A DNA stretch of 64,000 nucleotides, from contig NC_035924.1 of assembly GCF_000348985.1 (NCBI RefSeq), positions 372,001 to 436,000 on the forward strand, read 5' to 3'. The notes beneath the pieces are model-generated. The model saw nothing but the letters and a program-made list of their open reading frames with translations, ran no database searches and was not told the DNA's origin. The stretch is from Huiozyma naganishii CBS 8797. Its lineage: Eukaryota; Ascomycota; Saccharomycetes; Saccharomycetales; Saccharomycetaceae. Both the position numbers and the translations under genes were made by a program. Positions 1 to 64,000 of this stretch are shown here, piece after piece; the stretch's first letter is position 1, and every line of letters begins with the position of its first letter.

Positions 1-75
1 TGCAAAGTTATCTCCAGCTAAGAATCTTTCAAATAACTGAACAGCTTCGGCCACATGTATTTTCTCGCGGGGCAT
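1..75 (-). CDS. 5' part of an unidentified gene, cut by the window edge
   Basis: Reading leftward on the minus strand, one frame stays open to the window edge and has a protein-like composition. From the only in-frame ATG it reads MPREKIHVAEAVQLF and then FERFLAGDNFA. The frame is open for a further 24 codons upstream of that ATG, including RAKLFWRVRVIFAST, before a stop near position 149, so the true amino end may lie further upstream behind an intron, or translation may begin at the inner ATG. I do not recognise the protein. It would be divergent from SHG1, sharing the roughly 170-base gap. Only about 25 codons are visible, so neither function nor family can be given. Confidence 0.4.
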   Translation of the reverse strand, partial: MPREKIHVAEAVQLFERFLAGDNFA

Positions 76-248
76 AGCCGTACTTGCAAATATAACTCGA
101 ACTCTCCAAAAAAGTTTAGCTCTCTCATCGGGAGAATTGCGTCTTTAGTAAATAAAACTGTTTTTTTTGTATGATTAAATACTGGAAGACCTCTTCAATG
201 TCGAACAGAAAGGTAATGTAAGGCAAAGCCGGTTATAATCCAGTGGTA

Positions 249-620
249 ATGCCTGACTCTATTGATCCAGCTAAGAAACTTGCCGAAAAATTTAAGCAGC
301 AGGGGTATCTCGATCAGTTAAAGAGAGATGTTTTGACAACCCCAATAGCAATGCGCGAAAACGCATCGCCGCTGGAACAAACTATCAAAGATTTGGTCGT
401 TGAAGTGGTTAAAGATGTTGTTGCGAATGATGAAGATCTTATATTTAAGAACAGAGCAGCAACAAGTGCCCAAGTTGAATCACAAATTTTTAAAGGTGGA
501 TATCGAAAGTTGAACGAGGTGGAGAACGGTATAAACTTAGAAGAGTTCATCCAGGAAGCTATCAAAGATCCAAAACTTATAGCTTCTATAAAAACAAACC
601 TAGAGTCGTTAGTAGACTGA
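249..620 (+). CDS. SHG1: COMPASS histone methyltransferase complex subunit Shg1
   Basis: A 123-residue protein with the layout of the BOD1/Shg1 family, a small non-catalytic subunit of the Set1/COMPASS complex that methylates histone H3 lysine 4 in the nucleus. The amino part (DPAKKLAEKFKQQGYLDQLKR) is the family's short helical motif, followed by LEQTIKDLVVEVVKDV and an acidic, helical carboxyl half ending in LESLVD. S. cerevisiae Shg1 (YBR258C) is of similar size. The frame opens six bases earlier at a GTG, but the first ATG gives MPDSIDPAKKL and was chosen. The downstream neighbour is convergent. Identification rests on motif recognition; the neighbouring genes do not match the S. cerevisiae SHG1 surroundings. 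Confidence 0.8.
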   Translation: MPDSIDPAKKLAEKFKQQGYLDQLKRDVLTTPIAMRENASPLEQTIKDLVVEVVKDVVANDEDLIFKNRAATSAQVESQIFKGGYRKLNEVENGINLEEFIQEAIKDPKLIASIKTNLESLVD

Positions 621-752
621 AAGTAAGTTACGATTCAATTATTTTCTAAGAGAAAACACTTTTCAACTCTCACTGAGAGTGTTAAATGACTGTGAAATCG
701 TCCAAGATATGCAGATTATTGTCCATGTTACTTCATCATATATATTCCCTAA

Positions 753-2783
753 CTATAATTCCTTACATTTTGAAACCTCGGGATTTTGTGGCAGATCGTA
801 GGCAAAATCTTCTACGTAAAGCACACCTTTACGATCCAGTATGTAGAGGATATGTCCTGAAGAGTTAAACCGCATTGAGGCACACTCGTGAGCTCTATAA
901 GCATCCGCAACAAGGTCAACTAGAACTATCCGTTTCGTTTCGTCTTCAATCATTGTTGGTGCGGACATTATATAAACCGAACCATTTTTATCGAGAAACG
1001 CTATAGAATCGTTCCTAGGTGATATCTCACAACGATGAATCTTGGAACCTAGTTCCACTATTTTTGTTAACAAAGAAGGCTGAGCAACACTCCTTAATTC
1101 GCTTATATCTTCGATTTTTGTGTTGATAATGATAGGAGGAGAATTAAAGGCAGTGGAAGTGACACACATGAGATTAAAGTTCCCTGGAAACAACTTCGTG
1201 TCTGTTATCCCTTCTGACTCTAAAGACGTGTCGATTGATCTCAAACTTTTCATTATCAATCTCGGTTCATTGAGGGTTCTTAACGAAATGACCAAAAATC
1301 GAGATTCCATCGTTGTTGAACACGAAATGTAAAGACCGTCGTGTGATAAATTGATTGTGTTGATCGGATCGCGGTACGGCAGAGCTATCGTCAGTGGTGC
1401 AGGAAACACATATAGACCTGTCTGTTTATTCACGTTAATACGGTGTAATGTAATCAATGCCTGCTCTGTGTTGGTCTTTCTTTCTCTTCCGGTAATTCCG
1501 CAGGCAATCAGTGTACCTCCATGATCAATATCAATACAGCGCAAAGGGTATTTAGAAGCATAGAAATGGATCAGGCTTCCCTTTTCCGTCAGTTCGTGGA
1601 CCCTTAGCGAATTATTGGTATCTGAAATAATCAGTAAATCATCGGATAATGTGCAGAACACATAATCTCCACTTAGTACTTCTGAATTTGCTAATGCTGT
1701 TAAGTTTTTTTTGGAGAGTTCCAGCTTTTCAAATGACTTCCCGACCTCTCCCGTATTGCGACCACAGAACAGTAATTTAGGCGGATATTTGTCGATATCT
1801 GCAGGGATTGAAAATACTTCCCACTTATGTTTATCTATCAATGCAAATTTGGTACAACTGGGAGAAATGGCGGAGTTGATAAATAGTTTTGATTTAGTTT
1901 TTGAGGAACTTGGAGTGCGTCTTGAAAACAGATCGTTTCCTATAAAGTGGGAAACAGCTAGCAAAATACGATTCTTTTTTTCATCCAGATTTGACGATAT
2001 GTTGGGAACCACCGGTTCATTGAAATGTGCAGTATGATCTTTATGCCATTCTGGTTTTTTACATTCCTGTGATAACCGTTCTGTGATAATGGTATTAGAT
2101 TTATTAGCTAAGCTAACCATCTCCGACTTATTTTCAGTTTCTAAAGTGGTACTGTGTGTCAGGTATTGAGGATTTGCATCTGTATTGATTGGTCTTTCGG
2201 TAGTGGTATCGTCCGGTGTATTCTCGCTATTCATTTTAGAAGCAACTTTGAAAAAAAGGTTAAGTAGGGTGGTTTGCTGGTTGCTCGCATCAAGTTTCTT
2301 TGAATCCACTTGGTCAGTCTCTAGTGTCTTCTCCGGTATGTCGTTATTTTTGTACTCAGTAAACATTGCAGCTTCTTCAACCGGAAGAGTACTATTTTCC
2401 TCGGTACCTTCTGGCTTGTTCCCACCTCGCTCAATGTTTTCCTCCTGCAACTTGACTGTTTCCAAAGAGGTGCTTATTGAGTCTTCAAACCCATTTAATT
2501 GGTCATACAGACATCGCAACGGTTTAACAGGCCCTACCATCGATACATTCTTATTTTTACAAACTGGACAATAGATTAGTTCGTTGTGTGTGGCGTCTTT
2601 TATGGCGTCGAATAGCGACTCCGCTATGCAACATCCGCAGGATAGCATTGATGCATCATCCGCTATTGAATATCCAATGCCGTAGATATAATGTCCTGCT
2701 CTTTGGTCAAACTCGCAAGAGAACAATTCTTTTGGCAGGAACAAATCCTGTCGTATGACCTTCAATAGCTCTGAAGAGTTCAT
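753..2783 (-). CDS. Cys-rich plus beta-propeller protein, possibly a GID-complex modulator (Gid12-like)
   Basis: This 676-residue protein has three visible parts. Residues about 1-95 hold a cysteine-rich, U-box/RING-like module with CGCC near residue 50 and CPVC near residue 73, followed by KPLRCLYDQL. Residues about 100-270 are polar and low in complexity. From about residue 290 to the end there are repeated beta-strand units of the propeller kind (YVFCTLSDDLLIISD, LRCIDIDHGGTLIACG, TINLSHDGLYISCS, EISPRNDSIAFLD). S. cerevisiae YDL176W/Gid12, a beta-propeller protein that caps the GID ubiquitin ligase, and YBR259W, which lies beside SHG1 there, are of comparable length and are the two candidates I would test first. 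I cannot decide between them, so no symbol is given. It is convergent with SHG1 and divergent from MIC19. Confidence 0.5.
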   Translation of the reverse strand: MNSSELLKVIRQDLFLPKELFSCEFDQRAGHYIYGIGYSIADDASMLSCGCCIAESLFDAIKDATHNELIYCPVCKNKNVSMVGPVKPLRCLYDQLNGFEDSISTSLETVKLQEENIERGGNKPEGTEENSTLPVEEAAMFTEYKNNDIPEKTLETDQVDSKKLDASNQQTTLLNLFFKVASKMNSENTPDDTTTERPINTDANPQYLTHSTTLETENKSEMVSLANKSNTIITERLSQECKKPEWHKDHTAHFNEPVVPNISSNLDEKKNRILLAVSHFIGNDLFSRRTPSSSKTKSKLFINSAISPSCTKFALIDKHKWEVFSIPADIDKYPPKLLFCGRNTGEVGKSFEKLELSKKNLTALANSEVLSGDYVFCTLSDDLLIISDTNNSLRVHELTEKGSLIHFYASKYPLRCIDIDHGGTLIACGITGRERKTNTEQALITLHRINVNKQTGLYVFPAPLTIALPYRDPINTINLSHDGLYISCSTTMESRFLVISLRTLNEPRLIMKSLRSIDTSLESEGITDTKLFPGNFNLMCVTSTAFNSPPIIINTKIEDISELRSVAQPSLLTKIVELGSKIHRCEISPRNDSIAFLDKNGSVYIMSAPTMIEDETKRIVLVDLVADAYRAHECASMRFNSSGHILYILDRKGVLYVEDFAYDLPQNPEVSKCKEL

Positions 2784-3258
2784 GCTCTCAAATCCTGGAT
2801 AGCAATTGACAATAGTTTGTTAAAGCAGAACAGGTATTAGTCGCACAGTGCGATGTAAGCACCTTCTCTCAGTATCGTTGTCAACGAGCGAACCGGTGAT
2901 AATTTCCTAATCAGAAATGTTGTTGACCAATACGTACACGAGAAGCAATTACAGCGTGAGTTCGTAAGAGGTAGCAGCGCTGTAAAGCTCTGTATTCTAT
3001 ATGGGGACACACAGCTGTTCGAATATACGCAACGAGAGCATAAATCGGTATGAAGTTGCTATGTTGATGGTTTGCGATGAGAGCATTATTTTAAATCCAA
3101 TGAGAGACGTACATTTCTAAGAACATATATTTTATAAAAAAACAACGAATATGGAGAGATTGAAGAAACTGTTTGCTGTTCAAGTATTGCTAATCGTCGA
3201 TACATCAGTTCTAGCATTCTCTGTAATTTGCAGTGAGTGAGTGAAGAGTACAGTCATT
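2784..3258. promoter_or_regulatory. Divergent intergenic region between the propeller gene and MIC19
   Basis: The space holds the upstream regions of two divergent genes. An AT-rich stretch with a TATA-like run lies near 3128-3140, about 120 bases before the MIC19 ATG. No RNA gene was seen. One 64-codon frame at 2859-3053 on the plus strand is open but lacks a start codon and is treated under findings. Confidence 0.4.
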
Positions 3259-3717
3259 ATGGGGGCTCAAGCATCAAAACCAGAAGACAGCGCAGTTTTT
3301 GCCATTGATTCTACATTGAAGCTTTCCGATGATATTGTGAGCAAGCTGCAGCATAGCACTGAAACAGATTTCTCGAGAAGGGAGGATGCCGAGAGATTTA
3401 TCGAAGAGAAAGTAGCGCAGAAGTTGACAAGGTTGGAGAAGGATGCATTGAGAAAGTTTGAAGACACACTCGATACTTCTTTGATTTTAACGGAGATTGA
3501 GAATGATCCCCTGAGCTCAAAAAAATTGGATGCCAAAATTCTTACCTTGAGTGATAACTTGAAGAAGTTGGACGAAAGGGACGAGCAGAAGTTAAAGCAG
3601 ATAGGCACCAAGGGGCAAGAAGTGAGAAACAAGCTGGCGCAGTGTTTGGCCGACAATAAGGGTAAACCGTTGAATTGCTACGAATACATCGAGCAGTTCA
3701 AAAAGATCATTGGTTGA
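3259..3717 (+). CDS. MIC19: MICOS complex subunit Mic19
   Basis: The 152-residue product is the Mic19 (Aim13) subunit of the mitochondrial contact site and cristae organizing system, a peripheral inner-membrane protein that connects Mic60 to the Mic10 subcomplex. The protein starts MGAQASKPEDSAVF, a typical N-myristoylation signal with glycine at position 2; this decides the start, since the frame opens earlier at a non-ATG codon. A long charged helical middle follows (about residues 40-125). The carboxyl end has the reduced CHCH motif with a single cysteine pair, CLADNKGKPLNC, as in yeast Mic19. S. cerevisiae YFR011C is about 170 residues. It is convergent with UBP6, as in S. cerevisiae, which supports the call. 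Confidence 0.93.
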   Translation: MGAQASKPEDSAVFAIDSTLKLSDDIVSKLQHSTETDFSRREDAERFIEEKVAQKLTRLEKDALRKFEDTLDTSLILTEIENDPLSSKKLDAKILTLSDNLKKLDERDEQKLKQIGTKGQEVRNKLAQCLADNKGKPLNCYEYIEQFKKIIG

Positions 3718-3972
3718 ACAGCGACGATGCAAAAATGTAACGCCGTTTGTATCATCAAGAACTGAATGAGAAGAAAAATAAAAAGAAGATTCGTATTTAA
3801 TATTCTTTCTTTCTCTGGGAAAGTAAAACAGAGACCTAGAACATTTGTATAAAGAAAAAAAGATCCCTGCACATGCTAAACTTCTCCATCATTAAACTGA
3901 GTTAAGGCAGTAGAGTAGTTTAAAGATGTCAATGTCTAAAGAAAGCGAAAAAAAGAGCACCGTTTTACATTC

Positions 3973-5472
3973 TCATAGACCGAAACCTTGGTACATCAGG
4001 ATGAGCGCACTGTCACTCTCACCACCTCCGGCCAGTGCTTCCACCCTTTCCTTTTCAACTATACTAACCTTGTCGTCGTTGAATTTATACCAAACGTTTT
4101 CGTCGTTTTCATCTCTGATGAAAGCTTGGTAGTGGCCCGAATCAGAGTTGGCCCCCTGATGGGTGATGACTCCTACCAAATTGTATACACACGATGGGTT
4201 CTCGCCAGCTTGTAAATCCGGAGGGAAATGTTTCTTAAATTCGTCCCGCCAGTACTCCTTTTCGCTGGCCTCTAAAGCGTGTTCGGTTTCCGAATGTTCC
4301 TTTGGGGTGGCAAAGGAGCCCTCGGTGACAGTGGCGCCACCGTCGAGCTTCCGTTTTTTCGCATCGCGTTGCTTTTCCTCTCTCAGTTTATCCACCGTTC
4401 TTAGTTCGTCTCTCACTTTGATTTTTTCCTGTTGATACTCTGGGGTCAGTATGTCACTGACGTCCAGCTGGAATGGGAAGACAACTTTCCTTAGAATCTT
4501 CGACTTCTTGTTACTGGATCTCTTCCAGAAGAACCGGACATACTGTATAGTCAGATACTTGGGCAATTTCGTAATTTTCTTCTCCACATTGTAGATGGAG
4601 TTGACGCCCGTTGTGTTTGATCTTTTCTCGATCTTCTCATTCAGGGACTCGAAGATTCCATTTCTTAAGAAGTTGGTCGTACCGGAAATATGACATTGCA
4701 ATTTAACGTCGCTCTCGTCCTCCTTGACAGTAACATCATCAGGGTTTTGTGTGTCCGTCACCGTGGTTTTGAATTTGATACTAAAGTCCTCAGAGAATTT
4801 ATCACCAAACACAACGGTCATTGAGTGGAACAGTTGTGTGAAAAGTTCCTCTGCGTCCTGTTGCTTGTAAAATCCGGCCTGAGGGTCCCTCTCGGCAAAC
4901 TGGGGATACACTTTCCGAAGAACATTTATGAGCACAATTGGCAACACAGACTGGTAGTTCTTCTGTTTCAAGCTCTCAAAGCAGTGCTTTAACTCGAGGA
5001 TAAGTTTGTGATGCATTTCGTCTTGTGGGTTAAGGTTGGTAAACGCCTTTGGGTCATAGTTCAAAATCAGCTCCCTCAGCTGATCCATTCTGAAGAGAGA
5101 CTGCAATGTGGCATTCAAGTAGCATGTGTTCCCCATATTTTTAAACCCAATTGGCAATTCATTAAACCTCGAAACTTGCTGGTCCGGTGACAAGTCTTCG
5201 ATGAAGTGGCTTGCCGTCTTGGGTTTCGTAATCAAATTTGCGTCTGGAGTACCCAGCAGCATAACCGTCGAACCAGCCTTAATAACACTGGATAAATCGC
5301 TCGCACTCTTATCGGTCAATCCGCCCTTAACCATGTATTTCTGACGTTCCTGCGGCACATGCGTAAGCGATTCCACCTGCTCCCTTAGCTGGCCAGCGGT
5401 CGTTTCCCCCGTGATACTAATGGGGTGAACTTTCCCAGCATGCTTGATGTTAAATGTAAGTTGATCAGACAT
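3973..5472 (-). CDS. UBP6: Proteasome-associated deubiquitinase Ubp6
   Basis: Ubp6 (human USP14) removes ubiquitin from substrates at the 19S regulatory particle and recycles it. The protein is 499 residues, the same length as S. cerevisiae Ubp6. Residues 1-75 form a ubiquitin-like domain ([16 protein letters not shown], then QKYMVKGGL) that docks on Rpn1. The USP catalytic domain follows: the Cys box [12 protein letters not shown] places the nucleophile at Cys117, and the His box [12 protein letters not shown] places the histidine at His447. The frame opens at a TTG 36 bases upstream, but the ATG giving [11 protein letters not shown] matches the family start. The gene is convergent with MIC19 and divergent from DIS3, and a near-match to the Rpn4 element lies about 97 bases upstream of the ATG. 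Confidence 0.97.
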
Positions 5473-5568
5473 ATCACTACCAACACTGCTTACAACAGAT
5501 ACCCGCAAGAGACTCTGAACGGCTCAATGGTCCACTCCCGAACCGCTTAACCAGAGGCTTTTATTATA

Positions 5569-5577
5569 TGTGGCAAA
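5569..5577 (+). promoter_or_regulatory. Near-match to the Rpn4 proteasome element (PACE)
   Basis: TGTGGCAAA differs at one position from the Rpn4 consensus GGTGGCAAA. It lies in the short divergent region between UBP6 and DIS3, about 97 bases from the UBP6 ATG. Rpn4 is known to drive proteasome and proteasome-associated genes, so UBP6 is the likely target. Binding is inferred from sequence only. Confidence 0.45.
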
Positions 5578-5735
5578 ATATAGGAACGAACATTGGAGAT
5601 CTAAGAACCGGGTAACGGAATAAATTTTTCAAGTGAAAAGTCTCGAGAAGTTCGCGATGAGTTGCACTTTGGATGTTGTATGGAGATGGATAGATGTTGC
5701 TGTAGTCGTTAGTGCTTCCACCTCTCGATCAACGT

Positions 5736-8726
5736 ATGTCTACCTCTGTATCTACCAGGAAGAGACTTTCTGAGGGCCTAGCTGTGACGCAGAAGGTTTT
5801 CATTCGGTCAAGAAACGGTAATGCCACCAAGATTGTGAGGGAACACTACTTGCGGAACGATATCCCGTGTCTTTCGACTGCCTGTCAGAAATGCTCTGAG
5901 ATTGTTGTGCCGAATGCAGCAAACGAATTGCCCAAGTTTGTGCTTTCGGCGGACCCAATGGCTATTGGGCTCGGGAAACATTACGTTGTGCTAGATACAA
6001 ATATTGTGCTTTTGGCGATTGATCTGTTGGAGAACCCAAGCTGTTTCTCGGATGTCATCATCCCACAGATTGTTTTGGACGAGGTCCGGAATAGATCGTA
6101 CCCAGTTTATCTCAGATTAAGAGCTCTGTGTAGGGACAGTAACGAGACTAAAAGATTTATTGTCTTCCACAACGAGTTTTCCGAATACACGTACATCAAC
6201 AGGCAAAAGGACGAAACCATCAACGATAGAAACGATAGGGCCATCAGGCAGACTTGTGAGTGGTACGGTGAACATTTGAAGGAGACTGGGATTAAGATTG
6301 TACTAGTGTCAAACGATAAGCTGAACAGAGAGGCAGCCAAAAGCCAGGATTCTGATAAATACACCACTTTAAATTTGAACAAGTACGTCGACGCTTTGCC
6401 AAACGGAGAAGAGATTAAAGATCTGATTCCAAACGTGGATCCTAAAACAGAGGCATCTTTGAACGAGGAAGACCTGAATGAATTCACTTTCCCCGAGTAC
6501 TATTCTACCGCTAGAATCATGGGTGGTATTAGAAACGGCGTTCTGTACCAAGGTAATATCCAGATATCCGAGTACAATTTCTTGGAAGGTGCTGTGTCAC
6601 TACCTAGCTTCTCGAAACCTGTTCTTATTGTAGGACAGATGAATCTGAACAGGGCGTTCAACGGTGATCAAGTTGTCGTTGAGTTGTTACCGGAATCTGA
6701 ATGGCAGGCACCATCTTCAGTGGCACTTGATTCCGAACATTTCGACGTCAACGATAATCCAGGTAATGAAGGCGATGAGGGAGATGACGTTGTAGCCTCT
6801 AAAAACCCAATCATATCAGACAAACAACGTCGTATGTTGGCCAAGGACGCTATCCAGGCGCAGAAAGCGCAGAAAGTTCGACCAACTGCCAGAGTTGTTG
6901 CCATTACAAGAAGATCGTGGAGACAGTACGTTGGTCAAATTGCTCCTAACTCTGTTGACTTACAAACTGCCGGCACTCAGAATGTGTTTATAATTTTGAT
7001 GGATAAGTGCTTACCAAAGATCAGAATAAGAACGAGACGTGCCGCTGAACTGCTCGATAAGAGAGTTGTAATCTCAGTTGATTCTTGGCCAGCGAATTAT
7101 AAATACCCATTGGGGCATTTTGTAAGAGATTTGGGTACCATTGAATCTGCACAAGCGGAAACAGAGGCCCTACTACTTGAGCACGATGTCGAATACAGAC
7201 CCTTCTCGAAAAAAGTGCTGGAATGTTTACCGGAAGAGGGACATGATTGGAAGGCTCCAGTGTCTGTGGACGACATTGAAGCTAACAAGGCAGACCCATT
7301 GTTGGCCAAGAGGAAGGACTTGAGGGATAAGTTGATTTGTAGTATTGACCCGCCAGGATGTGTTGATATCGATGACGCACTGCATGCTAAGAAACTGCCC
7401 AATGGTCATTGGGAAGTCGGTGTCCATATCGCCGATGTTACCCACTTCGTCAAGCCAGGCACAGCTCTAGACGCGGAAGGTGCGTCGAGGGGGACATCTG
7501 TCTATTTGGTCGATAAACGTATTGATATGTTGCCGATGCTGCTGGGTACAGACCTATGTTCATTGAAGCCATATGTTGATAGATTTGCCTTTTCTGTGAT
7601 CTGGGAGTTGGATGAAAATGCCGATATTATAAATGTTGAATTTCACAAATCCGTAATTAGATCTAGAGAAGCATTCGCTTACGAGCAGGCCCAGTTAAGA
7701 ATTGACGATCCCAAACAACAAGATGAGTTGACTTTAGGAATGAGGGCTCTATTGCAACTGTCTATCAAATTAAAGCAAAAAAGGTTAGAAGCTGGTGCTC
7801 TGAACTTGGCGTCACCAGAAGTTAAAGTCCATATGGATAGCGAAACCTCTGATCCAGGTGAAGTTGAGATAAAAAAACTACTGGCGACTAATTCATTGGT
7901 CGAAGAATTTATGCTGTTGGCCAACATTTCGGTTGCAAGAAAGATATATGATTCCTTCCCTCAGACGGCAATGCTGAGGAGACACGCTCCTCCACCGGCA
8001 ACAAATTTCGAGATCTTGAATGAAATGTTGCAGAGAAGAAAAAATATGTCGATCTCAGTGGAATCTTCGAAAGCGTTGGCAGACTCGTTGGATCGCTGTG
8101 AAGATCCAAAGGATCCGTATTTCAATACATTGGTGAGAATTATGTCAACGAGATGTATGATGGCTGCACAATACTTCTATTCGGGAGCTTACTCTTATCC
8201 TGATTTCAGACATTATGGTCTAGCTGTGGATATATATACGCATTTTACCTCTCCCATTAGACGTTACTGTGATATTGTGGCACACAGACAACTTGCCGGT
8301 GCGATTGATTATGAACCTCTAAGTTTAGATCACAGAGATAAGCACAAAATGGACATGATCTGTAGAAACATCAACAGGAAACACAGAAATGCCCAATTTG
8401 CGGGTAGAGCAAGTATAGAATACTACGTTGGCCAAGTCATGAAGAACAACGAATCTTTGGAATCCGGTTATGTGATAAAGGTGTTCAATAACGGTATTGT
8501 TGTACTGGTTCCTAAATTTGGTGTTGAAGGTTTAATTAGGCTGGAAAACCTGACAGACGACACACATTCCGCTGAGTTTGATGAAGTGGAATATAAACTT
8601 ACATTCACATCAAAAGACTCTAAAAATCGGAGAGAAGTATTTGTTTTTGATCAAGTGCAAGTGCAAGTTAGATCTGTCTTGGATCCAATCACAAACAAAC
8701 GTAAGGCTGAACTAATATTGAAATAA
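5736..8726 (+). CDS. DIS3: Exosome catalytic subunit Dis3/Rrp44
   Basis: Dis3 is the 3'-5' exoribonuclease and endonuclease of the RNA exosome, active in nucleus and cytoplasm. The product is 996 residues (S. cerevisiae 1001). Near the amino end is a Cys-containing segment ([10 protein letters not shown]) and then the PIN endonuclease domain beginning [11 protein letters not shown] with further acidic residues at VSNDKLNRE. Cold-shock domains follow ([12 protein letters not shown] onward). The RNB domain has [13 protein letters not shown] with Asp544, Asp546 and Asp547 in the catalytic cluster, and [17 protein letters not shown] carboxyl S1 domain ends at KRKAELILK. Conservation with the S. 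cerevisiae protein is very high. The frame opens 24 bases earlier at a GTG; the ATG giving [15 protein letters not shown] fits the family. In S. cerevisiae this gene is on chromosome XV, away from UBP6. Confidence 0.98.
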
Positions 8727-8895
8727 TCTCAAATATTATTCATTTTTTATAAACGATGATATGTATTCTTAGATCAAGTAGGTATTGACTGCTTTATCAA
8801 CGCTTGAACAGTAAAATGTCTTTCTCCGGTGAACCAATTTAAAATATATATACTTCTACATATAGATTTTATAGGTGGCATATTAAACGATAGCA

Positions 8896-11154
8896 TCAAT
8901 GTTTCTTTACAACACCTGCAGCATTCGCGGAAGAAATAATGTAATCTCTGTAATCGAAAATGGAACCACCAAATTTCTTAACGTTACCGTCTTCAGAGAC
9001 CCATATTTCGTTACAGACACTGTCTATCACGGAAATATCGTGCGAAACCATAAGAACACCACCAGTGAATTTTTTCAAAGCATCTACCAGAGCTTCCAGA
9101 CCTGTGGTATCCAAATGATTGGAAGGTTCATCGAGGACTAGAATATGTGGATTGTTCAAACACAGTGCAGCAAACGCAACACGCGATTTCTGACCACCGG
9201 ATAACAACTGCATCTGTTGAAGACCTAGTGTACCAGTGATACCAAACGCACCCAAATGGCGTCTATACTCTTCATCTGTTTTACCTGGATACGTCTTCGA
9301 CATCCAATCTACTGCTGAAGTATTCAAATCCATAGAGTCAACATGATGTTGAGTAAAGTAACCTATTCTCAATCTCCCGTTTCTTGAAACATAACCTGAG
9401 GTTGGTCTCAACTGTTCCATCATAACCTTCAGTAATGTAGTTTTACCACAACCGTTGGCACCCACTAACGCGATTCTTGAATCCATTTGAACATCCAAAT
9501 TCACGTCTTTCAATAGCAAACTCTGCTCTTCATAGCCAAAGGAAACATCCTGTAGCTGAATGATGGGTGGAGATAGTTTCTCACAGTCTGGGAAGTGGAA
9601 GTTGATACTGGTTTCCACTTCAGGCGGTTCCAAAACGGGGAGCTTTTCCAATTTCTTGATTCTGGATTGAGCCTCTTGGGATTTAGCAGCGTTGTATCTA
9701 TACTTGTCGATAAACTCTTGCAAATGTTTTCTGTACGCCATTTGGTTCTCGTACTCTCTTTGGGCGTTCTTCTTCCGCTCTTCTTTGGTCTGGTAGAAAG
9801 AATCGAAATCTTGACCTCTGTAGTAGTCTAGTCTTTCGTTGTGTTGATAAATGATATCTGTGGCAACTTCGTTCAAGAATGCACGGTCATGCGAGACTGT
9901 TAGAACGGTAGATGGGTACGTCTTCAAGTATTCTGCTAGGTATGCGATGGATGGAACATCCAACATATTGGAAGGTTCATCCAATAGCAGCAAATCGGGT
10001 TGACAGAATAGAGCTCTTGCTAGAGATAATCTCATTCTCCAACCACCGGAAAAGGAGTTCGTTGGTTTCTGTTGAGCCTCTTTACTGAAACCTAAACCGT
10101 ACAAGATAGAAGCCGCTCTTGCCTCTGCCTTGTCTGATTCCATATCTGCCAGTTTTTCGTCAATTTGTAACAAGTGCGCTTCCAAATCTTCACGCTCGTT
10201 ATCCAGTTTCTTAATCTCCAGGGACTCCTCTTCGAATTCTGCTCTCAAATTTTCAATATCTTTCAACCTTTCGTTAATTTTCTTCTCCTCTGTCAGTAGT
10301 TGTTTCCTCCAGACATCAGCATCTAAAACACTCTGTAGAGCTAAAGTCTCGTCACCTCTCAGTTCTTGCTCGACGTGCAAAATGGAGACGTGCTTAGGGA
10401 CGTTCAAATCTCTTCTAGACAAGGCCCTTAGTAGTGTAGATTTACCGATACCGTTCTGCCCGACTAACCCGTATCTGTGACCAAAACTCAAGGTCAATTG
10501 AGCATCAGACAGAATTCTTTGCCCGTCACCAACGTACAAGTCGAAAGCGTCAATCTTGATATCTTTGGATTTACCAGCTGCAGAACCAAACTCTAGAGGG
10601 TTAATCTTCAAGAAGAATGAGTCGTAGTTGTCCTCCTCTTGTTCACCAATCAATTTAGAAGCTTCATATTGAACAAATTTGTTGTTCCTCTTGGCCACTT
10701 TCTTGGCGATTTTCTGTTCCGCTTTAGCCAATTTTTTCAAATCAACTCTTGTCTCCATCTTTCTACCGGTATGCTCAATATCGTTGTTAACACCTAGAAG
10801 GTTCAACGACGTGTTTATATTGGCCTTCTTGTTATGGCTCTGTAAGACGTTGATATCCAGCAACCTCTTCGAGGTGTCACCAGTGACGTCCAACTTCGCT
10901 TTATTCTCCTTCAACTGGATGCTTAATTGTTCCAAAAGATTGTGTGCCAGCTTGTCTACAGCATCTTGAGGTGCACCAGCGTTCACTAGGAGATCGCTGA
11001 CGTACTTAACCTCGTGGTCCAAGTCCATCTGTTGCGCTTGGACGGCATCGAAGGTACCCTTTGAAAGGTGATTGAAGTAACCTACTGCATATTCAGTAAC
11101 AATGGGATCCACAGACGCAGCTGCTCTACGTACCTGGGAGCCAATGGATGACAT
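8896..11154 (-). CDS. GCN20: ABC-F ATPase Gcn20, Gcn2 pathway activator
   Basis: Gcn20 works with Gcn1 on ribosomes to switch on the Gcn2 kinase when uncharged tRNA accumulates. The protein is 752 residues, the same length as the S. cerevisiae protein, and has no membrane segments. The amino third is the Gcn1-binding region. Two ABC cassettes follow: the first with Walker A GLVGQNGIGKSTLL, signature FSGGWRMRL and Walker B LLLLDEPSNMLD; the second with GANGCGKTTLL, LSGGQKSRV and ILVLDEPSNHLD. The linker between them is the charged ABC-F type (EERKKNAQREYENQ). It is convergent with DIS3. About 240 bases with long A/T runs separate it from IGD1 and form its promoter. Confidence 0.97.
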   Translation of the reverse strand: MSSIGSQVRRAAASVDPIVTEYAVGYFNHLSKGTFDAVQAQQMDLDHEVKYVSDLLVNAGAPQDAVDKLAHNLLEQLSIQLKENKAKLDVTGDTSKRLLDINVLQSHNKKANINTSLNLLGVNNDIEHTGRKMETRVDLKKLAKAEQKIAKKVAKRNNKFVQYEASKLIGEQEEDNYDSFFLKINPLEFGSAAGKSKDIKIDAFDLYVGDGQRILSDAQLTLSFGHRYGLVGQNGIGKSTLLRALSRRDLNVPKHVSILHVEQELRGDETLALQSVLDADVWRKQLLTEEKKINERLKDIENLRAEFEEESLEIKKLDNEREDLEAHLLQIDEKLADMESDKAEARAASILYGLGFSKEAQQKPTNSFSGGWRMRLSLARALFCQPDLLLLDEPSNMLDVPSIAYLAEYLKTYPSTVLTVSHDRAFLNEVATDIIYQHNERLDYYRGQDFDSFYQTKEERKKNAQREYENQMAYRKHLQEFIDKYRYNAAKSQEAQSRIKKLEKLPVLEPPEVETSINFHFPDCEKLSPPIIQLQDVSFGYEEQSLLLKDVNLDVQMDSRIALVGANGCGKTTLLKVMMEQLRPTSGYVSRNGRLRIGYFTQHHVDSMDLNTSAVDWMSKTYPGKTDEEYRRHLGAFGITGTLGLQQMQLLSGGQKSRVAFAALCLNNPHILVLDEPSNHLDTTGLEALVDALKKFTGGVLMVSHDISVIDSVCNEIWVSEDGNVKKFGGSIFDYRDYIISSANAAGVVKKH

Positions 11155-11392
11155 TATTGGCTTGTTTCCTTATGCTTTAATTTAACAATCTTTGGTGTAG
11201 CTTTGAATGAGAGAGTAAGATTTAAGATGAAAAAAATTTTCTATTATTATTTTTTTCAATGGTCAATGGAAATATAGAGTATGTATAGCTAAACTTGGGA
11301 AAACCGTAAGGAATATAAGAAGGTAGAATGTGTATGTCTAATAGGTGAAGGGAATGAAATAAAATCGAAGTGAGTCCCTCTTGTTCTCTTTT

Positions 11393-11941
11393 CTAATCAT
11401 CGAAAAGCTTCATTCTGTCGTACATGTCTTTCTTGAAGTCCTCGTATTCAAACGAAGATTTCCTTCTGAACATTGGAGGACTTGCATTGGTTCCCATACA
11501 AAAATTCCGCTCATTATCTTTATCCAAATAGTCTGCCTTCGTGAAAATTTCTTGGCGCATCGTCTCCTCATTCCCCCCGCGGCTCCCGTGTTGCACTTTG
11601 TCTCCCATATCTACTCTCTCACAAATACCGAAACAGGATGTCTCATTGTCCTGGGTAATATCCCGCTGGATATCGTGCTTGGCGTTCTGGAGATCCATCC
11701 CTTTGTTTCCTAAATCCTCTGGAGCGATCTCCGTGTCCCCCCCGTTAGCAGCAGCAGCTTCCCGCAGATTCAACGCGTCTTCGTAGTTGGTTGAACTGCG
11801 TCTTTGTAGCATCCTAGGTACTCCGGGACCCTCGCCTGGATCTTGGAATCCGTAATACTTCCCCACCGTGGGGGAATCCTTGGCCTTGGGAGCTTCTTTC
11901 AAGTTAACAAAATCTTCTGATTTCAACTGTTTAGAGTACAT
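11393..11941 (-). CDS. IGD1: Igd1-type inhibitor of glycogen debranching enzyme
   Basis: This 182-residue, mostly disordered protein belongs to the IGD1/YOL024W pair of S. cerevisiae. Igd1 is a cytoplasmic protein that restrains the debranching enzyme Gdb1. Recognisable elements are SPTVGKYYGFQDPGEGPGVP, a basic-serine motif MLQRRSSTNYEDAL, and the carboxyl block FRRKSSFEYEDFKKDMYDRM ending MKLFDD. The RRSS and RRKSS sites are of the type phosphorylated by protein kinase A. The frame is open well upstream without ATG; the first ATG gives MYSKQLKSEDF. Position beside the YFR018C homolog and FAB1 matches S. cerevisiae IGD1 (YFR017C), 195 residues long. The sequence match is judged from the short motifs, so confidence is below that of the enzymes. 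Confidence 0.8.
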   Translation of the reverse strand: MYSKQLKSEDFVNLKEAPKAKDSPTVGKYYGFQDPGEGPGVPRMLQRRSSTNYEDALNLREAAAANGGDTEIAPEDLGNKGMDLQNAKHDIQRDITQDNETSCFGICERVDMGDKVQHGSRGGNEETMRQEIFTKADYLDKDNERNFCMGTNASPPMFRRKSSFEYEDFKKDMYDRMKLFDD

Positions 11942-12256
11942 ATCGACACTGTTGGTAGACTGGAGCAAGAAAGTATCACCAACCACAACCCGGGGAAACA
12001 CTGTTTCCACCTCTTGCAAGCAGAGATGCACACTACATTTATATTTTTGGTCATACAGGATAATAGAAATTTGTTCCAAGGGGAGTCCCGTATAAAAAAA
12101 AAAGCGGTTTCCTTAATGCAGCCACCCGGAAGTATGTCCCTCCGGGTGGCCACAGAAGCTGCCGCAGAACACATTACCCGAAGAGGAAATAGTGGGAAAA
12201 GAAACGCAGATCAGGTGCCGAGTGTCCCAAAAGGGTAATGATCAGGTGCCTTTCCC
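11942..12256. promoter_or_regulatory. Upstream region of IGD1 and downstream region of the glutaminyl cyclase gene
   Basis: About 315 bases. An A10 tract lies around 12095-12104, with a GC-rich segment beyond containing two nearby copies of CACCCGGA/TCCGGGTGG type sequence (12121-12152) that form a short inverted repeat. A CCCGGAAG..CCGGGTGG hairpin is therefore possible. No further gene was seen. Confidence 0.35.
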
Positions 12257-13252
12257 TCACGTCACGTTCGCGGGCAGTGCGAACAGTTCATGGAGGCACT
12301 CGCACATCATGACAGCCCACTTGTTGACCTCTCCCTGGTCCAGATGGTCGAAGTCGTCGTCAATGGTGTGCCACTGTGGTGGGAAGGGGGTTGGGATCAG
12401 GTGTAAAGGAGCGACCCCTTTCTTGTAGAAGGGGACGTGGTCGTCCTCGATGAGAACCTGGTTTATGAGCAAGTATGCGATATCCTCTACGTCAAGTTCC
12501 TTGTGATGTGACGTTTCCTCCGCGAATTCTGTGGTCAAGTACGCGTCCTCGATCGAGTCAAGTAGTTGGTAGTAAGGGTGGCCCTGTCGGTAGTAGGACG
12601 GGATCTTGACTTGGGTCTTCCCACCGATTAGGTCCATGAGGATAAGGATCTCAATACGGGGCAGGAGTTTGTTCTTTTCCCATGACTCTGCTAAATGACG
12701 GGCCCCGTACAGGGAGTCCTCTGGTGTCCAATCCTTCACCGCTTCCTCTCCGTCAAAGAACACAATTTTGAGCCCCATATTGTGGTTGATTAAAAGAGAG
12801 TCGTGTTGGAATGCCTCGTCCATGAACTCTGCAGCGTACATCATGATAGCACAGGACGCAGCACTGTCCATGGCCCCAATGAACCCCGCGGGCTCAAATT
12901 TCGTGTCGTAGTGTGCTGCAAGAACGATAAAGCTTGCGGCAGTCGGGTTCCACGTGAAAATAAGATTAGTGAAATTCAAACCATTCTCAAAATGTGTATC
13001 CTCCTCAACAATCCATTCACTATCCAAGTTATTGGCAAAATGAGACTTGATAAACTCACGGATTTCAAGGGACTCGTTACTACTAGGCAATCTCGTAGTG
13101 TTGAAAGGCAGTAATAGATTATGCTTGCTGTCGTTTGTTAAAGATAGCTTTGAGGGAAGCGTTTCTGAGTAGTATTGTAAATTGTAATCGTCAATGTCGT
13201 ACCCACAAACACAGATGAAAATCGTCAGCACGACGTGTAGAAACAAAAGCAT
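12257..13252 (-). CDS. Secreted/ER glutaminyl-peptide cyclotransferase-like protein (M28 fold), YFR018C homolog
   Basis: The protein is 331 residues and begins with a hydrophobic signal sequence or anchor (MLLFLHVVLTIFICVCGYD), so it enters the secretory pathway. It then shows the zinc-dependent M28/glutaminyl cyclase pattern: HYDTKFEPAG with the first metal ligands, GAMDSAASCAIMM with an aspartate ligand, and FFDGEEAVKDW followed by DSLYGARHLAESWEK, close to the animal QPCT signature. These enzymes turn amino-terminal glutamine into pyroglutamate; activity here is inferred from family. S. cerevisiae YFR018C (363 residues) occupies the same place between IGD1 and FAB1. The frame is open 26 codons upstream of the first ATG but has no earlier ATG. 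It is divergent from FAB1 over about 200 bases. Confidence 0.88.
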   Translation of the reverse strand: MLLFLHVVLTIFICVCGYDIDDYNLQYYSETLPSKLSLTNDSKHNLLLPFNTTRLPSSNESLEIREFIKSHFANNLDSEWIVEEDTHFENGLNFTNLIFTWNPTAASFIVLAAHYDTKFEPAGFIGAMDSAASCAIMMYAAEFMDEAFQHDSLLINHNMGLKIVFFDGEEAVKDWTPEDSLYGARHLAESWEKNKLLPRIEILILMDLIGGKTQVKIPSYYRQGHPYYQLLDSIEDAYLTTEFAEETSHHKELDVEDIAYLLINQVLIEDDHVPFYKKGVAPLHLIPTPFPPQWHTIDDDFDHLDQGEVNKWAVMMCECLHELFALPANVT

Positions 13253-13457
13253 CGCAACGAGCGTTTCCTCCAATTGCCGGTCGTCTTCTGTTGGTTTTCT
13301 GCTAATGGTTGTCCTACATACATTGTTCAACCTTCATATTTTTTCTTTTTCGTTCCAGCGGATCCCAATTTTTCTCTTTTATGGAATCATTATGTGTTTA
13401 CACACTAATCATTTTCAGTGCCAAGGTTGAAGATGAACAGAAGTGTATGGGCTAATC

Positions 13458-16400
13458 ATGGACAAAGTCGTCGAACCTGATGAAAAACCAAGGATTTCTG
13501 TGCCGTTGATACCAGCTGGACTGAGTAACGGTGCTGCGGTTCCAACAACTTCTACCACTGAAGACTTTGTACCGAGAGCAGTGTTACCCACCACAGCAAC
13601 AATCGGCACAACTTCAGCAGCAACCACACCGACGATACAACTCGATGAAAATCCATTAACTGCTTCCGGTGTCTCTTTGGCTCCGAATTTTGACGCATCT
13701 TCAAAAGAGGGTCACCAGGGCCAGATTCCTACGATTCTCAATGAACACACTGACTTTCCCGATGACCATCATCAAGCACACCCAGTCTCACCTCTTATAA
13801 AGCAAGACTCTATATCTTTTTTACCACCAGCTAATGGAGTGTCTCCCAACGTGGTGCACGATAAACCACGATTCAACTTAGCCAGTAACGCAATGAACGC
13901 ACAAAGGTCAAGTATCTACGCATCTAAATCTACAGTGACGGCAATTCCGATTCGGAATCCGAAAAGCCACAGATTAGTGGATGAAGAAGAAGGAAGGTCT
14001 TCCAGGAGCCGATCCTCCTCAATTACGACCTCACTCTCCAAGAGCTTTCTGTTTGGGTTCTACCATGATAAAAAGAAGGGAGGGAAGCAACCATCCAATT
14101 ATTTGATTTCCAAAGAGTATTGGATGAAAGATGAGAGTGCAAAGGAATGTTTTGCCTGCGGGAAAGCGTTCAACACATTTAGAAGGAAACATCACTGTAG
14201 AATATGTGGGCAGATCTTTTGTCATTCATGCACTTTGATCATCGACGGTTCCAAATTTGGTTACATGGAAAAGATGAGAGTATGCTACCATTGTTTTGAA
14301 CACGCTGATACCTGGCAGGACTCCAGTGATGAGGAGGACACTGAAGATGAATTAGACGTTCATGCGCACGAACATTTAAATGAAGATATTGGCCATACGT
14401 GGGAAGAGCGAACTCAAGACGGCAATACCAATTCATTGGACGACACACATAGCATTTTAGAACAAAATGATAACCATGAAATACCAAATTCGATTCTGCC
14501 CGCTGATCAATTTACTTCGAAGTCTATTTCTAATAAATCTCTTTTTGAAAGGACTTTGATCGCGAAAAGGCAAAGAGAGTTCATTCTACTGAATAAAGAT
14601 GATGCGCAAAGCATTATGACGTCGGGTGAAGACTCAAAATTATTTGTCTCCACACCGTCACCACCACCAAAAATGGCAATTCCTGCAACCAGACAGGGTG
14701 AATCCCTTGAAATTTCTTTTACAGCCAACGATCTCGATAGGCCCCGCTTAAAGGACGGTAATATTGATTCTTATTCCTCTCACCTTTCAAAACCAACTCA
14801 AAGTAATGAAAGATATAGCATTAGAGATGTCGATATGATCCCAGCTAACTACCTGCACCGTCAAAATCGCCATCGCAAGACGACATCCTCCCACTCTCCG
14901 GCACCAGATTCCAATTATCAAAGAAGAAGCATGAATTCATTGAAAAGATCTATATTTAACTATGTCGGCAACAAAACCCAAAGTTCTTCAGAAAGGTCAC
15001 GTGGACTGAATGATGAGTCTGCATCGGCTATTCCCCTCCGAAAGTCAACTCCCCTTTCAGCAGGTCAAGAAAGTGGCGATTCTTATATGGATCAGTCCGA
15101 TCGTGTTATAGGAAACTTTACTAACAAAAACTTCAAGTTTCAGTTCAACTTTTCTAAAGAAAATGGGCACAAAAAAATAGAACGCACTAGTTCTCTTCCT
15201 AAACACCCACTAGATAGTTCAGAAAATGAGGAAGTGGGTAACGATCAGGACAGCCTGGAAGACGAAGGAACCATGTCGATATACTCTTCTTTAAACGACG
15301 CTTCGAAGTCTACAAACCCCATAAGATCGACGAGGAACTCTTCCAAATCGTTCCAACGAGCCCAGGCATCCCTACAGCGCATCAAAACAAGGCGTAAGAG
15401 TAGAAGTAAGGCAGGAACAAGCTCCTTGTACAAAGATATAACCAAATTGACCCATAGTACTCCAAATCTTTTGTCTGTTGTTACCGATAATGGCGACAAT
15501 TCCAATGACTATACCCTTAGCGGTATCGAGCCATTGACAGGGGATAATGTTGCCGTTTCCGATAGTCCTTCTTCTAGTAAAACCAATCCCGTACAAAAAC
15601 TCACCCCCGATCCTCATCAGTCACCAACGAAAAATTTGACAATGAAATACTCAACTACCCAATTTGGGTCGGACCAGTGGAGAAGACTGTCGAGCACCTT
15701 CAGTACGAGACAGCTGCGTACAGAAAGTTTTAATAATGGTAAGAAGAACGAATTAAGTGACGTGGCTATATTACATTTGGAAGCTCTTCTACATCAAGTT
15801 CTAGATGATCAAAATATTGGTGCTATGGAAGCATGGACCCACTTCTTGAAAACTATAACCCTGGCTAGATTACAGAATATTGAATTAAGTGCCAGGGATT
15901 CAAACACGCTGGACTATAGACAGAAATATGTTAAAATCAAGAGGATCCCTGGTGGTCGAGTTGAGCAGTCTGAATATATTCACGGTATAGTTTTCTCAAA
16001 GGCTCTCCCGAGCAAGAGTATGCCCAGACATATTGACAATCCGCGAATTTTACTCGTTATGTTCCCTTTAGAATACGAAAAGAACGGTAAGCACTTTTTA
16101 AGTATAGAAAGTGTTTTTGCTCAAGAAAAAGAATATCTGAACAAGTTAATATCGAGATTGACTTCGCTCAACCCAGATATTGTTTACGTGGGCGCAAATG
16201 TTAGTGGTTATGCTCTGGAACTGTTGATTAATGCTAACATTGTAGTACAGTATAACCTGAAACCACAAGTTATTGAAAGAATTGCTAGGCTCACTGAGGC
16301 AGATATTGTGGTGTCCATCGATAATTTAACTGCAAATGTAAAAATGGGAGAATGTGAGTCCTTTTCTGTCAAAACATTTGTATATGGGAACCTTAGCAAA

Positions 16401-19400
16401 ACATTCACTTACCTACGTGGCTGCGATCCAAAACTAGGTGGGAGTATCTTGCTTCGTGGGGACACAGCTGAAAATCTGGAAAAGATTAAGCACGTAACGG
16501 AATTTATTGTCTACGTTGTGTTTTCGCTTAAATTAGAAAGTTCATTTTTTAACGATAACTTCATTCAAATCTCCATGCCATTTTATTTAGAAAGGCAAGC
16601 GAACATGGCACAGTTGCAATGCACGGGGTACTTCTCAGACTTTTTGGAAAAATTCAACAACAGAATTTTAACTGTCTCTCCGACCGTTGAGTTCCAAATA
16701 CCATTCCTTTTGAAAAAAGCCAGAGAATTGGAAGAGATAATACTTCGCAACGAAGAACAAAATAAGACGCTGAAAGATGAGGATATATCAATTGATAATC
16801 TGGAGGTAAAAGATCTGCATATCGAGTCGACAATTACTTTCAAAGATATGAAGTACATTACGAAATTCATTCGCCAAAGGAATATAGAGGAGTTGAGAAA
16901 GGAATTTATTAGAAGGAGTAGGCAATGGGAGGTGCTTTACGCCTCAACCCATAATATGCTCGGAACAGGCTCTCATCAGTCTATCAATGTGCTATATTCA
17001 ATGGTGTCTACCAAAACTGCGACGCCTTGTATCGGACCTCAAGTTGTAGCAATTGACTACTTCTGGGATACTGATATTTCGATTGGCCAACTAATAGAAA
17101 ATATTGTCTCAGCCGCTTGGTATCCTTGTCATCAAGGGTGTAAAGGAAATTTGTTTGATCACTATCGGAGTTACGTACACGGCTCTGGTAAAGTAGACAT
17201 TTTGACTGAAAAATTCCAGACAAAGCTCCCAAAACTTAAAAACATAATTTTAACATGGAGTTATTGCAAACAATGTGGTACATCTACTCCTATTCTCCAA
17301 ATAAGTGAGAAAACTTGGAACTACTCCTTTGGGAAGTACCTAGAAATCATGTTCTGGAGCAAGCAAGGAAGCCTTTCTGATATTGGTAACTGTGTGCACG
17401 ACTTTACAAAAGATCATGTGAAGTATTTCGGATACAACGACTTGGTAATCAGAATGGAATATTCTGAGTTGGAAGTTCATGAGTTGATGACACCCCCAAC
17501 TAAATTGAAATGGCAACCTAGTGTTGACATTAAATTCAAAGTTGAAAACTACTATGGAATTCTAGACAAAATTAACAGGTTCTATGATAGTATTGTTGAT
17601 CGGTTAGACCGTGTTAAGATTGATAGCATAATCACCGCAAAACAGCTATCAGCTAAAATTAAAATTGATCAACTGAAAGAGCTGGTGTACACAGAGAAAA
17701 GAGCTTTATGCACTGAGCTGGAAAAAGTATATCAGGACTATCCCGGCGATCAGCACTTGCAAATGAACGTCGTTATTAGAAAGGTATATGATAAAGCAGT
17801 GAGCTGGGATTCGGAATTTGATACCTTTGAGAGACAATACTTACCCTCAGAGACAGATATTACACGAATCACTTCAAGTCAATTAAGAAAATTATTCAAG
17901 GATACGGACAAAGAACAGGAGAAAAAGGTTCACTCCTTGGATAGAGAAAAGTTGTCAAAGTCAAACGATGTTTCTGGAATAGACAGTAACAATGGCTCTG
18001 GGTCCAAACACCAGGATGATGGTTCTCGTCAGTGCTCAATACGAAAAGATGGCTCTCTTCAAAAACTTGAATTAGCATCTTCCCTAAAATCTTCGAATTC
18101 TTTGGCTGCATCAAAGCTTTCAACATTCAAGGTCCCTACCAAAGAGAACATACCTCATCAAGATACTACCGTTAATCAAAACGAAGGAGACAATGCGTCT
18201 GGCATCCGAACGGTTATACACCCACGCAACACTCAACTAGATTCGAGGCGATCAAGTTCTGACCATGACTCCACATTGACGGTTGGAAGAGGTCAACGTG
18301 ACTCGAGAGTTTCTCAACTTGCTAACTTTTTCGATAAAATACACTTTGACGCTATATCCAAAGAATTTGAATTGCAAAGAGAGTTTGAAAGGCTACGTCT
18401 GAACAAGGGAAACGTTCAGAGTTACAAAGTTCAAACGTCAACACCGATTGTAGAAATTTATAGAGATGTTAAAGATGCGGTAGACGAACCTCTCCATGAT
18501 CCTGCAAAACAGGCCAAAAATCCTAGGGAATCTACTAGAACCTTGGACGAATTTGAGTTGGGTAAATTTAATGATCAAAAGCTAAAATCTGGCGAAGAAA
18601 GACAAATTGGTACTGGTTTCATGAATCCAGAAGAGTTTATTGACAGAAGAAGGAATGGAAACAATAAATCTTCTATTGGTAAGGAGGTTAATAAAAACTT
18701 AGAAAGCGAACTAGAAAATTCTATAAACAGCTGGGGTGAAAGGGTTTTAAATAGTCACCGGCAGGGCGAAGAAGATAATGATCTGAAAATTGACTCTAAA
18801 AGTAATAGATCTGCAAGTTCTGGCACGTTGAAAAAGCAGCAACTAAGTAAGCCGACAAAGGCTATTGATAAGGATGAAGATGACACACAACCTGATAAAT
18901 CATTGCTGATGAAGGCATTGGCTAATTTTTGGGCGGACAGGTCAGGATATCTTTGGAAACCTTTGGTATATCCAACACTACCATCAGAACATGTATTTGC
19001 TGACAACGATGTTATCATTAGGGATGATGAACCGAGCTCTTTGATTGCATTTTGTTTAAATATGCCGGATTATAAGCAAAAAATGGTTGATATGGGATCA
19101 ATAATAGCCCAAAGTATGAACTCTTCTACTCGCAGAAACCCTTCGCAATCGGTCTCAGGGGGTGACCAGGAAACAAACACTACATTAGAGACTGATGGGG
19201 GGTTGCCAGGCTCATTGCCAAACCCAGTATTACCCAGAGATCAAACGCAATCCACATTACCAATATCTCTTGACACGCCAGAGGTGCTTGAAGCCACCAT
19301 GACGAAGAAAACCGCTGTCCACTTACGATACCAATTTCAGGATAATATGACTGTGATGTCATGCAAAATTTTTTTTACCGAGCATTTTGAAGCATTCAGA

Positions 19401-20189
19401 AAAGTGTGCAATGCTGGTGATAAATACGTCCAAAGTTTATCGAGATGCGTTAAATGGGACTCGTCTGGGGGTAAAAGTGGTAGCAGTTTCCTGAAAACCT
19501 TGGACGATAGATTTGTTATTAAGGAGTTGTCACATTCTGAGTTAGATGCCTTTATCAAGTTTGCGCCTTCTTACTTCGAATATATGACACAGGTCATGTT
19601 TCATGAATTACCTACTGCGTTGGCTAAAGTTTTCGGTTTTTATCAAATTCAGATTAAAAATCCGAACACGGCTAAAAGTTTTAAGCTTGACGTGATTATC
19701 ATGGAAAATTTATTCTACAATAAGAAACCTACCAGAATTTTCGATTTGAAGGGATCCATGCGAAACAGGCATGTTGAGCAAACAGGTAAAAAGAATGAAG
19801 TCCTACTTGATGAAAACATGGTCGAGTATATTTATGAATCACCGATCCATGTAAGAGAGTATGATAAGAAGTTGCTGCGGGCGTCTTTATGGAACGACAC
19901 ATTATTTTTGGCCAAAATGAACGTTATGGATTACTCTCTTGTCGTGGGCATAGATAATGAAAATTTCTTATTGACGGTGGGGATCATTGATTTTATTCGA
20001 ACATTCACATGGGATAAGAAACTTGAGAGTTGGGTCAAGGAAAAAGGTCTGGTTGGTGGTGGAGGTAACGGCGGAGTTATTAAACAACCCACAGTGGTTA
20101 CTCCAAGACAGTATAAAAATAGGTTCAGAGAGGCGATGGAAAGATACATATTGATGGTTCCTGACCCATGGTATCAAGAAAATACGTAG
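13458..20189 (+). CDS. FAB1: 1-phosphatidylinositol-3-phosphate 5-kinase Fab1
   Basis: Fab1 (PIKfyve) makes PI(3,5)P2 on the vacuole/endosome membrane and sets vacuole size and acidity. The protein is 2243 residues (S. cerevisiae 2278). After a disordered amino region, a FYVE zinc finger for PI3P binding spans about residues 229-282 (CFACGKAF, RRKHHCRICGQIFCHSC, CYHCFEHAD). A long Ser/Asn-rich stretch precedes the CCT/TCP1-like domain (about 760-1060) and the Fab1-specific cysteine region (CHQGCKGNLFDHYRSYVHGSG). The PIP kinase domain fills the last 350 residues, with FDLKGSMRNR near 2094, MDYSLVVGID near 2157 and IIDFIRTFTWDKKLE. The first ATG gives MDKVVEPDEKPRISVP. ATG18, a reader of its product, lies next downstream, as in S. 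cerevisiae. Confidence 0.97.
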   Translation: MDKVVEPDEKPRISVPLIPAGLSNGAAVPTTSTTEDFVPRAVLPTTATIGTTSAATTPTIQLDENPLTASGVSLAPNFDASSKEGHQGQIPTILNEHTDFPDDHHQAHPVSPLIKQDSISFLPPANGVSPNVVHDKPRFNLASNAMNAQRSSIYASKSTVTAIPIRNPKSHRLVDEEEGRSSRSRSSSITTSLSKSFLFGFYHDKKKGGKQPSNYLISKEYWMKDESAKECFACGKAFNTFRRKHHCRICGQIFCHSCTLIIDGSKFGYMEKMRVCYHCFEHADTWQDSSDEEDTEDELDVHAHEHLNEDIGHTWEERTQDGNTNSLDDTHSILEQNDNHEIPNSILPADQFTSKSISNKSLFERTLIAKRQREFILLNKDDAQSIMTSGEDSKLFVSTPSPPPKMAIPATRQGESLEISFTANDLDRPRLKDGNIDSYSSHLSKPTQSNERYSIRDVDMIPANYLHRQNRHRKTTSSHSPAPDSNYQRRSMNSLKRSIFNYVGNKTQSSSERSRGLNDESASAIPLRKSTPLSAGQESGDSYMDQSDRVIGNFTNKNFKFQFNFSKENGHKKIERTSSLPKHPLDSSENEEVGNDQDSLEDEGTMSIYSSLNDASKSTNPIRSTRNSSKSFQRAQASLQRIKTRRKSRSKAGTSSLYKDITKLTHSTPNLLSVVTDNGDNSNDYTLSGIEPLTGDNVAVSDSPSSSKTNPVQKLTPDPHQSPTKNLTMKYSTTQFGSDQWRRLSSTFSTRQLRTESFNNGKKNELSDVAILHLEALLHQVLDDQNIGAMEAWTHFLKTITLARLQNIELSARDSNTLDYRQKYVKIKRIPGGRVEQSEYIHGIVFSKALPSKSMPRHIDNPRILLVMFPLEYEKNGKHFLSIESVFAQEKEYLNKLISRLTSLNPDIVYVGANVSGYALELLINANIVVQYNLKPQVIERIARLTEADIVVSIDNLTANVKMGECESFSVKTFVYGNLSKTFTYLRGCDPKLGGSILLRGDTAENLEKIKHVTEFIVYVVFSLKLESSFFNDNFIQISMPFYLERQANMAQLQCTGYFSDFLEKFNNRILTVSPTVEFQIPFLLKKARELEEIILRNEEQNKTLKDEDISIDNLEVKDLHIESTITFKDMKYITKFIRQRNIEELRKEFIRRSRQWEVLYASTHNMLGTGSHQSINVLYSMVSTKTATPCIGPQVVAIDYFWDTDISIGQLIENIVSAAWYPCHQGCKGNLFDHYRSYVHGSGKVDILTEKFQTKLPKLKNIILTWSYCKQCGTSTPILQISEKTWNYSFGKYLEIMFWSKQGSLSDIGNCVHDFTKDHVKYFGYNDLVIRMEYSELEVHELMTPPTKLKWQPSVDIKFKVENYYGILDKINRFYDSIVDRLDRVKIDSIITAKQLSAKIKIDQLKELVYTEKRALCTELEKVYQDYPGDQHLQMNVVIRKVYDKAVSWDSEFDTFERQYLPSETDITRITSSQLRKLFKDTDKEQEKKVHSLDREKLSKSNDVSGIDSNNGSGSKHQDDGSRQCSIRKDGSLQKLELASSLKSSNSLAASKLSTFKVPTKENIPHQDTTVNQNEGDNASGIRTVIHPRNTQLDSRRSSSDHDSTLTVGRGQRDSRVSQLANFFDKIHFDAISKEFELQREFERLRLNKGNVQSYKVQTSTPIVEIYRDVKDAVDEPLHDPAKQAKNPRESTRTLDEFELGKFNDQKLKSGEERQIGTGFMNPEEFIDRRRNGNNKSSIGKEVNKNLESELENSINSWGERVLNSHRQGEEDNDLKIDSKSNRSASSGTLKKQQLSKPTKAIDKDEDDTQPDKSLLMKALANFWADRSGYLWKPLVYPTLPSEHVFADNDVIIRDDEPSSLIAFCLNMPDYKQKMVDMGSIIAQSMNSSTRRNPSQSVSGGDQETNTTLETDGGLPGSLPNPVLPRDQTQSTLPISLDTPEVLEATMTKKTAVHLRYQFQDNMTVMSCKIFFTEHFEAFRKVCNAGDKYVQSLSRCVKWDSSGGKSGSSFLKTLDDRFVIKELSHSELDAFIKFAPSYFEYMTQVMFHELPTALAKVFGFYQIQIKNPNTAKSFKLDVIIMENLFYNKKPTRIFDLKGSMRNRHVEQTGKKNEVLLDENMVEYIYESPIHVREYDKKLLRASLWNDTLFLAKMNVMDYSLVVGIDNENFLLTVGIIDFIRTFTWDKKLESWVKEKGLVGGGGNGGVIKQPTVVTPRQYKNRFREAMERYILMVPDPWYQENT

Positions 20190-20435
20190 CGCGGACGAAA
20201 ATACTAGAGAAGTGTAATAACAAAATGTAAAAAACGACGCATTGTAATATATTCTTTGCTATGTAAGAGGGACGGCGTGCATTCCTGGAATTTATCCAGA
20301 GCTGCCTATTTCGATTTAATGTTGATGCTTTTTGTTTTTTTTCATGATTCAAATTTGAAAACACACATTTGCGAACTTTCCTGAGGGGAGCTACCAGTTA
20401 GACGGGATGTAAGATATAAAGAGAACAGTATTGCA

Positions 20436-21917
20436 ATGAGCCTGCAGGCAAGCTCGTTTTCTAGTTTTAACCAGTCTTTTTCAAATGTATCGATTGCATA
20501 CCCTGGCGGGTACATGATTTTTGGATGCGATCCTTTCAAAAAATTACTCTCCAATACTGATGGAAGTTATTCAATAGTAAAGATGTTCGAATCGTCATCT
20601 TTGCTTGTGGTAGTAGGCAGTGGTGTCCAACCAGCCTTTTCTCCTAGGCGATTAAAGATAATGGATATTAAGCGAGGCAAAATGATTTGTGAGTTGACAT
20701 ATATCACATCGATAAAAAATATAGAACTCAACCAAAACAAACTTATAGTATCCCTACAAAATGAAATTTACATATATGAAGTTGAAGGGATGAAACTGAT
20801 ACATGTTATCAAAGGTATATTTAACCCTGAAGGTCTAATCTCGATATCATTTTCATTTGAAAACAACTATCTGGCATATTCCTCCTATCCGTTGGCACAA
20901 CACGATCCAAACTTCAACGATGGGACTGGAAGTTTGTATAACACTGAGTCTGGTGCAGGTACTCCATTGAGTCGAGATGATGATGCCAATACTTTCAATG
21001 ATTCAGAGGATGGGAGCGGATCAGTAATGACAAATGAAACCGGGAACGTTGTACCCACATCAAATACTGAAGAAGCAGCATTGATAGGTGTTCAAACTCC
21101 AAGTAATCGAAAGACAAAGAACAACGTGAAACAAAAAGGCGATATAACAATTTTTAACCTGAAAACGTTACAACCTTCAATGGTTGTAGAAGCACATAAA
21201 TCTGAGATAAGCGCTGTTTCGTTGAGTTCTGATGGGACCTTGTTAACCACTGCTTCCAAGCAAGGCACAATTATAAAAGTATTTAGGGTGTGTGATGGTG
21301 TGAATATATGTCAGTTTAGAAGGGGAACTTATTCAGTCAGGGTTAATGACATACGGTTTAGTCAGGACAACGAATACTTAACTGTTACTAGCTCCTCCAG
21401 TACCATCCACATATTTCAGGTGAAAGTTGAGGAAAAGCCGGAACGTGGGGCGAATGGTCCCGAAATTGCGGGACAAGAAGAACGAGATTTAAATGTTGTG
21501 GATTCGACAGGTGCCAAGAAGCACCAGAACCCGTGGTCAATGAGCGACGTGTTTAAAAGCTCATCGAAAGGGATAACCAAAAGGGCAACGAAACAGATCA
21601 CCCAAATGTTCCCCTTTGGCGAATCGAACTCCACAGAAGAATTAGAGCCCAGGCGTAATATAGCGTATTGCAAAATTCCAGGACACAAGTCACACCATAC
21701 GGCGATAGCATATGTCGAACAGTTACAACAAGTGTCCCTAGATGATTATCCTGAATTGGCCCTGAGAAAGAACTTCACAGCTACGGATAAGAACACCATA
21801 GCGATCAGGCCCTTAAAGGTCGTTACCTCGGAAGGATTATACTATAGGTTTATGTTCGCTCCTGAAAAGGGGGGTGAGTGCACCTTAGTATCGCAGTACT
21901 CTCTATTAGACAGCTGA
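20436..21917 (+). CDS. ATG18: PROPPIN phosphoinositide-binding protein Atg18
   Basis: Atg18 is a seven-bladed WD40 protein that binds PI3P and PI(3,5)P2, acts with Atg2 in autophagosome formation, and regulates Fab1 at the vacuole. The 493-residue product (S. cerevisiae 500) carries the diagnostic FRRG lipid-binding motif at residues 294-297 within CQFRRGTYSVRVNDI, and blades such as SEISAVSLSSDGTLLTTASKQGT and INDIRFSQDNEYL-type strands. An acidic insert rich in Asn, Thr and Ser (about residues 155-225) matches the loop found in yeast Atg18. A basic, disordered loop follows FRRG (SSSKGITKRATKQITQ). The paralogs Atg21 and Hsv2 share FRRG, but position between FAB1 and ROG3 fits ATG18 (YFR021W). 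Confidence 0.95.
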   Translation: MSLQASSFSSFNQSFSNVSIAYPGGYMIFGCDPFKKLLSNTDGSYSIVKMFESSSLLVVVGSGVQPAFSPRRLKIMDIKRGKMICELTYITSIKNIELNQNKLIVSLQNEIYIYEVEGMKLIHVIKGIFNPEGLISISFSFENNYLAYSSYPLAQHDPNFNDGTGSLYNTESGAGTPLSRDDDANTFNDSEDGSGSVMTNETGNVVPTSNTEEAALIGVQTPSNRKTKNNVKQKGDITIFNLKTLQPSMVVEAHKSEISAVSLSSDGTLLTTASKQGTIIKVFRVCDGVNICQFRRGTYSVRVNDIRFSQDNEYLTVTSSSSTIHIFQVKVEEKPERGANGPEIAGQEERDLNVVDSTGAKKHQNPWSMSDVFKSSSKGITKRATKQITQMFPFGESNSTEELEPRRNIAYCKIPGHKSHHTAIAYVEQLQQVSLDDYPELALRKNFTATDKNTIAIRPLKVVTSEGLYYRFMFAPEKGGECTLVSQYSLLDS

Positions 21918-22287
21918 CAAACTCTCTCTTTTTTAGGAAAAGTAGAACAGTACGTACAATCTAGATAAAGCTCTCATACGAGTATTGCACGGACACTACA
22001 CAGTTACGCCTAAAAGGGTAAAAAGTGCGGAGTTCAGCTTTTGTTTGTTTTTGTTTTTGTCTCAAAAAATCGAAAGAATGAATGAGGCATCTCGAAGGCG
22101 ATTTCGGGGATCTGTATATCAAAGAAATGATCTACATTTAGACATCGTCTCTACTGGAACCTCTTCTGTGGTTAGTCCATATTAAAGGTCACAGTGGACT
22201 GGTCAACGTGAGTAGACAGAAGAAGAAAATTAACTGCTTACTGTGACTCAACCGGAATTTATTAGTCATTGGCGGCATATCTCAACT
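21918..22287. promoter_or_regulatory. Region between ATG18 and ROG3 with a possible upstream ORF
   Basis: About 370 bases. A T-rich run (TTTTGTTTGTTTTTGTTTTTG, 22038-22058) precedes a 35-codon ORF beginning at 22078 and ending at 22185, in good start context (AAAGAATGA). Its stop is about 100 bases before the ROG3 ATG. A Gcn4-type TGACTCA lies at 22245-22251. Function is inferred only. Confidence 0.35.
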
Positions 22288-23736
22288 ATGATTCTTTATC
22301 AGGAGGGGAAAAATCAATCTGTGAAGTTTTCCATACAGCTTGAAAATGCTCTGAGTGATGATGTAATACTACTAAAGGGTGAACCCTTTGACGCACCATC
22401 AGTATTGCTGAGTGGGAAACTTATCTTAGAATTGACTGAGCCTCTACCTGTTAATTCAATGCAAGTACGTCTCTTGGGGAAAATTCGTTTGAACGTTCCC
22501 TTCAAACGAGAGAATAGTAAAGATGTTAATTTCTTGCGGTACGAACGTTACTTCCTTCAGAAAACTTGGAATAAGCTGAAACTGGAGAGTGTCCTTTCGC
22601 TCGGTGGGAAATCGAATCAAAATGAAAAGAAAAATAAATTGAAGAGTATTTTGACTTTTTGGAAACTGAGTTCAAAGAAACGTAAGCCAAATGTTCATAT
22701 ACTCGGTAAGGGACGTCACGAATTTCATTTTAGCAGAGTTCTACCTGGTGACTTTGCCGAGAGTTTATATGGTCACCCTAATGTGTTCATAGCGTACCAA
22801 TTGGTTGCATCAATTTCACAAAATAAGGGCAAACCGGATATTGTATGCCGCCAACCGGTCAGATTTATTAGAACTTTGAATATACAATCCCTAGACTTGA
22901 TGCGGCCAGAGGTAACGGAAGAAATTTTTTTCGATATGGTTGGAATTTGTGCTAGTATTCCTACCAAAGCGGTTGCCTTAGGTACCACTACACAAATAAA
23001 TTGCAACATAAGACCGTTGGCCGAAGGAATATCCCTCCATCGTGTTGTGACCACATTGGTTGAAACAGCATTCTATAAACACCGTGTGGATAACGTTCAG
23101 AAGATTCGCAAGATTACAAAATTACGGATCAAAGATCCTTCTCGCAATGCTATAAAGACGTTTACAGAAGAAAAACAGGAAGCTTGGAAGTTGAATTTTG
23201 ATTTTGAGATACCAAAAAATTTGACAAAAGTTACGCAAGACTGCCGTATACTTGAAACAATAAAAGTCTTTCATCATTTAGAGATAAAGATGCTTTTTGT
23301 GAAGCCCAACGGAAAATTGAAAAAATCGACAATAAACATACCAATCACACTGTATATCTCGGATTGTATTGCCTTAGCGACACAGCATCGCGAATATTTC
23401 CGAGAACCACCACTGAAATATCGTTTACCACCTTTGGATAAAGAGAAGAGTGACCACTCTTGCGATCAATTCATATTCGATAACGGGAGACTGTGGTATT
23501 TGCTGTCTTCAAAACCGCAAAACTTAATTAATAATGATTTGGTATCGCAGTTGTTGATACCACCAAATTATTACCGGCATCACTTCGATAAAAAGATTGA
23601 ATGGTCCCGACCATGTACCGGAGAAAATTATTTGGAACGCGCTGAAGATACCATCGTTAAAGTTGTTGGAACACTTCAACACCTAAATGAAAGGCAAACA
23701 TTTCCCCCGTCATACGAACACATTAACCTGGGATAA
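22288..23736 (+). CDS. ROG3: Arrestin-related trafficking adaptor, short Rog3/Rod1 homolog
   Basis: Rog3 and Rod1 are alpha-arrestins that recruit the Rsp5 ubiquitin ligase to plasma membrane transporters and receptors for endocytosis. This protein is 482 residues, much shorter than S. cerevisiae Rog3 (733) or Rod1 (837). The arrestin amino domain is clear (DDVILLKGEPFDAPSVLLSG, then LPVNSMQVRLLGKIRLNVPF), as is the arrestin carboxyl domain (VGICASIPTKAVALGTTTQI, NLTKVTQDCRILETIKVFHH). Two PPxY motifs for Rsp5 WW domains remain, PPNY near residue 430 and PPSY five to ten residues from the end. The long Ser/Asn-rich tail of the relatives is missing. The ATG chosen gives MILYQEGKNQSVKF; the earlier opening is a GTG. 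Position between ATG18 and PES4 supports ROG3 (YFR022W). Confidence 0.85.
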   Translation: MILYQEGKNQSVKFSIQLENALSDDVILLKGEPFDAPSVLLSGKLILELTEPLPVNSMQVRLLGKIRLNVPFKRENSKDVNFLRYERYFLQKTWNKLKLESVLSLGGKSNQNEKKNKLKSILTFWKLSSKKRKPNVHILGKGRHEFHFSRVLPGDFAESLYGHPNVFIAYQLVASISQNKGKPDIVCRQPVRFIRTLNIQSLDLMRPEVTEEIFFDMVGICASIPTKAVALGTTTQINCNIRPLAEGISLHRVVTTLVETAFYKHRVDNVQKIRKITKLRIKDPSRNAIKTFTEEKQEAWKLNFDFEIPKNLTKVTQDCRILETIKVFHHLEIKMLFVKPNGKLKKSTINIPITLYISDCIALATQHREYFREPPLKYRLPPLDKEKSDHSCDQFIFDNGRLWYLLSSKPQNLINNDLVSQLLIPPNYYRHHFDKKIEWSRPCTGENYLERAEDTIVKVVGTLQHLNERQTFPPSYEHINLG

Positions 23737-23963
23737 ACAGTACGACATGATCTATTCCGAACCAGGCTTGCACATTTAAATAACCGTTCTTACAAAATAA
23801 ATTAAGCCGCTCTGTATCTAGGAATAAATATTCCTTAATCTTTTTCCTTTTATGTAATTTCTGTCATAATAAGCTATACTTTATAGTGTTGCCACCTTGT
23901 AGGGTATATTTTCCTTATTGAGTTAACTTTTTTGTGCTCTATTTAAAATTTAAATATTTTAAA

Positions 23964-25121
23964 ATGTGGAATATAATAATTTTTCACTTTTGTACCAACT
24001 TTTTATCAAGATACATGTTAATCATGTTCGAGAGAAAGCAGACAAAGCCAAAAATGCTAAACGGTACAGTTATCCTAGGTGAAATATCATTAAATTTCCT
24101 TCAAAACAGTTTTACAACTGACCATACAAGTAAAAAGGGGAATAATTTGGAACAGATCAAACATCAAAAATTTTATGACGCGCTAGAGGAGGATGTTTCT
24201 GATGAAGGCTCTGAATTGAGTTCCGATTATGGGTCAGTTGAAATAAATGGTCCTGGCGTAACGATGGCAACAAATAAACTAGCCTCAGATTCTATGGAAT
24301 CCTTGTTTATTGGAAATCTTCATAAAAATGTAACTGAGGAATTGTTAAGGGGAGTCTTTGGAGTTTATCCGGGGTTTATTTCTGCCAAAATATGTTACAA
24401 TGCTATTACCAAAAAATCTTTGGGACACGGATATCTAAACTTTTCAAATAAGATAGATGCGATCCGTGCCACAAAAGATTTAAACTACTGCAATATTTTA
24501 TCATCAGAAATCAGGCTGATGCCCTCGATGAGAAATGCGGCTTACAGAAAACAGATCGGTACCAACGTTTTCATGTCGAACCTTCCTTTGGATATTCCAT
24601 TTTTAACGACCCGTTTCTTCTATGTGTATTTCAGTGGGTTTGGTGAAGTCCTCTCCTGTAAATTGGTTGAAGAGAAGGGGATTGGATTTATTTATTTTGA
24701 AAGCAATACAGTTGCCAACTATGTGGTTAATCTATTCAATGGGTCACTTCTTTACGGAAAGCAGGTATTCTGTTCAATCCACAAATCAAAAGAGGAGCGC
24801 TCGTTAGACGAGAACAAAGTAAATCAAGAAGTTATGACTCCACTTGAACCAAAAGTACACCAGCAGCGACAACAAACCTCTCCAGATAAAAGTGTCCGTC
24901 TATTCAATTTGAATCTAATGTGCAAAAAGAAATTCATAAAGCATGTTCTTCAGCAGCATGCTTTAGAATTTCATTGCATTGAGCAAGTGTCTTTTGATTC
25001 AACTTCTGAGACTCTCTCTATGGTGATAAAGGCGAAAAATGCATCACAGGCAAGGAAGATATATAGATTCTTCAACGGGAAGTTGTTATGTGGATCTATA
25101 GTAAGTGCCGACCTAGAATAA
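23964..25121 (+). CDS. PES4: Pes4/Mip6-type RNA-binding protein, short form
   Basis: Pes4 and Mip6 are poly(A)-binding-like proteins with four RRM domains; Pes4 acts on meiotic mRNAs. Here there are two clear RRMs (SLFIGNLHKNVTEELLRGVF with RNP1-like LGHGYLNF, and TNVFMSNLPLDIPFLTTRFF with GIGFIYFES) and a third RRM-like unit at the end (SVRLFNLNLMCKKKFIKHVL). The protein is at most 385 residues against 611 in S. cerevisiae, so the fourth RRM and carboxyl tail are absent. The start is uncertain: the first ATG yields a hydrophobic amino end that looks unnatural and sits in a very AT-rich region, so the ATG at 24024 (MFERKQTKPKM) may be the real one. Position between ROG3 and LSB3 fits YFR023W. 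Confidence 0.8.
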   Translation: MWNIIIFHFCTNFLSRYMLIMFERKQTKPKMLNGTVILGEISLNFLQNSFTTDHTSKKGNNLEQIKHQKFYDALEEDVSDEGSELSSDYGSVEINGPGVTMATNKLASDSMESLFIGNLHKNVTEELLRGVFGVYPGFISAKICYNAITKKSLGHGYLNFSNKIDAIRATKDLNYCNILSSEIRLMPSMRNAAYRKQIGTNVFMSNLPLDIPFLTTRFFYVYFSGFGEVLSCKLVEEKGIGFIYFESNTVANYVVNLFNGSLLYGKQVFCSIHKSKEERSLDENKVNQEVMTPLEPKVHQQRQQTSPDKSVRLFNLNLMCKKKFIKHVLQQHALEFHCIEQVSFDSTSETLSMVIKAKNASQARKIYRFFNGKLLCGSIVSADLE

Positions 25122-25446
25122 AGATTGGAAATGTACACACTTTTATTTTATCCTAAATATTAGTTTAGTTTAAAGAACTAAGTCATAGTTTCAATGAGGA
25201 GAGAACGGTGCAAATAGATACGCTTATATCACAATTATCGACTACGGTAAAAATTACTTTAAGTTAAAAAAAAAGAGAAGATGGAGATGAACTGGACATC
25301 ACAAGAAAATAAATACTGGACAGTACCTAATAACATTAATATTGAAAGATCAACCGCGTCTCAGCTCGTGTTCTATTCACAGTTATGAAAAATACTTTTT
25401 CAAAAATCTCGTCTTCCATTTTTCTTTCTTTCGTTCTCAAGATTGT
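25122..25446. terminator. Convergent 3' region of PES4 and LSB3
   Basis: The tails of two convergent genes meet here. It is AT-rich with an A9 run near 25267 and T-rich tracts near 25420 that suit polyadenylation of both transcripts. No further gene was seen. Confidence 0.35.
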
Positions 25447-26841
25447 CTATACCAGTTCAACGTAGTTGGCAGGAAAGATACCCTCCCTTCCATTAACTCT
25501 GCCCGTCCACCAGTCATTTTGTGAGTCCGATTTTTTTAAGACAGTGATTACATCACCCTTTCTGAAGGGTAAATCACCAGACTCCTCTCCTGTAAAGCTG
25601 TACAGCGCAACAGCCTTTGGCGCACCAGATATCGAGGGTGATGAAGAAGGTTTCGTAGAGCGGTTCACACCTGCTGAGCCACCATTGGATGAAATCCTTG
25701 ATTTTGAAAACCTGTTTGACAAGTCATCCACATCATTCCCGTCGTTGTATCTACTGGACCGCTGCCCCTGTCCCCGGTCATACACGTCATCCTCCCAACG
25801 CGATGCAGAGGCACCACCGCTGCCACTCCCACTTCTACCACGACGAGGACTTAGCTGCAATCTATGAGTGGCGTAATAGTTACCCGCGCTGTTCGAATCG
25901 TTATCGAAGTCGTCAGCATCGTCATTGTGAGCTGACCTGCGGCTATACCCGGCGCCACCTCTGGAGGCTGAGGGGCGAGATGCACCGCGTCGACGATTTG
26001 GGTACCCGTAATCATCGTATTCGTCGTCATCGTCATCATAATAACTGGACTCGCGACGGGAACCAGAGCCGTTTCTCATTCTGGTAGACCTGGTGTTGGC
26101 TCTTCTTGAACTGACATCCCCAGAATCAAACGAGTCTGGGATATCGTCGTAGTAGTCATCATCCTCATAGTCGTCGTCCCTCGACCTGTAAGTAAACGCT
26201 CTGGATTCCAAAACTCGGAACAAGGGATCAGCCTCTGGAGGAGGTCTAATTCTGCCGGTAAGAATCATTTTAGACGTGCAACTGTCACCGTAAAACTTTC
26301 TGTTGGCCTCTCTTCTCTCCAATATCACAGAACCTTCCACAGAGACACCTGCAAAGAGACCCTTAGTCTTTGAGTACGCAAACACCGCGGCAACACCACC
26401 AGTAGATGCGGACGCCGCAGCCTCCGCATTTCTACCAAGGGGGCCTGCGGCCACCGAGATGTTACCACCCAATGTGATGGTCCCAAACTCCGAAAAGGAT
26501 TTCACAGCCTCAGGGGAATTCAATATGAAAACAAAATCCGTCAACTCAACACCTACCATCCCACCGGCACCGGCACCGGCCATCCCAATAGCAGACGGCG
26601 CAGACCAGGTGCCATCCCGGAGCCTCGCCACAATGACACCGGAACCAGCTCTCCCCGAGAAAAGAAACCCAGCTTTTAAAACGGTGATCACTGCAAGCCC
26701 CTTTGCCTTCTTCAACACATCTGGCGGGATGACCTGATCAGCCCCAAACACCTGATTCGGCTTCACAAAAGATGCCAGAATCTTGGCCGCCTTCCGTGTC
26801 TCGCTTTTCAAACTTCTTGGAATCGGATTGTTGATACCCAT
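25447..26841 (-). CDS. LSB3: Actin patch protein Lsb3 (SYLF plus SH3)
   Basis: Lsb3 and its paralog Ysc84 bind Las17 and actin at cortical patches and help endocytic membrane invagination. The product is 464 residues (S. cerevisiae Lsb3 459). Residues 1 to about 215 are the lipid- and actin-binding SYLF/YAB domain ([56 protein letters not shown]). A middle region of about 190 residues is rich in Asp, Arg, Ser and Tyr. The carboxyl SH3 domain spans about 405-464 ([41 protein letters not shown]). The frame runs from the conserved MGINNP start with no intron visible. Position between PES4 and HIS2 supports LSB3 over YSC84. Confidence 0.95.
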
Positions 26842-27151
26842 GTATGCTCCGTCTTATAGTGTTTTTAGGTTGTATATTGTGAGAATGAAAGACAAAAAAA
26901 GAGAAGAAAAAAGGAAAACAATCCAGTTCACTATTGATCTACTTCACGTCCTTACTCAATGTCTCAAACACTCTGTTTACCTGTCTTTCTATCTCTCGCA
27001 CCCTTCTCTACAGTCTAATCACTTACAGGCTGTGCAATTTTCAAAAGACGCTCCTAAAAATTGTTTCCTTTCGCTATTTTTTAAAGAGGAGGGTAACACA
27101 TGTCGTTTTATTTCCTTTTCCGGAAATAAAAAGGGTAAATTCCCGTTTCGG
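26842..27151. promoter_or_regulatory. LSB3 upstream region and HIS2 downstream region
   Basis: About 310 bases, pyrimidine- and A-rich, with a purine run of A and G (26886-26915) close to the LSB3 start as is usual for yeast leaders. No RNA gene was seen; plus-strand frames crossing it overlap the flanking genes and lack support. Confidence 0.35.
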
Positions 27152-28144
27152 TCATATGTGCTCGAATTGGGAAATGATTTCCGTTATAGGAACGGTGCGT
27201 TCCACCAGCTGGTCCTCCTCTGGACCCTCCAGTTGCAAGTAGTGCAGTTGCGATAGCTTGACGGTGTCCCGGAGAAAGGCAATGGCCTCCCCGTAGTGCG
27301 TTCCAACCTGGTCGACCGAGTGTGAATCGTCGCTGAGGACGAATTTGCCGTTCCCGTGGAGTTGGTTCAGCTGGCAGATCCGGAGCCCAGGGTACGGTTC
27401 CTGGAGCCCTTTCCGTAGCGCGGAGGTGTTGACCTCGAGGATCCCGCCGTAATCACTTATGAACTGTAAGTTTCTCAAGACTAGCTGTTCAAGGGAGGGC
27501 CACAGGTCGAAAATCTCGTTGTCTTTGACGTGACGGCCCGCGGGAGCCGTGGTGACTTGACCGGACTCTGTATCCACTTTCAGGTCCTCTGGGAGATGTA
27601 ATTTATACAGGTCAAAATGACCCACAATTTTGGGTTTCAGTAATTGCAACATCTCGTATTGTGTCTCATAGTATCGGGTGATGAGTTGAAGTAGATTGTT
27701 ACCGCAGGATTCGAGGGCCCGGTTCCAATTGCTGCTATCGAAATCAATAGGGATTCCGTTAACGTGGTGCACAGACCCAACAAAAAACTTGACCGTGTGA
27801 GAGTACCTCTCCTGTAGCGACTTGCAATATTCAATCTGTTCAGTATCGCAACTCTCCGATTCCGCACCGACTATAATTTTCAGAGGGTCATCTTTGTGTT
27901 GCAATTGGATTCTCCGAGCATGCTCAACAAACTTCTCCCAATCCTCCAGTAGCCTTGCCACATCGTCTTCTGCATCTTCCGAGTGGATCTCCTCAGGGTA
28001 CAGATACTGCGCACTTAATCGGGGCATGTGTTCTGTCAGGCAAAAGGTTTTGAAATTCAGCTGCGACGCTCTTTCGACCATGTCGTTCAGTGGGGAATAC
28101 CCATGTTGACTGTAGTCCCCTGAGTGTGTGTGGTGACTATACAT
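27152..28144 (-). CDS. HIS2: Histidinol-phosphate phosphatase His2
   Basis: His2 removes phosphate from L-histidinol phosphate in the eighth step of histidine synthesis, in the cytosol. It is a PHP-superfamily metalloenzyme of 330 residues (S. cerevisiae 335). The amino end MYSHHTHSGDYSQHG carries the His-x-His metal motif. Other conserved parts are FCLTEHMPR, GAESESCDTEQIEYC, FVGSVHHVNGIPIDFD, VGHFDLYKL, ILEVNTSALRKGL and VLSDDSHSVDQVG, which supply the remaining metal and phosphate ligands. The frame is open 30 bases further upstream from a TTG, but the ATG giving MYSHHTHSG matches the family start exactly. It is divergent from ECO1 over about 185 bases. I saw no perfect Gcn4 site in that gap. 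Confidence 0.96.
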   Translation of the reverse strand: MYSHHTHSGDYSQHGYSPLNDMVERASQLNFKTFCLTEHMPRLSAQYLYPEEIHSEDAEDDVARLLEDWEKFVEHARRIQLQHKDDPLKIIVGAESESCDTEQIEYCKSLQERYSHTVKFFVGSVHHVNGIPIDFDSSNWNRALESCGNNLLQLITRYYETQYEMLQLLKPKIVGHFDLYKLHLPEDLKVDTESGQVTTAPAGRHVKDNEIFDLWPSLEQLVLRNLQFISDYGGILEVNTSALRKGLQEPYPGLRICQLNQLHGNGKFVLSDDSHSVDQVGTHYGEAIAFLRDTVKLSQLHYLQLEGPEEDQLVERTVPITEIISQFEHI

Positions 28145-28330
28145 GTGCTCTGTTCTGCCTTCGTTCCCGTCCAAATCTTAGAATCAGCTGCAGTTTGGTG
28201 AAGGTCACAGCATTCCATCAAAAAACTGCTAATCTGAAATCGAGTTCAAATTTGATTATTTGATCCCGAACGCGTAAAGGTACATGGAGACGCGACATAT
28301 TGGCTCGCCCCCCGCTACTACTGCGTGAAC

Positions 28331-29140
28331 ATGGCCAGCAGGGAATCGCAGGCGTCGAAATCCTATAGACCCAAAGGGAAGAGTAAGTACATTCAATCGC
28401 AGATCCAGTTTACCTCTGCTACTGGTGCAAGTAAGGTCACAAAATGTACGAAGTGTGAGATGACTTATGCGAGGGATTCGGTGGAGGACATTGCATCGCA
28501 CCACCAGTACCATGATATGCACTTGAGGGGCAGGAAATGGCAGGCAGGATGGGGCCATCCGGTGAGCATACCGAACGGTATTCCGTCCCCGCCGTCATCC
28601 TCATCTTCACTGTCCCATGCCCGAAAGAATAGCAATTTGGCGAATAGTAAAATAGTATTCATTAGACCGAATCACGCTGGTGAGATAAATGCCACACTAG
28701 ATATAATGCAAATAGTAAACGATGAATTGAGTGCTCCACAAGATGAGAACGGATTTTGGAGTGGGATCAATCAGACCACTTTACAAGGGAAAGCATTCGT
28801 TTACGTTAAGAACAACAGAGCTGCAGGGGTTATCACCGTGGAGGTCCTTGAACCCGGTAGAGGTAGGTGGATGGTATATAGGGATAAGAGCATAGTACAG
28901 AGCGTCAAACCCAATTTTATCTTGGGAATATCTAGGATTTGGGTCTGTAGAAGCGAAAGGGCCCAAGGTATTGCTACTAAATTGCTTGAGGCAGCTAGAC
29001 TGCATACAATAACAGACAATCCAATTGAAAAACATTACATGGCATGGAGCCAACCGTCTGAAAGCGGTGGCAGATTAGCGTTGCGTTATAACAGCATGAA
29101 GCATGCTTCAGGGGAAACCCTGATTCCATGTTACCTCTAA
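28331..29140 (+). CDS. ECO1: Cohesin acetyltransferase Eco1
   Basis: Eco1 acetylates Smc3 during S phase and so establishes sister chromatid cohesion. The product is 269 residues (S. cerevisiae 281). A short amino tail contains SYRPKGKSKYIQSQIQF, a PCNA-interacting type segment. A C2H2 zinc finger follows at about residues 38-62 (CTKCEMTYARDSVEDIASHH, then YHD). The GNAT-like domain has ISRIWVCRSERAQGIATKLL, the acetyl-CoA loop, and the typical end SGGRLALRYNSMKHASGETL followed by IPCYL. The frame opens six bases earlier at a GTG; the first ATG was chosen. In S. cerevisiae ECO1 (YFR027W) is likewise close to HIS2. CDC14, its next neighbour there, is not found here. Confidence 0.95.
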   Translation: MASRESQASKSYRPKGKSKYIQSQIQFTSATGASKVTKCTKCEMTYARDSVEDIASHHQYHDMHLRGRKWQAGWGHPVSIPNGIPSPPSSSSSLSHARKNSNLANSKIVFIRPNHAGEINATLDIMQIVNDELSAPQDENGFWSGINQTTLQGKAFVYVKNNRAAGVITVEVLEPGRGRWMVYRDKSIVQSVKPNFILGISRIWVCRSERAQGIATKLLEAARLHTITDNPIEKHYMAWSQPSESGGRLALRYNSMKHASGETLIPCYL

Positions 29141-29639
29141 ATCGCATCGTCATAAACTGGAGGAGGGGAACAAATACCGTTACAACAACACATCATATTG
29201 TTGACAATGATATTGGTACTTTTAGATGGTGGGAATAAGCACATAAGTCCCAAATTGGGGAATTAACCGGGGTAGAAAAGCCTTCTACCTTGAAGTTGCA
29301 TTATATATATACAGTCTTTTATAATTATTCATAATAGTACATTAATTCAGAGATAGTACTTTTCCGCACTGGTTCAAAAGCCCTTTAACATATTTGTTTC
29401 AAGAGATGAAACTGCGATAGAATGCAGCGGTTCTGCCACCCCATTCACGTATTCTCTTAATTTTCAGCACTGTTCACTATCTGAATTCTCTGTGGAAAAA
29501 ATGTATGGAAGAAAAAAAAATGCGACAGAGGACGAAGAACAACTTAACAGAACCTTCTCTCTGTTTCTTGCCACTATTCTTTTACACCATTATCCTACCA
29601 TTTATTGGGGCAACACTATTATAAACTGCTCCAAGAATT
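29141..29639. promoter_or_regulatory. ECO1 downstream and IOC3 upstream region
   Basis: About 500 bases. A TATATATATA tract lies at 29302-29311 and further AT-rich sequence to 29345. An A9 run occurs near 29513-29520, about 120 bases before the IOC3 ATG. I looked for a CDC14 remnant, since CDC14 follows ECO1 in S. cerevisiae, and saw no open frame that could support one. Confidence 0.35.
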
Positions 29640-32189
29640 ATGAGTGACCCCCCTGTTTCAATGACATCTGTTGAAGGATCTATAACTGGAAACACCGGAA
29701 CAGTTGTTTCTCGGGAAGCTGAATCTACGCCAGCATTCATCCAATCGAACCAGATACCAAATGACAAAGAAAACAGAGAAGATATAGACAAAGGTGCTGT
29801 AATGCAAACTCTTGGTAAAAATGCAAACACTTCAACAAATACTGGGTTAAGAAGATCAGCTCGTGTTCCCAAACCGAGAGTGGATATTGAAATCGAATAT
29901 TCTACTGAAAAGAGACCTTATAAGAAGAGAGCAAAAACTGCCGGGAAACCAGGTCCCAAACCAAAGAAGACTTCCAAAGGAGCAAAAACCAGTGTAAAAG
30001 ATGCTGGGAAGAACGATAAAAAGAAGGATCCAAAACCGAACGCCAAGAAACCTGGCCAAGTAAGCAAGAAATCGGCCACTAAGGGTAGCGCTTTACCTGC
30101 CCAGAAAAAATCCACTTCAAATCCGATATCCAGTGGTATTGGACTACAGGAACCTGTATTAACAGGTACAAATTGGGCATCAGCGACTCCCTTGCTGAAC
30201 TCCGACTTCAAAACCCAACATAGTATTGTTTCAAGACTGAAAAGTCCAAATACAATTATGGTGCCTTATGCTGGAGATATTATTAAAATAATGTCCTTTA
30301 TCAACAAATTTTCCGTACTGTTCGGTTCTGATCTGCTGGGCCTATCATTCCAAGATTTTGAGATTGGTTTGGACTTATACCCAGGTGCATCTTCTGGCTC
30401 ATTTATGGGTGTTTACTCTGATATGAAACAAAAATATGTTTTATACCAGGATATATTGCCTATTAAGGATGTCATAGCTTCTCAGGATAAAGTCACTTTA
30501 CTGTTTGTTACTTTATTGAAGGTGGTATACGCCAAGGAAAAAGACATTGGCGAACCACTTGAATTACAGGACGTGAAGCCATTCCCCAAAAAAGCTGTAA
30601 AGTCAACTTTGGAAAAATTACAAACCGACGCTAAAGAATGGGGGTATCCGATGGAATGGAGAGCGTTTGCAAATATTGACAGAAAAACCCCAATTAACAA
30701 ACATTTCGAGCATGACGATACTGTCCCAGTGGATACAAAGGTACCACATATTTTATGCCCGAACATCTACGATTGGCCTTCAAATGCACCGCTTGAAGAC
30801 GAACAAAACCCACTTAAAACACCAGAGTTGGCTGATAAAGGTATTCTTGCTTTACAACCCAACGACCGTGTAATTATGCTACGTGCATTGGTTGACTGGT
30901 GCGTGACCCAATCTATCCAGGTACATAACCAGATACATCATTTGTCCCATTTGAAGTTTGAACCTGAGTTTGGCGTTCAGACGCAACATGTACCCAGGTA
31001 TCTTATCGATGGTGACAAATCCACTTTTCTTCTGTTCAAAAAACTGTGCCACTTAGTACAAAATCGATTGGAGATCCGTTCCAAGAAAAAGCATTACAAG
31101 AAGTTGCTGAGACAAGGCAAACAACCCGAGCTTCAAAAGAAACTGGATACTATCAAAGAGATCAAAGATGCTCTACAAAAAGCAGATGATCCGGAACAGG
31201 AAGATCGTTTATTAACATCGTTCTATGACAAATGGGTGTCAGTGTTCGAGGGTGAATTGCACGACAACCCGCTAGCCAATCCATTTGCAAATGAAGTGTA
31301 TCAGTTGAGATGCCAGGAATTTTTCATAGGAAGAATTCCACATATGGGTGACTTTTACCTTCCAAGACTGCATTCGTATGGCTCAGATGCCAAGATCAGT
31401 ACATTTACCGATTTGCGAACATTAAATGACATATTACAAAAATTCCAAGAAGGAGTCTATAACAGTGATACACTGTTTGAAAATTTTGGGCAGAACATGA
31501 GCAGTCAGTTCAAAGTTCTCTATCACGATACACCCAGCTTGGTTCGTGATGTCAATAAAGGCGTCAGTACCCATGGGAAGGTCTACTGGTACGAGGTCTG
31601 CCATGATTTGAAAACGCTACAGGAATTTATCGAACTTATAGATCTGAAGATATTTCGCGCACCTGCTAAAACAGATGTTACTGCTACTATTGCAGATGGT
31701 CCATTAGCGAGTAAGGAAGTCACACCTGTAGCTAATGAACCGGTAGAAAAACCGGACGCGCCCAGTGCCAGCAAAGATAAGATGACGCATGACACGACGG
31801 TAAACAAGCATCCATTGCCCAAAGACCCCAAGTACAATCTTTCGAGAGCTCGCTTACAAATTATGAAGGATTACTTGTCTAAAATGCATTTTGTTCTGGC
31901 TGCTTACGAAGATCTGAAAGAGAAATATGGTGACATGAAACCTGGGAGACGTCAACTGAGAAGAGTACATAAGCTCAACTATTCAGACCAGGTTCTAGAT
32001 GGATCTGATGATGATGCCCCCTCTGAAAATGAGTACCAAGATGAGGATTTAGAAGCTGATGTAGAGGAAATTGAAATAGATGCTGATGATGACAGTTCTG
32101 ATGAATATGAAGAGGAGCCACAAGAGGTGAAACCTGCTCGTCGCGGTCCTGGCAGGCCACGGAAAAGACCGTTATCTGATGAAGAATAA
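29640..32189 (+). CDS. IOC3: Isw1a chromatin remodeller subunit Ioc3
   Basis: Ioc3 pairs with the Isw1 ATPase in the ISW1a complex, which spaces nucleosomes; the paralog in S. cerevisiae is Esc8. The product is 849 residues (S. cerevisiae Ioc3 787). The first 170 residues are basic and disordered, with repeated Lys/Pro/Gly segments (KRAKTAGKPGPKPKKTSKG). The folded core begins near residue 180 with LLNSDFKTQHSIVSRLKSPN and VPYAGDIIKIMSFINKFSVL, a DDT/HLB-like module, followed by helical segments about residues 390-680. The carboxyl end is very acidic and closes with an AT-hook-like RRGPGRPRKRP. Position next to CMK1 matches YFR013W-YFR014C. Confidence 0.9.
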   Translation: MSDPPVSMTSVEGSITGNTGTVVSREAESTPAFIQSNQIPNDKENREDIDKGAVMQTLGKNANTSTNTGLRRSARVPKPRVDIEIEYSTEKRPYKKRAKTAGKPGPKPKKTSKGAKTSVKDAGKNDKKKDPKPNAKKPGQVSKKSATKGSALPAQKKSTSNPISSGIGLQEPVLTGTNWASATPLLNSDFKTQHSIVSRLKSPNTIMVPYAGDIIKIMSFINKFSVLFGSDLLGLSFQDFEIGLDLYPGASSGSFMGVYSDMKQKYVLYQDILPIKDVIASQDKVTLLFVTLLKVVYAKEKDIGEPLELQDVKPFPKKAVKSTLEKLQTDAKEWGYPMEWRAFANIDRKTPINKHFEHDDTVPVDTKVPHILCPNIYDWPSNAPLEDEQNPLKTPELADKGILALQPNDRVIMLRALVDWCVTQSIQVHNQIHHLSHLKFEPEFGVQTQHVPRYLIDGDKSTFLLFKKLCHLVQNRLEIRSKKKHYKKLLRQGKQPELQKKLDTIKEIKDALQKADDPEQEDRLLTSFYDKWVSVFEGELHDNPLANPFANEVYQLRCQEFFIGRIPHMGDFYLPRLHSYGSDAKISTFTDLRTLNDILQKFQEGVYNSDTLFENFGQNMSSQFKVLYHDTPSLVRDVNKGVSTHGKVYWYEVCHDLKTLQEFIELIDLKIFRAPAKTDVTATIADGPLASKEVTPVANEPVEKPDAPSASKDKMTHDTTVNKHPLPKDPKYNLSRARLQIMKDYLSKMHFVLAAYEDLKEKYGDMKPGRRQLRRVHKLNYSDQVLDGSDDDAPSENEYQDEDLEADVEEIEIDADDDSSDEYEEEPQEVKPARRGPGRPRKRPLSDEE

Positions 32190-32331
32190 ATAGTTAATGG
32201 TAGAAACCCCTAAATAGAAATGGAGTCAACCATAATTACATACTTTGTTACATAAGTCCGAAATGGAACTTGTAAGTTCATATTACAAAATGACTAAGGC
32301 CAGAAAGCAGTTATACCCTAGAGATGACAGA

Positions 32332-33588
32332 TTAAGGCGTGGCACTTGATGAGTTTGTGGTAGTTGTTCTAGTTTCAGAACTGTCAATATCACTATCATT
32401 TTCACCATAGTTCAACACTTTTTCTTTGTTTGAAGTGGCTGCTTTAACTAATTGGGCAAAAGTAGTTTGCGTGAGACTGCTCTTTAGCTTTTTCTCATCG
32501 TCTGTCAAATCTCTATCCCTCTTATTATTAACATTTAATGTTTTCATTCGGTGTGATAACAAATCAAGTTGTAAATTACTTCTCGAATTATTTTCCTCGA
32601 TATCTGTATCTGTTTCGTTCACACCACAGTACATTCCTCTCAACTTCTTGATTCTATTGTTTAGTTTAACAATCTCAACAGCCTCTTTGAATTTCTTGCG
32701 TACGTCGAAGTTCTTTTTGACACTGGGCAGCAAGTTGTGTGTCAGTAATTCTTCACTGACAATCCATGGATCTTCCATCAGCTGCGATGCTGTTGGCCTC
32801 GACTTTGGATTCAAGTCCAATGCTCTCAGAATAAAATGTTTAGGCATCGTCTGAAACATTGCCCAGTAAGGTTTATGAAACACAACAGGTGTATCGTGAG
32901 CAACACATTCATCTAGAAACCCCTCTACGGTCTCCGCCGCAAATGCAGAATACCCACATAATAGCGTATAGGTAATGACACCAATAGACCATATGTCGCA
33001 TGGTTTACCGTGACCGCCAGTAGTCAATACCTCGGGAGCTACGTACCCTAAAGAGCCAGCGGCCTTGAAAATAAGCTCATCTCCTGTATTTAATTCCCTG
33101 GCAATCCCAAAATCAGCAAGTACCAAGGGTGAATTGTCTGATTTGTCAATATACAATACGTTCTCAGGTTTGATATCTCTGTGAACTATATTTTTAGAGT
33201 GAATATACTCGACCGCTTTTAATAGTTGAACCAAGATCCTTACAGCATCCACCTCTGTAAATTTGCCCTTTGTCACGATTCTATCAAATAGTTCACCCCC
33301 GATAGCAAGCTGAGTAACAATGAAGAATTTCTCGTCAGTTTCGAACCAATCTTTGAATTTCACAACATTAGGATGGTCTAGTTTCCGTAGAATGGCGAGT
33401 TCATCGTATAACATTTTCAAATGCACGTCATTCCCCTTCAGCGCTTTCTTCAGTAATATCTTTACTGCTACGTTTTCATCCGTCGACAGTTTCCTGGCCT
33501 GTCTTACGACACCGAATGTACCAGCGCCCAGTGTCTTCCCAAATACATAATCTTCTTTCGTTTTCGAATCAGCCGGTTTCTCATCCAT
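32332..33588 (-). CDS. CMK1: Calmodulin-dependent protein kinase Cmk1
   Basis: A Ser/Thr kinase of the CaMK family, 418 residues (S. cerevisiae Cmk1 446, Cmk2 447). The kinase domain occupies about residues 12-280: glycine loop [13 protein letters not shown], catalytic lysine in [31 protein letters not shown], and the activation segment [13 protein letters not shown]. The autoinhibitory and calmodulin-binding part follows at about 290-335, with basic amphipathic helices ([32 protein letters not shown]). The last 80 residues are polar and disordered. It is convergent with IOC3 and followed by GSY1, as YFR014C is in S. cerevisiae, which favours CMK1 over CMK2; kinase sequence alone would not separate them. 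Confidence 0.92.
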
Positions 33589-34157
33589 CCCTAACTCTAT
33601 ATAGTTATTAGTTGATACAAGAAACTAACTTGATTCTCTTGAGCATCTCATTCCATTCTATGTGCAACTCATTTATACGTGGAAATTACCAGCAACAATA
33701 GAAAATATCAACAGCAAGCATATGCCCCTTCAAACTTCGCAAAGGCAAAAAAAAGAAAAGAAAACCAGCATTTGGTCACGTGGAAACATTATATCTATCA
33801 GTATATGCTACTGACGAATGCAGAAGGTAGCACCGGCTGGAAGAGCCAGAGTAATGGATGGAACAAAGATGATGCATTGATAAACTCGAAGTGTTTTCAC
33901 TTTCATAAACTTAATTTCCATGTTTCGTATTGCATCTCCTTCCCAAAAGAAGACTAAATTTAGCATTACTATTAGGACTTGGAAAACGTCATCCGACATA
34001 CCTTTGGAGGGGGGGGAGGGGGGGTGAGAGATATATACAAATTGATTAGATTAAGTACTCCTACTGACATATCCCATGCTCCTATATAATTTTTTTTGTT
34101 ACATTTCTTTTTATTGGAATATCATAGAGTTTATTACTCACTATTCACTCTTCAAAC
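33589..34157. promoter_or_regulatory. CMK1 upstream and GSY1 downstream region
   Basis: About 570 bases. It holds an E-box inside GGTCACGTGGAA (33775-33786), a perfect Cbf1/CACGTG core. A G-rich tract at 34006-34024 (GG-A-G8-A-G7) could form a four-stranded structure. T-rich sequence at 34089-34112 probably serves GSY1 3' end formation. No gene was recognised; a 92-codon frame here has no coding character. Confidence 0.35.
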
Positions 34158-36284
34158 TCATTCGTCATCATCAATCGGGTCTTCGTCATCATTAGCGGGA
34201 GTACCGTCTGGATTCAAACTTAGGTTAAAGTAATCATCCGCGTTATTAGCGTCCTGCAGAGTACCAAGATCACCTGGGGTCATAAACACGGTGCTACCAG
34301 ATCTGGAGTCTCTTGGAGACCCAGGTACACTCATTGGTCTGGCAATCTTGAATTTCTTGGTGCCAGCAAGAGTATCCATGTTTTCGTCACTAACGTCCTC
34401 ACCACCCATCAAACGCTTGTACTCTTCTGGGTACGCTCTTCTCAAACCTAGTTGTCTCGCCTTGACGTATTCTAAGCCCATTCTCTTCCAATCTAGCAAA
34501 TCAGACAACCTTTCCGTTCTGTTTCTTTGGTTGATTCTCTGTCTTAGAGTCTTTTGGCAGAAACTTTCCATGTAGTCGACCAATTGTTCGACGGATTCAT
34601 CTGGAGACTTGTATCTTCTGTCCACAATGTAAATACCATAATCCTTGGCTTGATTTGCCTCAATTAGGTCCTCCATGTACGCACCAAAACCAGACAGGTT
34701 GGTAGTGATCGAGGGAACACCCATCACTGTACACTCAGCTGGGGTGTAACCCCAAGGTTCGTAGTATGATGGGAACACACCCAAATGGCAACCACGAACA
34801 AACTCGTCGTAGTCCACGGACAAGATTGGGTTGTTGGCATTCAAAAACTGTGGGTGGAAGATGACCTTGACTCTATCGCTTGATTTATTGAACAGTTGCA
34901 CGTGTCTGATTTGCGTCAACACAGGGTCAGTGGCGTCGTCAACCATATTATGGGTAACAATAGGTGGCAGTTGGTTGTCTGGTCTTCGTAGAGACAGAAC
35001 TCTTCTCTTCAACATGATCTTGTCCGACTGGGACAGTAGTTCGGATAGGTCGACTGGAATTTCCGTATTAACTCCAGAGTTTGGGAATTTCAAAGCGTGG
35101 TCGAAGATCTTCTTACCGATGTGTTTGGTAACTTCAGAGACGGTGGATTCCAAAGATCTTACAGCAGCTTGGCTCTCCAATTCGTCGACTGTGTAAGAGT
35201 TGGTTTTCGCTGGCATAATGATGAACGCAACAACTGTGGTCTTGGATCCGGCCATCTTTAATCTGTAGTTCAAACGAGCCAATGCCTCAATGAACATGTC
35301 AGCACCTTTGTTCTTGTACTCATATCTACCGGCGATGAAGAAGTACAAAGTCTTGTCCAGGTTGAAGTCAAAGGAACCGTGGAAGTGACCTCTAATAAAT
35401 TCGTGGATCTTCTCCTTTTTCAAAGCATGCAAGTTTTGGAACTCGTGTACAGCCTGGAACTTCACCACATTAATACCGTTGGGCAAGATCCCGTCTGGCT
35501 TCCTCTTCAATAAGTGTTCCGCCTCCAACGCTGTGATGTCCGAGACTGTGGTGAACACATCTGCTGTGTGGGCAGCTGCCCTCTCGATACAGTATCTGTG
35601 GTAAATGCCTCTCTTCCCAGCTTCGTGATCGACGTCGAAATACGCCAAGTTGTTGTAGAAATCAACGTCACCGGCAGCACATAGATATCTACCCAGTAGA
35701 GTAGCATGTGTTGTGAAAATAGTCACTACGTCGATTTTCTTCTTCCTGCACAGTGGTAGAGCAACACCAGCCAACCATTCGTGGAAATGAGCAATGATAG
35801 CGTGTTTAGTATCCTTCACAGCCAATTCCCCCAAGAACCATGTGACCGTGTACCCCAGCAAAATCGCGTCGTTTGTCTCTACATCATTTTCTGGGGATGG
35901 GATACCTACCAGTGACCACAAGTCACCCTTCCAGTTGTTTAGGTTCCAGCTGACAGACCCTAAATCGAACAGAAGCACTTTAGGAGAACCTTCAATCAAC
36001 CAAGTACCGTAGACGAAGTAGACACCCTTTGAGCGCATCGACTTCAACACCTCTTGGATTGGTTTCAAGTCCTCTGGGAATGCATCGTCCGCTTCCCAGT
36101 CAATTTGGTCCAGTTCCTGCTGGTACGTGGCCTTGTTCAAGGGACCCAGCAGCATATAGTTCTGCTTGTACTGGGCAGTGGTGACTGGGGCCTTGGACTT
36201 CAAGACCGAGTAAATCCCACCAACCCTGTTGGCCACCTCTGTGGCACACTCAAATAGCAGATGGTTCTGAATATCACGAGTCAT
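34158..36284 (-). CDS. GSY1: Glycogen synthase
   Basis: Glycogen synthase (glycosyltransferase family 3) adds glucose from UDP-glucose to glycogen in the cytosol. The product is 708 residues, as in S. cerevisiae Gsy1. The amino end [20 protein letters not shown] holds the UDP-glucose binding lysine region; [33 protein letters not shown] and [19 protein letters not shown] are conserved core segments; [20 protein letters not shown] is the donor-site loop with the catalytic glutamate. The arginine-rich allosteric helix for glucose-6-phosphate is at [20 protein letters not shown]. The carboxyl tail keeps the Pho85-type SVPGSP site and other serines. The frame opens at a TTG 54 bases upstream; the first ATG matches the family. 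Neighbours CMK1 and AIP5 indicate GSY1 rather than GSY2. Confidence 0.96.
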
Positions 36285-37078
36285 TCTGCAGTTACAACAA
36301 TCGTGTGTGTGTGTGTGTATGTGTTTGGTCCCTTTCAAGAAAAGGGAGAAAGCTAGAGAGTGTAGTGAGGGAAACGTAACGATCTCTCTTCACGAGAAAA
36401 AATCTGCTGCAAGGACAAGAAGTGGAACGTTCCGGAATTAGCAGTCCAAATCTCATTTATATACAAGCATTGAACAAAGGAGGTTGGTGTAAACCCGCGC
36501 TGTTCTTTAACCCAACAACAACACCTCTCTCCCCCCACTCCTTACCCCCCCCCCCCTTGTCATGACCAGCACATTTCGAATAAGGAGAGTGCGTAAAATC
36601 CCGAGGACAGCAACAACCCACTTCCGCTTACACAATAGAACAGAGAACAATGGAATGCGAGAGCAGCCTATTGTTCACCCAAAGAGGCACGTCGTGTCCA
36701 GTGACAAAAAAGAAGACTGGACACAGGCAACAAAGAAGTTGCTCAGCTAAACAGGGGGGTAAACACCGCTTTTCTGCGGGTGTTTCTGTGTAAGTTCCAA
36801 AAATGTCCGCCTTCCCCCTGTTCTTTTTTGTCCAACTCTGAACTTAATTTCCCGATTGGGTCATGTCTTGCCGTATGCGTCCCGCAGCAGCGCCCCGCAA
36901 TTTTGGAGGGCGCTTCAGCGAAAATGGGGTAGGAGGAGGGGAGGAACATACAGAAAGACTTGCAACTATTATGTAGCAAGTTTACTATGACTTTGTCCAC
37001 TTCTGTTTCAGTACATGGATGTATTACGTAGAGAGAGGGGGAGGGTGGAGAGAATGCAACAGTACTAGCGGGGTCGAG
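36285..37078 (-). promoter_or_regulatory. GSY1 promoter with stress-response elements; AIP5 downstream region
   Basis: About 790 bases. Close to the GSY1 ATG is a (GT)8 microsatellite at 36303-36318. Stress-response element cores (CCCCT or AGGGG, Msn2/4 sites) occur at 36553-36557, 36753-36757, 36815-36819 and 36937-36941. A C12 tract lies at 36545-36556. Glycogen synthase genes of S. cerevisiae are known Msn2/4 targets, so these fit GSY1; binding is inferred. No additional gene was seen. Confidence 0.5.
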
Positions 37079-40000
37079 TCATAAAGTGGAGTATATGGCT
37101 TCCCGGACTTTGTACTCCTCGTTGAGATCTTCGATCTCTTCCCAATTCCCGATAATGTCGTCCCGGCCACGCACAACAGCAGGCAGCAGTCTCCCGCGGC
37201 TGTACGTCTTCCACACTTTCCTTGCCTCGTCATCCGTCCCGAGATCCCGGTACGTAAACTCTACCTTGTTCGCTGTGAGGATCGTAGCAAGACGGTTTGT
37301 GCGCGGGATCATGTGGAACCCGCCGCCAGCAAGCGACGTGTAAATGTACACAGGCTCCTTCGACAGCATGGCAGTGATATCGCTCTGTTTTATGACCGTA
37401 GGGGAGGGTTCCGCCACTGGAGTTTGGGGATTCCCGCTGCGAGGTTTATCTTCTTTATCTAGCGACTGAGCCAATGCATTCAATTCAGAGTCGTCCACCA
37501 TTTCCAGTTCTTTTAAAAAAGCGTCTGTTTCAGCAAATAGTTCGTCTAGCGTTGATTTGGTATTGCTCTTTGTGGCAGGCTTGGTCTCCATTTCCGGAGG
37601 GGAGTCGCCCAGGGAAAGCTCTTGCGTTTCATCGTCCTTTAAATCTTGGGTTGCTGTGTCGCTTTCTTGGGGGATGGATTCACTTTTAGCGTCAACAGAT
37701 TTCAGCTCTGTTGAATTCGCTTCTTCTACATCTTTACCCGTCGTTGGGTGAACATTGTCCAACTTAGGTTTTTCTGATGCACGTTCTTTGGTACGTTTCT
37801 CATCGTCAATGACTTCTTTGTCCAGTGGCAGAGTTGTGTCACTGGATGTTGGTTCTGATTCTGTATCTTTGCGGGAGGTTTCAACATCTTTTTCGCTCGT
37901 TGCATCCCCTGTAGTATCTAAAGGCATTATCTCATTATGTGCTTGCTCTGTTGCATTTTTTTCCAATTCTGGGTCATCGGTGATAGAGTTTTCATCTGTT
38001 ACAGTTAAAACTGGCTCTGTTCCTTGTGATACATTTTCCTCTGTAGTAAAGGCCTTATCTGGGGTCTGGCTTGATTCCCCGGTCGCATCTTCCCTTTGAG
38101 ATATCTTTTTCTCTGAATCGCTCACCTTGTTATCACTAGCGACAATATCTGAGCCACCACTCTCTTTTGTGTCATCGTTTTGGGAATCTATTTCAGAAAC
38201 GTTTATAGTTGCTTTTTGATCATCTTCCTCTTCAGTGACAGATTCAATTGCTTTCTTCGTGATGTCATTCTTGTTCTTTGCCGTGACATCCTCTGTTTCT
38301 CTCTCAATTGCATCACCCTTGTCTTTTTCAGCAGCACCGTCAATTTCTTTCTCTTTCATACCACTCTTGTCTTCTTCGGTGACATTTTCCATTTCTTTCT
38401 TCTTGGTACTATCTTTGCTTTCTTCTATGATACTTTCCGCTTCATCGTTATTGGTAATATTGTCAATTTTTTCTGTAACATCATGGTTTTCTTTCTTCAC
38501 GGTCCCATCTTTGTTCCCTTCAGACACACCTTCCTTCACTTTCTTTTTGGTATCATTCTCGTCTTCTTCTATTATGTTATCCCGTTCTTTGTCAATGCAC
38601 TGTTCCTTCTGTCCCTCTGGCAACTTACTCTTTTGGACATTCGTATCCAACTTAGAAGATATATCCAATGCTCCTACATTAGCTTTTGTCATGGTAGTGG
38701 ATGGTTTTGTCGTGACAAAGTCTGTCTCAACTTCCCTAGCTTTCTTGGTAAGGTTTTCGTCTTTCTTCTCAGCGTTTATTACCTCCTCTTGTTCGTCGGT
38801 GTTCTCAAACTTTACGTCATCCTTAGATGCATCATTCACCATGTTTCCGCTTTCAGATTCGTCTGATCCGTGCTTCCATTCAATGTTGGTTTTTTTGATT
38901 TCAGAGAATACTTTTTCAGCCAACTGTGGCTGATTTCTGATTCCTTTTTCCTTTGATTTGTCAATTGAATCACTTAAATCGTTATCTTTGCCAGTACTTG
39001 AATTTTGTTCAGGATCTAACTCCTCTATATCATGCGGTTTTGGGGACGGATGCTGTGTCTTTTCTGCTAATTCTTCACTTGCTGTTCCTTTAGGTTCATT
39101 TGGCGTCGTATTACTGTCGTCGTTATGCACTATTTGTGCGCTATCTATCAATTTTTTTTCTCCGGTGGTAGCCTGTTGTAAGTTAAAGGCGAAGTCTTTT
39201 ATAACTGGTGACTTACTCAACCCCTTTTTCCGTAATGTGCTAATTCTTGACTTTGCTGCAAGATCAGTACTAGAATCGATAATCTTCTCTGTACTGCCTT
39301 GCTTTGGCAAGTCCGCGGCAGTTACACTTTCTAGTTTTGACTCTTTCAGAGTCGCAGATCTTGACAGATCTTGGGTCTCTAAAGAAGCCGCCTCTTTGTT
39401 TGGGATGTTCAACGTTGTTGGTGAGAGTTTCTCTTGTTCACAATTTGGTTCCACAGAAGAACTATCCTTAGTTTTGGATGAAGTCGCAATATTTGATGTG
39501 TCTTTCGCATTCTCAGCATTGGATCCAAAGTCAACTTTAGACTCCATGGAATTCTTCTCTGTAGTAGCGTCCGCAGTATTGGTCTTATTGGAAAATATCA
39601 CAGGGTCATCCTTCACAGTAGGATTTTGTTCACTGTTGCCCTTCTGCGCTGTGTCCGAGGGAGTGGTAGGATCAAGCACAATCTCCCGATCATCAACCTT
39701 TCTATCATTTTCCACAATGGCAGGGTTGGCTTCCTTCACCATAACGCCACTTTGGTCGTTTCCTAGGGTTTTCGGATTCTCGATTGTGTCAGAGCTTTCT
39801 AAGTCATGTCCATTATCATTTTTGTGGGAATCGGTTTCCACTAAATTAACTTTAACTGGTTTATCAGCACTTTCTTTCAAAAGGCTGTTCAGATTAACAA
39901 TTGCAGATGTCTTTTGTATTTTTTTGTTCTCGTTATCATTCGTATTGGGAATTAAAGATTCTACAACGGTAGATGTCGATTCTTTGGTCTTTTCATTTGG

Positions 40001-40210
40001 AATTTCGTCTCCAGTGGCAGTAACACTCTCCTCCAAGTTTTCTTTCGTCTTCTTCTTCTTTTTCATCTTCTTGCCTTTCTTCTTTGACTTTTGGTTCTTT
40101 GCTCGAGAGTTCAGAAACTCCGCAGTAACTGAATCAGTAGCATTAATCAAGGCTTCCAAATCCAAAGTACCTGGCGAGTTCTTCGAAATCTCCGAGCTTA
40201 CCGTGTCCAT
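37079..40210 (-). CDS. AIP5: Aip5-like actin assembly protein with glutaredoxin-like end
   Basis: Aip5 (YFR016C) is a polarisome-associated protein that promotes actin nucleation. This homolog is 1043 residues (S. cerevisiae 1233). About 900 residues are highly charged and disordered, rich in Glu, Lys, Asp, Ser and Thr. Near the start is a very basic stretch (KKKGKKMKKKKKTKENLEE). Around residues 540-660 an 18-20 residue unit of the form EE-DK-KK-E-VTEE repeats imperfectly about six times. The last 110 residues form a glutaredoxin-like fold (PVYIYTSLAGGGFHMIPRTN, RKVWKTYSRGRLLPAVVRG, GNWEEIEDLNE) with no CxxC or CxxS cysteine at the active position. The frame opens further upstream at a TTG; the first ATG gives MDTVSSEISKNSPGTLD. 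GSY1 is its neighbour, as in S. cerevisiae. Confidence 0.9.
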   Translation of the reverse strand: MDTVSSEISKNSPGTLDLEALINATDSVTAEFLNSRAKNQKSKKKGKKMKKKKKTKENLEESVTATGDEIPNEKTKESTSTVVESLIPNTNDNENKKIQKTSAIVNLNSLLKESADKPVKVNLVETDSHKNDNGHDLESSDTIENPKTLGNDQSGVMVKEANPAIVENDRKVDDREIVLDPTTPSDTAQKGNSEQNPTVKDDPVIFSNKTNTADATTEKNSMESKVDFGSNAENAKDTSNIATSSKTKDSSSVEPNCEQEKLSPTTLNIPNKEAASLETQDLSRSATLKESKLESVTAADLPKQGSTEKIIDSSTDLAAKSRISTLRKKGLSKSPVIKDFAFNLQQATTGEKKLIDSAQIVHNDDSNTTPNEPKGTASEELAEKTQHPSPKPHDIEELDPEQNSSTGKDNDLSDSIDKSKEKGIRNQPQLAEKVFSEIKKTNIEWKHGSDESESGNMVNDASKDDVKFENTDEQEEVINAEKKDENLTKKAREVETDFVTTKPSTTMTKANVGALDISSKLDTNVQKSKLPEGQKEQCIDKERDNIIEEDENDTKKKVKEGVSEGNKDGTVKKENHDVTEKIDNITNNDEAESIIEESKDSTKKKEMENVTEEDKSGMKEKEIDGAAEKDKGDAIERETEDVTAKNKNDITKKAIESVTEEEDDQKATINVSEIDSQNDDTKESGGSDIVASDNKVSDSEKKISQREDATGESSQTPDKAFTTEENVSQGTEPVLTVTDENSITDDPELEKNATEQAHNEIMPLDTTGDATSEKDVETSRKDTESEPTSSDTTLPLDKEVIDDEKRTKERASEKPKLDNVHPTTGKDVEEANSTELKSVDAKSESIPQESDTATQDLKDDETQELSLGDSPPEMETKPATKSNTKSTLDELFAETDAFLKELEMVDDSELNALAQSLDKEDKPRSGNPQTPVAEPSPTVIKQSDITAMLSKEPVYIYTSLAGGGFHMIPRTNRLATILTANKVEFTYRDLGTDDEARKVWKTYSRGRLLPAVVRGRDDIIGNWEEIEDLNEEYKVREAIYSTL

Positions 40211-40684
40211 TCTCTTATCTCTTTTGTCAGCAATATTGAAACGATTCTGAAAAATAAAAGAATGCTTGTTGAAGCTTTCCTTGTGGGCTTTGTATATAAG
40301 CCAAGAACACTTATTAAAGTACAGTTTCTTTCTGATCACTCTGTATAACAATCAGAACTTCAGAGGGAGGCATATTTTACCCTGTTCGACATCTGTTTGC
40401 TAGGTTTAGCAGTGTACAAAAAAGGAACAAAAGAGAAAAATACGCTTCATATTCAAAATGAGTTACCCGTAATACAACGGTATACCACCTCAAACGTTAT
40501 TCAAGGCACTGTGTGGATGAATCCGAGTCCTATATGCCATGTTAGTAATTCCCCAGGTGCTTTTAAAGTCACCACGGGATTTTGGTCTGTGGGTGGTATT
40601 CTTTTTTGTTTATTTAAAGTGGGTGGAATGGTGAACAAGATACCACAATATGCAGTGTATAAATGGCTATGTTAAAGTATATAA
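40211..40684. promoter_or_regulatory. AIP5 upstream and RCY1 downstream region
   Basis: About 475 bases. The AIP5 frame stays open through 141 bases upstream of its ATG without another ATG. A 92-codon plus-strand frame (40397-40675) shows no recognisable motifs. This gap is also a synteny breakpoint between the YFR016 and YJL204 segments. No repeat or RNA gene was found at the breakpoint. Confidence 0.35.
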
Positions 40685-43039
40685 TTACATCACCCTACAG
40701 TCCTTCAGTCCAAGGCCATACATGACTTTCTGTACATCACGCTTCACAGCAATCCAGTCCTGTCTTCGTTGAACAAATTCGTAAATTTCTTCTTGGGTGA
40801 AGACTCCTTGAAACTTTCCAAGATCGCAAATTAGCCTCCCAAGTTCCTTGGAGTCCTTTGTATCGATTAAGTAGAGGGAACAAACGTTTTTCAAACTTTG
40901 GAAGTAAGGAACAATTGTCTTCTGCCGTAGTTTTTCGCTTATGAACTCGTAATAACAATTAATGTCACAGATCAACTGAACTGCCCCTGTCGTGGAAATA
41001 ATTTGTTTTTTGATATGCTCAACCAGAGACTTAAAGAATCTTTTCCCTATTTCCTGCTGATAAACGTCTATGGTTCCTTTGTCTGTTGCGCCAGTTAAAA
41101 GAAAACAATGGTTAAGCAGAATAGAAACTACTTTTCTAGCACATTCGGTCGGTATTATGTCTTTGGCGGCTTCATTTGGAGATGGGTAGTAGTCCGTTGG
41201 AAGTTGGGTAGTATCGAATGCAAACTGGATCTGATCCAGCAATTTATTTATACCGATATTAAGGCCATCAGCAACAAAATCATCCAAGGTCGTTTCGAAG
41301 TTTTTCTTACTCTGAATGAGCTGATTTTGCCATATATTTTTCGTGGATTGATTCTTAGAATCTATTATTTTGCTTCCGATCATTTCATTTTTGTAAAAAA
41401 TGGAAATCATTTGTACTATAATATCACCGGTATTGATCAGTTCGGCAAAGTTTACCAACGGTTCGACCGATTGTTTCGCTTGGAGTTCTCCGCTTGTAAA
41501 CACATTGGATTCATCGGAATTGTAAGCCTCCAGCAAACTAATAGCTCTTTGAAAGGCTGGCTTGACGTGATCTTCATTTAGGATGTTGATCAAAGTTTTG
41601 AAAACTTCTTCGCATTTGTCGTTAATTATCCCTTCCAATTTTCGGACGCACTTAAACTTCAAAAATGTATTGATTCTATCACGGGTCTGCTGGACTACAT
41701 TATAGCACAGTTCCAAGTTAATCAAATTCTTAATATTCTGTAAATTTTGATTAACTAGATTGTCTAGATTACTGTTCAATTGATCATCAGCGTTCGACTT
41801 ATTCGTAATTCTAAACATCTTCGTGAAAGAATTTAGAAAGTTATTCTTGTTGTCGTCATCACTTTTATTGGCATCGGTAAGGTCTATCATTGCGTTGTTT
41901 GTCAGTAGTTCTGTTTCTCTTCTATTTTCTTGCTCGAGTTTGAAGTTATTGAATTGTTTTTTCAAGTTTTTATCAAATTGAGTTGTGGACTGTGCCAAAT
42001 ACGTAAGAATTTTCGGCTCCAGATAAACGTTTAACAAAGATTTGATTGACTCGCGGAACGATTCTTTGTCTTCTGGAGCACCTTCGACTGTATCTCCGTT
42101 TTTGGAATCAGTCAGTTCATCACATAATTTTTCAATTACCTTGAAATATATTACTGGAAATATTTCTTCGTCGTCGTTGCATTCGTTTGGCATTTCTAAA
42201 AGCTTGCTTATGACTTCTAATAATGTCTGCTGTATAAAATTTTCATAAAACGTAAAAACCATTGGGTATCGGTCCGAAAATAGGGCATCGATTATTTTAA
42301 TCTTTTCGTTCAGAAAGTCTTTTAGAGGGTTAAGGACTGCATTTATTTGTAATTCGTCGAGTGGTTCATTTTGTGATGGAATATTTACAGCGGGATACTC
42401 TACTTTGGAGTTAAAGAAATCTACAGCAACGTTTTTCTCGTCGCTAAGCAGTAACACATTGAAGAACGTCCCCACAGTATCATAATTGCCTTTTGAATAA
42501 TTCAAATCAATTTCGTTTAGACAGGAATTAATGAAAACTTCTTTGAAGACTTTAAAATGCATGAGAACTTCATCATAGTACTGTCGGTCGTTAATGTTTG
42601 ATTTATTATAAGTTTGAATATTTGCAAGTATTTTACCTTGAAATACCGGGTCCTTATCATATGGTGCTGGAAAAAAGTTAGTGAGTTTATTCCTATACAA
42701 CTTATCACAGTAACATTGAAACATTCCATAGACTAACTGGTATAACTTTAAGGAATCTCCGGACCTAAAATCTTTTATTTCATCAAATACATTCACCGGT
42801 GCAAGGTTCTTGAGATCAATGGCATCAAAAAGTTGAGCTTCAGATTGTTCGTCCGCCTTTCCTGTGTAATCAAACCCCATAGATCTCAATTTCCTTGAGT
42901 AGTACTCTTCATCAAACTGCAAGTTTAAATGTTCATTGTGCACCTCTTTGTTTATTGTCCTAAAATTAAGGTAGTCCCTGGTGTTCAAGCACAGGGCTAT
43001 ACTCTGTACAATGGAACCAACCTTCAGTAAGCTCTCCAT
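40685..43039 (-). CDS. RCY1: F-box recycling protein Rcy1
   Basis: Rcy1 is an F-box protein that works with Skp1 in recycling plasma membrane proteins, such as the v-SNARE Snc1, out of early endosomes. The product is 784 residues (S. cerevisiae 840). A degenerate F-box lies at about residues 8-50 (VGSIVQSIALCLNTRDYLNF, RTINKEVHNEHL). Most of the remainder is helical and resembles the exocyst Sec10 family (QLVYGMFQCYCDKLYRNKL, LELCYNVVQQTRDRINTFLK, FFKSLVEHIKKQIISTTGAV). The protein ends in CRVM, a CAAX-type prenylation signal as known for Rcy1. It is divergent from PRP21, exactly as YJL204C and YJL203W. Confidence 0.95.
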   Translation of the reverse strand: MESLLKVGSIVQSIALCLNTRDYLNFRTINKEVHNEHLNLQFDEEYYSRKLRSMGFDYTGKADEQSEAQLFDAIDLKNLAPVNVFDEIKDFRSGDSLKLYQLVYGMFQCYCDKLYRNKLTNFFPAPYDKDPVFQGKILANIQTYNKSNINDRQYYDEVLMHFKVFKEVFINSCLNEIDLNYSKGNYDTVGTFFNVLLLSDEKNVAVDFFNSKVEYPAVNIPSQNEPLDELQINAVLNPLKDFLNEKIKIIDALFSDRYPMVFTFYENFIQQTLLEVISKLLEMPNECNDDEEIFPVIYFKVIEKLCDELTDSKNGDTVEGAPEDKESFRESIKSLLNVYLEPKILTYLAQSTTQFDKNLKKQFNNFKLEQENRRETELLTNNAMIDLTDANKSDDDNKNNFLNSFTKMFRITNKSNADDQLNSNLDNLVNQNLQNIKNLINLELCYNVVQQTRDRINTFLKFKCVRKLEGIINDKCEEVFKTLINILNEDHVKPAFQRAISLLEAYNSDESNVFTSGELQAKQSVEPLVNFAELINTGDIIVQMISIFYKNEMIGSKIIDSKNQSTKNIWQNQLIQSKKNFETTLDDFVADGLNIGINKLLDQIQFAFDTTQLPTDYYPSPNEAAKDIIPTECARKVVSILLNHCFLLTGATDKGTIDVYQQEIGKRFFKSLVEHIKKQIISTTGAVQLICDINCYYEFISEKLRQKTIVPYFQSLKNVCSLYLIDTKDSKELGRLICDLGKFQGVFTQEEIYEFVQRRQDWIAVKRDVQKVMYGLGLKDCRVM

Positions 43040-43133
43040 CTAATTCCTTGTCTTCTTGGTTTTGCCGAACCTACTTAGCTTGGGTTAATCGTGGTTTACA
43101 CCTTTCCATATTAAAAGAAGAAAAATTTAAAAA

Positions 43134-44141
43134 ATGAAAACAAAAAGATGTTCTTCTCTGCTTTACTTCCGAACATCGATGTACCACTTACAACAAGTGC
43201 GATTGATTCGAACTTCAATGGATGAAGAATTGAAAGCTAATATATATAAAACTGCCCAGTTTGTTAACGAGAGGAGCCAAAATGTGGAAGAACAACTCCT
43301 GAAGGATTCGAGTGGGAAATTTTCCTTTCTCCAGCCAGATAATGAACACTATGCCTTTTACCAATCTCTGCGGGTCAAAGATAACAAAGATATGAGTGAG
43401 TCCAAAACCGTTGATAGCACAGCATTGAATGAGCCTGATCCCGTACCGCCATTCATTCTTATTAAAGATGTTTCGGACCTTAGTATACCGTCGCTGGATC
43501 TTGAGATAATGCGAAGAACCGCCGATTATCTTCAATATACCAAGGAGGACGAACGCGAACAAATACGAACTCGACTGGTCAAGGAAGAGAGATTTCAATT
43601 TTTGAACCCATCTCATGAACTCAATCCTACCTTTGAAGTTATTTTAAAGCAGTTTATTGCATGTTCTAAATTCAAGCCAGAAAATCTGACAGAACAAGAG
43701 TATCTGAATCGCTGCTTTCAAAGAGCTGTGTATAACGAATACTTGAAAGAGTTCCAAAATAGAAGCAACACCCAACTAGAAAGCTACAAGATAAGATTCG
43801 CTGCTATAGATTGGATCAATTTCAAAGTTATCAAAAATCCGGCATTGGAAAATTCGGACCAGACGACAAACGGGAAACTTGAGTTTAAGATGCCTTTAGA
43901 CTTTTCGAAATTATTTCAAAAGACAATTTCCAATACTGAAAATGATATATATCTAAAGCATTTTTTTGGAGATGGTGCAGCTAATAATGCAGAAAAACTC
44001 TCTCTAGGCGGAGTTCTGGAAAGCACTGTTACTGAACAACAGAACAAAACACAGACACAGACGAACAAGAGGAAGCGGAAAGGGAAGATGATTATCAAAA
44101 AGAGTGGAGAAACAAGGCTGCACAAAAAGAAGAAGCAGTAA
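43134..44141 (+). CDS. PRP21: U2 snRNP SF3a subunit Prp21
   Basis: Prp21 (human SF3A1) is the scaffold of the SF3a complex that stabilises U2 snRNP on the branch site. Two SURP modules are visible: LKANIYKTAQFVNERSQNVE with FSFLQPDNEHYAFY, and MRRTADYLQYTKEDEREQIR with FQFLNPSHELNPTF. A middle region contacts Prp9/Prp11, and the basic end KKSGETRLHKKKKQ matches the S. cerevisiae protein's end. The whole frame codes for 335 residues (S. cerevisiae 280). Three in-frame ATGs lie at 43134, 43179 and 43218; the last gives MDEELKANIYKTAQFV, where family similarity begins, so the first 28 residues are uncertain. It is divergent from RCY1 as in S. cerevisiae. Confidence 0.9.
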   Translation: MKTKRCSSLLYFRTSMYHLQQVRLIRTSMDEELKANIYKTAQFVNERSQNVEEQLLKDSSGKFSFLQPDNEHYAFYQSLRVKDNKDMSESKTVDSTALNEPDPVPPFILIKDVSDLSIPSLDLEIMRRTADYLQYTKEDEREQIRTRLVKEERFQFLNPSHELNPTFEVILKQFIACSKFKPENLTEQEYLNRCFQRAVYNEYLKEFQNRSNTQLESYKIRFAAIDWINFKVIKNPALENSDQTTNGKLEFKMPLDFSKLFQKTISNTENDIYLKHFFGDGAANNAEKLSLGGVLESTVTEQQNKTQTQTNKRKRKGKMIIKKSGETRLHKKKKQ

Positions 44142-44346
44142 AGTATAGATTTCAAAGATCAACACTATATCTCCACATATGAGTATATGTCATTTTATTA
44201 CATTTTTTTGTTTCCACTATTAATATATGTATGTAGAATAGGACTTTAAAAAAGCTCTGCATACCTTATACAGAGCCGACCAAAGATCGCCAGGACCCGG
44301 GCCTTTCCAAAATGAATTACAGAAGTATGTACAAGGTGTGAGCATT

Positions 44347-46143
44347 TTAACACCAGAACACCCACCACCTGTACCACCACGGTTTCGTGGCTAAGACTGC
44401 TCTTTCTTCGGCCACTTCTTGACGTAACAAATCTAGATCATCGTCCTTTCTACCTGTGTCGATGTCCATATCTTCGGCCTTAATAAATATTTTCCAGTTC
44501 TTTTTGTAGATCTTGTGGCCTAGGTAGCAGGCGATCACAATAGGGAAGGATAAATAAGCTTCGAAGAAAGCCTTTGCGTTTGGTTTAGCACCAGGAGGGA
44601 ATAAGGCAACATAAAACTGGGCAATGAACATAAGGATGATCATGAAGAGCCCCCAGTAGGAGCCGTAAACACCAGCTGGGGAAACAAATGACAACTCGTC
44701 CGTGCCTCTGCCTTGCGCGGACAACGCCTTTCTGAATCTGATATGACACAGACAGATCCCCCCCCATGTAAACAAGGAGGATAGACCTGACAAAGCCAGC
44801 AACCAGTTGAAAACCTCACCCTCCTTTTTAGATTGAGCAACGAAGGCAACCAAACCGAACCCAGAAGTCACCAAGATACTGTACAATGGTCTCCCTGAAC
44901 GATCAATGTAGCCAAAGAATTTAGGTAAGAAGTTCTGTTCAGCTAGGGCACATAGAGTTCTCGAACATGCGTAGATAGCGGAGTTACCAACGGATAGAAC
45001 GGCGATCAAAATGACAACGTTGACAACAGATGGTAGACCTCTGATACCGTGAGTGGTAATGGCGATAACAAATGGGGAGGCAGCGGCGTCGACTGAAGAG
45101 GCACCAATCAAACGTTTTTCAGTGTATGGGACCAATAGACCAACCATACCCAAAGCCAACAGGTAAAACAGTGTGATTCTCCAGAAGACTTGCTTTGCAG
45201 CCTTTGGAACGGATTTCCTTGGATTGGCCGTTTCTGCACTTGCTAAACCGACTAATTCACTACCTGCAAACGAGAAGGCAGCAGTGACGAAGACAGAACA
45301 GACACCTTTGAATCTGGCACCCGCGGAATCACCTACAAAAGCACCGTATGGGTGATGCCAGTACCTACCTCCAATGTAACCCTTGACAGGGCCACCACCA
45401 CAGTTCAGGATGATACCTAGGATGATGAACCCGACGACGGTGATGACCTTGATGATGGAGAAGATGAACTCTGCTTCACCGTAACCCTTGACCCCGAATA
45501 GATTGATGATGAAGATGGCGAGCCAGAAAAGAGCGACGAACCCGTCTCTATATCTTGGATTCGTCCCCCAGTAGTTTACTGTGATCGAGGCAGCAACAAT
45601 TTCCAAAGGGAGAACCACTAGCCATTGCAACATATAATTTATGTTGTTAGCAAACCCGTAGGACTCATCGATAAATCTCGTTGCGTAAGTGGTAAACCCA
45701 CCGGAGACAGGGAAAAGAACAGCCAGTTCACCGAGAGCCATGACCATGGAGTAGATCATGGTACCGGTCAACCCCCACCCGATAAGGATCCCAGCTGGGC
45801 CAGCGGTTCTCAAAGCAGTACCGGACCCGACGAAGAGACCAGTACCGATGGCACCACCGATGGCGATCATTTGCAAGTGTCTGTTCTTCAAATGGTGTTG
45901 CAATGGGGAGTTTGCGGTTCTGAAAGCGATTTGGTCCAGTTCGGACATGTTTGGATCAACTTCGAGTCTCTCCCTCTCCCTGAAGGAGTCGACAAAACGG
46001 GTCCATACTTTGCCCTTCTTGTGTTCCTCAGAGCCGGTGGAGGAAAGATCGTGCGATAGCGGTTCTTGAGAGATGAACTCGGATTCAACCCTCAAGTGGG
46101 CGTCCTTCCCATCGGATATATCCTTCTCATAAGACGAACTCAT
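44347..46143 (-). CDS. GAP1: General amino acid permease Gap1
   Basis: Gap1 is the broad-range, nitrogen-regulated proton-amino acid symporter of the plasma membrane (YAT family, APC superfamily). The product is 598 residues (S. cerevisiae 602) with 12 expected membrane segments. Family landmarks are HHLKNRHLQMIAIGGAIGTG in TM1, GELAVLFPVSGGFTTYATRF, FVTAAFSFAGSELVGLASAE, and SKKEGEVFNWLLALSGLSSL. The cytosolic amino tail has lysines that could accept Rsp5 ubiquitin. The carboxyl tail carries the conserved DIDTGRKDDDLDLLRQEVAE segment and ends WYRWWVFWC, with the terminal FWC typical of this permease family. It is very close to S. cerevisiae Gap1. Its place between PRP21 and ECM25 is unlike S. 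cerevisiae, where GAP1 is on chromosome XI. Confidence 0.96.
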   Translation of the reverse strand: MSSSYEKDISDGKDAHLRVESEFISQEPLSHDLSSTGSEEHKKGKVWTRFVDSFRERERLEVDPNMSELDQIAFRTANSPLQHHLKNRHLQMIAIGGAIGTGLFVGSGTALRTAGPAGILIGWGLTGTMIYSMVMALGELAVLFPVSGGFTTYATRFIDESYGFANNINYMLQWLVVLPLEIVAASITVNYWGTNPRYRDGFVALFWLAIFIINLFGVKGYGEAEFIFSIIKVITVVGFIILGIILNCGGGPVKGYIGGRYWHHPYGAFVGDSAGARFKGVCSVFVTAAFSFAGSELVGLASAETANPRKSVPKAAKQVFWRITLFYLLALGMVGLLVPYTEKRLIGASSVDAAASPFVIAITTHGIRGLPSVVNVVILIAVLSVGNSAIYACSRTLCALAEQNFLPKFFGYIDRSGRPLYSILVTSGFGLVAFVAQSKKEGEVFNWLLALSGLSSLFTWGGICLCHIRFRKALSAQGRGTDELSFVSPAGVYGSYWGLFMIILMFIAQFYVALFPPGAKPNAKAFFEAYLSFPIVIACYLGHKIYKKNWKIFIKAEDMDIDTGRKDDDLDLLRQEVAEERAVLATKPWWYRWWVFWC

Positions 46144-46249
46144 GACTGAAGTTTTTTAATAAGATATATGCAGTTCTTCTACTACTAAAGTAAAATCTTT
46201 AATAGTAAATTGGTCGTTGAGCTTATTATTGGTAAGCAAGTGACCAAAA

Positions 46250-47180
46250 ACTTATCCCATACCTCTACGAACAAGAACTTTTGAAAGGGCGATATTCTGC
46301 CCATTTTTATAGTCATTGGTGATTACAAGAGGCTGTTTGGCATCCTCACTGCGGCACTTAGGTATGGTCGACGTTTTGACGCAGTTCCCCCTTATCAAAG
46401 CACACGGGAAGGCTGAAAATAAAAAAATCATGTAAGCGTACAGCGAGCGATAACTTATCGTTGGAGGCGTGGGAACAGACGTGAGTTGTGGAGCTACGGA
46501 GCTATTCCCGTACACACCGCCTTGCCAGCACAGTCCAAAAAATGCCAATACCGAAACACACACACAGAGAACAATGCGATTTCTCTATTGTTTGCAATCA
46601 CGGATGCACTATCATAATCACCCCGCCCATCTCCGCTGACCGTTGGAGGAAGTTTCTGATTAGATTCTTTTGATGGGGAAAGCACGAGCTGTTCTGAGAT
46701 CCGAGACAATGATTCGACCAGCGGGGCTTTATCGCGCCGGGGGATAATCTCCGCTTTCCAGAGCATCTCCGGTTCAGGGCTTCTCGGCGGGCCGAATTTC
46801 TGCTGTGGGAGTTCTGGGCACTATCTGTTATCTGAGTGGTCTCCTGATAGGAAAACGTGATACCCTGTTTTCTGCCAGCTTCTCATTTTTTGGTGCCGCA
46901 TGAACAATTTGGACGAGCGGGAAAAAAGAAACTTTCTTCTGCTTCGAGCTTCATTCCCGCTTCCGGATAATTAAGTGGGGAAGTGGGTTTTCGAGGGCCG
47001 ATAACAGAGGAGTGGTGAGAATGGACTGGATAAGGAAAACGTGCTAAGGGGAGGCTGAGATAAAGCTTCTGTCGACAGCCTTCTGCTGCTCCATTATGTC
47101 ATTTTTTTTGCCTACACTGCCTGTTGGTTGTTGTATAGGCGTTTCTCTCTTTTTTCTTAATGAATGCATGAAAGATAAGA
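46250..47180 (-). promoter_or_regulatory. GAP1 upstream region with a GATA-factor site cluster
   Basis: The first kilobase upstream of GAP1 has many GATAA cores, including CTTATC at 46251-46256, 46391-46396 and 46454-46459, and GATAAG at 47029-47034 and 47174-47179, with others around 46449, 46727, 46742, 46966 and 47000. Such clusters bind Gln3 and Gat1 under poor nitrogen supply; this is the established control of GAP1 in S. cerevisiae. Binding here is inferred from sequence. Confidence 0.6.
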
Positions 47181-48170
47181 AGTCGCTAATTAAACTGTAT
47201 GAGATGGCGGCAAACAGACTGAAAGTGTATTGCTGTTTCGTTGTTCATGGATCGCGGTGCTAATGGAATTGCAGTTCCAAAAATTGAAGCCATGTGCAGG
47301 TAACTCTTTCACGGGTTAATGCTCAAAACTTCGCCGAATACGGTCCTGTGTCACCACAAAGCTTACACGACATATTCCAGCCATGACGATGTCACGACTA
47401 GTACGGTTCTTTTTCTTAAACAACGATTGATAATATTAATACAAAGTCGTAGTGTTGTCGATGATATTATTGTTGAGATGTGGAATCAGAATATGATCAT
47501 AGGTACTGTTCTATAAGAAGTTATCGTCGAGATAATCTTGTTTTATAACACTTTATGTACCATTTAATAGAATAGGACTTGTAAGAAGCGGCCGCAGCAG
47601 CCGATTGGGACCCTTGGGTTGTTATTTCCACAGAAGGATTCCTAGAATTTTAACAGAGATAACGTCAAAAATTTTAAGATGCTTAGTATTCGTGACATCG
47701 TCATGGCATAGGACGATGTCACGAATTTGTAAGAGCTAAAGCAGGTTGTGATTGAGTAAAGTGTGTAAGGACACTGATATTGTGTATTTACGCCGTATAT
47801 GTAAAGTATATAGTTATATCAGTTGTACTTGCTTGTCTAAAACGGGTGTCTTGGTTGGGTCCTGGATTTAGAGACGGTCTTGAAAGATGTCGGTGCAGAT
47901 ACCTTGGGGTTTATATATGTTCCGGATAACGGGCCATCCGCATGTCTCGAGTTCGTATACTCACATGTCGGGTTTATAATAGTTCACAGTACTGTATTAG
48001 ATAAGGTAACGGGTCATGAGTCCCTTCCCAGAGGGCGTTCCCAATTTATGCTCATAGAATTATAAACATTTTAAAACTTTTGACGTTGTCTCTACATCAA
48101 AGGTAAGAGCTATAAACACGATTCACATGACTTATTTTTATGTTTAGAAATGGAACTTTTAAAATTCTCT
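47181..48170. other. Long gene-poor interval between GAP1 and tRNA-Lys
   Basis: About one kilobase without a supported gene. It contains a perfect 15-base inverted repeat at 47688-47702 and 47712-47726 with a 9-base loop, and a third partial copy of its arm at 47385. A 74-codon frame at 47841-48065 is open but lacks an early ATG and is not recognised. The interval could hold decayed mobile-element sequence; nothing can be proved by eye. Confidence 0.3.
47688..47726. repeat. Perfect 15-base inverted repeat (hairpin)
   Basis: ATTCGTGACATCGTC is followed, after the nine bases ATGGCATAG, by its exact reverse complement GACGATGTCACGAAT. The arms would form a 15-pair stem. The core GACGATGTCACGA also occurs at 47385-47397 in direct orientation with the right arm. 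Confidence 0.9.
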
Positions 48171-48540
48171 TGTAACATAAGTCAAATGAAGAGTGATCCG
48201 ATTGTAGCCCAACGAGAGGCGACGACCAATCGATGAGTCGAGGAAGAGCGAGCAAGATTCTCCGTCCTCAGACGAACCACGAGAATACTAACATACCCCA
48301 ACTAATTTATGAACGATAAGGAATAGTGAATGACCCTGAAGGAACGGAGAACGATAAGGAATAGTGAATGACTCCAAGGACAACTGGAGAAGCAGAAAAG
48401 ATATAAAAGGGCAAGACCATGTCAGATTAAAAAACGGAACTTGGGAATAGAAAAGAAGGAAGGAGATGGAAAAAGTGGGAGAGAAGTAGGAGGATAGAGA
48501 TTATATAGAAGAGATCTACGGAAAAGATATATCGATAACA
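48171..48540 (+). mobile_element. Possible solo LTR of a Ty-like element upstream of tRNA-Lys
   Basis: The 370-base stretch starts TGTAACATAAG and ends TCGATAACA, so it has TG...CA ends, and it carries a TATAAAA box near 48402 as an LTR promoter would. Length and position 62 bases before a tRNA gene fit Ty1/Ty3/Ty4 insertion habits. Against it, the flanking five bases (TCTCT and CCTTT) are not a target duplication and I recognise no specific Ty family. It contains a 38-base tandem repeat. It could equally be ordinary upstream sequence. Confidence 0.3.
48312..48389. repeat. Imperfect 38-base tandem duplication
   Basis: The 22 bases AACGATAAGGAATAGTGAAT plus GA occur at 48312 and again at 48350, each followed by a related CC(T)GAAGG.../TCCAAGG...GGAG segment, giving two units of about 38-40 bases head to tail. 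Confidence 0.85.
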
Positions 48541-48602
48541 CCTTTCATCACTCTAAGATATTAGCCATGGATAGCATATCTTACGCTCTGCGCGAAAACT
48601 CG

Positions 48603-48697
48603 TCCTTGTTAGCTCAGTTGGTAGAGCGTTCGGCTTTTAAACACTTTGTTTAAGCAAGGATAACCGAAATGTCAGGGGTTCGAGCCCCTACGAGGAG
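48603..48697 (+). tRNA. tK(UUU): tRNA-Lys(UUU) with a 23-base intron
   Basis: The gene folds as a lysine tRNA: acceptor TCCTTGT with ACGAGGA, D-arm TAGCTCAGTTGGTAGAGC (A box), anticodon stem TTCGG/CCGAA and loop CTTTTAA with anticodon TTT at 48636-48638. A 23-base intron (48640-48662) sits one base 3' of the anticodon, the usual place in yeast. The B box is GGTTCGAGCCC. Discriminator G73 is at 48697. The T-arm is one base short: after AGGGG-TTCGAG only CCCCT follows, so with a five-pair stem the loop has six bases, not seven, and the mature RNA would be 72 bases before CCA. It may be a weak or non-functional copy, or a homopolymer error. Confidence 0.9.
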
Positions 48698-48708
48698 TTT
48701 TCTTTTTT
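48698..48708 (+). terminator. RNA polymerase III terminator of tRNA-Lys
   Basis: TTTTCTTTTTT directly follows the tRNA discriminator base. Runs of T on the non-template strand stop RNA polymerase III. Confidence 0.85.
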
Positions 48709-49034
48709 GTCAGTTTTTTCGCGTCTCATTTTTTTTACTTTTTCCTTCCCTTTTTGACTGTGAAGCTTTTTACAAACGTAAACATCTAGCCGAAGTGTTG
48801 AAGATCAAGTAAAGAGAAGGCGGATAAAGAACGTGTGAGTAGCTGAGAGAAGTGCCCAATTCTCTCATAGATACCCAGTCGTTACCCAAAATTATATACC
48901 TCCAAGCCGGACGGAATTGTCCTGTAGGTGAAGACTTTTTGTTCACCGTTATCACTAGCTTTGCGTTGACTTTCAATAAAATACATCAAATATCATAATC
49001 CTTTACAACCCTCCCCCTGGTCTCTCCCAAAACA
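48709..49034 (+). promoter_or_regulatory. ECM25 upstream region
   Basis: About 325 bases after the tRNA terminator. It is pyrimidine-rich near the start codon (CCTCCCCCTGGTCTCTCCC, 49010-49028), followed by AAAACA directly before the ATG, a good yeast initiation context. No gene was seen. Confidence 0.35.
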
Positions 49035-50975
49035 ATGATCGATATAAATATTCACAATATCTTTTTCAAGTCGTACTCCATCGATCCCAATTCTGGTCAC
49101 TCCATTTACGTCTTCGATTCTACTTATCTCCCAGATCCGGAATCAATAGGCAATGACAAGCAATTGTACGATTTCTTGATAGACAAATTGATGGACACGT
49201 TGATTAGTAAACTACCAGCTTCTCCCTTCTCTCTAGTTGTATTCTCTTCAGGTTTTTCAGAGAAGAAAATAAGCTGGGTATATGGTGTCAAAATGTTCGC
49301 AAAGATACCGAGGGAGATGAAATACTATCTGCAGAAAACTTATATTGTTCATGAGTCGTTCTTCATTAGAACCGTATACCAAGTTCTGTCCAATGCCATG
49401 AGTATCAAGTTTTTGACGAAGTTGAATAACTATAACACTGAGATATCTCCTTTGGAGGAAGATTCAATGGAGAACTCCTCCTTCTCTATGGTTCATATTC
49501 CCGATCTCACTACACTATCACACCTCATCGATATAACAAGACTGAGAATATCGTTGAATGTGTACTTACATGATTACCAAATAAACGAATACATCGACGT
49601 TCCGCAAGATTATTTCACTCGTTTACCACAAATCAGCATAAAGAAATATCGACAGCTTATCTTTGACAAGATATTCAAAAAATTACAAAATCAGGCAATT
49701 GAAATCAGTTTGATTTTCCAGAAACCCGGATCATATAAAAAGGTGAATATTTTCCTTGAAGCAATGGAGAGAAACAATTACATCGATTTATCCCAATGGG
49801 ATATATATTCGCTGGCTTCCGTGTTTCTTAATTTCCTCAAAACTAAGGCAAAGACATTGGTCCCCATAGATTTAATAAGACTGCCTATTGATGATACAGT
49901 GGACTACACGTTTCAAACATTTGTTGAAATCACCAATTTTAATGGGTATTTCGACTTGTTCAGTACCATTATCCCATTGTTTATATCAATCATCGATAAT
50001 TCAGAAGTGACAAAACATAACTCAAAATCCTTGAGTAAAGCACTAGCACCTGCACTTTGTAAGGAGAAACTTTCGTTAAACAATAGTGCGAGACTAGCAG
50101 TTGGGACGAGATTTATTAAAAATTTACTAGAACATTTTGACAGCATTTTAGAGTTATACAAGTCGCGAAATATCGAACACCCTGCGGCCTCCCTAAAAGT
50201 GAGGCAACCACGACTTACGTCCCAAAACCTTGAAGCACCAACGCCACCACGACCAAGGAAGACAAGTCCTACAAAATATACACAGGATAGGATTAAAAAT
50301 GATTCTAGAATGCCCAGCGCAGGCGAATCTGTTGTCTCAACTGAGTCAGGGTCGTCTGGACGTTCGGAAAAGCTCGAAAGACAACTGAAACAATTATCTC
50401 TACCTCAAAATGAACAGTTGGGTCCAACTCCGCCCCTCATACCACCAGTAGCTCCCCAAACTGTTAAACCTAAACCATCAGTACATAATCTCGTGCAACA
50501 GTTAAAGGGTATAGGCATTGAACAAACACCATCACGTAATGTGAGCACCGGCAGTAATGAGAGTACGAACAGTGTATATAGTTTGGATTCTCCCAGTATC
50601 ACAACGAAATCTACAACTCCAACCACAACCTCGCTTTCAAGCACTGCAAGAGGTGCCTCAAAAATTGAAGTCCATGTGGAGAACGACGAACAAAAAGTGT
50701 CAAGTGACAGCGTTGATTTGAGTTCAAGAAGGATACGCGATATAAGCAGTAAGAAATGGGATAATCAAGTTGAACAGGAGGTATACCAGCAGGAACCGAC
50801 GGATTCTATAACTACCGAGGTGGAAACGTCCGCTAACGGTAAAGTTTCATCGAGCATGGTATCTAATGTTGAATCTCTGTCTGATGAAAAAAGTAAACAT
50901 TACGTGAAACCGATGCAGTTCCACAAATGGTTACTGACTATACTCCTCCCCACCTTCGAAAGGTGTTATTATTGA
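49035..50975 (+). CDS. ECM25: Ecm25, RhoGAP-like protein; frame interrupted near its 3' end
   Basis: Ecm25 (YJL201W) is linked to cell-wall function and morphogenesis, with a Sec14/CRAL-TRIO-like amino part and a RhoGAP-like domain. The frame codes for 646 residues (S. cerevisiae 599). Residues about 1-180 form the lipid-binding-like part (SLVVFSSGFSEKKISWVYGV). The RhoGAP-like region follows (about 205-375: VPIDLIRLPIDDTVDYTFQT, KSLSKALAPALCKEKL, ARLAVGTRFIKNLLEHFDSI). The rest is Ser/Thr/Pro-rich, with SH3-binding-like PTPPRPRKTSP and PTPPLIPPVAP. The last residues (KWLLTILLPTFERCYY) look foreign, and coding sequence seems to go on in other frames beyond the stop. Position between the tRNA and ACO2 agrees with S. 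cerevisiae. Confidence 0.9.
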   Translation: MIDINIHNIFFKSYSIDPNSGHSIYVFDSTYLPDPESIGNDKQLYDFLIDKLMDTLISKLPASPFSLVVFSSGFSEKKISWVYGVKMFAKIPREMKYYLQKTYIVHESFFIRTVYQVLSNAMSIKFLTKLNNYNTEISPLEEDSMENSSFSMVHIPDLTTLSHLIDITRLRISLNVYLHDYQINEYIDVPQDYFTRLPQISIKKYRQLIFDKIFKKLQNQAIEISLIFQKPGSYKKVNIFLEAMERNNYIDLSQWDIYSLASVFLNFLKTKAKTLVPIDLIRLPIDDTVDYTFQTFVEITNFNGYFDLFSTIIPLFISIIDNSEVTKHNSKSLSKALAPALCKEKLSLNNSARLAVGTRFIKNLLEHFDSILELYKSRNIEHPAASLKVRQPRLTSQNLEAPTPPRPRKTSPTKYTQDRIKNDSRMPSAGESVVSTESGSSGRSEKLERQLKQLSLPQNEQLGPTPPLIPPVAPQTVKPKPSVHNLVQQLKGIGIEQTPSRNVSTGSNESTNSVYSLDSPSITTKSTTPTTTSLSSTARGASKIEVHVENDEQKVSSDSVDLSSRRIRDISSKKWDNQVEQEVYQQEPTDSITTEVETSANGKVSSSMVSNVESLSDEKSKHYVKPMQFHKWLLTILLPTFERCYY

Positions 50976-51161
50976 AAATCAGATCCGACAGAAAAAGATG
51001 GAAAAGTTGGACGAACTCAAAACGGTGTATAAATTTTCCAACAAGGCTTTCGCCGACATCGAAACACCAACAAATCGAGCAAAGTAAGTAAGCTCGCTGC
51101 ATTATATGAGGAGAGGTTACAGGGCTTACAGGTAATGAACGATATCATAAAAAACAAATAG
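50938..51161 (+). pseudogene. ECM25: Displaced carboxyl tail of ECM25, split over two frames
   Basis: After the ECM25 stop, the +1 frame reads GVIIENQIRQKKMEKLDELK and TVYKFSNKAFADIETPTNRA up to a stop at 51085. The third frame then reads VSKLAALYEERLQGLQVMND and IIKNK to a stop at 51159-51161. Both pieces are charged, helical and free of stops, and they join smoothly if one C is removed from the run at 50948-50951 and one A is added to the run at 51081-51083. This describes the observed frames; whether the breaks are real or base-calling errors in short homopolymers is not known. Confidence 0.6.
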
Positions 51162-51305
51162 TAACTTAGCTGTGGCATAATGACCAGGTGTAATATCTTA
51201 CAATATCAATATATTCAGATGCATAGATAAATATATAAATGTCTTGATAATAAATAATGGTTATATGCATGTAGTTGACTTTAATGCATTGTCTAAATTA
51301 AATTT

Positions 51306-53672
51306 TCAGGTCTTTTCCCTTTTCTGTTGGCCAATATAGTTGATTGCAGAACCTGCCTTGAAGAAATCTATTTGGTCTTTAGACATGGTGTGTTTCGCCT
51401 TAATTGTGAATGAGTTCCCATCTGGCTTGATGATTTTGACGTCAATCTCTCCTCCATTATCACCGTTCCTGGCAATCATATCAGCAAGATTAACTGTTTC
51501 TAGTACATCACCAGCTGAAATCTTATCGTAGTCAGCTTCATTTGCAAATGTAAGAGGCAGCATACCTTGCTTCTTCAAGTTAGTCTCGTGAATTCTAGCA
51601 AAGGACTTAACTAAAATTATTCTACCGCCTAAAAATCTAGGTGATAGGGCAGCATGCTCTCTAGCTGAACCTTCACCGTAGTTGTCTTCAGCTACAACAG
51701 TCCAAGGTCTATTTTCGTTCTTCCACTTCATCATCAAACCTGGGATATCAAATCCTTTTCCGTCCAGGTCGTAGGCCTTGTTCACCTCGCCGGTTTCCTT
51801 ATTCTGAGCACCAATCAATGTGTTGTAAGAAATGTTTTCCAAGTGACCCTTGTACTTCAACCAAACACCAGCGGCTGAAATGTGATCAGTGGTACATTTC
51901 CCTTCCACCTTTAGTAAGACATTGGTTTTCAATTCCTTACCGTCCCAAGCTTTGAATGGTTCTAACAGCTGCAAACGGTCTGAAGTCGGGGATACCTTAA
52001 TTTCGACAGAAGAATCGGGCTTTGGATCAGGCTTTGGATAGAATTCGTCTCTACCATGTTCAAATCCTTTCGAAGGTAGTTCTTCTCCTCTTGGTGGACT
52101 GAATTTGAATAGTTCACCTTTATCGGTTTTGATCGAGTCAGTCAATGGATTGAATTGGGCACTACCGGAGTAGATCATGGAAGTGACAATTTCAGGAGAG
52201 GTCAAGAAATTCATTGTGTTTCTATTACCGTCATTTCTTGCCCTGAAGTTTCTGTTAAAAGAGGTGAAAATGGAGTTAATTTCCTGGGACTTTTTTGGAA
52301 TATCCTGTCTATCCCATTGGCCAATACATGGACCACACGCGTTACCTAGCACTATGGCCCCGTTGTCCTTGAATTTTTTAATTATACCGTCTCTCTCCAG
52401 AGTTGCTCTAATTTGTTCGGAACCAGGGGTGACAAAAAATGGAATTTTAGGTTTCAATCCAGCAGCGGAGGCTTGGTTCACCAAATCAATGACACGCGAC
52501 ATGTCCTGGTAAGACGAGTTTGTACAAGACCCAATCAACCCGACCGAGATATTCTGTGGCCAGTTTTCCTTTTTGGAAGTCTCTGCATACTTGGAGATTG
52601 GAGTTGACAGATCCGGGGTATAAGGACCGTTGATGTGAGGTTCCAACTCGGAAAGATTGATTTCCAAAACTTTATCGTATTCAGCGCCTTCATCTGGTTT
52701 CAAGAAACCGTATTCTCCAAGAGCAACGTCTGCGGCATCCGCGATTTGTTTTCTCCCAGTAGCCTTCAAGTAACGTCTGTGGGCTTCTTGGTAAGGGAAT
52801 GTAGAGGTAGTAGCACCTACTTCCGCACCCATGTTACAGATTGTAGCCATCCCTGTACAGGACAAAGTTTCGACCCCCTCGCCAAAGTATTCGATGATGT
52901 ATCCAGTACCACCCCTTACAGTCAATTCACCAGCAATCTTGGTAATGACGTCCTTGGGGGCGGACCAGCCGCTCAGTTTACCTGTCAAACGAACACCCAT
53001 CACTTTTGGAGCTTTCAATTCCCAAGGTGTCCCCGTTAGGGCATCGACGGCATCAGCACCACCAACACCGATAGCGATGGCACCCAGTCCACCTGCATTT
53101 GGAGTGTGCGAGTCCGTGCCGAGCATCATCAGCCCAGGAGCACTGTAGTTTTCCAAGACGATCTGATGAATGATACCGGAACCTGGGCCCCAAAAAGTGA
53201 TACCATATTTCTCACCACAAGATTCTAGGAAGTCGAAAACTTCCTTGTTTGTTACCAAAGACTGCTTCAAATCGGGAGCCTCACCGTCTTTCCCTACGAT
53301 CAAATGGTCACAATGGAAAGATGCTGGCACCTCTGTTTGTGCAAGCCCAGTAGTCATAAACTGCAGCATGGCCATTTGAGCAGAGGCATCTTGCATTGCT
53401 ACTCTGTCCGGGGACAATTTCAAGTACTGCTTACCACGAACATCGCTCAGCGGCACACTACTGGATAATGACTCTTCTGGGTTTGTCAAATGCGAGTAAA
53501 GGATCTTCTCCGCTAAGGTCAGCGGAGTGTTACCTGTAATTTCTTTGACTTTTGTTAAGTTGGTTAACAACTTGGTGTATGGGGGCATCCTCGTCTGGAA
53601 ATCCTTGGAAACATTTGGGATCTTTGAGAAGCTAGCAAGATTTCTCCTAAGCGCTCCTCTTGCAGACAGCAT
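51306..53672 (-). CDS. ACO2: Mitochondrial aconitase-family hydratase Aco2
   Basis: Aco2 (YJL200C) is a mitochondrial aconitase-family enzyme that contributes to lysine synthesis in yeast (homocitrate to homoaconitate). The product is 788 residues (S. cerevisiae 789), with a basic, hydroxylated presequence (MLSARGALRRNLASFSKIPN). The [4Fe-4S] cluster ligands are visible: the first cysteine in GLIGSCTNSSYQDM and the pair in NACGPCIGQWDRQD. Other family blocks are LMMLGTDSHTPNAGGLGAIA, FTSFNRNFRARNDGNRNTMN and the swivelling domain AEDNYGEGSAREHAALSPRF with RIHETNLKKQGMLPLTF. Very high similarity to Aco2 over Aco1, and its position between ECM25 and PHO90, fix the identity. It is convergent with ECM25. 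Confidence 0.96.
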   Translation of the reverse strand: MLSARGALRRNLASFSKIPNVSKDFQTRMPPYTKLLTNLTKVKEITGNTPLTLAEKILYSHLTNPEESLSSSVPLSDVRGKQYLKLSPDRVAMQDASAQMAMLQFMTTGLAQTEVPASFHCDHLIVGKDGEAPDLKQSLVTNKEVFDFLESCGEKYGITFWGPGSGIIHQIVLENYSAPGLMMLGTDSHTPNAGGLGAIAIGVGGADAVDALTGTPWELKAPKVMGVRLTGKLSGWSAPKDVITKIAGELTVRGGTGYIIEYFGEGVETLSCTGMATICNMGAEVGATTSTFPYQEAHRRYLKATGRKQIADAADVALGEYGFLKPDEGAEYDKVLEINLSELEPHINGPYTPDLSTPISKYAETSKKENWPQNISVGLIGSCTNSSYQDMSRVIDLVNQASAAGLKPKIPFFVTPGSEQIRATLERDGIIKKFKDNGAIVLGNACGPCIGQWDRQDIPKKSQEINSIFTSFNRNFRARNDGNRNTMNFLTSPEIVTSMIYSGSAQFNPLTDSIKTDKGELFKFSPPRGEELPSKGFEHGRDEFYPKPDPKPDSSVEIKVSPTSDRLQLLEPFKAWDGKELKTNVLLKVEGKCTTDHISAAGVWLKYKGHLENISYNTLIGAQNKETGEVNKAYDLDGKGFDIPGLMMKWKNENRPWTVVAEDNYGEGSAREHAALSPRFLGGRIILVKSFARIHETNLKKQGMLPLTFANEADYDKISAGDVLETVNLADMIARNGDNGGEIDVKIIKPDGNSFTIKAKHTMSKDQIDFFKAGSAINYIGQQKREKT

Positions 53673-54734
53673 TTTTTCCTAGCTTTGCTTTGCTTTAGTG
53701 TGGATGAGTAAGGAAAGCTACACACGAAAGAGATTTAGGCTTGTCAACAAGAAAACTTACGACGTAACAATATATATACACATAGAAGACGTTAATATAT
53801 CGTACTGAGAGTCAGAAAAACAAGCATAGAAACGGGCTGCTTTACTCATCAAAGTCATCTATTGTCGGGCAAATGTTGTTCGCTCTTTCTCAGTGAAACT
53901 TTTCCCTCGGAATTTTCCGAATCGCTCGATTTTTTACGGTGGGAATTTTTATGTAATTTTTTTTCCTGAGGAGTCATATCATATATCCGGTTGAGAAGTT
54001 GCCGAAAGAAACGGTGTGGTGCTGGTGGAACGAGAGCCCCGATGGAGGGACAAACCCCGAGACAGTTTCGGCACTTGTAAAGAATCCGCACTCAGAATCC
54101 ATTCCGGTCCAGTACCCCCCCCCCCCCCCCCCGTACTATGTAGTACTGTAGACACTGAGACCAACCGGTAAGAGCCAAGAAATGCAGTAGAAGAAGCGTA
54201 GAATCACAATAAGGTCCTAACATTGTTCCGTAGCGCGAAAAAAGCAGCTAAACGTCTTGTAACTACTGGATCACTGCCCTCCCCCCTCAACACGAGCAGC
54301 AGTGTCTTGACACTGTTGTGGTCCCCCCGCGCTGGCTTGGAAGGAACCCATGGGATCATCACCGCACGTCAAGGGCCACAGTAGCCGCCTCTCCGAATCG
54401 GGAAAGTGGCCTCGCGCGGAGGAAAAAAAGACAATGCGGGAAGCGGCCCGACGTCGGGTGGGGCCGTGCACTAGCTTTTTTTTCTTTTCTTTTTTTGGTG
54501 CTTTTTACCTTTTTCGTTCCATAAAAAAAAATGCAGTCTTGCGAATGTCATCGCTCGAAGAAGGGCTGTACTCTCGATGTGAAAAAAATGCACCATACTA
54601 TATAAGAAAGGTGTCACTAATTCTGATAGTAAAAGTACATTCTTGGCCTTACCTGTTTCGCTTCGGCTTCTTTTGGTTTCTTTTGTTCAGTTGCACTGTT
54701 TTTTTTGGAAGTTGTCAAGTAGAGGCAGGCAGGT
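53673..54734. promoter_or_regulatory. Divergent ACO2-PHO90 upstream region
   Basis: About 1.06 kb. It contains a C18 tract at 54115-54132 flanked by AGTA and GTACT, a perfect seven-base inverted repeat CAGTGTC-TT-GACACTG at 54301-54316, and a T-rich run at 54476-54495. A 78-codon minus-strand frame (53855-54091) lies where S. cerevisiae annotates the doubtful YJL199C, but has no clear start or motif. No strong Pho4 site (CACGTG) was found; CACGTC at 54364 is the nearest. Confidence 0.35.
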
Positions 54735-57437
54735 ATGAGATTTTCCCATTTCCTGAAATACAATGCTGTTCCGGAATGGCAAAATCAGTACATGGACTAC
54801 AATGCTCTGAAAAATCTGATTTACACTCTGCAGACTGATGAGCTTCACGAGGATGAGCAGCCCGTGGGAAGTTCACTCGAGCAAGCAAAACCGTCGTGGA
54901 AGAATAAATTCTCCTTCAGGGGTAAGAAAAACGGGTCCGCAAGCTCTGTACCCAACGCCAATAAGCAGTTTGACTCGTCAAACCGCGAGGATACAGTTTT
55001 GGAACAAACTTTCGAGTTGAAAGATTTTGAAGAGATAGACCCGGAGTCACTTGCTGGGCCAGACAAAGGTAAACTCTACCCTCGAAAAATGAATGCCTTC
55101 CAAAAAGTGAAGGGTAAGTTTTTTGATTCGTCAAGGCGAAGATCGTCATCTGGTTCCAACTTCTCCAAGAAAACCATGGTCGATATCCAGGAAACGTTCG
55201 TTGATGATTTGGTAATTGAAAGATTCAAAGTCGACGATTTTTACAAGAGAACAGAGGCGAAGTTCTACCTTAAATTCGAGAAACTGGTTCAAGATTTGAT
55301 GAAGGAGGGGTTAATTGCACCCTCCAACGACTTCGCCGCCGCCGCATCCACATCGTACAGTTCCCCAGAAAATGTCGAAAACAATCTAGTGGTAGAGGAG
55401 ACATTTGAGGACGACGACGATGATGTGATGGAGAATGATGAATTTGCTGATACGCCAGAAAATACAGCGTTACTGCATCATTCTGAGTTCACTGTCAAAT
55501 CGCAAACGAGATCTTTCTTGAAACAAAACATCATCAACTTGTACATCGATTTGTCGCAACTGAAGGCCTTCATCGAACTTAATAAAATGGGGTTCAGTAA
55601 GATCACAAAGAAGGCCGATAAAGTGCTGCATTTGAACATTAAGGCCGAGTTGATCCAAACAGGGGAGTTTTACAAGGAAACTTACATTTTCCAAAAGGAC
55701 ACATCTGTGAACTTGAGTGCTAAACTTACGCAACTGGTTCAGTTTTTCGCCATTATCACCAATAGGTCCGAAGACGTGGCTCTGGCAAAGCAAGATCTGA
55801 AGTCAAGTCTGCATGATCACATTGTCTGGGAGAGGAGCAATATCTGGAAGGATATGCAAGGTCTTCTAAGTCAAGACAACCAGCTCGTTACGGACTTGAA
55901 TGTCAACGATCCAAATATCAGTCTCGAGGGTAAACTACAACTGGAGTACTTCAAATATCCTTTGCCAAAGGAAATTAATCTAAAATGGACCACAATCAGT
56001 AGCATTTGGATCCCTAAATTGTTCTTTACCTGGAAGGCTTTCAAAATTGCATTTATCATTATGGCAACCGGTATTCTCTTAGGTGTCAAAACATTCAATG
56101 ACCCAGCACAACACAGATGTATGGCTTTGGTGGAGTGTGTCGCTTTTTTATGGGCCAGTGAAGCCCTGCCTCTTCATATCACTGCATTTTTGGTTCCGCT
56201 ACTTGTAGTATTATTCAAAGTTTTGAAGGATGATAAAACGGGTGTTGTCTTACACGCTGCTGCTGCCTCTTCCAAAATCCTGTCTACCATGTGGTCATCT
56301 ACAATTATCATCCTCTTGGCTGGTTTCACACTTGGTGAAGTATTGGCACAATATAATATCGCAAAAGTGGTGGCCTCGTGGATTCTAGCAGCTGCCGGTA
56401 CCAGGCCACGGAACGTCCTCTTGGTGGCCATGTCAGTTGTCTTTTTCCTTTCAATGTGGATTTCGAACGTTGCAGCCCCCGTGTTGACGTATTCCTTGTT
56501 AAGCCCTGTATTGGACACACTAGAGGCAGACCAACCGTTTGGTAAAGCCCTCGTTTTAGGTGTTGCTATCGCAGCCAATATCGGCGGTATGTCCTCTCCA
56601 ATCTCTTCCCCACAGAACATTATCTCTATGGCCTACCTAAAACCTTTTGATATCGGGTGGGGCCAATTCTTTGCTATCGCCCTTCCAACCGGTATCATCG
56701 CTATGTTATGTTGCTGGGTTCTATTGTTTATGACTTTCAAGATCAACACTACGAAGTTGGAAAAGTTCGTCCCCATCAGGACAAAATTCACTCTGAAGCA
56801 ATGGTTTATTATCGGTGTTACCATTGCAACAATTATCCTATGGTGTGTGGAGTCTCAAATCGAGAGCGCGTTTGGGTCTTCTGGTATTATTGCAGTGCTT
56901 CCAATCTGTATATTTTTTGGTACAGGATTGCTATCAACCCACGATTTTAATACGTTTCCGTGGTCAATCGTTCTATTGGCTATGGGTGGTACTGCGTTGG
57001 GTTCAGCTGTTGCCTCCTCGGGTCTGCTATCCACAATTGCTAGGGCTTTACAGAAGAGGATTTTGCATGATACCGCATTGGCTGTTCTTTGTATATTCGG
57101 GGCTTTGATGTTAGTTGTCGGTACCTTTGTTTCACACACTGTTTCGGCCATTATTATCATCCCATTGGTCAAAGAGATTGGTGACAAACTCACAGACCCA
57201 AAGGCAGCACCATTGTTGGTTTTTGGCTGTGCATTATTGGCTTCCGCTGGTATGGGTCTGGCATCGTCCGGTTTCCCTAATGTCACTGCCATTTCAATGC
57301 TTGACAAAAAAGGGAACAGATATTTGAGCATGGGCACTTTCATTTCAAGAGGGGTTCCATGTTCTATCATAGTGTTTGTTTGTGTTATCACAATCGGATA
57401 CGGTATTACGATATCTGTTGTCAAACCAGTTAGTTGA
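54735..57437 (+). CDS. PHO90: Low-affinity phosphate transporter Pho90 (SPX plus DASS)
   Basis: Pho90 and its paralog Pho87 take up phosphate at the plasma membrane with low affinity. The product is 900 residues (S. cerevisiae Pho90 881, Pho87 923). The amino SPX domain senses inositol polyphosphate and begins MRFSHFLKYNAVPEWQNQYM, continuing to FYKRTEAKFYLKFEKL and ending with helices near residue 390; acidic and Ser-rich inserts lie between. From about residue 430 there are some 12 membrane segments of the divalent anion:sodium symporter family, with the conserved ILGVAIAANIGGMSSPISSP-type loop and a second related loop SAGMGLASSGFPNVTA. Neighbours ACO2 and UBP12 favour PHO90 (YJL198W). Confidence 0.95.
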   Translation: MRFSHFLKYNAVPEWQNQYMDYNALKNLIYTLQTDELHEDEQPVGSSLEQAKPSWKNKFSFRGKKNGSASSVPNANKQFDSSNREDTVLEQTFELKDFEEIDPESLAGPDKGKLYPRKMNAFQKVKGKFFDSSRRRSSSGSNFSKKTMVDIQETFVDDLVIERFKVDDFYKRTEAKFYLKFEKLVQDLMKEGLIAPSNDFAAAASTSYSSPENVENNLVVEETFEDDDDDVMENDEFADTPENTALLHHSEFTVKSQTRSFLKQNIINLYIDLSQLKAFIELNKMGFSKITKKADKVLHLNIKAELIQTGEFYKETYIFQKDTSVNLSAKLTQLVQFFAIITNRSEDVALAKQDLKSSLHDHIVWERSNIWKDMQGLLSQDNQLVTDLNVNDPNISLEGKLQLEYFKYPLPKEINLKWTTISSIWIPKLFFTWKAFKIAFIIMATGILLGVKTFNDPAQHRCMALVECVAFLWASEALPLHITAFLVPLLVVLFKVLKDDKTGVVLHAAAASSKILSTMWSSTIIILLAGFTLGEVLAQYNIAKVVASWILAAAGTRPRNVLLVAMSVVFFLSMWISNVAAPVLTYSLLSPVLDTLEADQPFGKALVLGVAIAANIGGMSSPISSPQNIISMAYLKPFDIGWGQFFAIALPTGIIAMLCCWVLLFMTFKINTTKLEKFVPIRTKFTLKQWFIIGVTIATIILWCVESQIESAFGSSGIIAVLPICIFFGTGLLSTHDFNTFPWSIVLLAMGGTALGSAVASSGLLSTIARALQKRILHDTALAVLCIFGALMLVVGTFVSHTVSAIIIIPLVKEIGDKLTDPKAAPLLVFGCALLASAGMGLASSGFPNVTAISMLDKKGNRYLSMGTFISRGVPCSIIVFVCVITIGYGITISVVKPVS

Positions 57438-57788
57438 ACAAGATACATCATATTTAATCATAAAAAAATAATTATAAATTACAGCATTACACGAAGAGTA
57501 GTTTGGATAGAGCCTCAAATGGGACTAAAGGAGATCTCATTTACAAATAGTTTTTTTCATGGGAAGATCTCTCGTATATATATTCTTGGTCCATTTTGCG
57601 CTTCATAATGGGCATGTCCATTTTAAATAAAAAAAATTAGAATTTACCAGTCACGGGATCAAAAAAACTTTGCGAATGTTTGCTACATCTCGTATTAACC
57701 AGTGACGTAGCAGATGAAATCGGAAAACGGCCATTGGAAGGACCATCAAGTAGAAAGCTTTTCGTGACAACTGCGTATTCGAGGAAGT
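57438..57788. promoter_or_regulatory. PHO90 downstream and UBP12 upstream region
   Basis: About 350 bases, AT-rich with A-runs at 57461-57467 and 57630-57636, suitable for 3' end formation of PHO90 and promoter function for UBP12. No gene or RNA was recognised. Confidence 0.35.
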
Positions 57789-60700
57789 ATGGAGAAAAGT
57801 GACGAGGAGGGGTTGAATTTCAATAATCAAATCCACAACACTACCACCAATGAAAAAGATATAAGTGAACGCGTGGCATCTCCACCTTCGCCGAGTGCTG
57901 AAGACTCTAGTCACGAAGATACCAACTCATCAAAACAGGTTGAAGATATACGCACTGATATTGGGAGACAAAGAGAAACAATTGCATTTCTTCTGGAAAA
58001 CAGCAAGCGGAATGAAAAAGAGGGCAATAAGGTCTACATAATACCGAAATTCTGGTATGATAATTTTTTCAACAACGATATAGATGAGCCCTCAATGCTA
58101 GGCCCAATTGACACTCAGTTGATTGTCAAGGACCATGAAAACTTTATCTTGAATAGTTATGATTCATGCCCATATATTTCCATTCCAGAGGAGATATTCA
58201 ATAGCTTTGTTGAATGGTATGGACTGTCAGAGGGATCGCAACCAGTCTCGACTGTGTTGGTTACAGATTCAACGAATGGTACACTGATAACGGAATACAA
58301 TAAACCTTGTTTCAAATTACAGTACTTGATCAATCCAGATCAGAAGTCTAGAGTATTCGATAACCATCATCCCGGTCCACTTTATACTTGTGTCTCGGCC
58401 TCAAAACTATCCTCAATAGGTGATGCACTGGAGCAAGCTTTAGGTAACTTTTTCAAAATTGAAACACATCTAACTGTTGATAACAGCAAAGTCAACGTCT
58501 GGCTGGTAAAGAATTTATCAGAGGAAGAAATAACACTATCTGAGCCGTATCTGATAAACCCTATGCAGTTTTTATTTTATCCAGAAAAAATCAAAGTTAC
58601 TGATGATATACTTTCAAAGTCGTTAAGAGAATTGGACATTTTGAATGGTATTTTTATTATAGAAACAAAGCGCCGTTCACGGAAAACAAAACAGCATTGG
58701 GCGTCAAACTATTTCCATTATAATAAACTTAACAGGTCAACGGGCACCATAGGTTTGTCAAACCTTGGTAATACATGTTATATGAATTCTGGTTTGCAAT
58801 GTCTGGTGCATATTCCTCAGATCAGGGACTATTTTGTTTATAACGGGTTTGAAAAAGAAATCAACGTAAATAACCCTTTGGGATTTCAGGGCCATATGGC
58901 TCGTTCGTTCCATGGGTTGATTCAGAGTTTATTTGGAGACAGTATAGCCCCTTTTCCGTCGTACGTGTCTCCAACGCACTTTAAGTCCACCCTTGTCCAC
59001 TTTAACTCGATGTTTTCAGGCTTCCAGCAACAAGACTCTCAGGAATTTTTGGCTTTCCTTTTGGATAGTTTGCATGAAGATCTAAATAGAATTGTGGAAA
59101 AACCCTATGTGGAAAAACCGTCATTGAAACCAGGTGACGATATAAATGATTTTGATACCATTAAGAAGTTAGCGAATGAAACGTGGAAATCTCATTTAAT
59201 GAGGAATGACTCCATAATCACAGATATTTTTGTTGGGATGTATAAATCCACGCTAGAATGTCCCGAATGTTCCAATGTTTCAATTACATTTGATCCTTAT
59301 AACGATTTGACTTTACCGCTCCCAATAAATTCCTCCTGGAATGCCCAGGTTAGAATCTTCCCATCAAAATTGCCTCCGTGCATGATAGAGGTGGAGTTGC
59401 CCAAAGCTTCTACATATCAAGACTTGAAAGAGTACGTTGCCAAATGTTTGGGTATGAATGCCCAAAATTTGTATGGCTGCGAGGTGTTCAACCATCAATT
59501 TTACAATAACTTTGAGTCTCCTGACTCAACTGCTCAATATCTGCCAATTTACGAATTGATATCTGAATCCGACATTGTCGTATTTTATGAACTGGTTTCA
59601 GAACCGGGAGATTTGATTATTCCTGTGCTTAATGCGATATCAAATAAAGAATCTAATAATGACAGTCTTTTTGGTGTTCCATTCTTTATAACAATAAAAG
59701 CGGCAGATGTAAATAATATTACTTTGCTCAGGCACAAATTGGAAAAGGAATATATTAATCTCAGTGGTGGATACGTTTCACCTAAATCCACTGAAAACAA
59801 CGAGATAAAGGATATTGCAGCTTTCCCGCTGTTGCAAGAGAAGTATCCAGATGTTGACTTTAAGGAATATACAGATATTTTACAATATGCCACCCAATAT
59901 GATGACAGTACGAATCTCCCTGAAAAGCCTTTGTTTGAAATTAGAATTATAGAGACAGAAAGGAGCACTTCGTACATGAAAGAAAACGTTTCGGGAGAGC
60001 CAATAGAATTGTGGACGCCAAGGGCCCACTTAAATTTGGCCTTGGCTCAAGATATTACCGATAAGGTAGATGCTGTAGTCAATGATATCTTCAACTACTC
60101 CAACATGCTAATTACAAAACAACAGGAAAAGGGGACGGTGCCAAATAATAGCTTGGAACCAATGGATATTGATAGTTGTTCTGTTTTAGAAAACTGTAGC
60201 GACAAGTCAGAGAGCTTTACAAACCTAGGATCTATCACAGAAGAAGCTTGTAATGAATTTTTAAACGAAAAAACAGAAAGTGGTGCCTTATCAGACACTA
60301 CAGTGATTACGCCACAGAGTCTGTTGGTATGTTATTGGTCGAAGGAAGTAGCAGATGAAGTGTTTTCGCATGATAATGTGGTCAATTGGGAGAATCCCGG
60401 AAAAATTTCAAATAAAGAACTTGAATCAATTAAACTAGCAGAATCAGCTCACGTGGAACAAGAAACAACGCTGAAAGATTGTTTGAACCTCTTTTCAAAA
60501 AAGGAAGTTTTAGGAATGAGCGACTCTTGGTATTGCCCAAATTGTAAGGAACATAGACAAGCTACTAAAAAGATTGAACTTTGGAACACACCAGACGTTT
60601 TTCTGATTCATCTTAAGAGATTCGAAAATACCCGATCATTTAGTGATAAGATTGATGCAACAATTCTCTTCCCCATTGAAGATCTCGATATGAGCGAATA

Positions 60701-61484
60701 CTTGGTGTACAAAGATGATCCACGGGGTAGTGTCTATGACTTGATAGCTGTTGACAACCATTACGGTGGTATGGGCGGTGGTCACTATACTGCTTATGTG
60801 AAGAATTTGACTGACCAAAATTGGTATTATTTTGATGACTCTAGAGTCTCGAAGACGTCTCCTGAAAAAAGCATTGCCGGTTCGGCCTATCTACTGTTTT
60901 ATTTGCGTCGTGGAAGCTTAAATAATATTGACAGTAAACGGCTAAAAGATATTATAGATACTTCAAGAAGTGAGCATGAGATCCAGATACAAACGTTGTA
61001 TACTAAACAGGAGGAGCTTTACGAAGTGAACGAAAGCAGCGGTGCTTCCGAAGATGAACAAGAAGATGAAGAGAACTCAGATACAGCTAAGGAAGACGAT
61101 GGAAACTCCGACAGCGGAAGTGACGACAATCCTGTTAGTAGTACTGGAACTGAGAGCATGGATGGTTTTTCTCAAGATGAGGTCAGTGTCCCGGTTGAAA
61201 ACGAAGAAAATATTGCAAAAACAAACACAGAGGATAGGAGTGATACAAATTACTACACAGAAAGCCTCGATGTAGGGCAAACTGATCCGGGGAATGCCTC
61301 CGTTAATAGTAGTGACAACGTAGAAAAACGGAAGAAACGATTGTTAAACAAAGTTTATTCTGATAAACTCTTGAATTCATCATCAGAATCCTTGGAACGC
61401 TCGGAAAACGGAGACACTGAAAGCGTTGCTTCAATTAGGTCGGGTGGAGAGCGTGTTCCTGTTTTAGACTCCTTGTATGCTTGA
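57789..61484 (+). CDS. UBP12: Ubiquitin-specific protease Ubp12
   Basis: Ubp12 is a cysteine deubiquitinase of nucleus and cytoplasm, related to human USP4/15; it is 1231 residues here (S. cerevisiae 1254). A DUSP domain lies at about residues 75-200 (VYIIPKFWYDNFFNNDIDEP, VKDHENFILNSYDSCPYISI). The catalytic core starts with GLSNLGNTCYMNSGLQCLVH, with nucleophile Cys330, and QQDSQEFLAFLLD. A long insert (about 570-870) contains the UBL-like region. The zinc ribbon has CPECSNVSITFDPYNDL and YCPNCKEHRQATKK. The His box GGMGGGHYTAYVKN gives His999, and NWYYFDDSRVSK follows. The last 200 residues are acidic and disordered. Position after PHO90 agrees with YJL197W. ELO1, which follows in S. cerevisiae, is absent. 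Confidence 0.96.
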   Translation: MEKSDEEGLNFNNQIHNTTTNEKDISERVASPPSPSAEDSSHEDTNSSKQVEDIRTDIGRQRETIAFLLENSKRNEKEGNKVYIIPKFWYDNFFNNDIDEPSMLGPIDTQLIVKDHENFILNSYDSCPYISIPEEIFNSFVEWYGLSEGSQPVSTVLVTDSTNGTLITEYNKPCFKLQYLINPDQKSRVFDNHHPGPLYTCVSASKLSSIGDALEQALGNFFKIETHLTVDNSKVNVWLVKNLSEEEITLSEPYLINPMQFLFYPEKIKVTDDILSKSLRELDILNGIFIIETKRRSRKTKQHWASNYFHYNKLNRSTGTIGLSNLGNTCYMNSGLQCLVHIPQIRDYFVYNGFEKEINVNNPLGFQGHMARSFHGLIQSLFGDSIAPFPSYVSPTHFKSTLVHFNSMFSGFQQQDSQEFLAFLLDSLHEDLNRIVEKPYVEKPSLKPGDDINDFDTIKKLANETWKSHLMRNDSIITDIFVGMYKSTLECPECSNVSITFDPYNDLTLPLPINSSWNAQVRIFPSKLPPCMIEVELPKASTYQDLKEYVAKCLGMNAQNLYGCEVFNHQFYNNFESPDSTAQYLPIYELISESDIVVFYELVSEPGDLIIPVLNAISNKESNNDSLFGVPFFITIKAADVNNITLLRHKLEKEYINLSGGYVSPKSTENNEIKDIAAFPLLQEKYPDVDFKEYTDILQYATQYDDSTNLPEKPLFEIRIIETERSTSYMKENVSGEPIELWTPRAHLNLALAQDITDKVDAVVNDIFNYSNMLITKQQEKGTVPNNSLEPMDIDSCSVLENCSDKSESFTNLGSITEEACNEFLNEKTESGALSDTTVITPQSLLVCYWSKEVADEVFSHDNVVNWENPGKISNKELESIKLAESAHVEQETTLKDCLNLFSKKEVLGMSDSWYCPNCKEHRQATKKIELWNTPDVFLIHLKRFENTRSFSDKIDATILFPIEDLDMSEYLVYKDDPRGSVYDLIAVDNHYGGMGGGHYTAYVKNLTDQNWYYFDDSRVSKTSPEKSIAGSAYLLFYLRRGSLNNIDSKRLKDIIDTSRSEHEIQIQTLYTKQEELYEVNESSGASEDEQEDEENSDTAKEDDGNSDSGSDDNPVSSTGTESMDGFSQDEVSVPVENEENIAKTNTEDRSDTNYYTESLDVGQTDPGNASVNSSDNVEKRKKRLLNKVYSDKLLNSSSESLERSENGDTESVASIRSGGERVPVLDSLYA

Positions 61485-61811
61485 TTTTCGAGTAGTTTAC
61501 TGGAATAAGCGGTACTATATAGGGGTATAATGCATTCCGTACGAGTCAAAGGTTAGTTTGACGTCGTTGTATTATAGTATTGTATTTTTTTTGTTCATGC
61601 TATATGATAGTATTATATGCGTCTAACTGGCTACTTATTATCGGTTGGTGTTTGAAATTAAAGGTGATCGGGGTTTGAAGACTGCGATACATTGGACGGA
61701 GATGAGTTGATTTGAGCTACCAAGATTTCAGACCCTTTTCATACTTTATAACTTTAAATTTCACCAGTATATTTTACAGCAATTCTATTCAAATGATACT
61801 TCCATGTTGTT
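61485..61811. other. UBP12 downstream region, possible further SNT1 decay
   Basis: About 330 bases between UBP12 and the recognisable SNT1 remnant. On the minus strand a short frame at about 61664-61737 reads SEILVAQINSSPSNVSQSSN, which may be decayed SNT1 sequence but cannot be matched. The carboxyl half of SNT1, several hundred codons, would not fit in this space and has been lost. Confidence 0.3.
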
Positions 61812-62196
61812 TTACTCTTTGTATTCTCGTCCTGCTGTTTGGTCATTAAGTTCCTGACATTTTTTTCTTTGGGCTCGTTTGATATTTTGGTCTTTAATAA
61901 GTTTCTTGTAGTCAACAATGCTTTTGGTACGGTAATAATGGAGAATACAATCTTCAGCACTCCTCATTCCCCCCATCAAAGTTGAAATTTTACCAAATTT
62001 TTTGGGGGATATCAAATATGCAGCGACAAATGAATTGTGTTCTTTAGGTGAAAAAGTATCTAGTGTCTAAAATTATTCGAGCGGACCAGGTATTTTTATC
62101 GGTCACCAACTTGCAAACATATTTAAGAGCAATTCTATTTCGTTTGATCGTGTTTGGAAGCATACATGGGATGTTTGCAGCCATCATATTATATCT
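61812..62196 (-). pseudogene. SNT1: SNT1 remnant: pre-SANT and SANT domain with frameshift
   Basis: Just beyond the stop of the upstream frame, the same frame continues RYNMMAANIPCM...KRNRI and VCKLVTDKNTWSARIILD, then shifts by one base at a T5 run near 62050. The next frame gives FSPKEHNSFVAAYLISPKKF and GKISTLMGGMRSAEDCILHY, then YRTKSIVDYKKLI, and stops at 61812. This is the SANT domain of Snt1, the NCoR/SMRT-like subunit of the Set3 histone deacetylase complex. The order of pieces, the strand and the neighbours all fit the second copy of SNT1 (YCR033W) left by genome duplication. Lesions seen: one in-frame TAA, one frameshift, and loss of the carboxyl half. Confidence 0.85.
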
Positions 62197-63567
62197 TTAA
62201 AGAGGGTCTATTTCTAATAGCACATCTTCCAGTTCTGCATCATCCACGTAGTCTGCGCGAGAGATTTTTGTCGGAGAAGGCAAAGACCTCGAGTTGTTTA
62301 TTTTAGTATCACGCAATATAGCCGCTCGGGGTTTGTAAATACGATGCCGGATCTTCTCGCTTATTTTATCATTTCTCTCACACATTTGAAACCATTTTGA
62401 TCGCGCTCCCTCTGTTTCTTTTTCTCTTTGTTGAAGCTTGACGAGAAAGTCCTTTTGCAATAGTTTTAGAATCATGCTTACCTTTAAAACATCGTTTTGG
62501 CGAGTCGTTCCACGAGCGTTGCACTTGAAGAATGGATAATCCTTTAAGCGTTTTATTGTTTTTTTACGTGGGTACTTTGGTCGGACAACTTGATTGGTTT
62601 TCATCATGGCCTTCAATTCCATCAGTTTTGTTTCAACTCTTCCAAGTGGAAAAATACAAGTTGTTGGTGGGAAACAGGTCGCTTCAAAACCAACAATACG
62701 AGGTGCAGCCAATAACTTTTTAATGTTAGTTCTCAGTAATGATGGATCACTAACATATTCGTAATTTGTTTTCAAAGATGTAGCGTTCCGATCATCAATG
62801 TGTGTGTGAGGCTGCACATCTAAAATATAATCATCGGTTATGCTAAGTAAATGTGCTTCTGATGATGATGAGGATGATGATGCAATACTAACATTGGAAG
62901 TATGTTTGCTACACGTGTCTTCCGTACTGTTCAATTCACGGGGTAAGAAATTGGTAGTATCTAACTCACGTTGACTTTTTGTTTCTTTTACCGAGTATAT
63001 CAGGCTTGATGGCGCGTTGAGTTGTCGCTTTGACGAACGTTCGTGATTTCTTTTCATCTGCAACAATTTGTGAGCTGTTGATTTTACATGGGGAGGGCAA
63101 TTCTCATTTCTTTTGAACTTGTTAAACTTTTTATTATAGCATTTATCGTCTTGTAATAGATATGGAACCCTCGTTCTGTTATAATCTGGTCTGGATAAAA
63201 GTGTCGGATTTTCAGAGTAATAGAAAGACATGTTGGATCTCCCTTTGTGACTACCCTTATGCAAAAATCTAGAATGTTCAAGTAGGCAATTAGAATGATA
63301 TCTGCTTAATTCTTTCAATTGGGTAGAGTGGAATTGAGATGGCGTAAAAGACTGACTAGTCGGTCCATTGGAATAGGTTCCCTTATTTCTGCAGGTCGAT
63401 TTATTCGGTGAATTTGGGGCGCTTTTATCCCATGAATTTATGTGTCGTTGTACGCCATTGTATATCTCACTGCTGTTACAATCATAACACCTTGGATTAC
63501 AATAGCATGTATTTCTTTGGAACCTGTAATGCGCCTTTTGTGGCCTCCTTTGGGAGCCTGCGGACAT
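62197..63567 (-). CDS. SNT1: Amino-terminal half of Snt1, truncated ORF (probable decaying gene)
   Basis: The 456-codon frame starts at an ATG (MSAGSQRRPQKAHYRF) and is rich in Asn, Ser, Arg and Tyr, as the Snt1 amino end is. Its carboxyl third matches the conserved Snt1 region before the SANT domain: SLLRTNIKKLLAAPRI, CIFPLGRVETKLMELKAMMK, RLKDYPFFKCNARG, a helical linker, and SRADYVDDAELEDVLLEIDP just before the stop. S. cerevisiae Snt1 is 1226 residues, so under 40% is in this frame; the missing part continues directly downstream as a broken remnant. It may be a pseudogene or may still yield a short protein lacking the SANT domain. It is on the strand expected from the YCR033/PHO87 and YJL197/PHO90 duplicated blocks. 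Confidence 0.75.
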   Translation of the reverse strand: MSAGSQRRPQKAHYRFQRNTCYCNPRCYDCNSSEIYNGVQRHINSWDKSAPNSPNKSTCRNKGTYSNGPTSQSFTPSQFHSTQLKELSRYHSNCLLEHSRFLHKGSHKGRSNMSFYYSENPTLLSRPDYNRTRVPYLLQDDKCYNKKFNKFKRNENCPPHVKSTAHKLLQMKRNHERSSKRQLNAPSSLIYSVKETKSQRELDTTNFLPRELNSTEDTCSKHTSNVSIASSSSSSSEAHLLSITDDYILDVQPHTHIDDRNATSLKTNYEYVSDPSLLRTNIKKLLAAPRIVGFEATCFPPTTCIFPLGRVETKLMELKAMMKTNQVVRPKYPRKKTIKRLKDYPFFKCNARGTTRQNDVLKVSMILKLLQKDFLVKLQQREKETEGARSKWFQMCERNDKISEKIRHRIYKPRAAILRDTKINNSRSLPSPTKISRADYVDDAELEDVLLEIDPL

Positions 63568-63956
63568 TGATCCTTGAAAAAGGTGGAGGTAACACCCTTA
63601 TCGCAAAGATATCACAATCTGCAACCCTTTAGCCACGCAGTTGTCTATACTGAGTGCTATCGGTGGATGTGAGAATGCTGTATAAGTGTTATATAGTAGG
63701 GCTTAAAGTGGATTCACAAATTGTATTTTATTCGTATTCAGTGATAAGCAAATTGATGGCAGGTTCCCACAACTCGGACTCAGTTATCAAATCGCGGCGG
63801 TAACGCGTCCTTTCTGTCAGACTTTTTATAACAGGGTCTCTCAAGATCATCTCCCGAATATATATACCCAGTTTAAACTTGGTGCTGTAAATGCAACATA
63901 TACACTTGAGGGGGATAAACTACAACAAAAAACAGAAAGTTTGCTTTAGTACTTTC
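63568..63956. promoter_or_regulatory. Upstream region of SNT1 remnant and of the gene at the right edge
   Basis: About 390 bases. A TATATATA box at 63858-63865 lies about 95 bases before an ATG at the right edge, with an ACAACAAAAAACAGAAAG leader typical of well-transcribed yeast genes. No other feature was recognised. Confidence 0.4.
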
Positions 63957-64000
63957 ATGACACCGGCATCTAACGCATCCTTCCTACTTTTCCGAGTGGC
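63957..64000 (+). CDS. Possible start of a plus-strand gene cut by the window edge
   Basis: An ATG near the right end is followed by 14 open codons reading MTPASNASFLLFRV. The upstream TATA box and A-rich leader suggest a real promoter. Too little is visible to name the protein, and the frame could close just beyond the window. Confidence 0.3.
   Translation, partial: MTPASNASFLLFRV

What the first reader, a model, noticed from the sequence alone, without database searches (positions are those of the whole stretch)
61812..63567. Decaying second copy of SNT1 caught between loss and function
The minus strand carries an open 456-codon amino half of Snt1, an in-frame TAA right after the motif DDAELEDVLLEID, then the pre-SANT segment in the same frame, a one-base shift at a T5 run, and a recognisable SANT domain before the next stop. 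The carboxyl half is gone. In S. cerevisiae, SNT1 lies by ELO2 and PHO87 on chromosome III and the sister region on X has ELO1, UBP12 and PHO90; here it sits beside UBP12 on the expected strand. Relics of duplicated genes usually fade beyond recognition, so either the loss is recent or the short amino half is still under selection.
Basis: partly seen in the sequence, partly recalled or inferred. Interest (0 to 1): 0.85.

Follow-up and report, generated by a model that had tools for sequence, protein, structure and literature searches.

The report
Freshly broken spare copy of SNT1
A yeast still carries, in recognisable but broken form, the second copy of a chromatin-repressor gene that came from an ancient doubling of the genome, and its lost part is still so well preserved that the break looks young.

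Summary
Minus strand 62197-63567 is an open 456-codon frame homologous to the amino half of Snt1. A TAA (62197-62199) stands at an otherwise invariant Tyr codon; homology continues in frame to 62053, shifts at a T5 run, and ends with a SANT segment near 61,850. The genome is Huiozyma (Kazachstania) naganishii CBS 8797. A full 1391-aa SNT1 lies on the same contig beside ELO2 and PHO87; the broken copy lies between UBP12 and CDC6, so it is the genome-duplication partner. ELO1 and the carboxyl half are both missing there; one deletion could explain both.

The copy evolved four to five times faster than SNT1. Relative to the same columns in 64 Snt1 sequences, the part after the stop has not measurably decayed more than the part before it (32 of 41 invariant sites kept, against 21 of 29; branch ratio 1.1, bootstrap 0.66-2.0). 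So the break is recent, or partly a sequencing artefact; special preservation of the amino half is not shown. The stop falls just before the deacetylase-binding DAD, so any product lacks that module. I read it as an ohnolog dying late: uncommon, of a known kind.

The parts
62197..63567 (-). 456-codon open frame, amino half of the second SNT1 copy, with its TAA stop
62197..62199 (-). in-frame TAA at the codon aligned with Tyr695 of the full Snt1 (Tyr in all of the 64 sequences that have a residue there)
62053..62196 (-). in-frame continuation, 48 codons, homologous to the pre-SANT part of the DAD
   Evidence: SMRT DAD match on the full copy
62051..62055 (-). T5 run at which the reading frame changes
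61815..62054 (-). SANT segment in the shifted frame; stop at 61812-61814; homology ends near 61,850
61485..61811 (.). remaining gap to the UBP12 stop, where ELO1 and the SNT1 3' half would be expected; no convincing relic of either
57789..61484 (+). UBP12 (DUSP + UCH), convergent neighbour
54735..57437 (+). PHO90 (SPX + CitMHS)

Best explanation
It is the genome-duplication partner (ohnolog) of SNT1 at the PHO90-UBP12-ELO1-CDC6 locus. It stayed a protein-coding, constrained but fast-evolving gene for most of the time since the duplication and was broken recently. Proposed order: a deletion removed ELO1 together with the SNT1 3' half (SANT2 and tail), leaving amino half + DAD/SANT1; then a nonsense change just before the DAD, and a frameshift if real, cut off the DAD. 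The remaining ORF probably has no lasting function and will decay. Shown: identity, location, lesions, missing parts, similar conservation on both sides of the stop. Inferred: single deletion, order of events, lack of function.
For: Full SNT1 (1391 aa, named Snt1p KNAG_0C00870) at C3:154836-159011 between a BEACH protein (BPH1) and ELO2, RRP43, a PfkB kinase and PHO87. The broken copy sits between UBP12 and CDC6, then a TPT transporter, SOP4 and an S8-family gene, the chromosome X order of S. cerevisiae (recalled). Coding signature after the stop: mismatches to SNT1 at codon positions 1/2/3 are .52/.33/.62 (48-codon piece) and .33/.29/.70 (SANT piece). Sites at least 95% invariant in 64 Snt1 sequences: 21 of 29 kept before the stop, 32 of 41 after (Fisher p 0.78). 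Branch of the short copy relative to the rest of the tree: 0.0915 before, 0.1016 after. ELO hits in the genome form three genes: ELO2, and two that are 64% identical to each other, 41-54% to ELO2, and sit in ELO3-type neighbourhoods; none is at the ELO1 position.
Against: No strain or sister species could be compared, so 'recent' rests on conservation alone. By piece, the copy's relative branch is 0.078 (A1), 0.43 (A2, 27 columns just before the stop), 0.134 (48-codon piece) and 0.085 (SANT), so the 48-codon piece alone is faster than A1. The frameshift could be a base-calling error. The tree places the copy only weakly (support 58), and an AU test does not reject it as sister of the genome's own SNT1 (p 0.079). 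Absence of stops in 456 codons would also fit continued selection.
Confidence: 0.6

Rival explanations
1. The 456-aa product is a working protein: a Snt1 piece that still joins Sif2/Set3C through its amino half but lacks the module that activates the deacetylase Hos2, so it competes with full Snt1 (a built-in dominant negative) or has a DAD-free role.
For: No stop or frameshift in 456 codons although protein identity to SNT1 is only about 28-31%. The stop is 6 residues before the stretch that matches the SMRT DAD (P0004 701-793 to 4a69_C). In SMRT the TBL1/GPS2 sites lie amino-terminal to the DAD, and the DAD recruits and activates HDAC3 (PMC3315023, passages). If the whole ORF were neutral, zero stops bounds neutral divergence at about 0.047 per site.
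Against: The part after the stop is as well preserved as the ORF, so the ORF gets no special credit. The near-invariant RRRN patch just before the stop is lost. The same review says other SMRT/NCoR regions were reported to recruit HDAC3 without activating it, so deacetylase contact might not be fully lost. No transcript data; Sif2 binding by this region of Snt1 was neither tested nor found in the papers seen.
Confidence: 0.22
2. Sequencing or strain artefact: the frameshift, and perhaps the stop, are errors or a private allele of CBS 8797, and the living gene encodes amino half + DAD + SANT1 (about 580 aa).
For: The shift is at a homopolymer run; ELO2 in the same assembly is split between frames beside C5 and G5 runs; a Roche-454 assembly of Naumovozyma castellii had 184 flagged frameshift sites (PMC3507789, passages). 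Downstream constraint is not measurably reduced.
Against: A nonsense substitution is not a homopolymer error; eight other runs of 5 or more inside the ORF, and four in the SANT segment, cause no shift. That this assembly is 454-based is recalled, not read.
Confidence: 0.13
3. Ancient relic: the gene died soon after the genome duplication and the remains are what neutral decay left.
For: Long branch (2.64 substitutions per site), 28-31% identity.
Against: No lesions in the ORF, coding signature and 32 of 41 invariant sites kept after the stop.
Confidence: 0.02
4. Recent segmental duplicate of the genome's SNT1 rather than an ohnolog.
For: AU test does not reject a sister grouping (p 0.079).
Against: It lies at the sister locus; third codon positions differ at 0.62-0.70 from SNT1 in the downstream pieces.
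Confidence: 0.03

Closest known systems
SNT1 (YCR033W), subunit of the yeast Set3C deacetylase complex; here the full copy KNAG_0C00870
   Same: Amino half, pre-SANT and SANT1 homologous; same strand logic and order of neighbours
   Different: Only one SANT piece, behind a stop and a shift; no SANT2 or tail; RRRN patch lost; four to five times faster evolution
SMRT/NCoR corepressors (DAD bound to HDAC3, PDB 4a69)
   Same: The segment after the stop in the short copy corresponds to the stretch of the full Snt1 that matches the SMRT DAD
   Different: In the short copy that segment is outside the open frame
Pseudogenes of ohnolog pairs in post-duplication yeasts (PMC2876123: four in S. cerevisiae and C. 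glabrata)
   Same: One partner intact, the other broken by stop, frameshift or truncation
   Different: Here a 456-codon frame is still open and the lost domain is hardly decayed; the four published cases were not examined here beyond that section

Membership tests
SNT1 ohnolog (genome-duplication pair) | Homology to SNT1 | tested here: met
SNT1 ohnolog (genome-duplication pair) | Lies at the sister locus with paralogous neighbours (PHO87/PHO90, ELO2/ELO1) | tested here: met
   PHO90, UBP12 and CDC6 flank it; SNT1 has ELO2, PHO87; ELO1 itself is missing; S. cerevisiae order recalled
SNT1 ohnolog (genome-duplication pair) | Gene tree splits the copies at the duplication | tested here: inconclusive
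   long branch; weak support; AU p 0.079 for sister of own SNT1
Working Snt1/SMRT-type corepressor | DAD (pre-SANT + SANT1) in the open frame | tested here: not met
   stop aligned to Tyr695, DAD match 701-793
Working Snt1/SMRT-type corepressor | Second SANT domain and tail (SANT2 columns filled in 64 of 64 Snt1 sequences) | tested here: not met
   no convincing match up to UBP12
[quoted passage not shown]
Pseudogene | No transcript/protein, no selection | not testable with these tools
   no RNA, strain or sister-species DNA held

The most novel reading that the evidence does not exclude
A DAD-less Snt1 made by domain loss from an ohnolog is a working antagonist of the Set3C corepressor: it keeps the part thought to contact Sif2 and lacks the deacetylase switch. 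Before that, the lineage ran for a time on a second, separate Snt1 that lacked SANT2, a 'mini-Snt1' stage not seen in the 64 Snt1 sequences compared, all of which have SANT2.
Probability: 0.15. Interest if true: 0.65.

Novelty: new member of a known kind. Interest (0 to 1): 0.4.

Why it matters
Most lost duplicates of the yeast genome duplication vanished by deletion; a survey of eight yeast genomes named only four pseudogenes formed after it (PMC2876123, section 25). A copy caught soon after it broke lets one time the event, separate the order of deletion, nonsense and frameshift, and ask whether a corepressor part without its deacetylase module can persist. Strains and sister species would settle it directly.

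Tried and rejected
Intron bypassing the stop: rejected; none of four branch-point words and, of four 5' splice words, only one GTATGC were found in the locus, and the segment aligns as coding. Gene conversion refreshing the SANT piece: rejected, third positions 0.70 different. ELO1 or the SNT1 3' half moved elsewhere: the other two ELO genes sit beside a RhoGEF (ROM2 type) and an HSP70 (SSQ1 type), the ELO3 neighbourhood (recalled), and are closest to each other; no SNT1-tail match at E 0.01 or better in L018-L020; the genome search with S. cerevisiae-like Snt1 found only the two loci on C3 (best candidates only). ELO relic in the gap: the best match is 23 aa of an ELO3-like protein, E = 0.004 against that 369-base stretch alone, on the plus strand where ELO1 should be on the minus; taken as chance. 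My first scan of the gap printed a cut list, so one search replaced it. Relatives of the short copy in the protein collection: only itself at 250-798 aa; two full-length Snt1 at 605-1925 aa. Both searches need shared 5-residue words, so fast-evolving second copies in other yeasts could be missed. Whether the 456-aa protein is annotated could not be seen, because the tool hides names for proteins of the window. No Rfam match over the gathering score at 60500-64000; ARAGORN found no tRNA in the window; the bacterial promoter scan is not meaningful for yeast. dN/dS was not computed: third positions are saturated against the only other copy whose DNA was at hand. Paper searches that gave nothing to the point: (no paper).

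Rows dropped before counts: 64 of the 81 proteins were used (they include the genome's own SNT1); the 17 most distant (P0066-P0082) were left out. ORF residues 1-260 kept 6 of 12 invariant sites and were left out of the before/after comparison because their alignment is poor; with them it is 27 of 41 before the stop. The 13 residues after the SANT homology kept 2 of 6, and the stop codon itself is one further lost site; with all these it is 34 of 48 after the stop.

Full report
What is there. The window is G000:C3:372001-436000 of a 10,845,821-base genome in 13 contigs. The full SNT1 of that genome is listed as Snt1p KNAG_0C00870 of Huiozyma naganishii CBS 8797 (also known as Kazachstania naganishii, recalled; lineage). 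The minus-strand ORF 62197-63567 codes for 456 aa. It matches the full SNT1 over residues 164-455 (BLASTP 6e-20, 28% identity; genome search 6.6e-18, 31%). Its first 163 residues align only weakly. After the TAA, 48 codons continue the homology in frame; at the T5 run the frame changes; the SANT segment follows, 47% identical to SNT1. A shuffled control of the downstream piece (500 base shuffles, three frames) reached at most 4.6 bits, against 114.6 for the real SANT frame.

Which gene it is. The full SNT1 lies at C3:154836-159011 beside a BEACH protein, an ELO gene, an RNase PH protein, a PfkB kinase and an SPX/CitMHS transporter, i.e. BPH1-SNT1-ELO2-RRP43-RBK1-PHO87 in S. cerevisiae names (recalled order). 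The broken copy lies between UBP12 (DUSP, UCH; after PHO90) and CDC6, followed by a TPT transporter, SOP4 and an S8-family gene, the order PHO90-UBP12-[ELO1]-CDC6 of chromosome X (recalled). So the two loci are the two tracks of the genome duplication. The gene tree is not decisive: the copy has a branch of 2.64 and joins the Torulaspora group with support 58; the alternative of a sister to the genome's own SNT1 is not rejected (AU p 0.079), while a place with this species plus the Arxiozyma group is borderline (p 0.048).

What is missing. ELO family hits in the genome are four, in three genes: ELO2 (in two frames) and two others. The two others are 64% identical to each other over 294 residues and 41-54% to ELO2, and sit in ELO3-type neighbourhoods. 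No ELO gene lies between UBP12 and the copy, and the stretch 61482-61850 holds no convincing remnant of ELO or of the SNT1 tail. SNT1's 3' end and ELO1 should be neighbours there, so one deletion could have removed both. This is inference.

Has the lost part decayed? In 64 Snt1 sequences (of 81 found; the genome's own SNT1 is one of them), sites at least 95% invariant are kept at 21 of 29 in ORF residues 261-456 and 32 of 41 after the stop (Fisher p 0.78). The SANT part alone keeps 21 of 25, and its four changes are L to M, P to A, V to I and K to I. Wider counts: 27 of 41 before the stop if residues 1-260 are added, 34 of 48 after it if the stop site and the 13 residues beyond the SANT homology are added. 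On a fixed tree, the copy's branch divided by the rest of the tree is 0.0915 before the stop (176 columns) and 0.1016 after it (114 columns); the ratio is about 1.1, bootstrap median 1.21 with 95% at 0.66-2.02 (40 replicates each). By piece the values are 0.078, 0.43, 0.134 and 0.085 from 5' to 3', so the fastest piece is the short one just before the stop. The genome's own SNT1 gives 0.0191 and 0.0239, so the copy evolves four to five times faster in both parts. Against SNT1, codon positions 1/2/3 differ by .52/.33/.62 and .33/.29/.70 in the two downstream pieces, the mark of long coding constraint and of no recent gene conversion. If every change at invariant sites after the stop were neutral, the free period would amount to about 0.11 substitutions per site (upper 0.21); if the whole ORF had been free as well, the absence of stops limits it to 0.047. 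These bounds are rough: they use simple mutation models.

What the break does. The stop aligns to Tyr695 of the full Snt1; the match to the SMRT deacetylase-activation domain bound to HDAC3 (PDB 4a69) covers residues 701-793 (profile E = 1.7e-12). In SMRT the DAD recruits and activates HDAC3 and the sites for TBL1/TBLR1 and GPS2 lie amino-terminal to it; other regions were reported to recruit HDAC3 without activating it (PMC3315023, passages read). Yeast SET3C has Sif2 as TBLR1-like and Hos2 as HDAC3-like subunit (PMC13385800, passages). So a product would be a corepressor piece without the deacetylase-activating module. In Fusarium, loss of a carboxyl tail of Snt1 (SANT domains kept) increases its contact with the deacetylase (PMC9728937, passages including the abstract); that is a different truncation. 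Just before the stop the near-invariant RRRN patch has already been lost, which suggests altered function or relaxed constraint before the break.

Artefact question. ELO2, 280 kb away, reads in two frames beside C5 and G5 runs, so homopolymer errors are likely in this assembly. The T5 frameshift may be one. The nonsense codon is not of that type. Eight other runs of five or more in the ORF leave the frame open.

Literature. Searches for SNT1 with ohnolog or Kazachstania (14 papers with at least two of the three terms, none of them with SNT1), K. naganishii with pseudogene and whole-genome duplication (2 papers), and gene relics (15 of 22 papers listed) gave no account of this copy in the listings. 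Yeast genome databases with annotated ohnologs were not available, so it may well be annotated there. Pseudogenes formed after the genome duplication are few: four in S. cerevisiae and C. glabrata (PMC2876123, section 25).

Verdict. A real second SNT1, from the genome duplication, that stayed a coding gene until recently and is now broken. Uncommon and useful, not a new kind.

Noticed in passing
L004:2435-3424 (G000:C3:153504-154231): ELO2 reads in two frames, the break lying beside C5 and G5 runs; probably base-calling errors, otherwise the species would lack an intact ELO2 as well as ELO1.
   Followed up: partly
L018:8179-9150 (C4) and L020:4454-5557 (C2): Two ELO3-like genes, 64% identical, one beside a RhoGEF (ROM2 type) and one beside an HSP70 (SSQ1 type), each followed by a long BED-finger-like ORF: apparently ELO3 kept in duplicate while ELO1 was lost.
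   Followed up: partly
62260-62271 (short SNT1 copy, residues 433-436): The near-invariant RRRN patch before RADFVDD is replaced, although most of the RAD.VDD..LE.VLL.IDP motif after it is kept.
   Followed up: no
37079-40210 (-) with 38262-38933 and 39405-40250 (+): A 1043-codon ORF with two long open frames on the opposite strand (223 and 281 aa); likely a compositional effect.
   Followed up: no
L020, about 2080-2180: A listed minus-strand ORF (2071-2535) contains a run of X residues, i.e. a stretch of N upstream of the HSP70 ORF.
   Followed up: no
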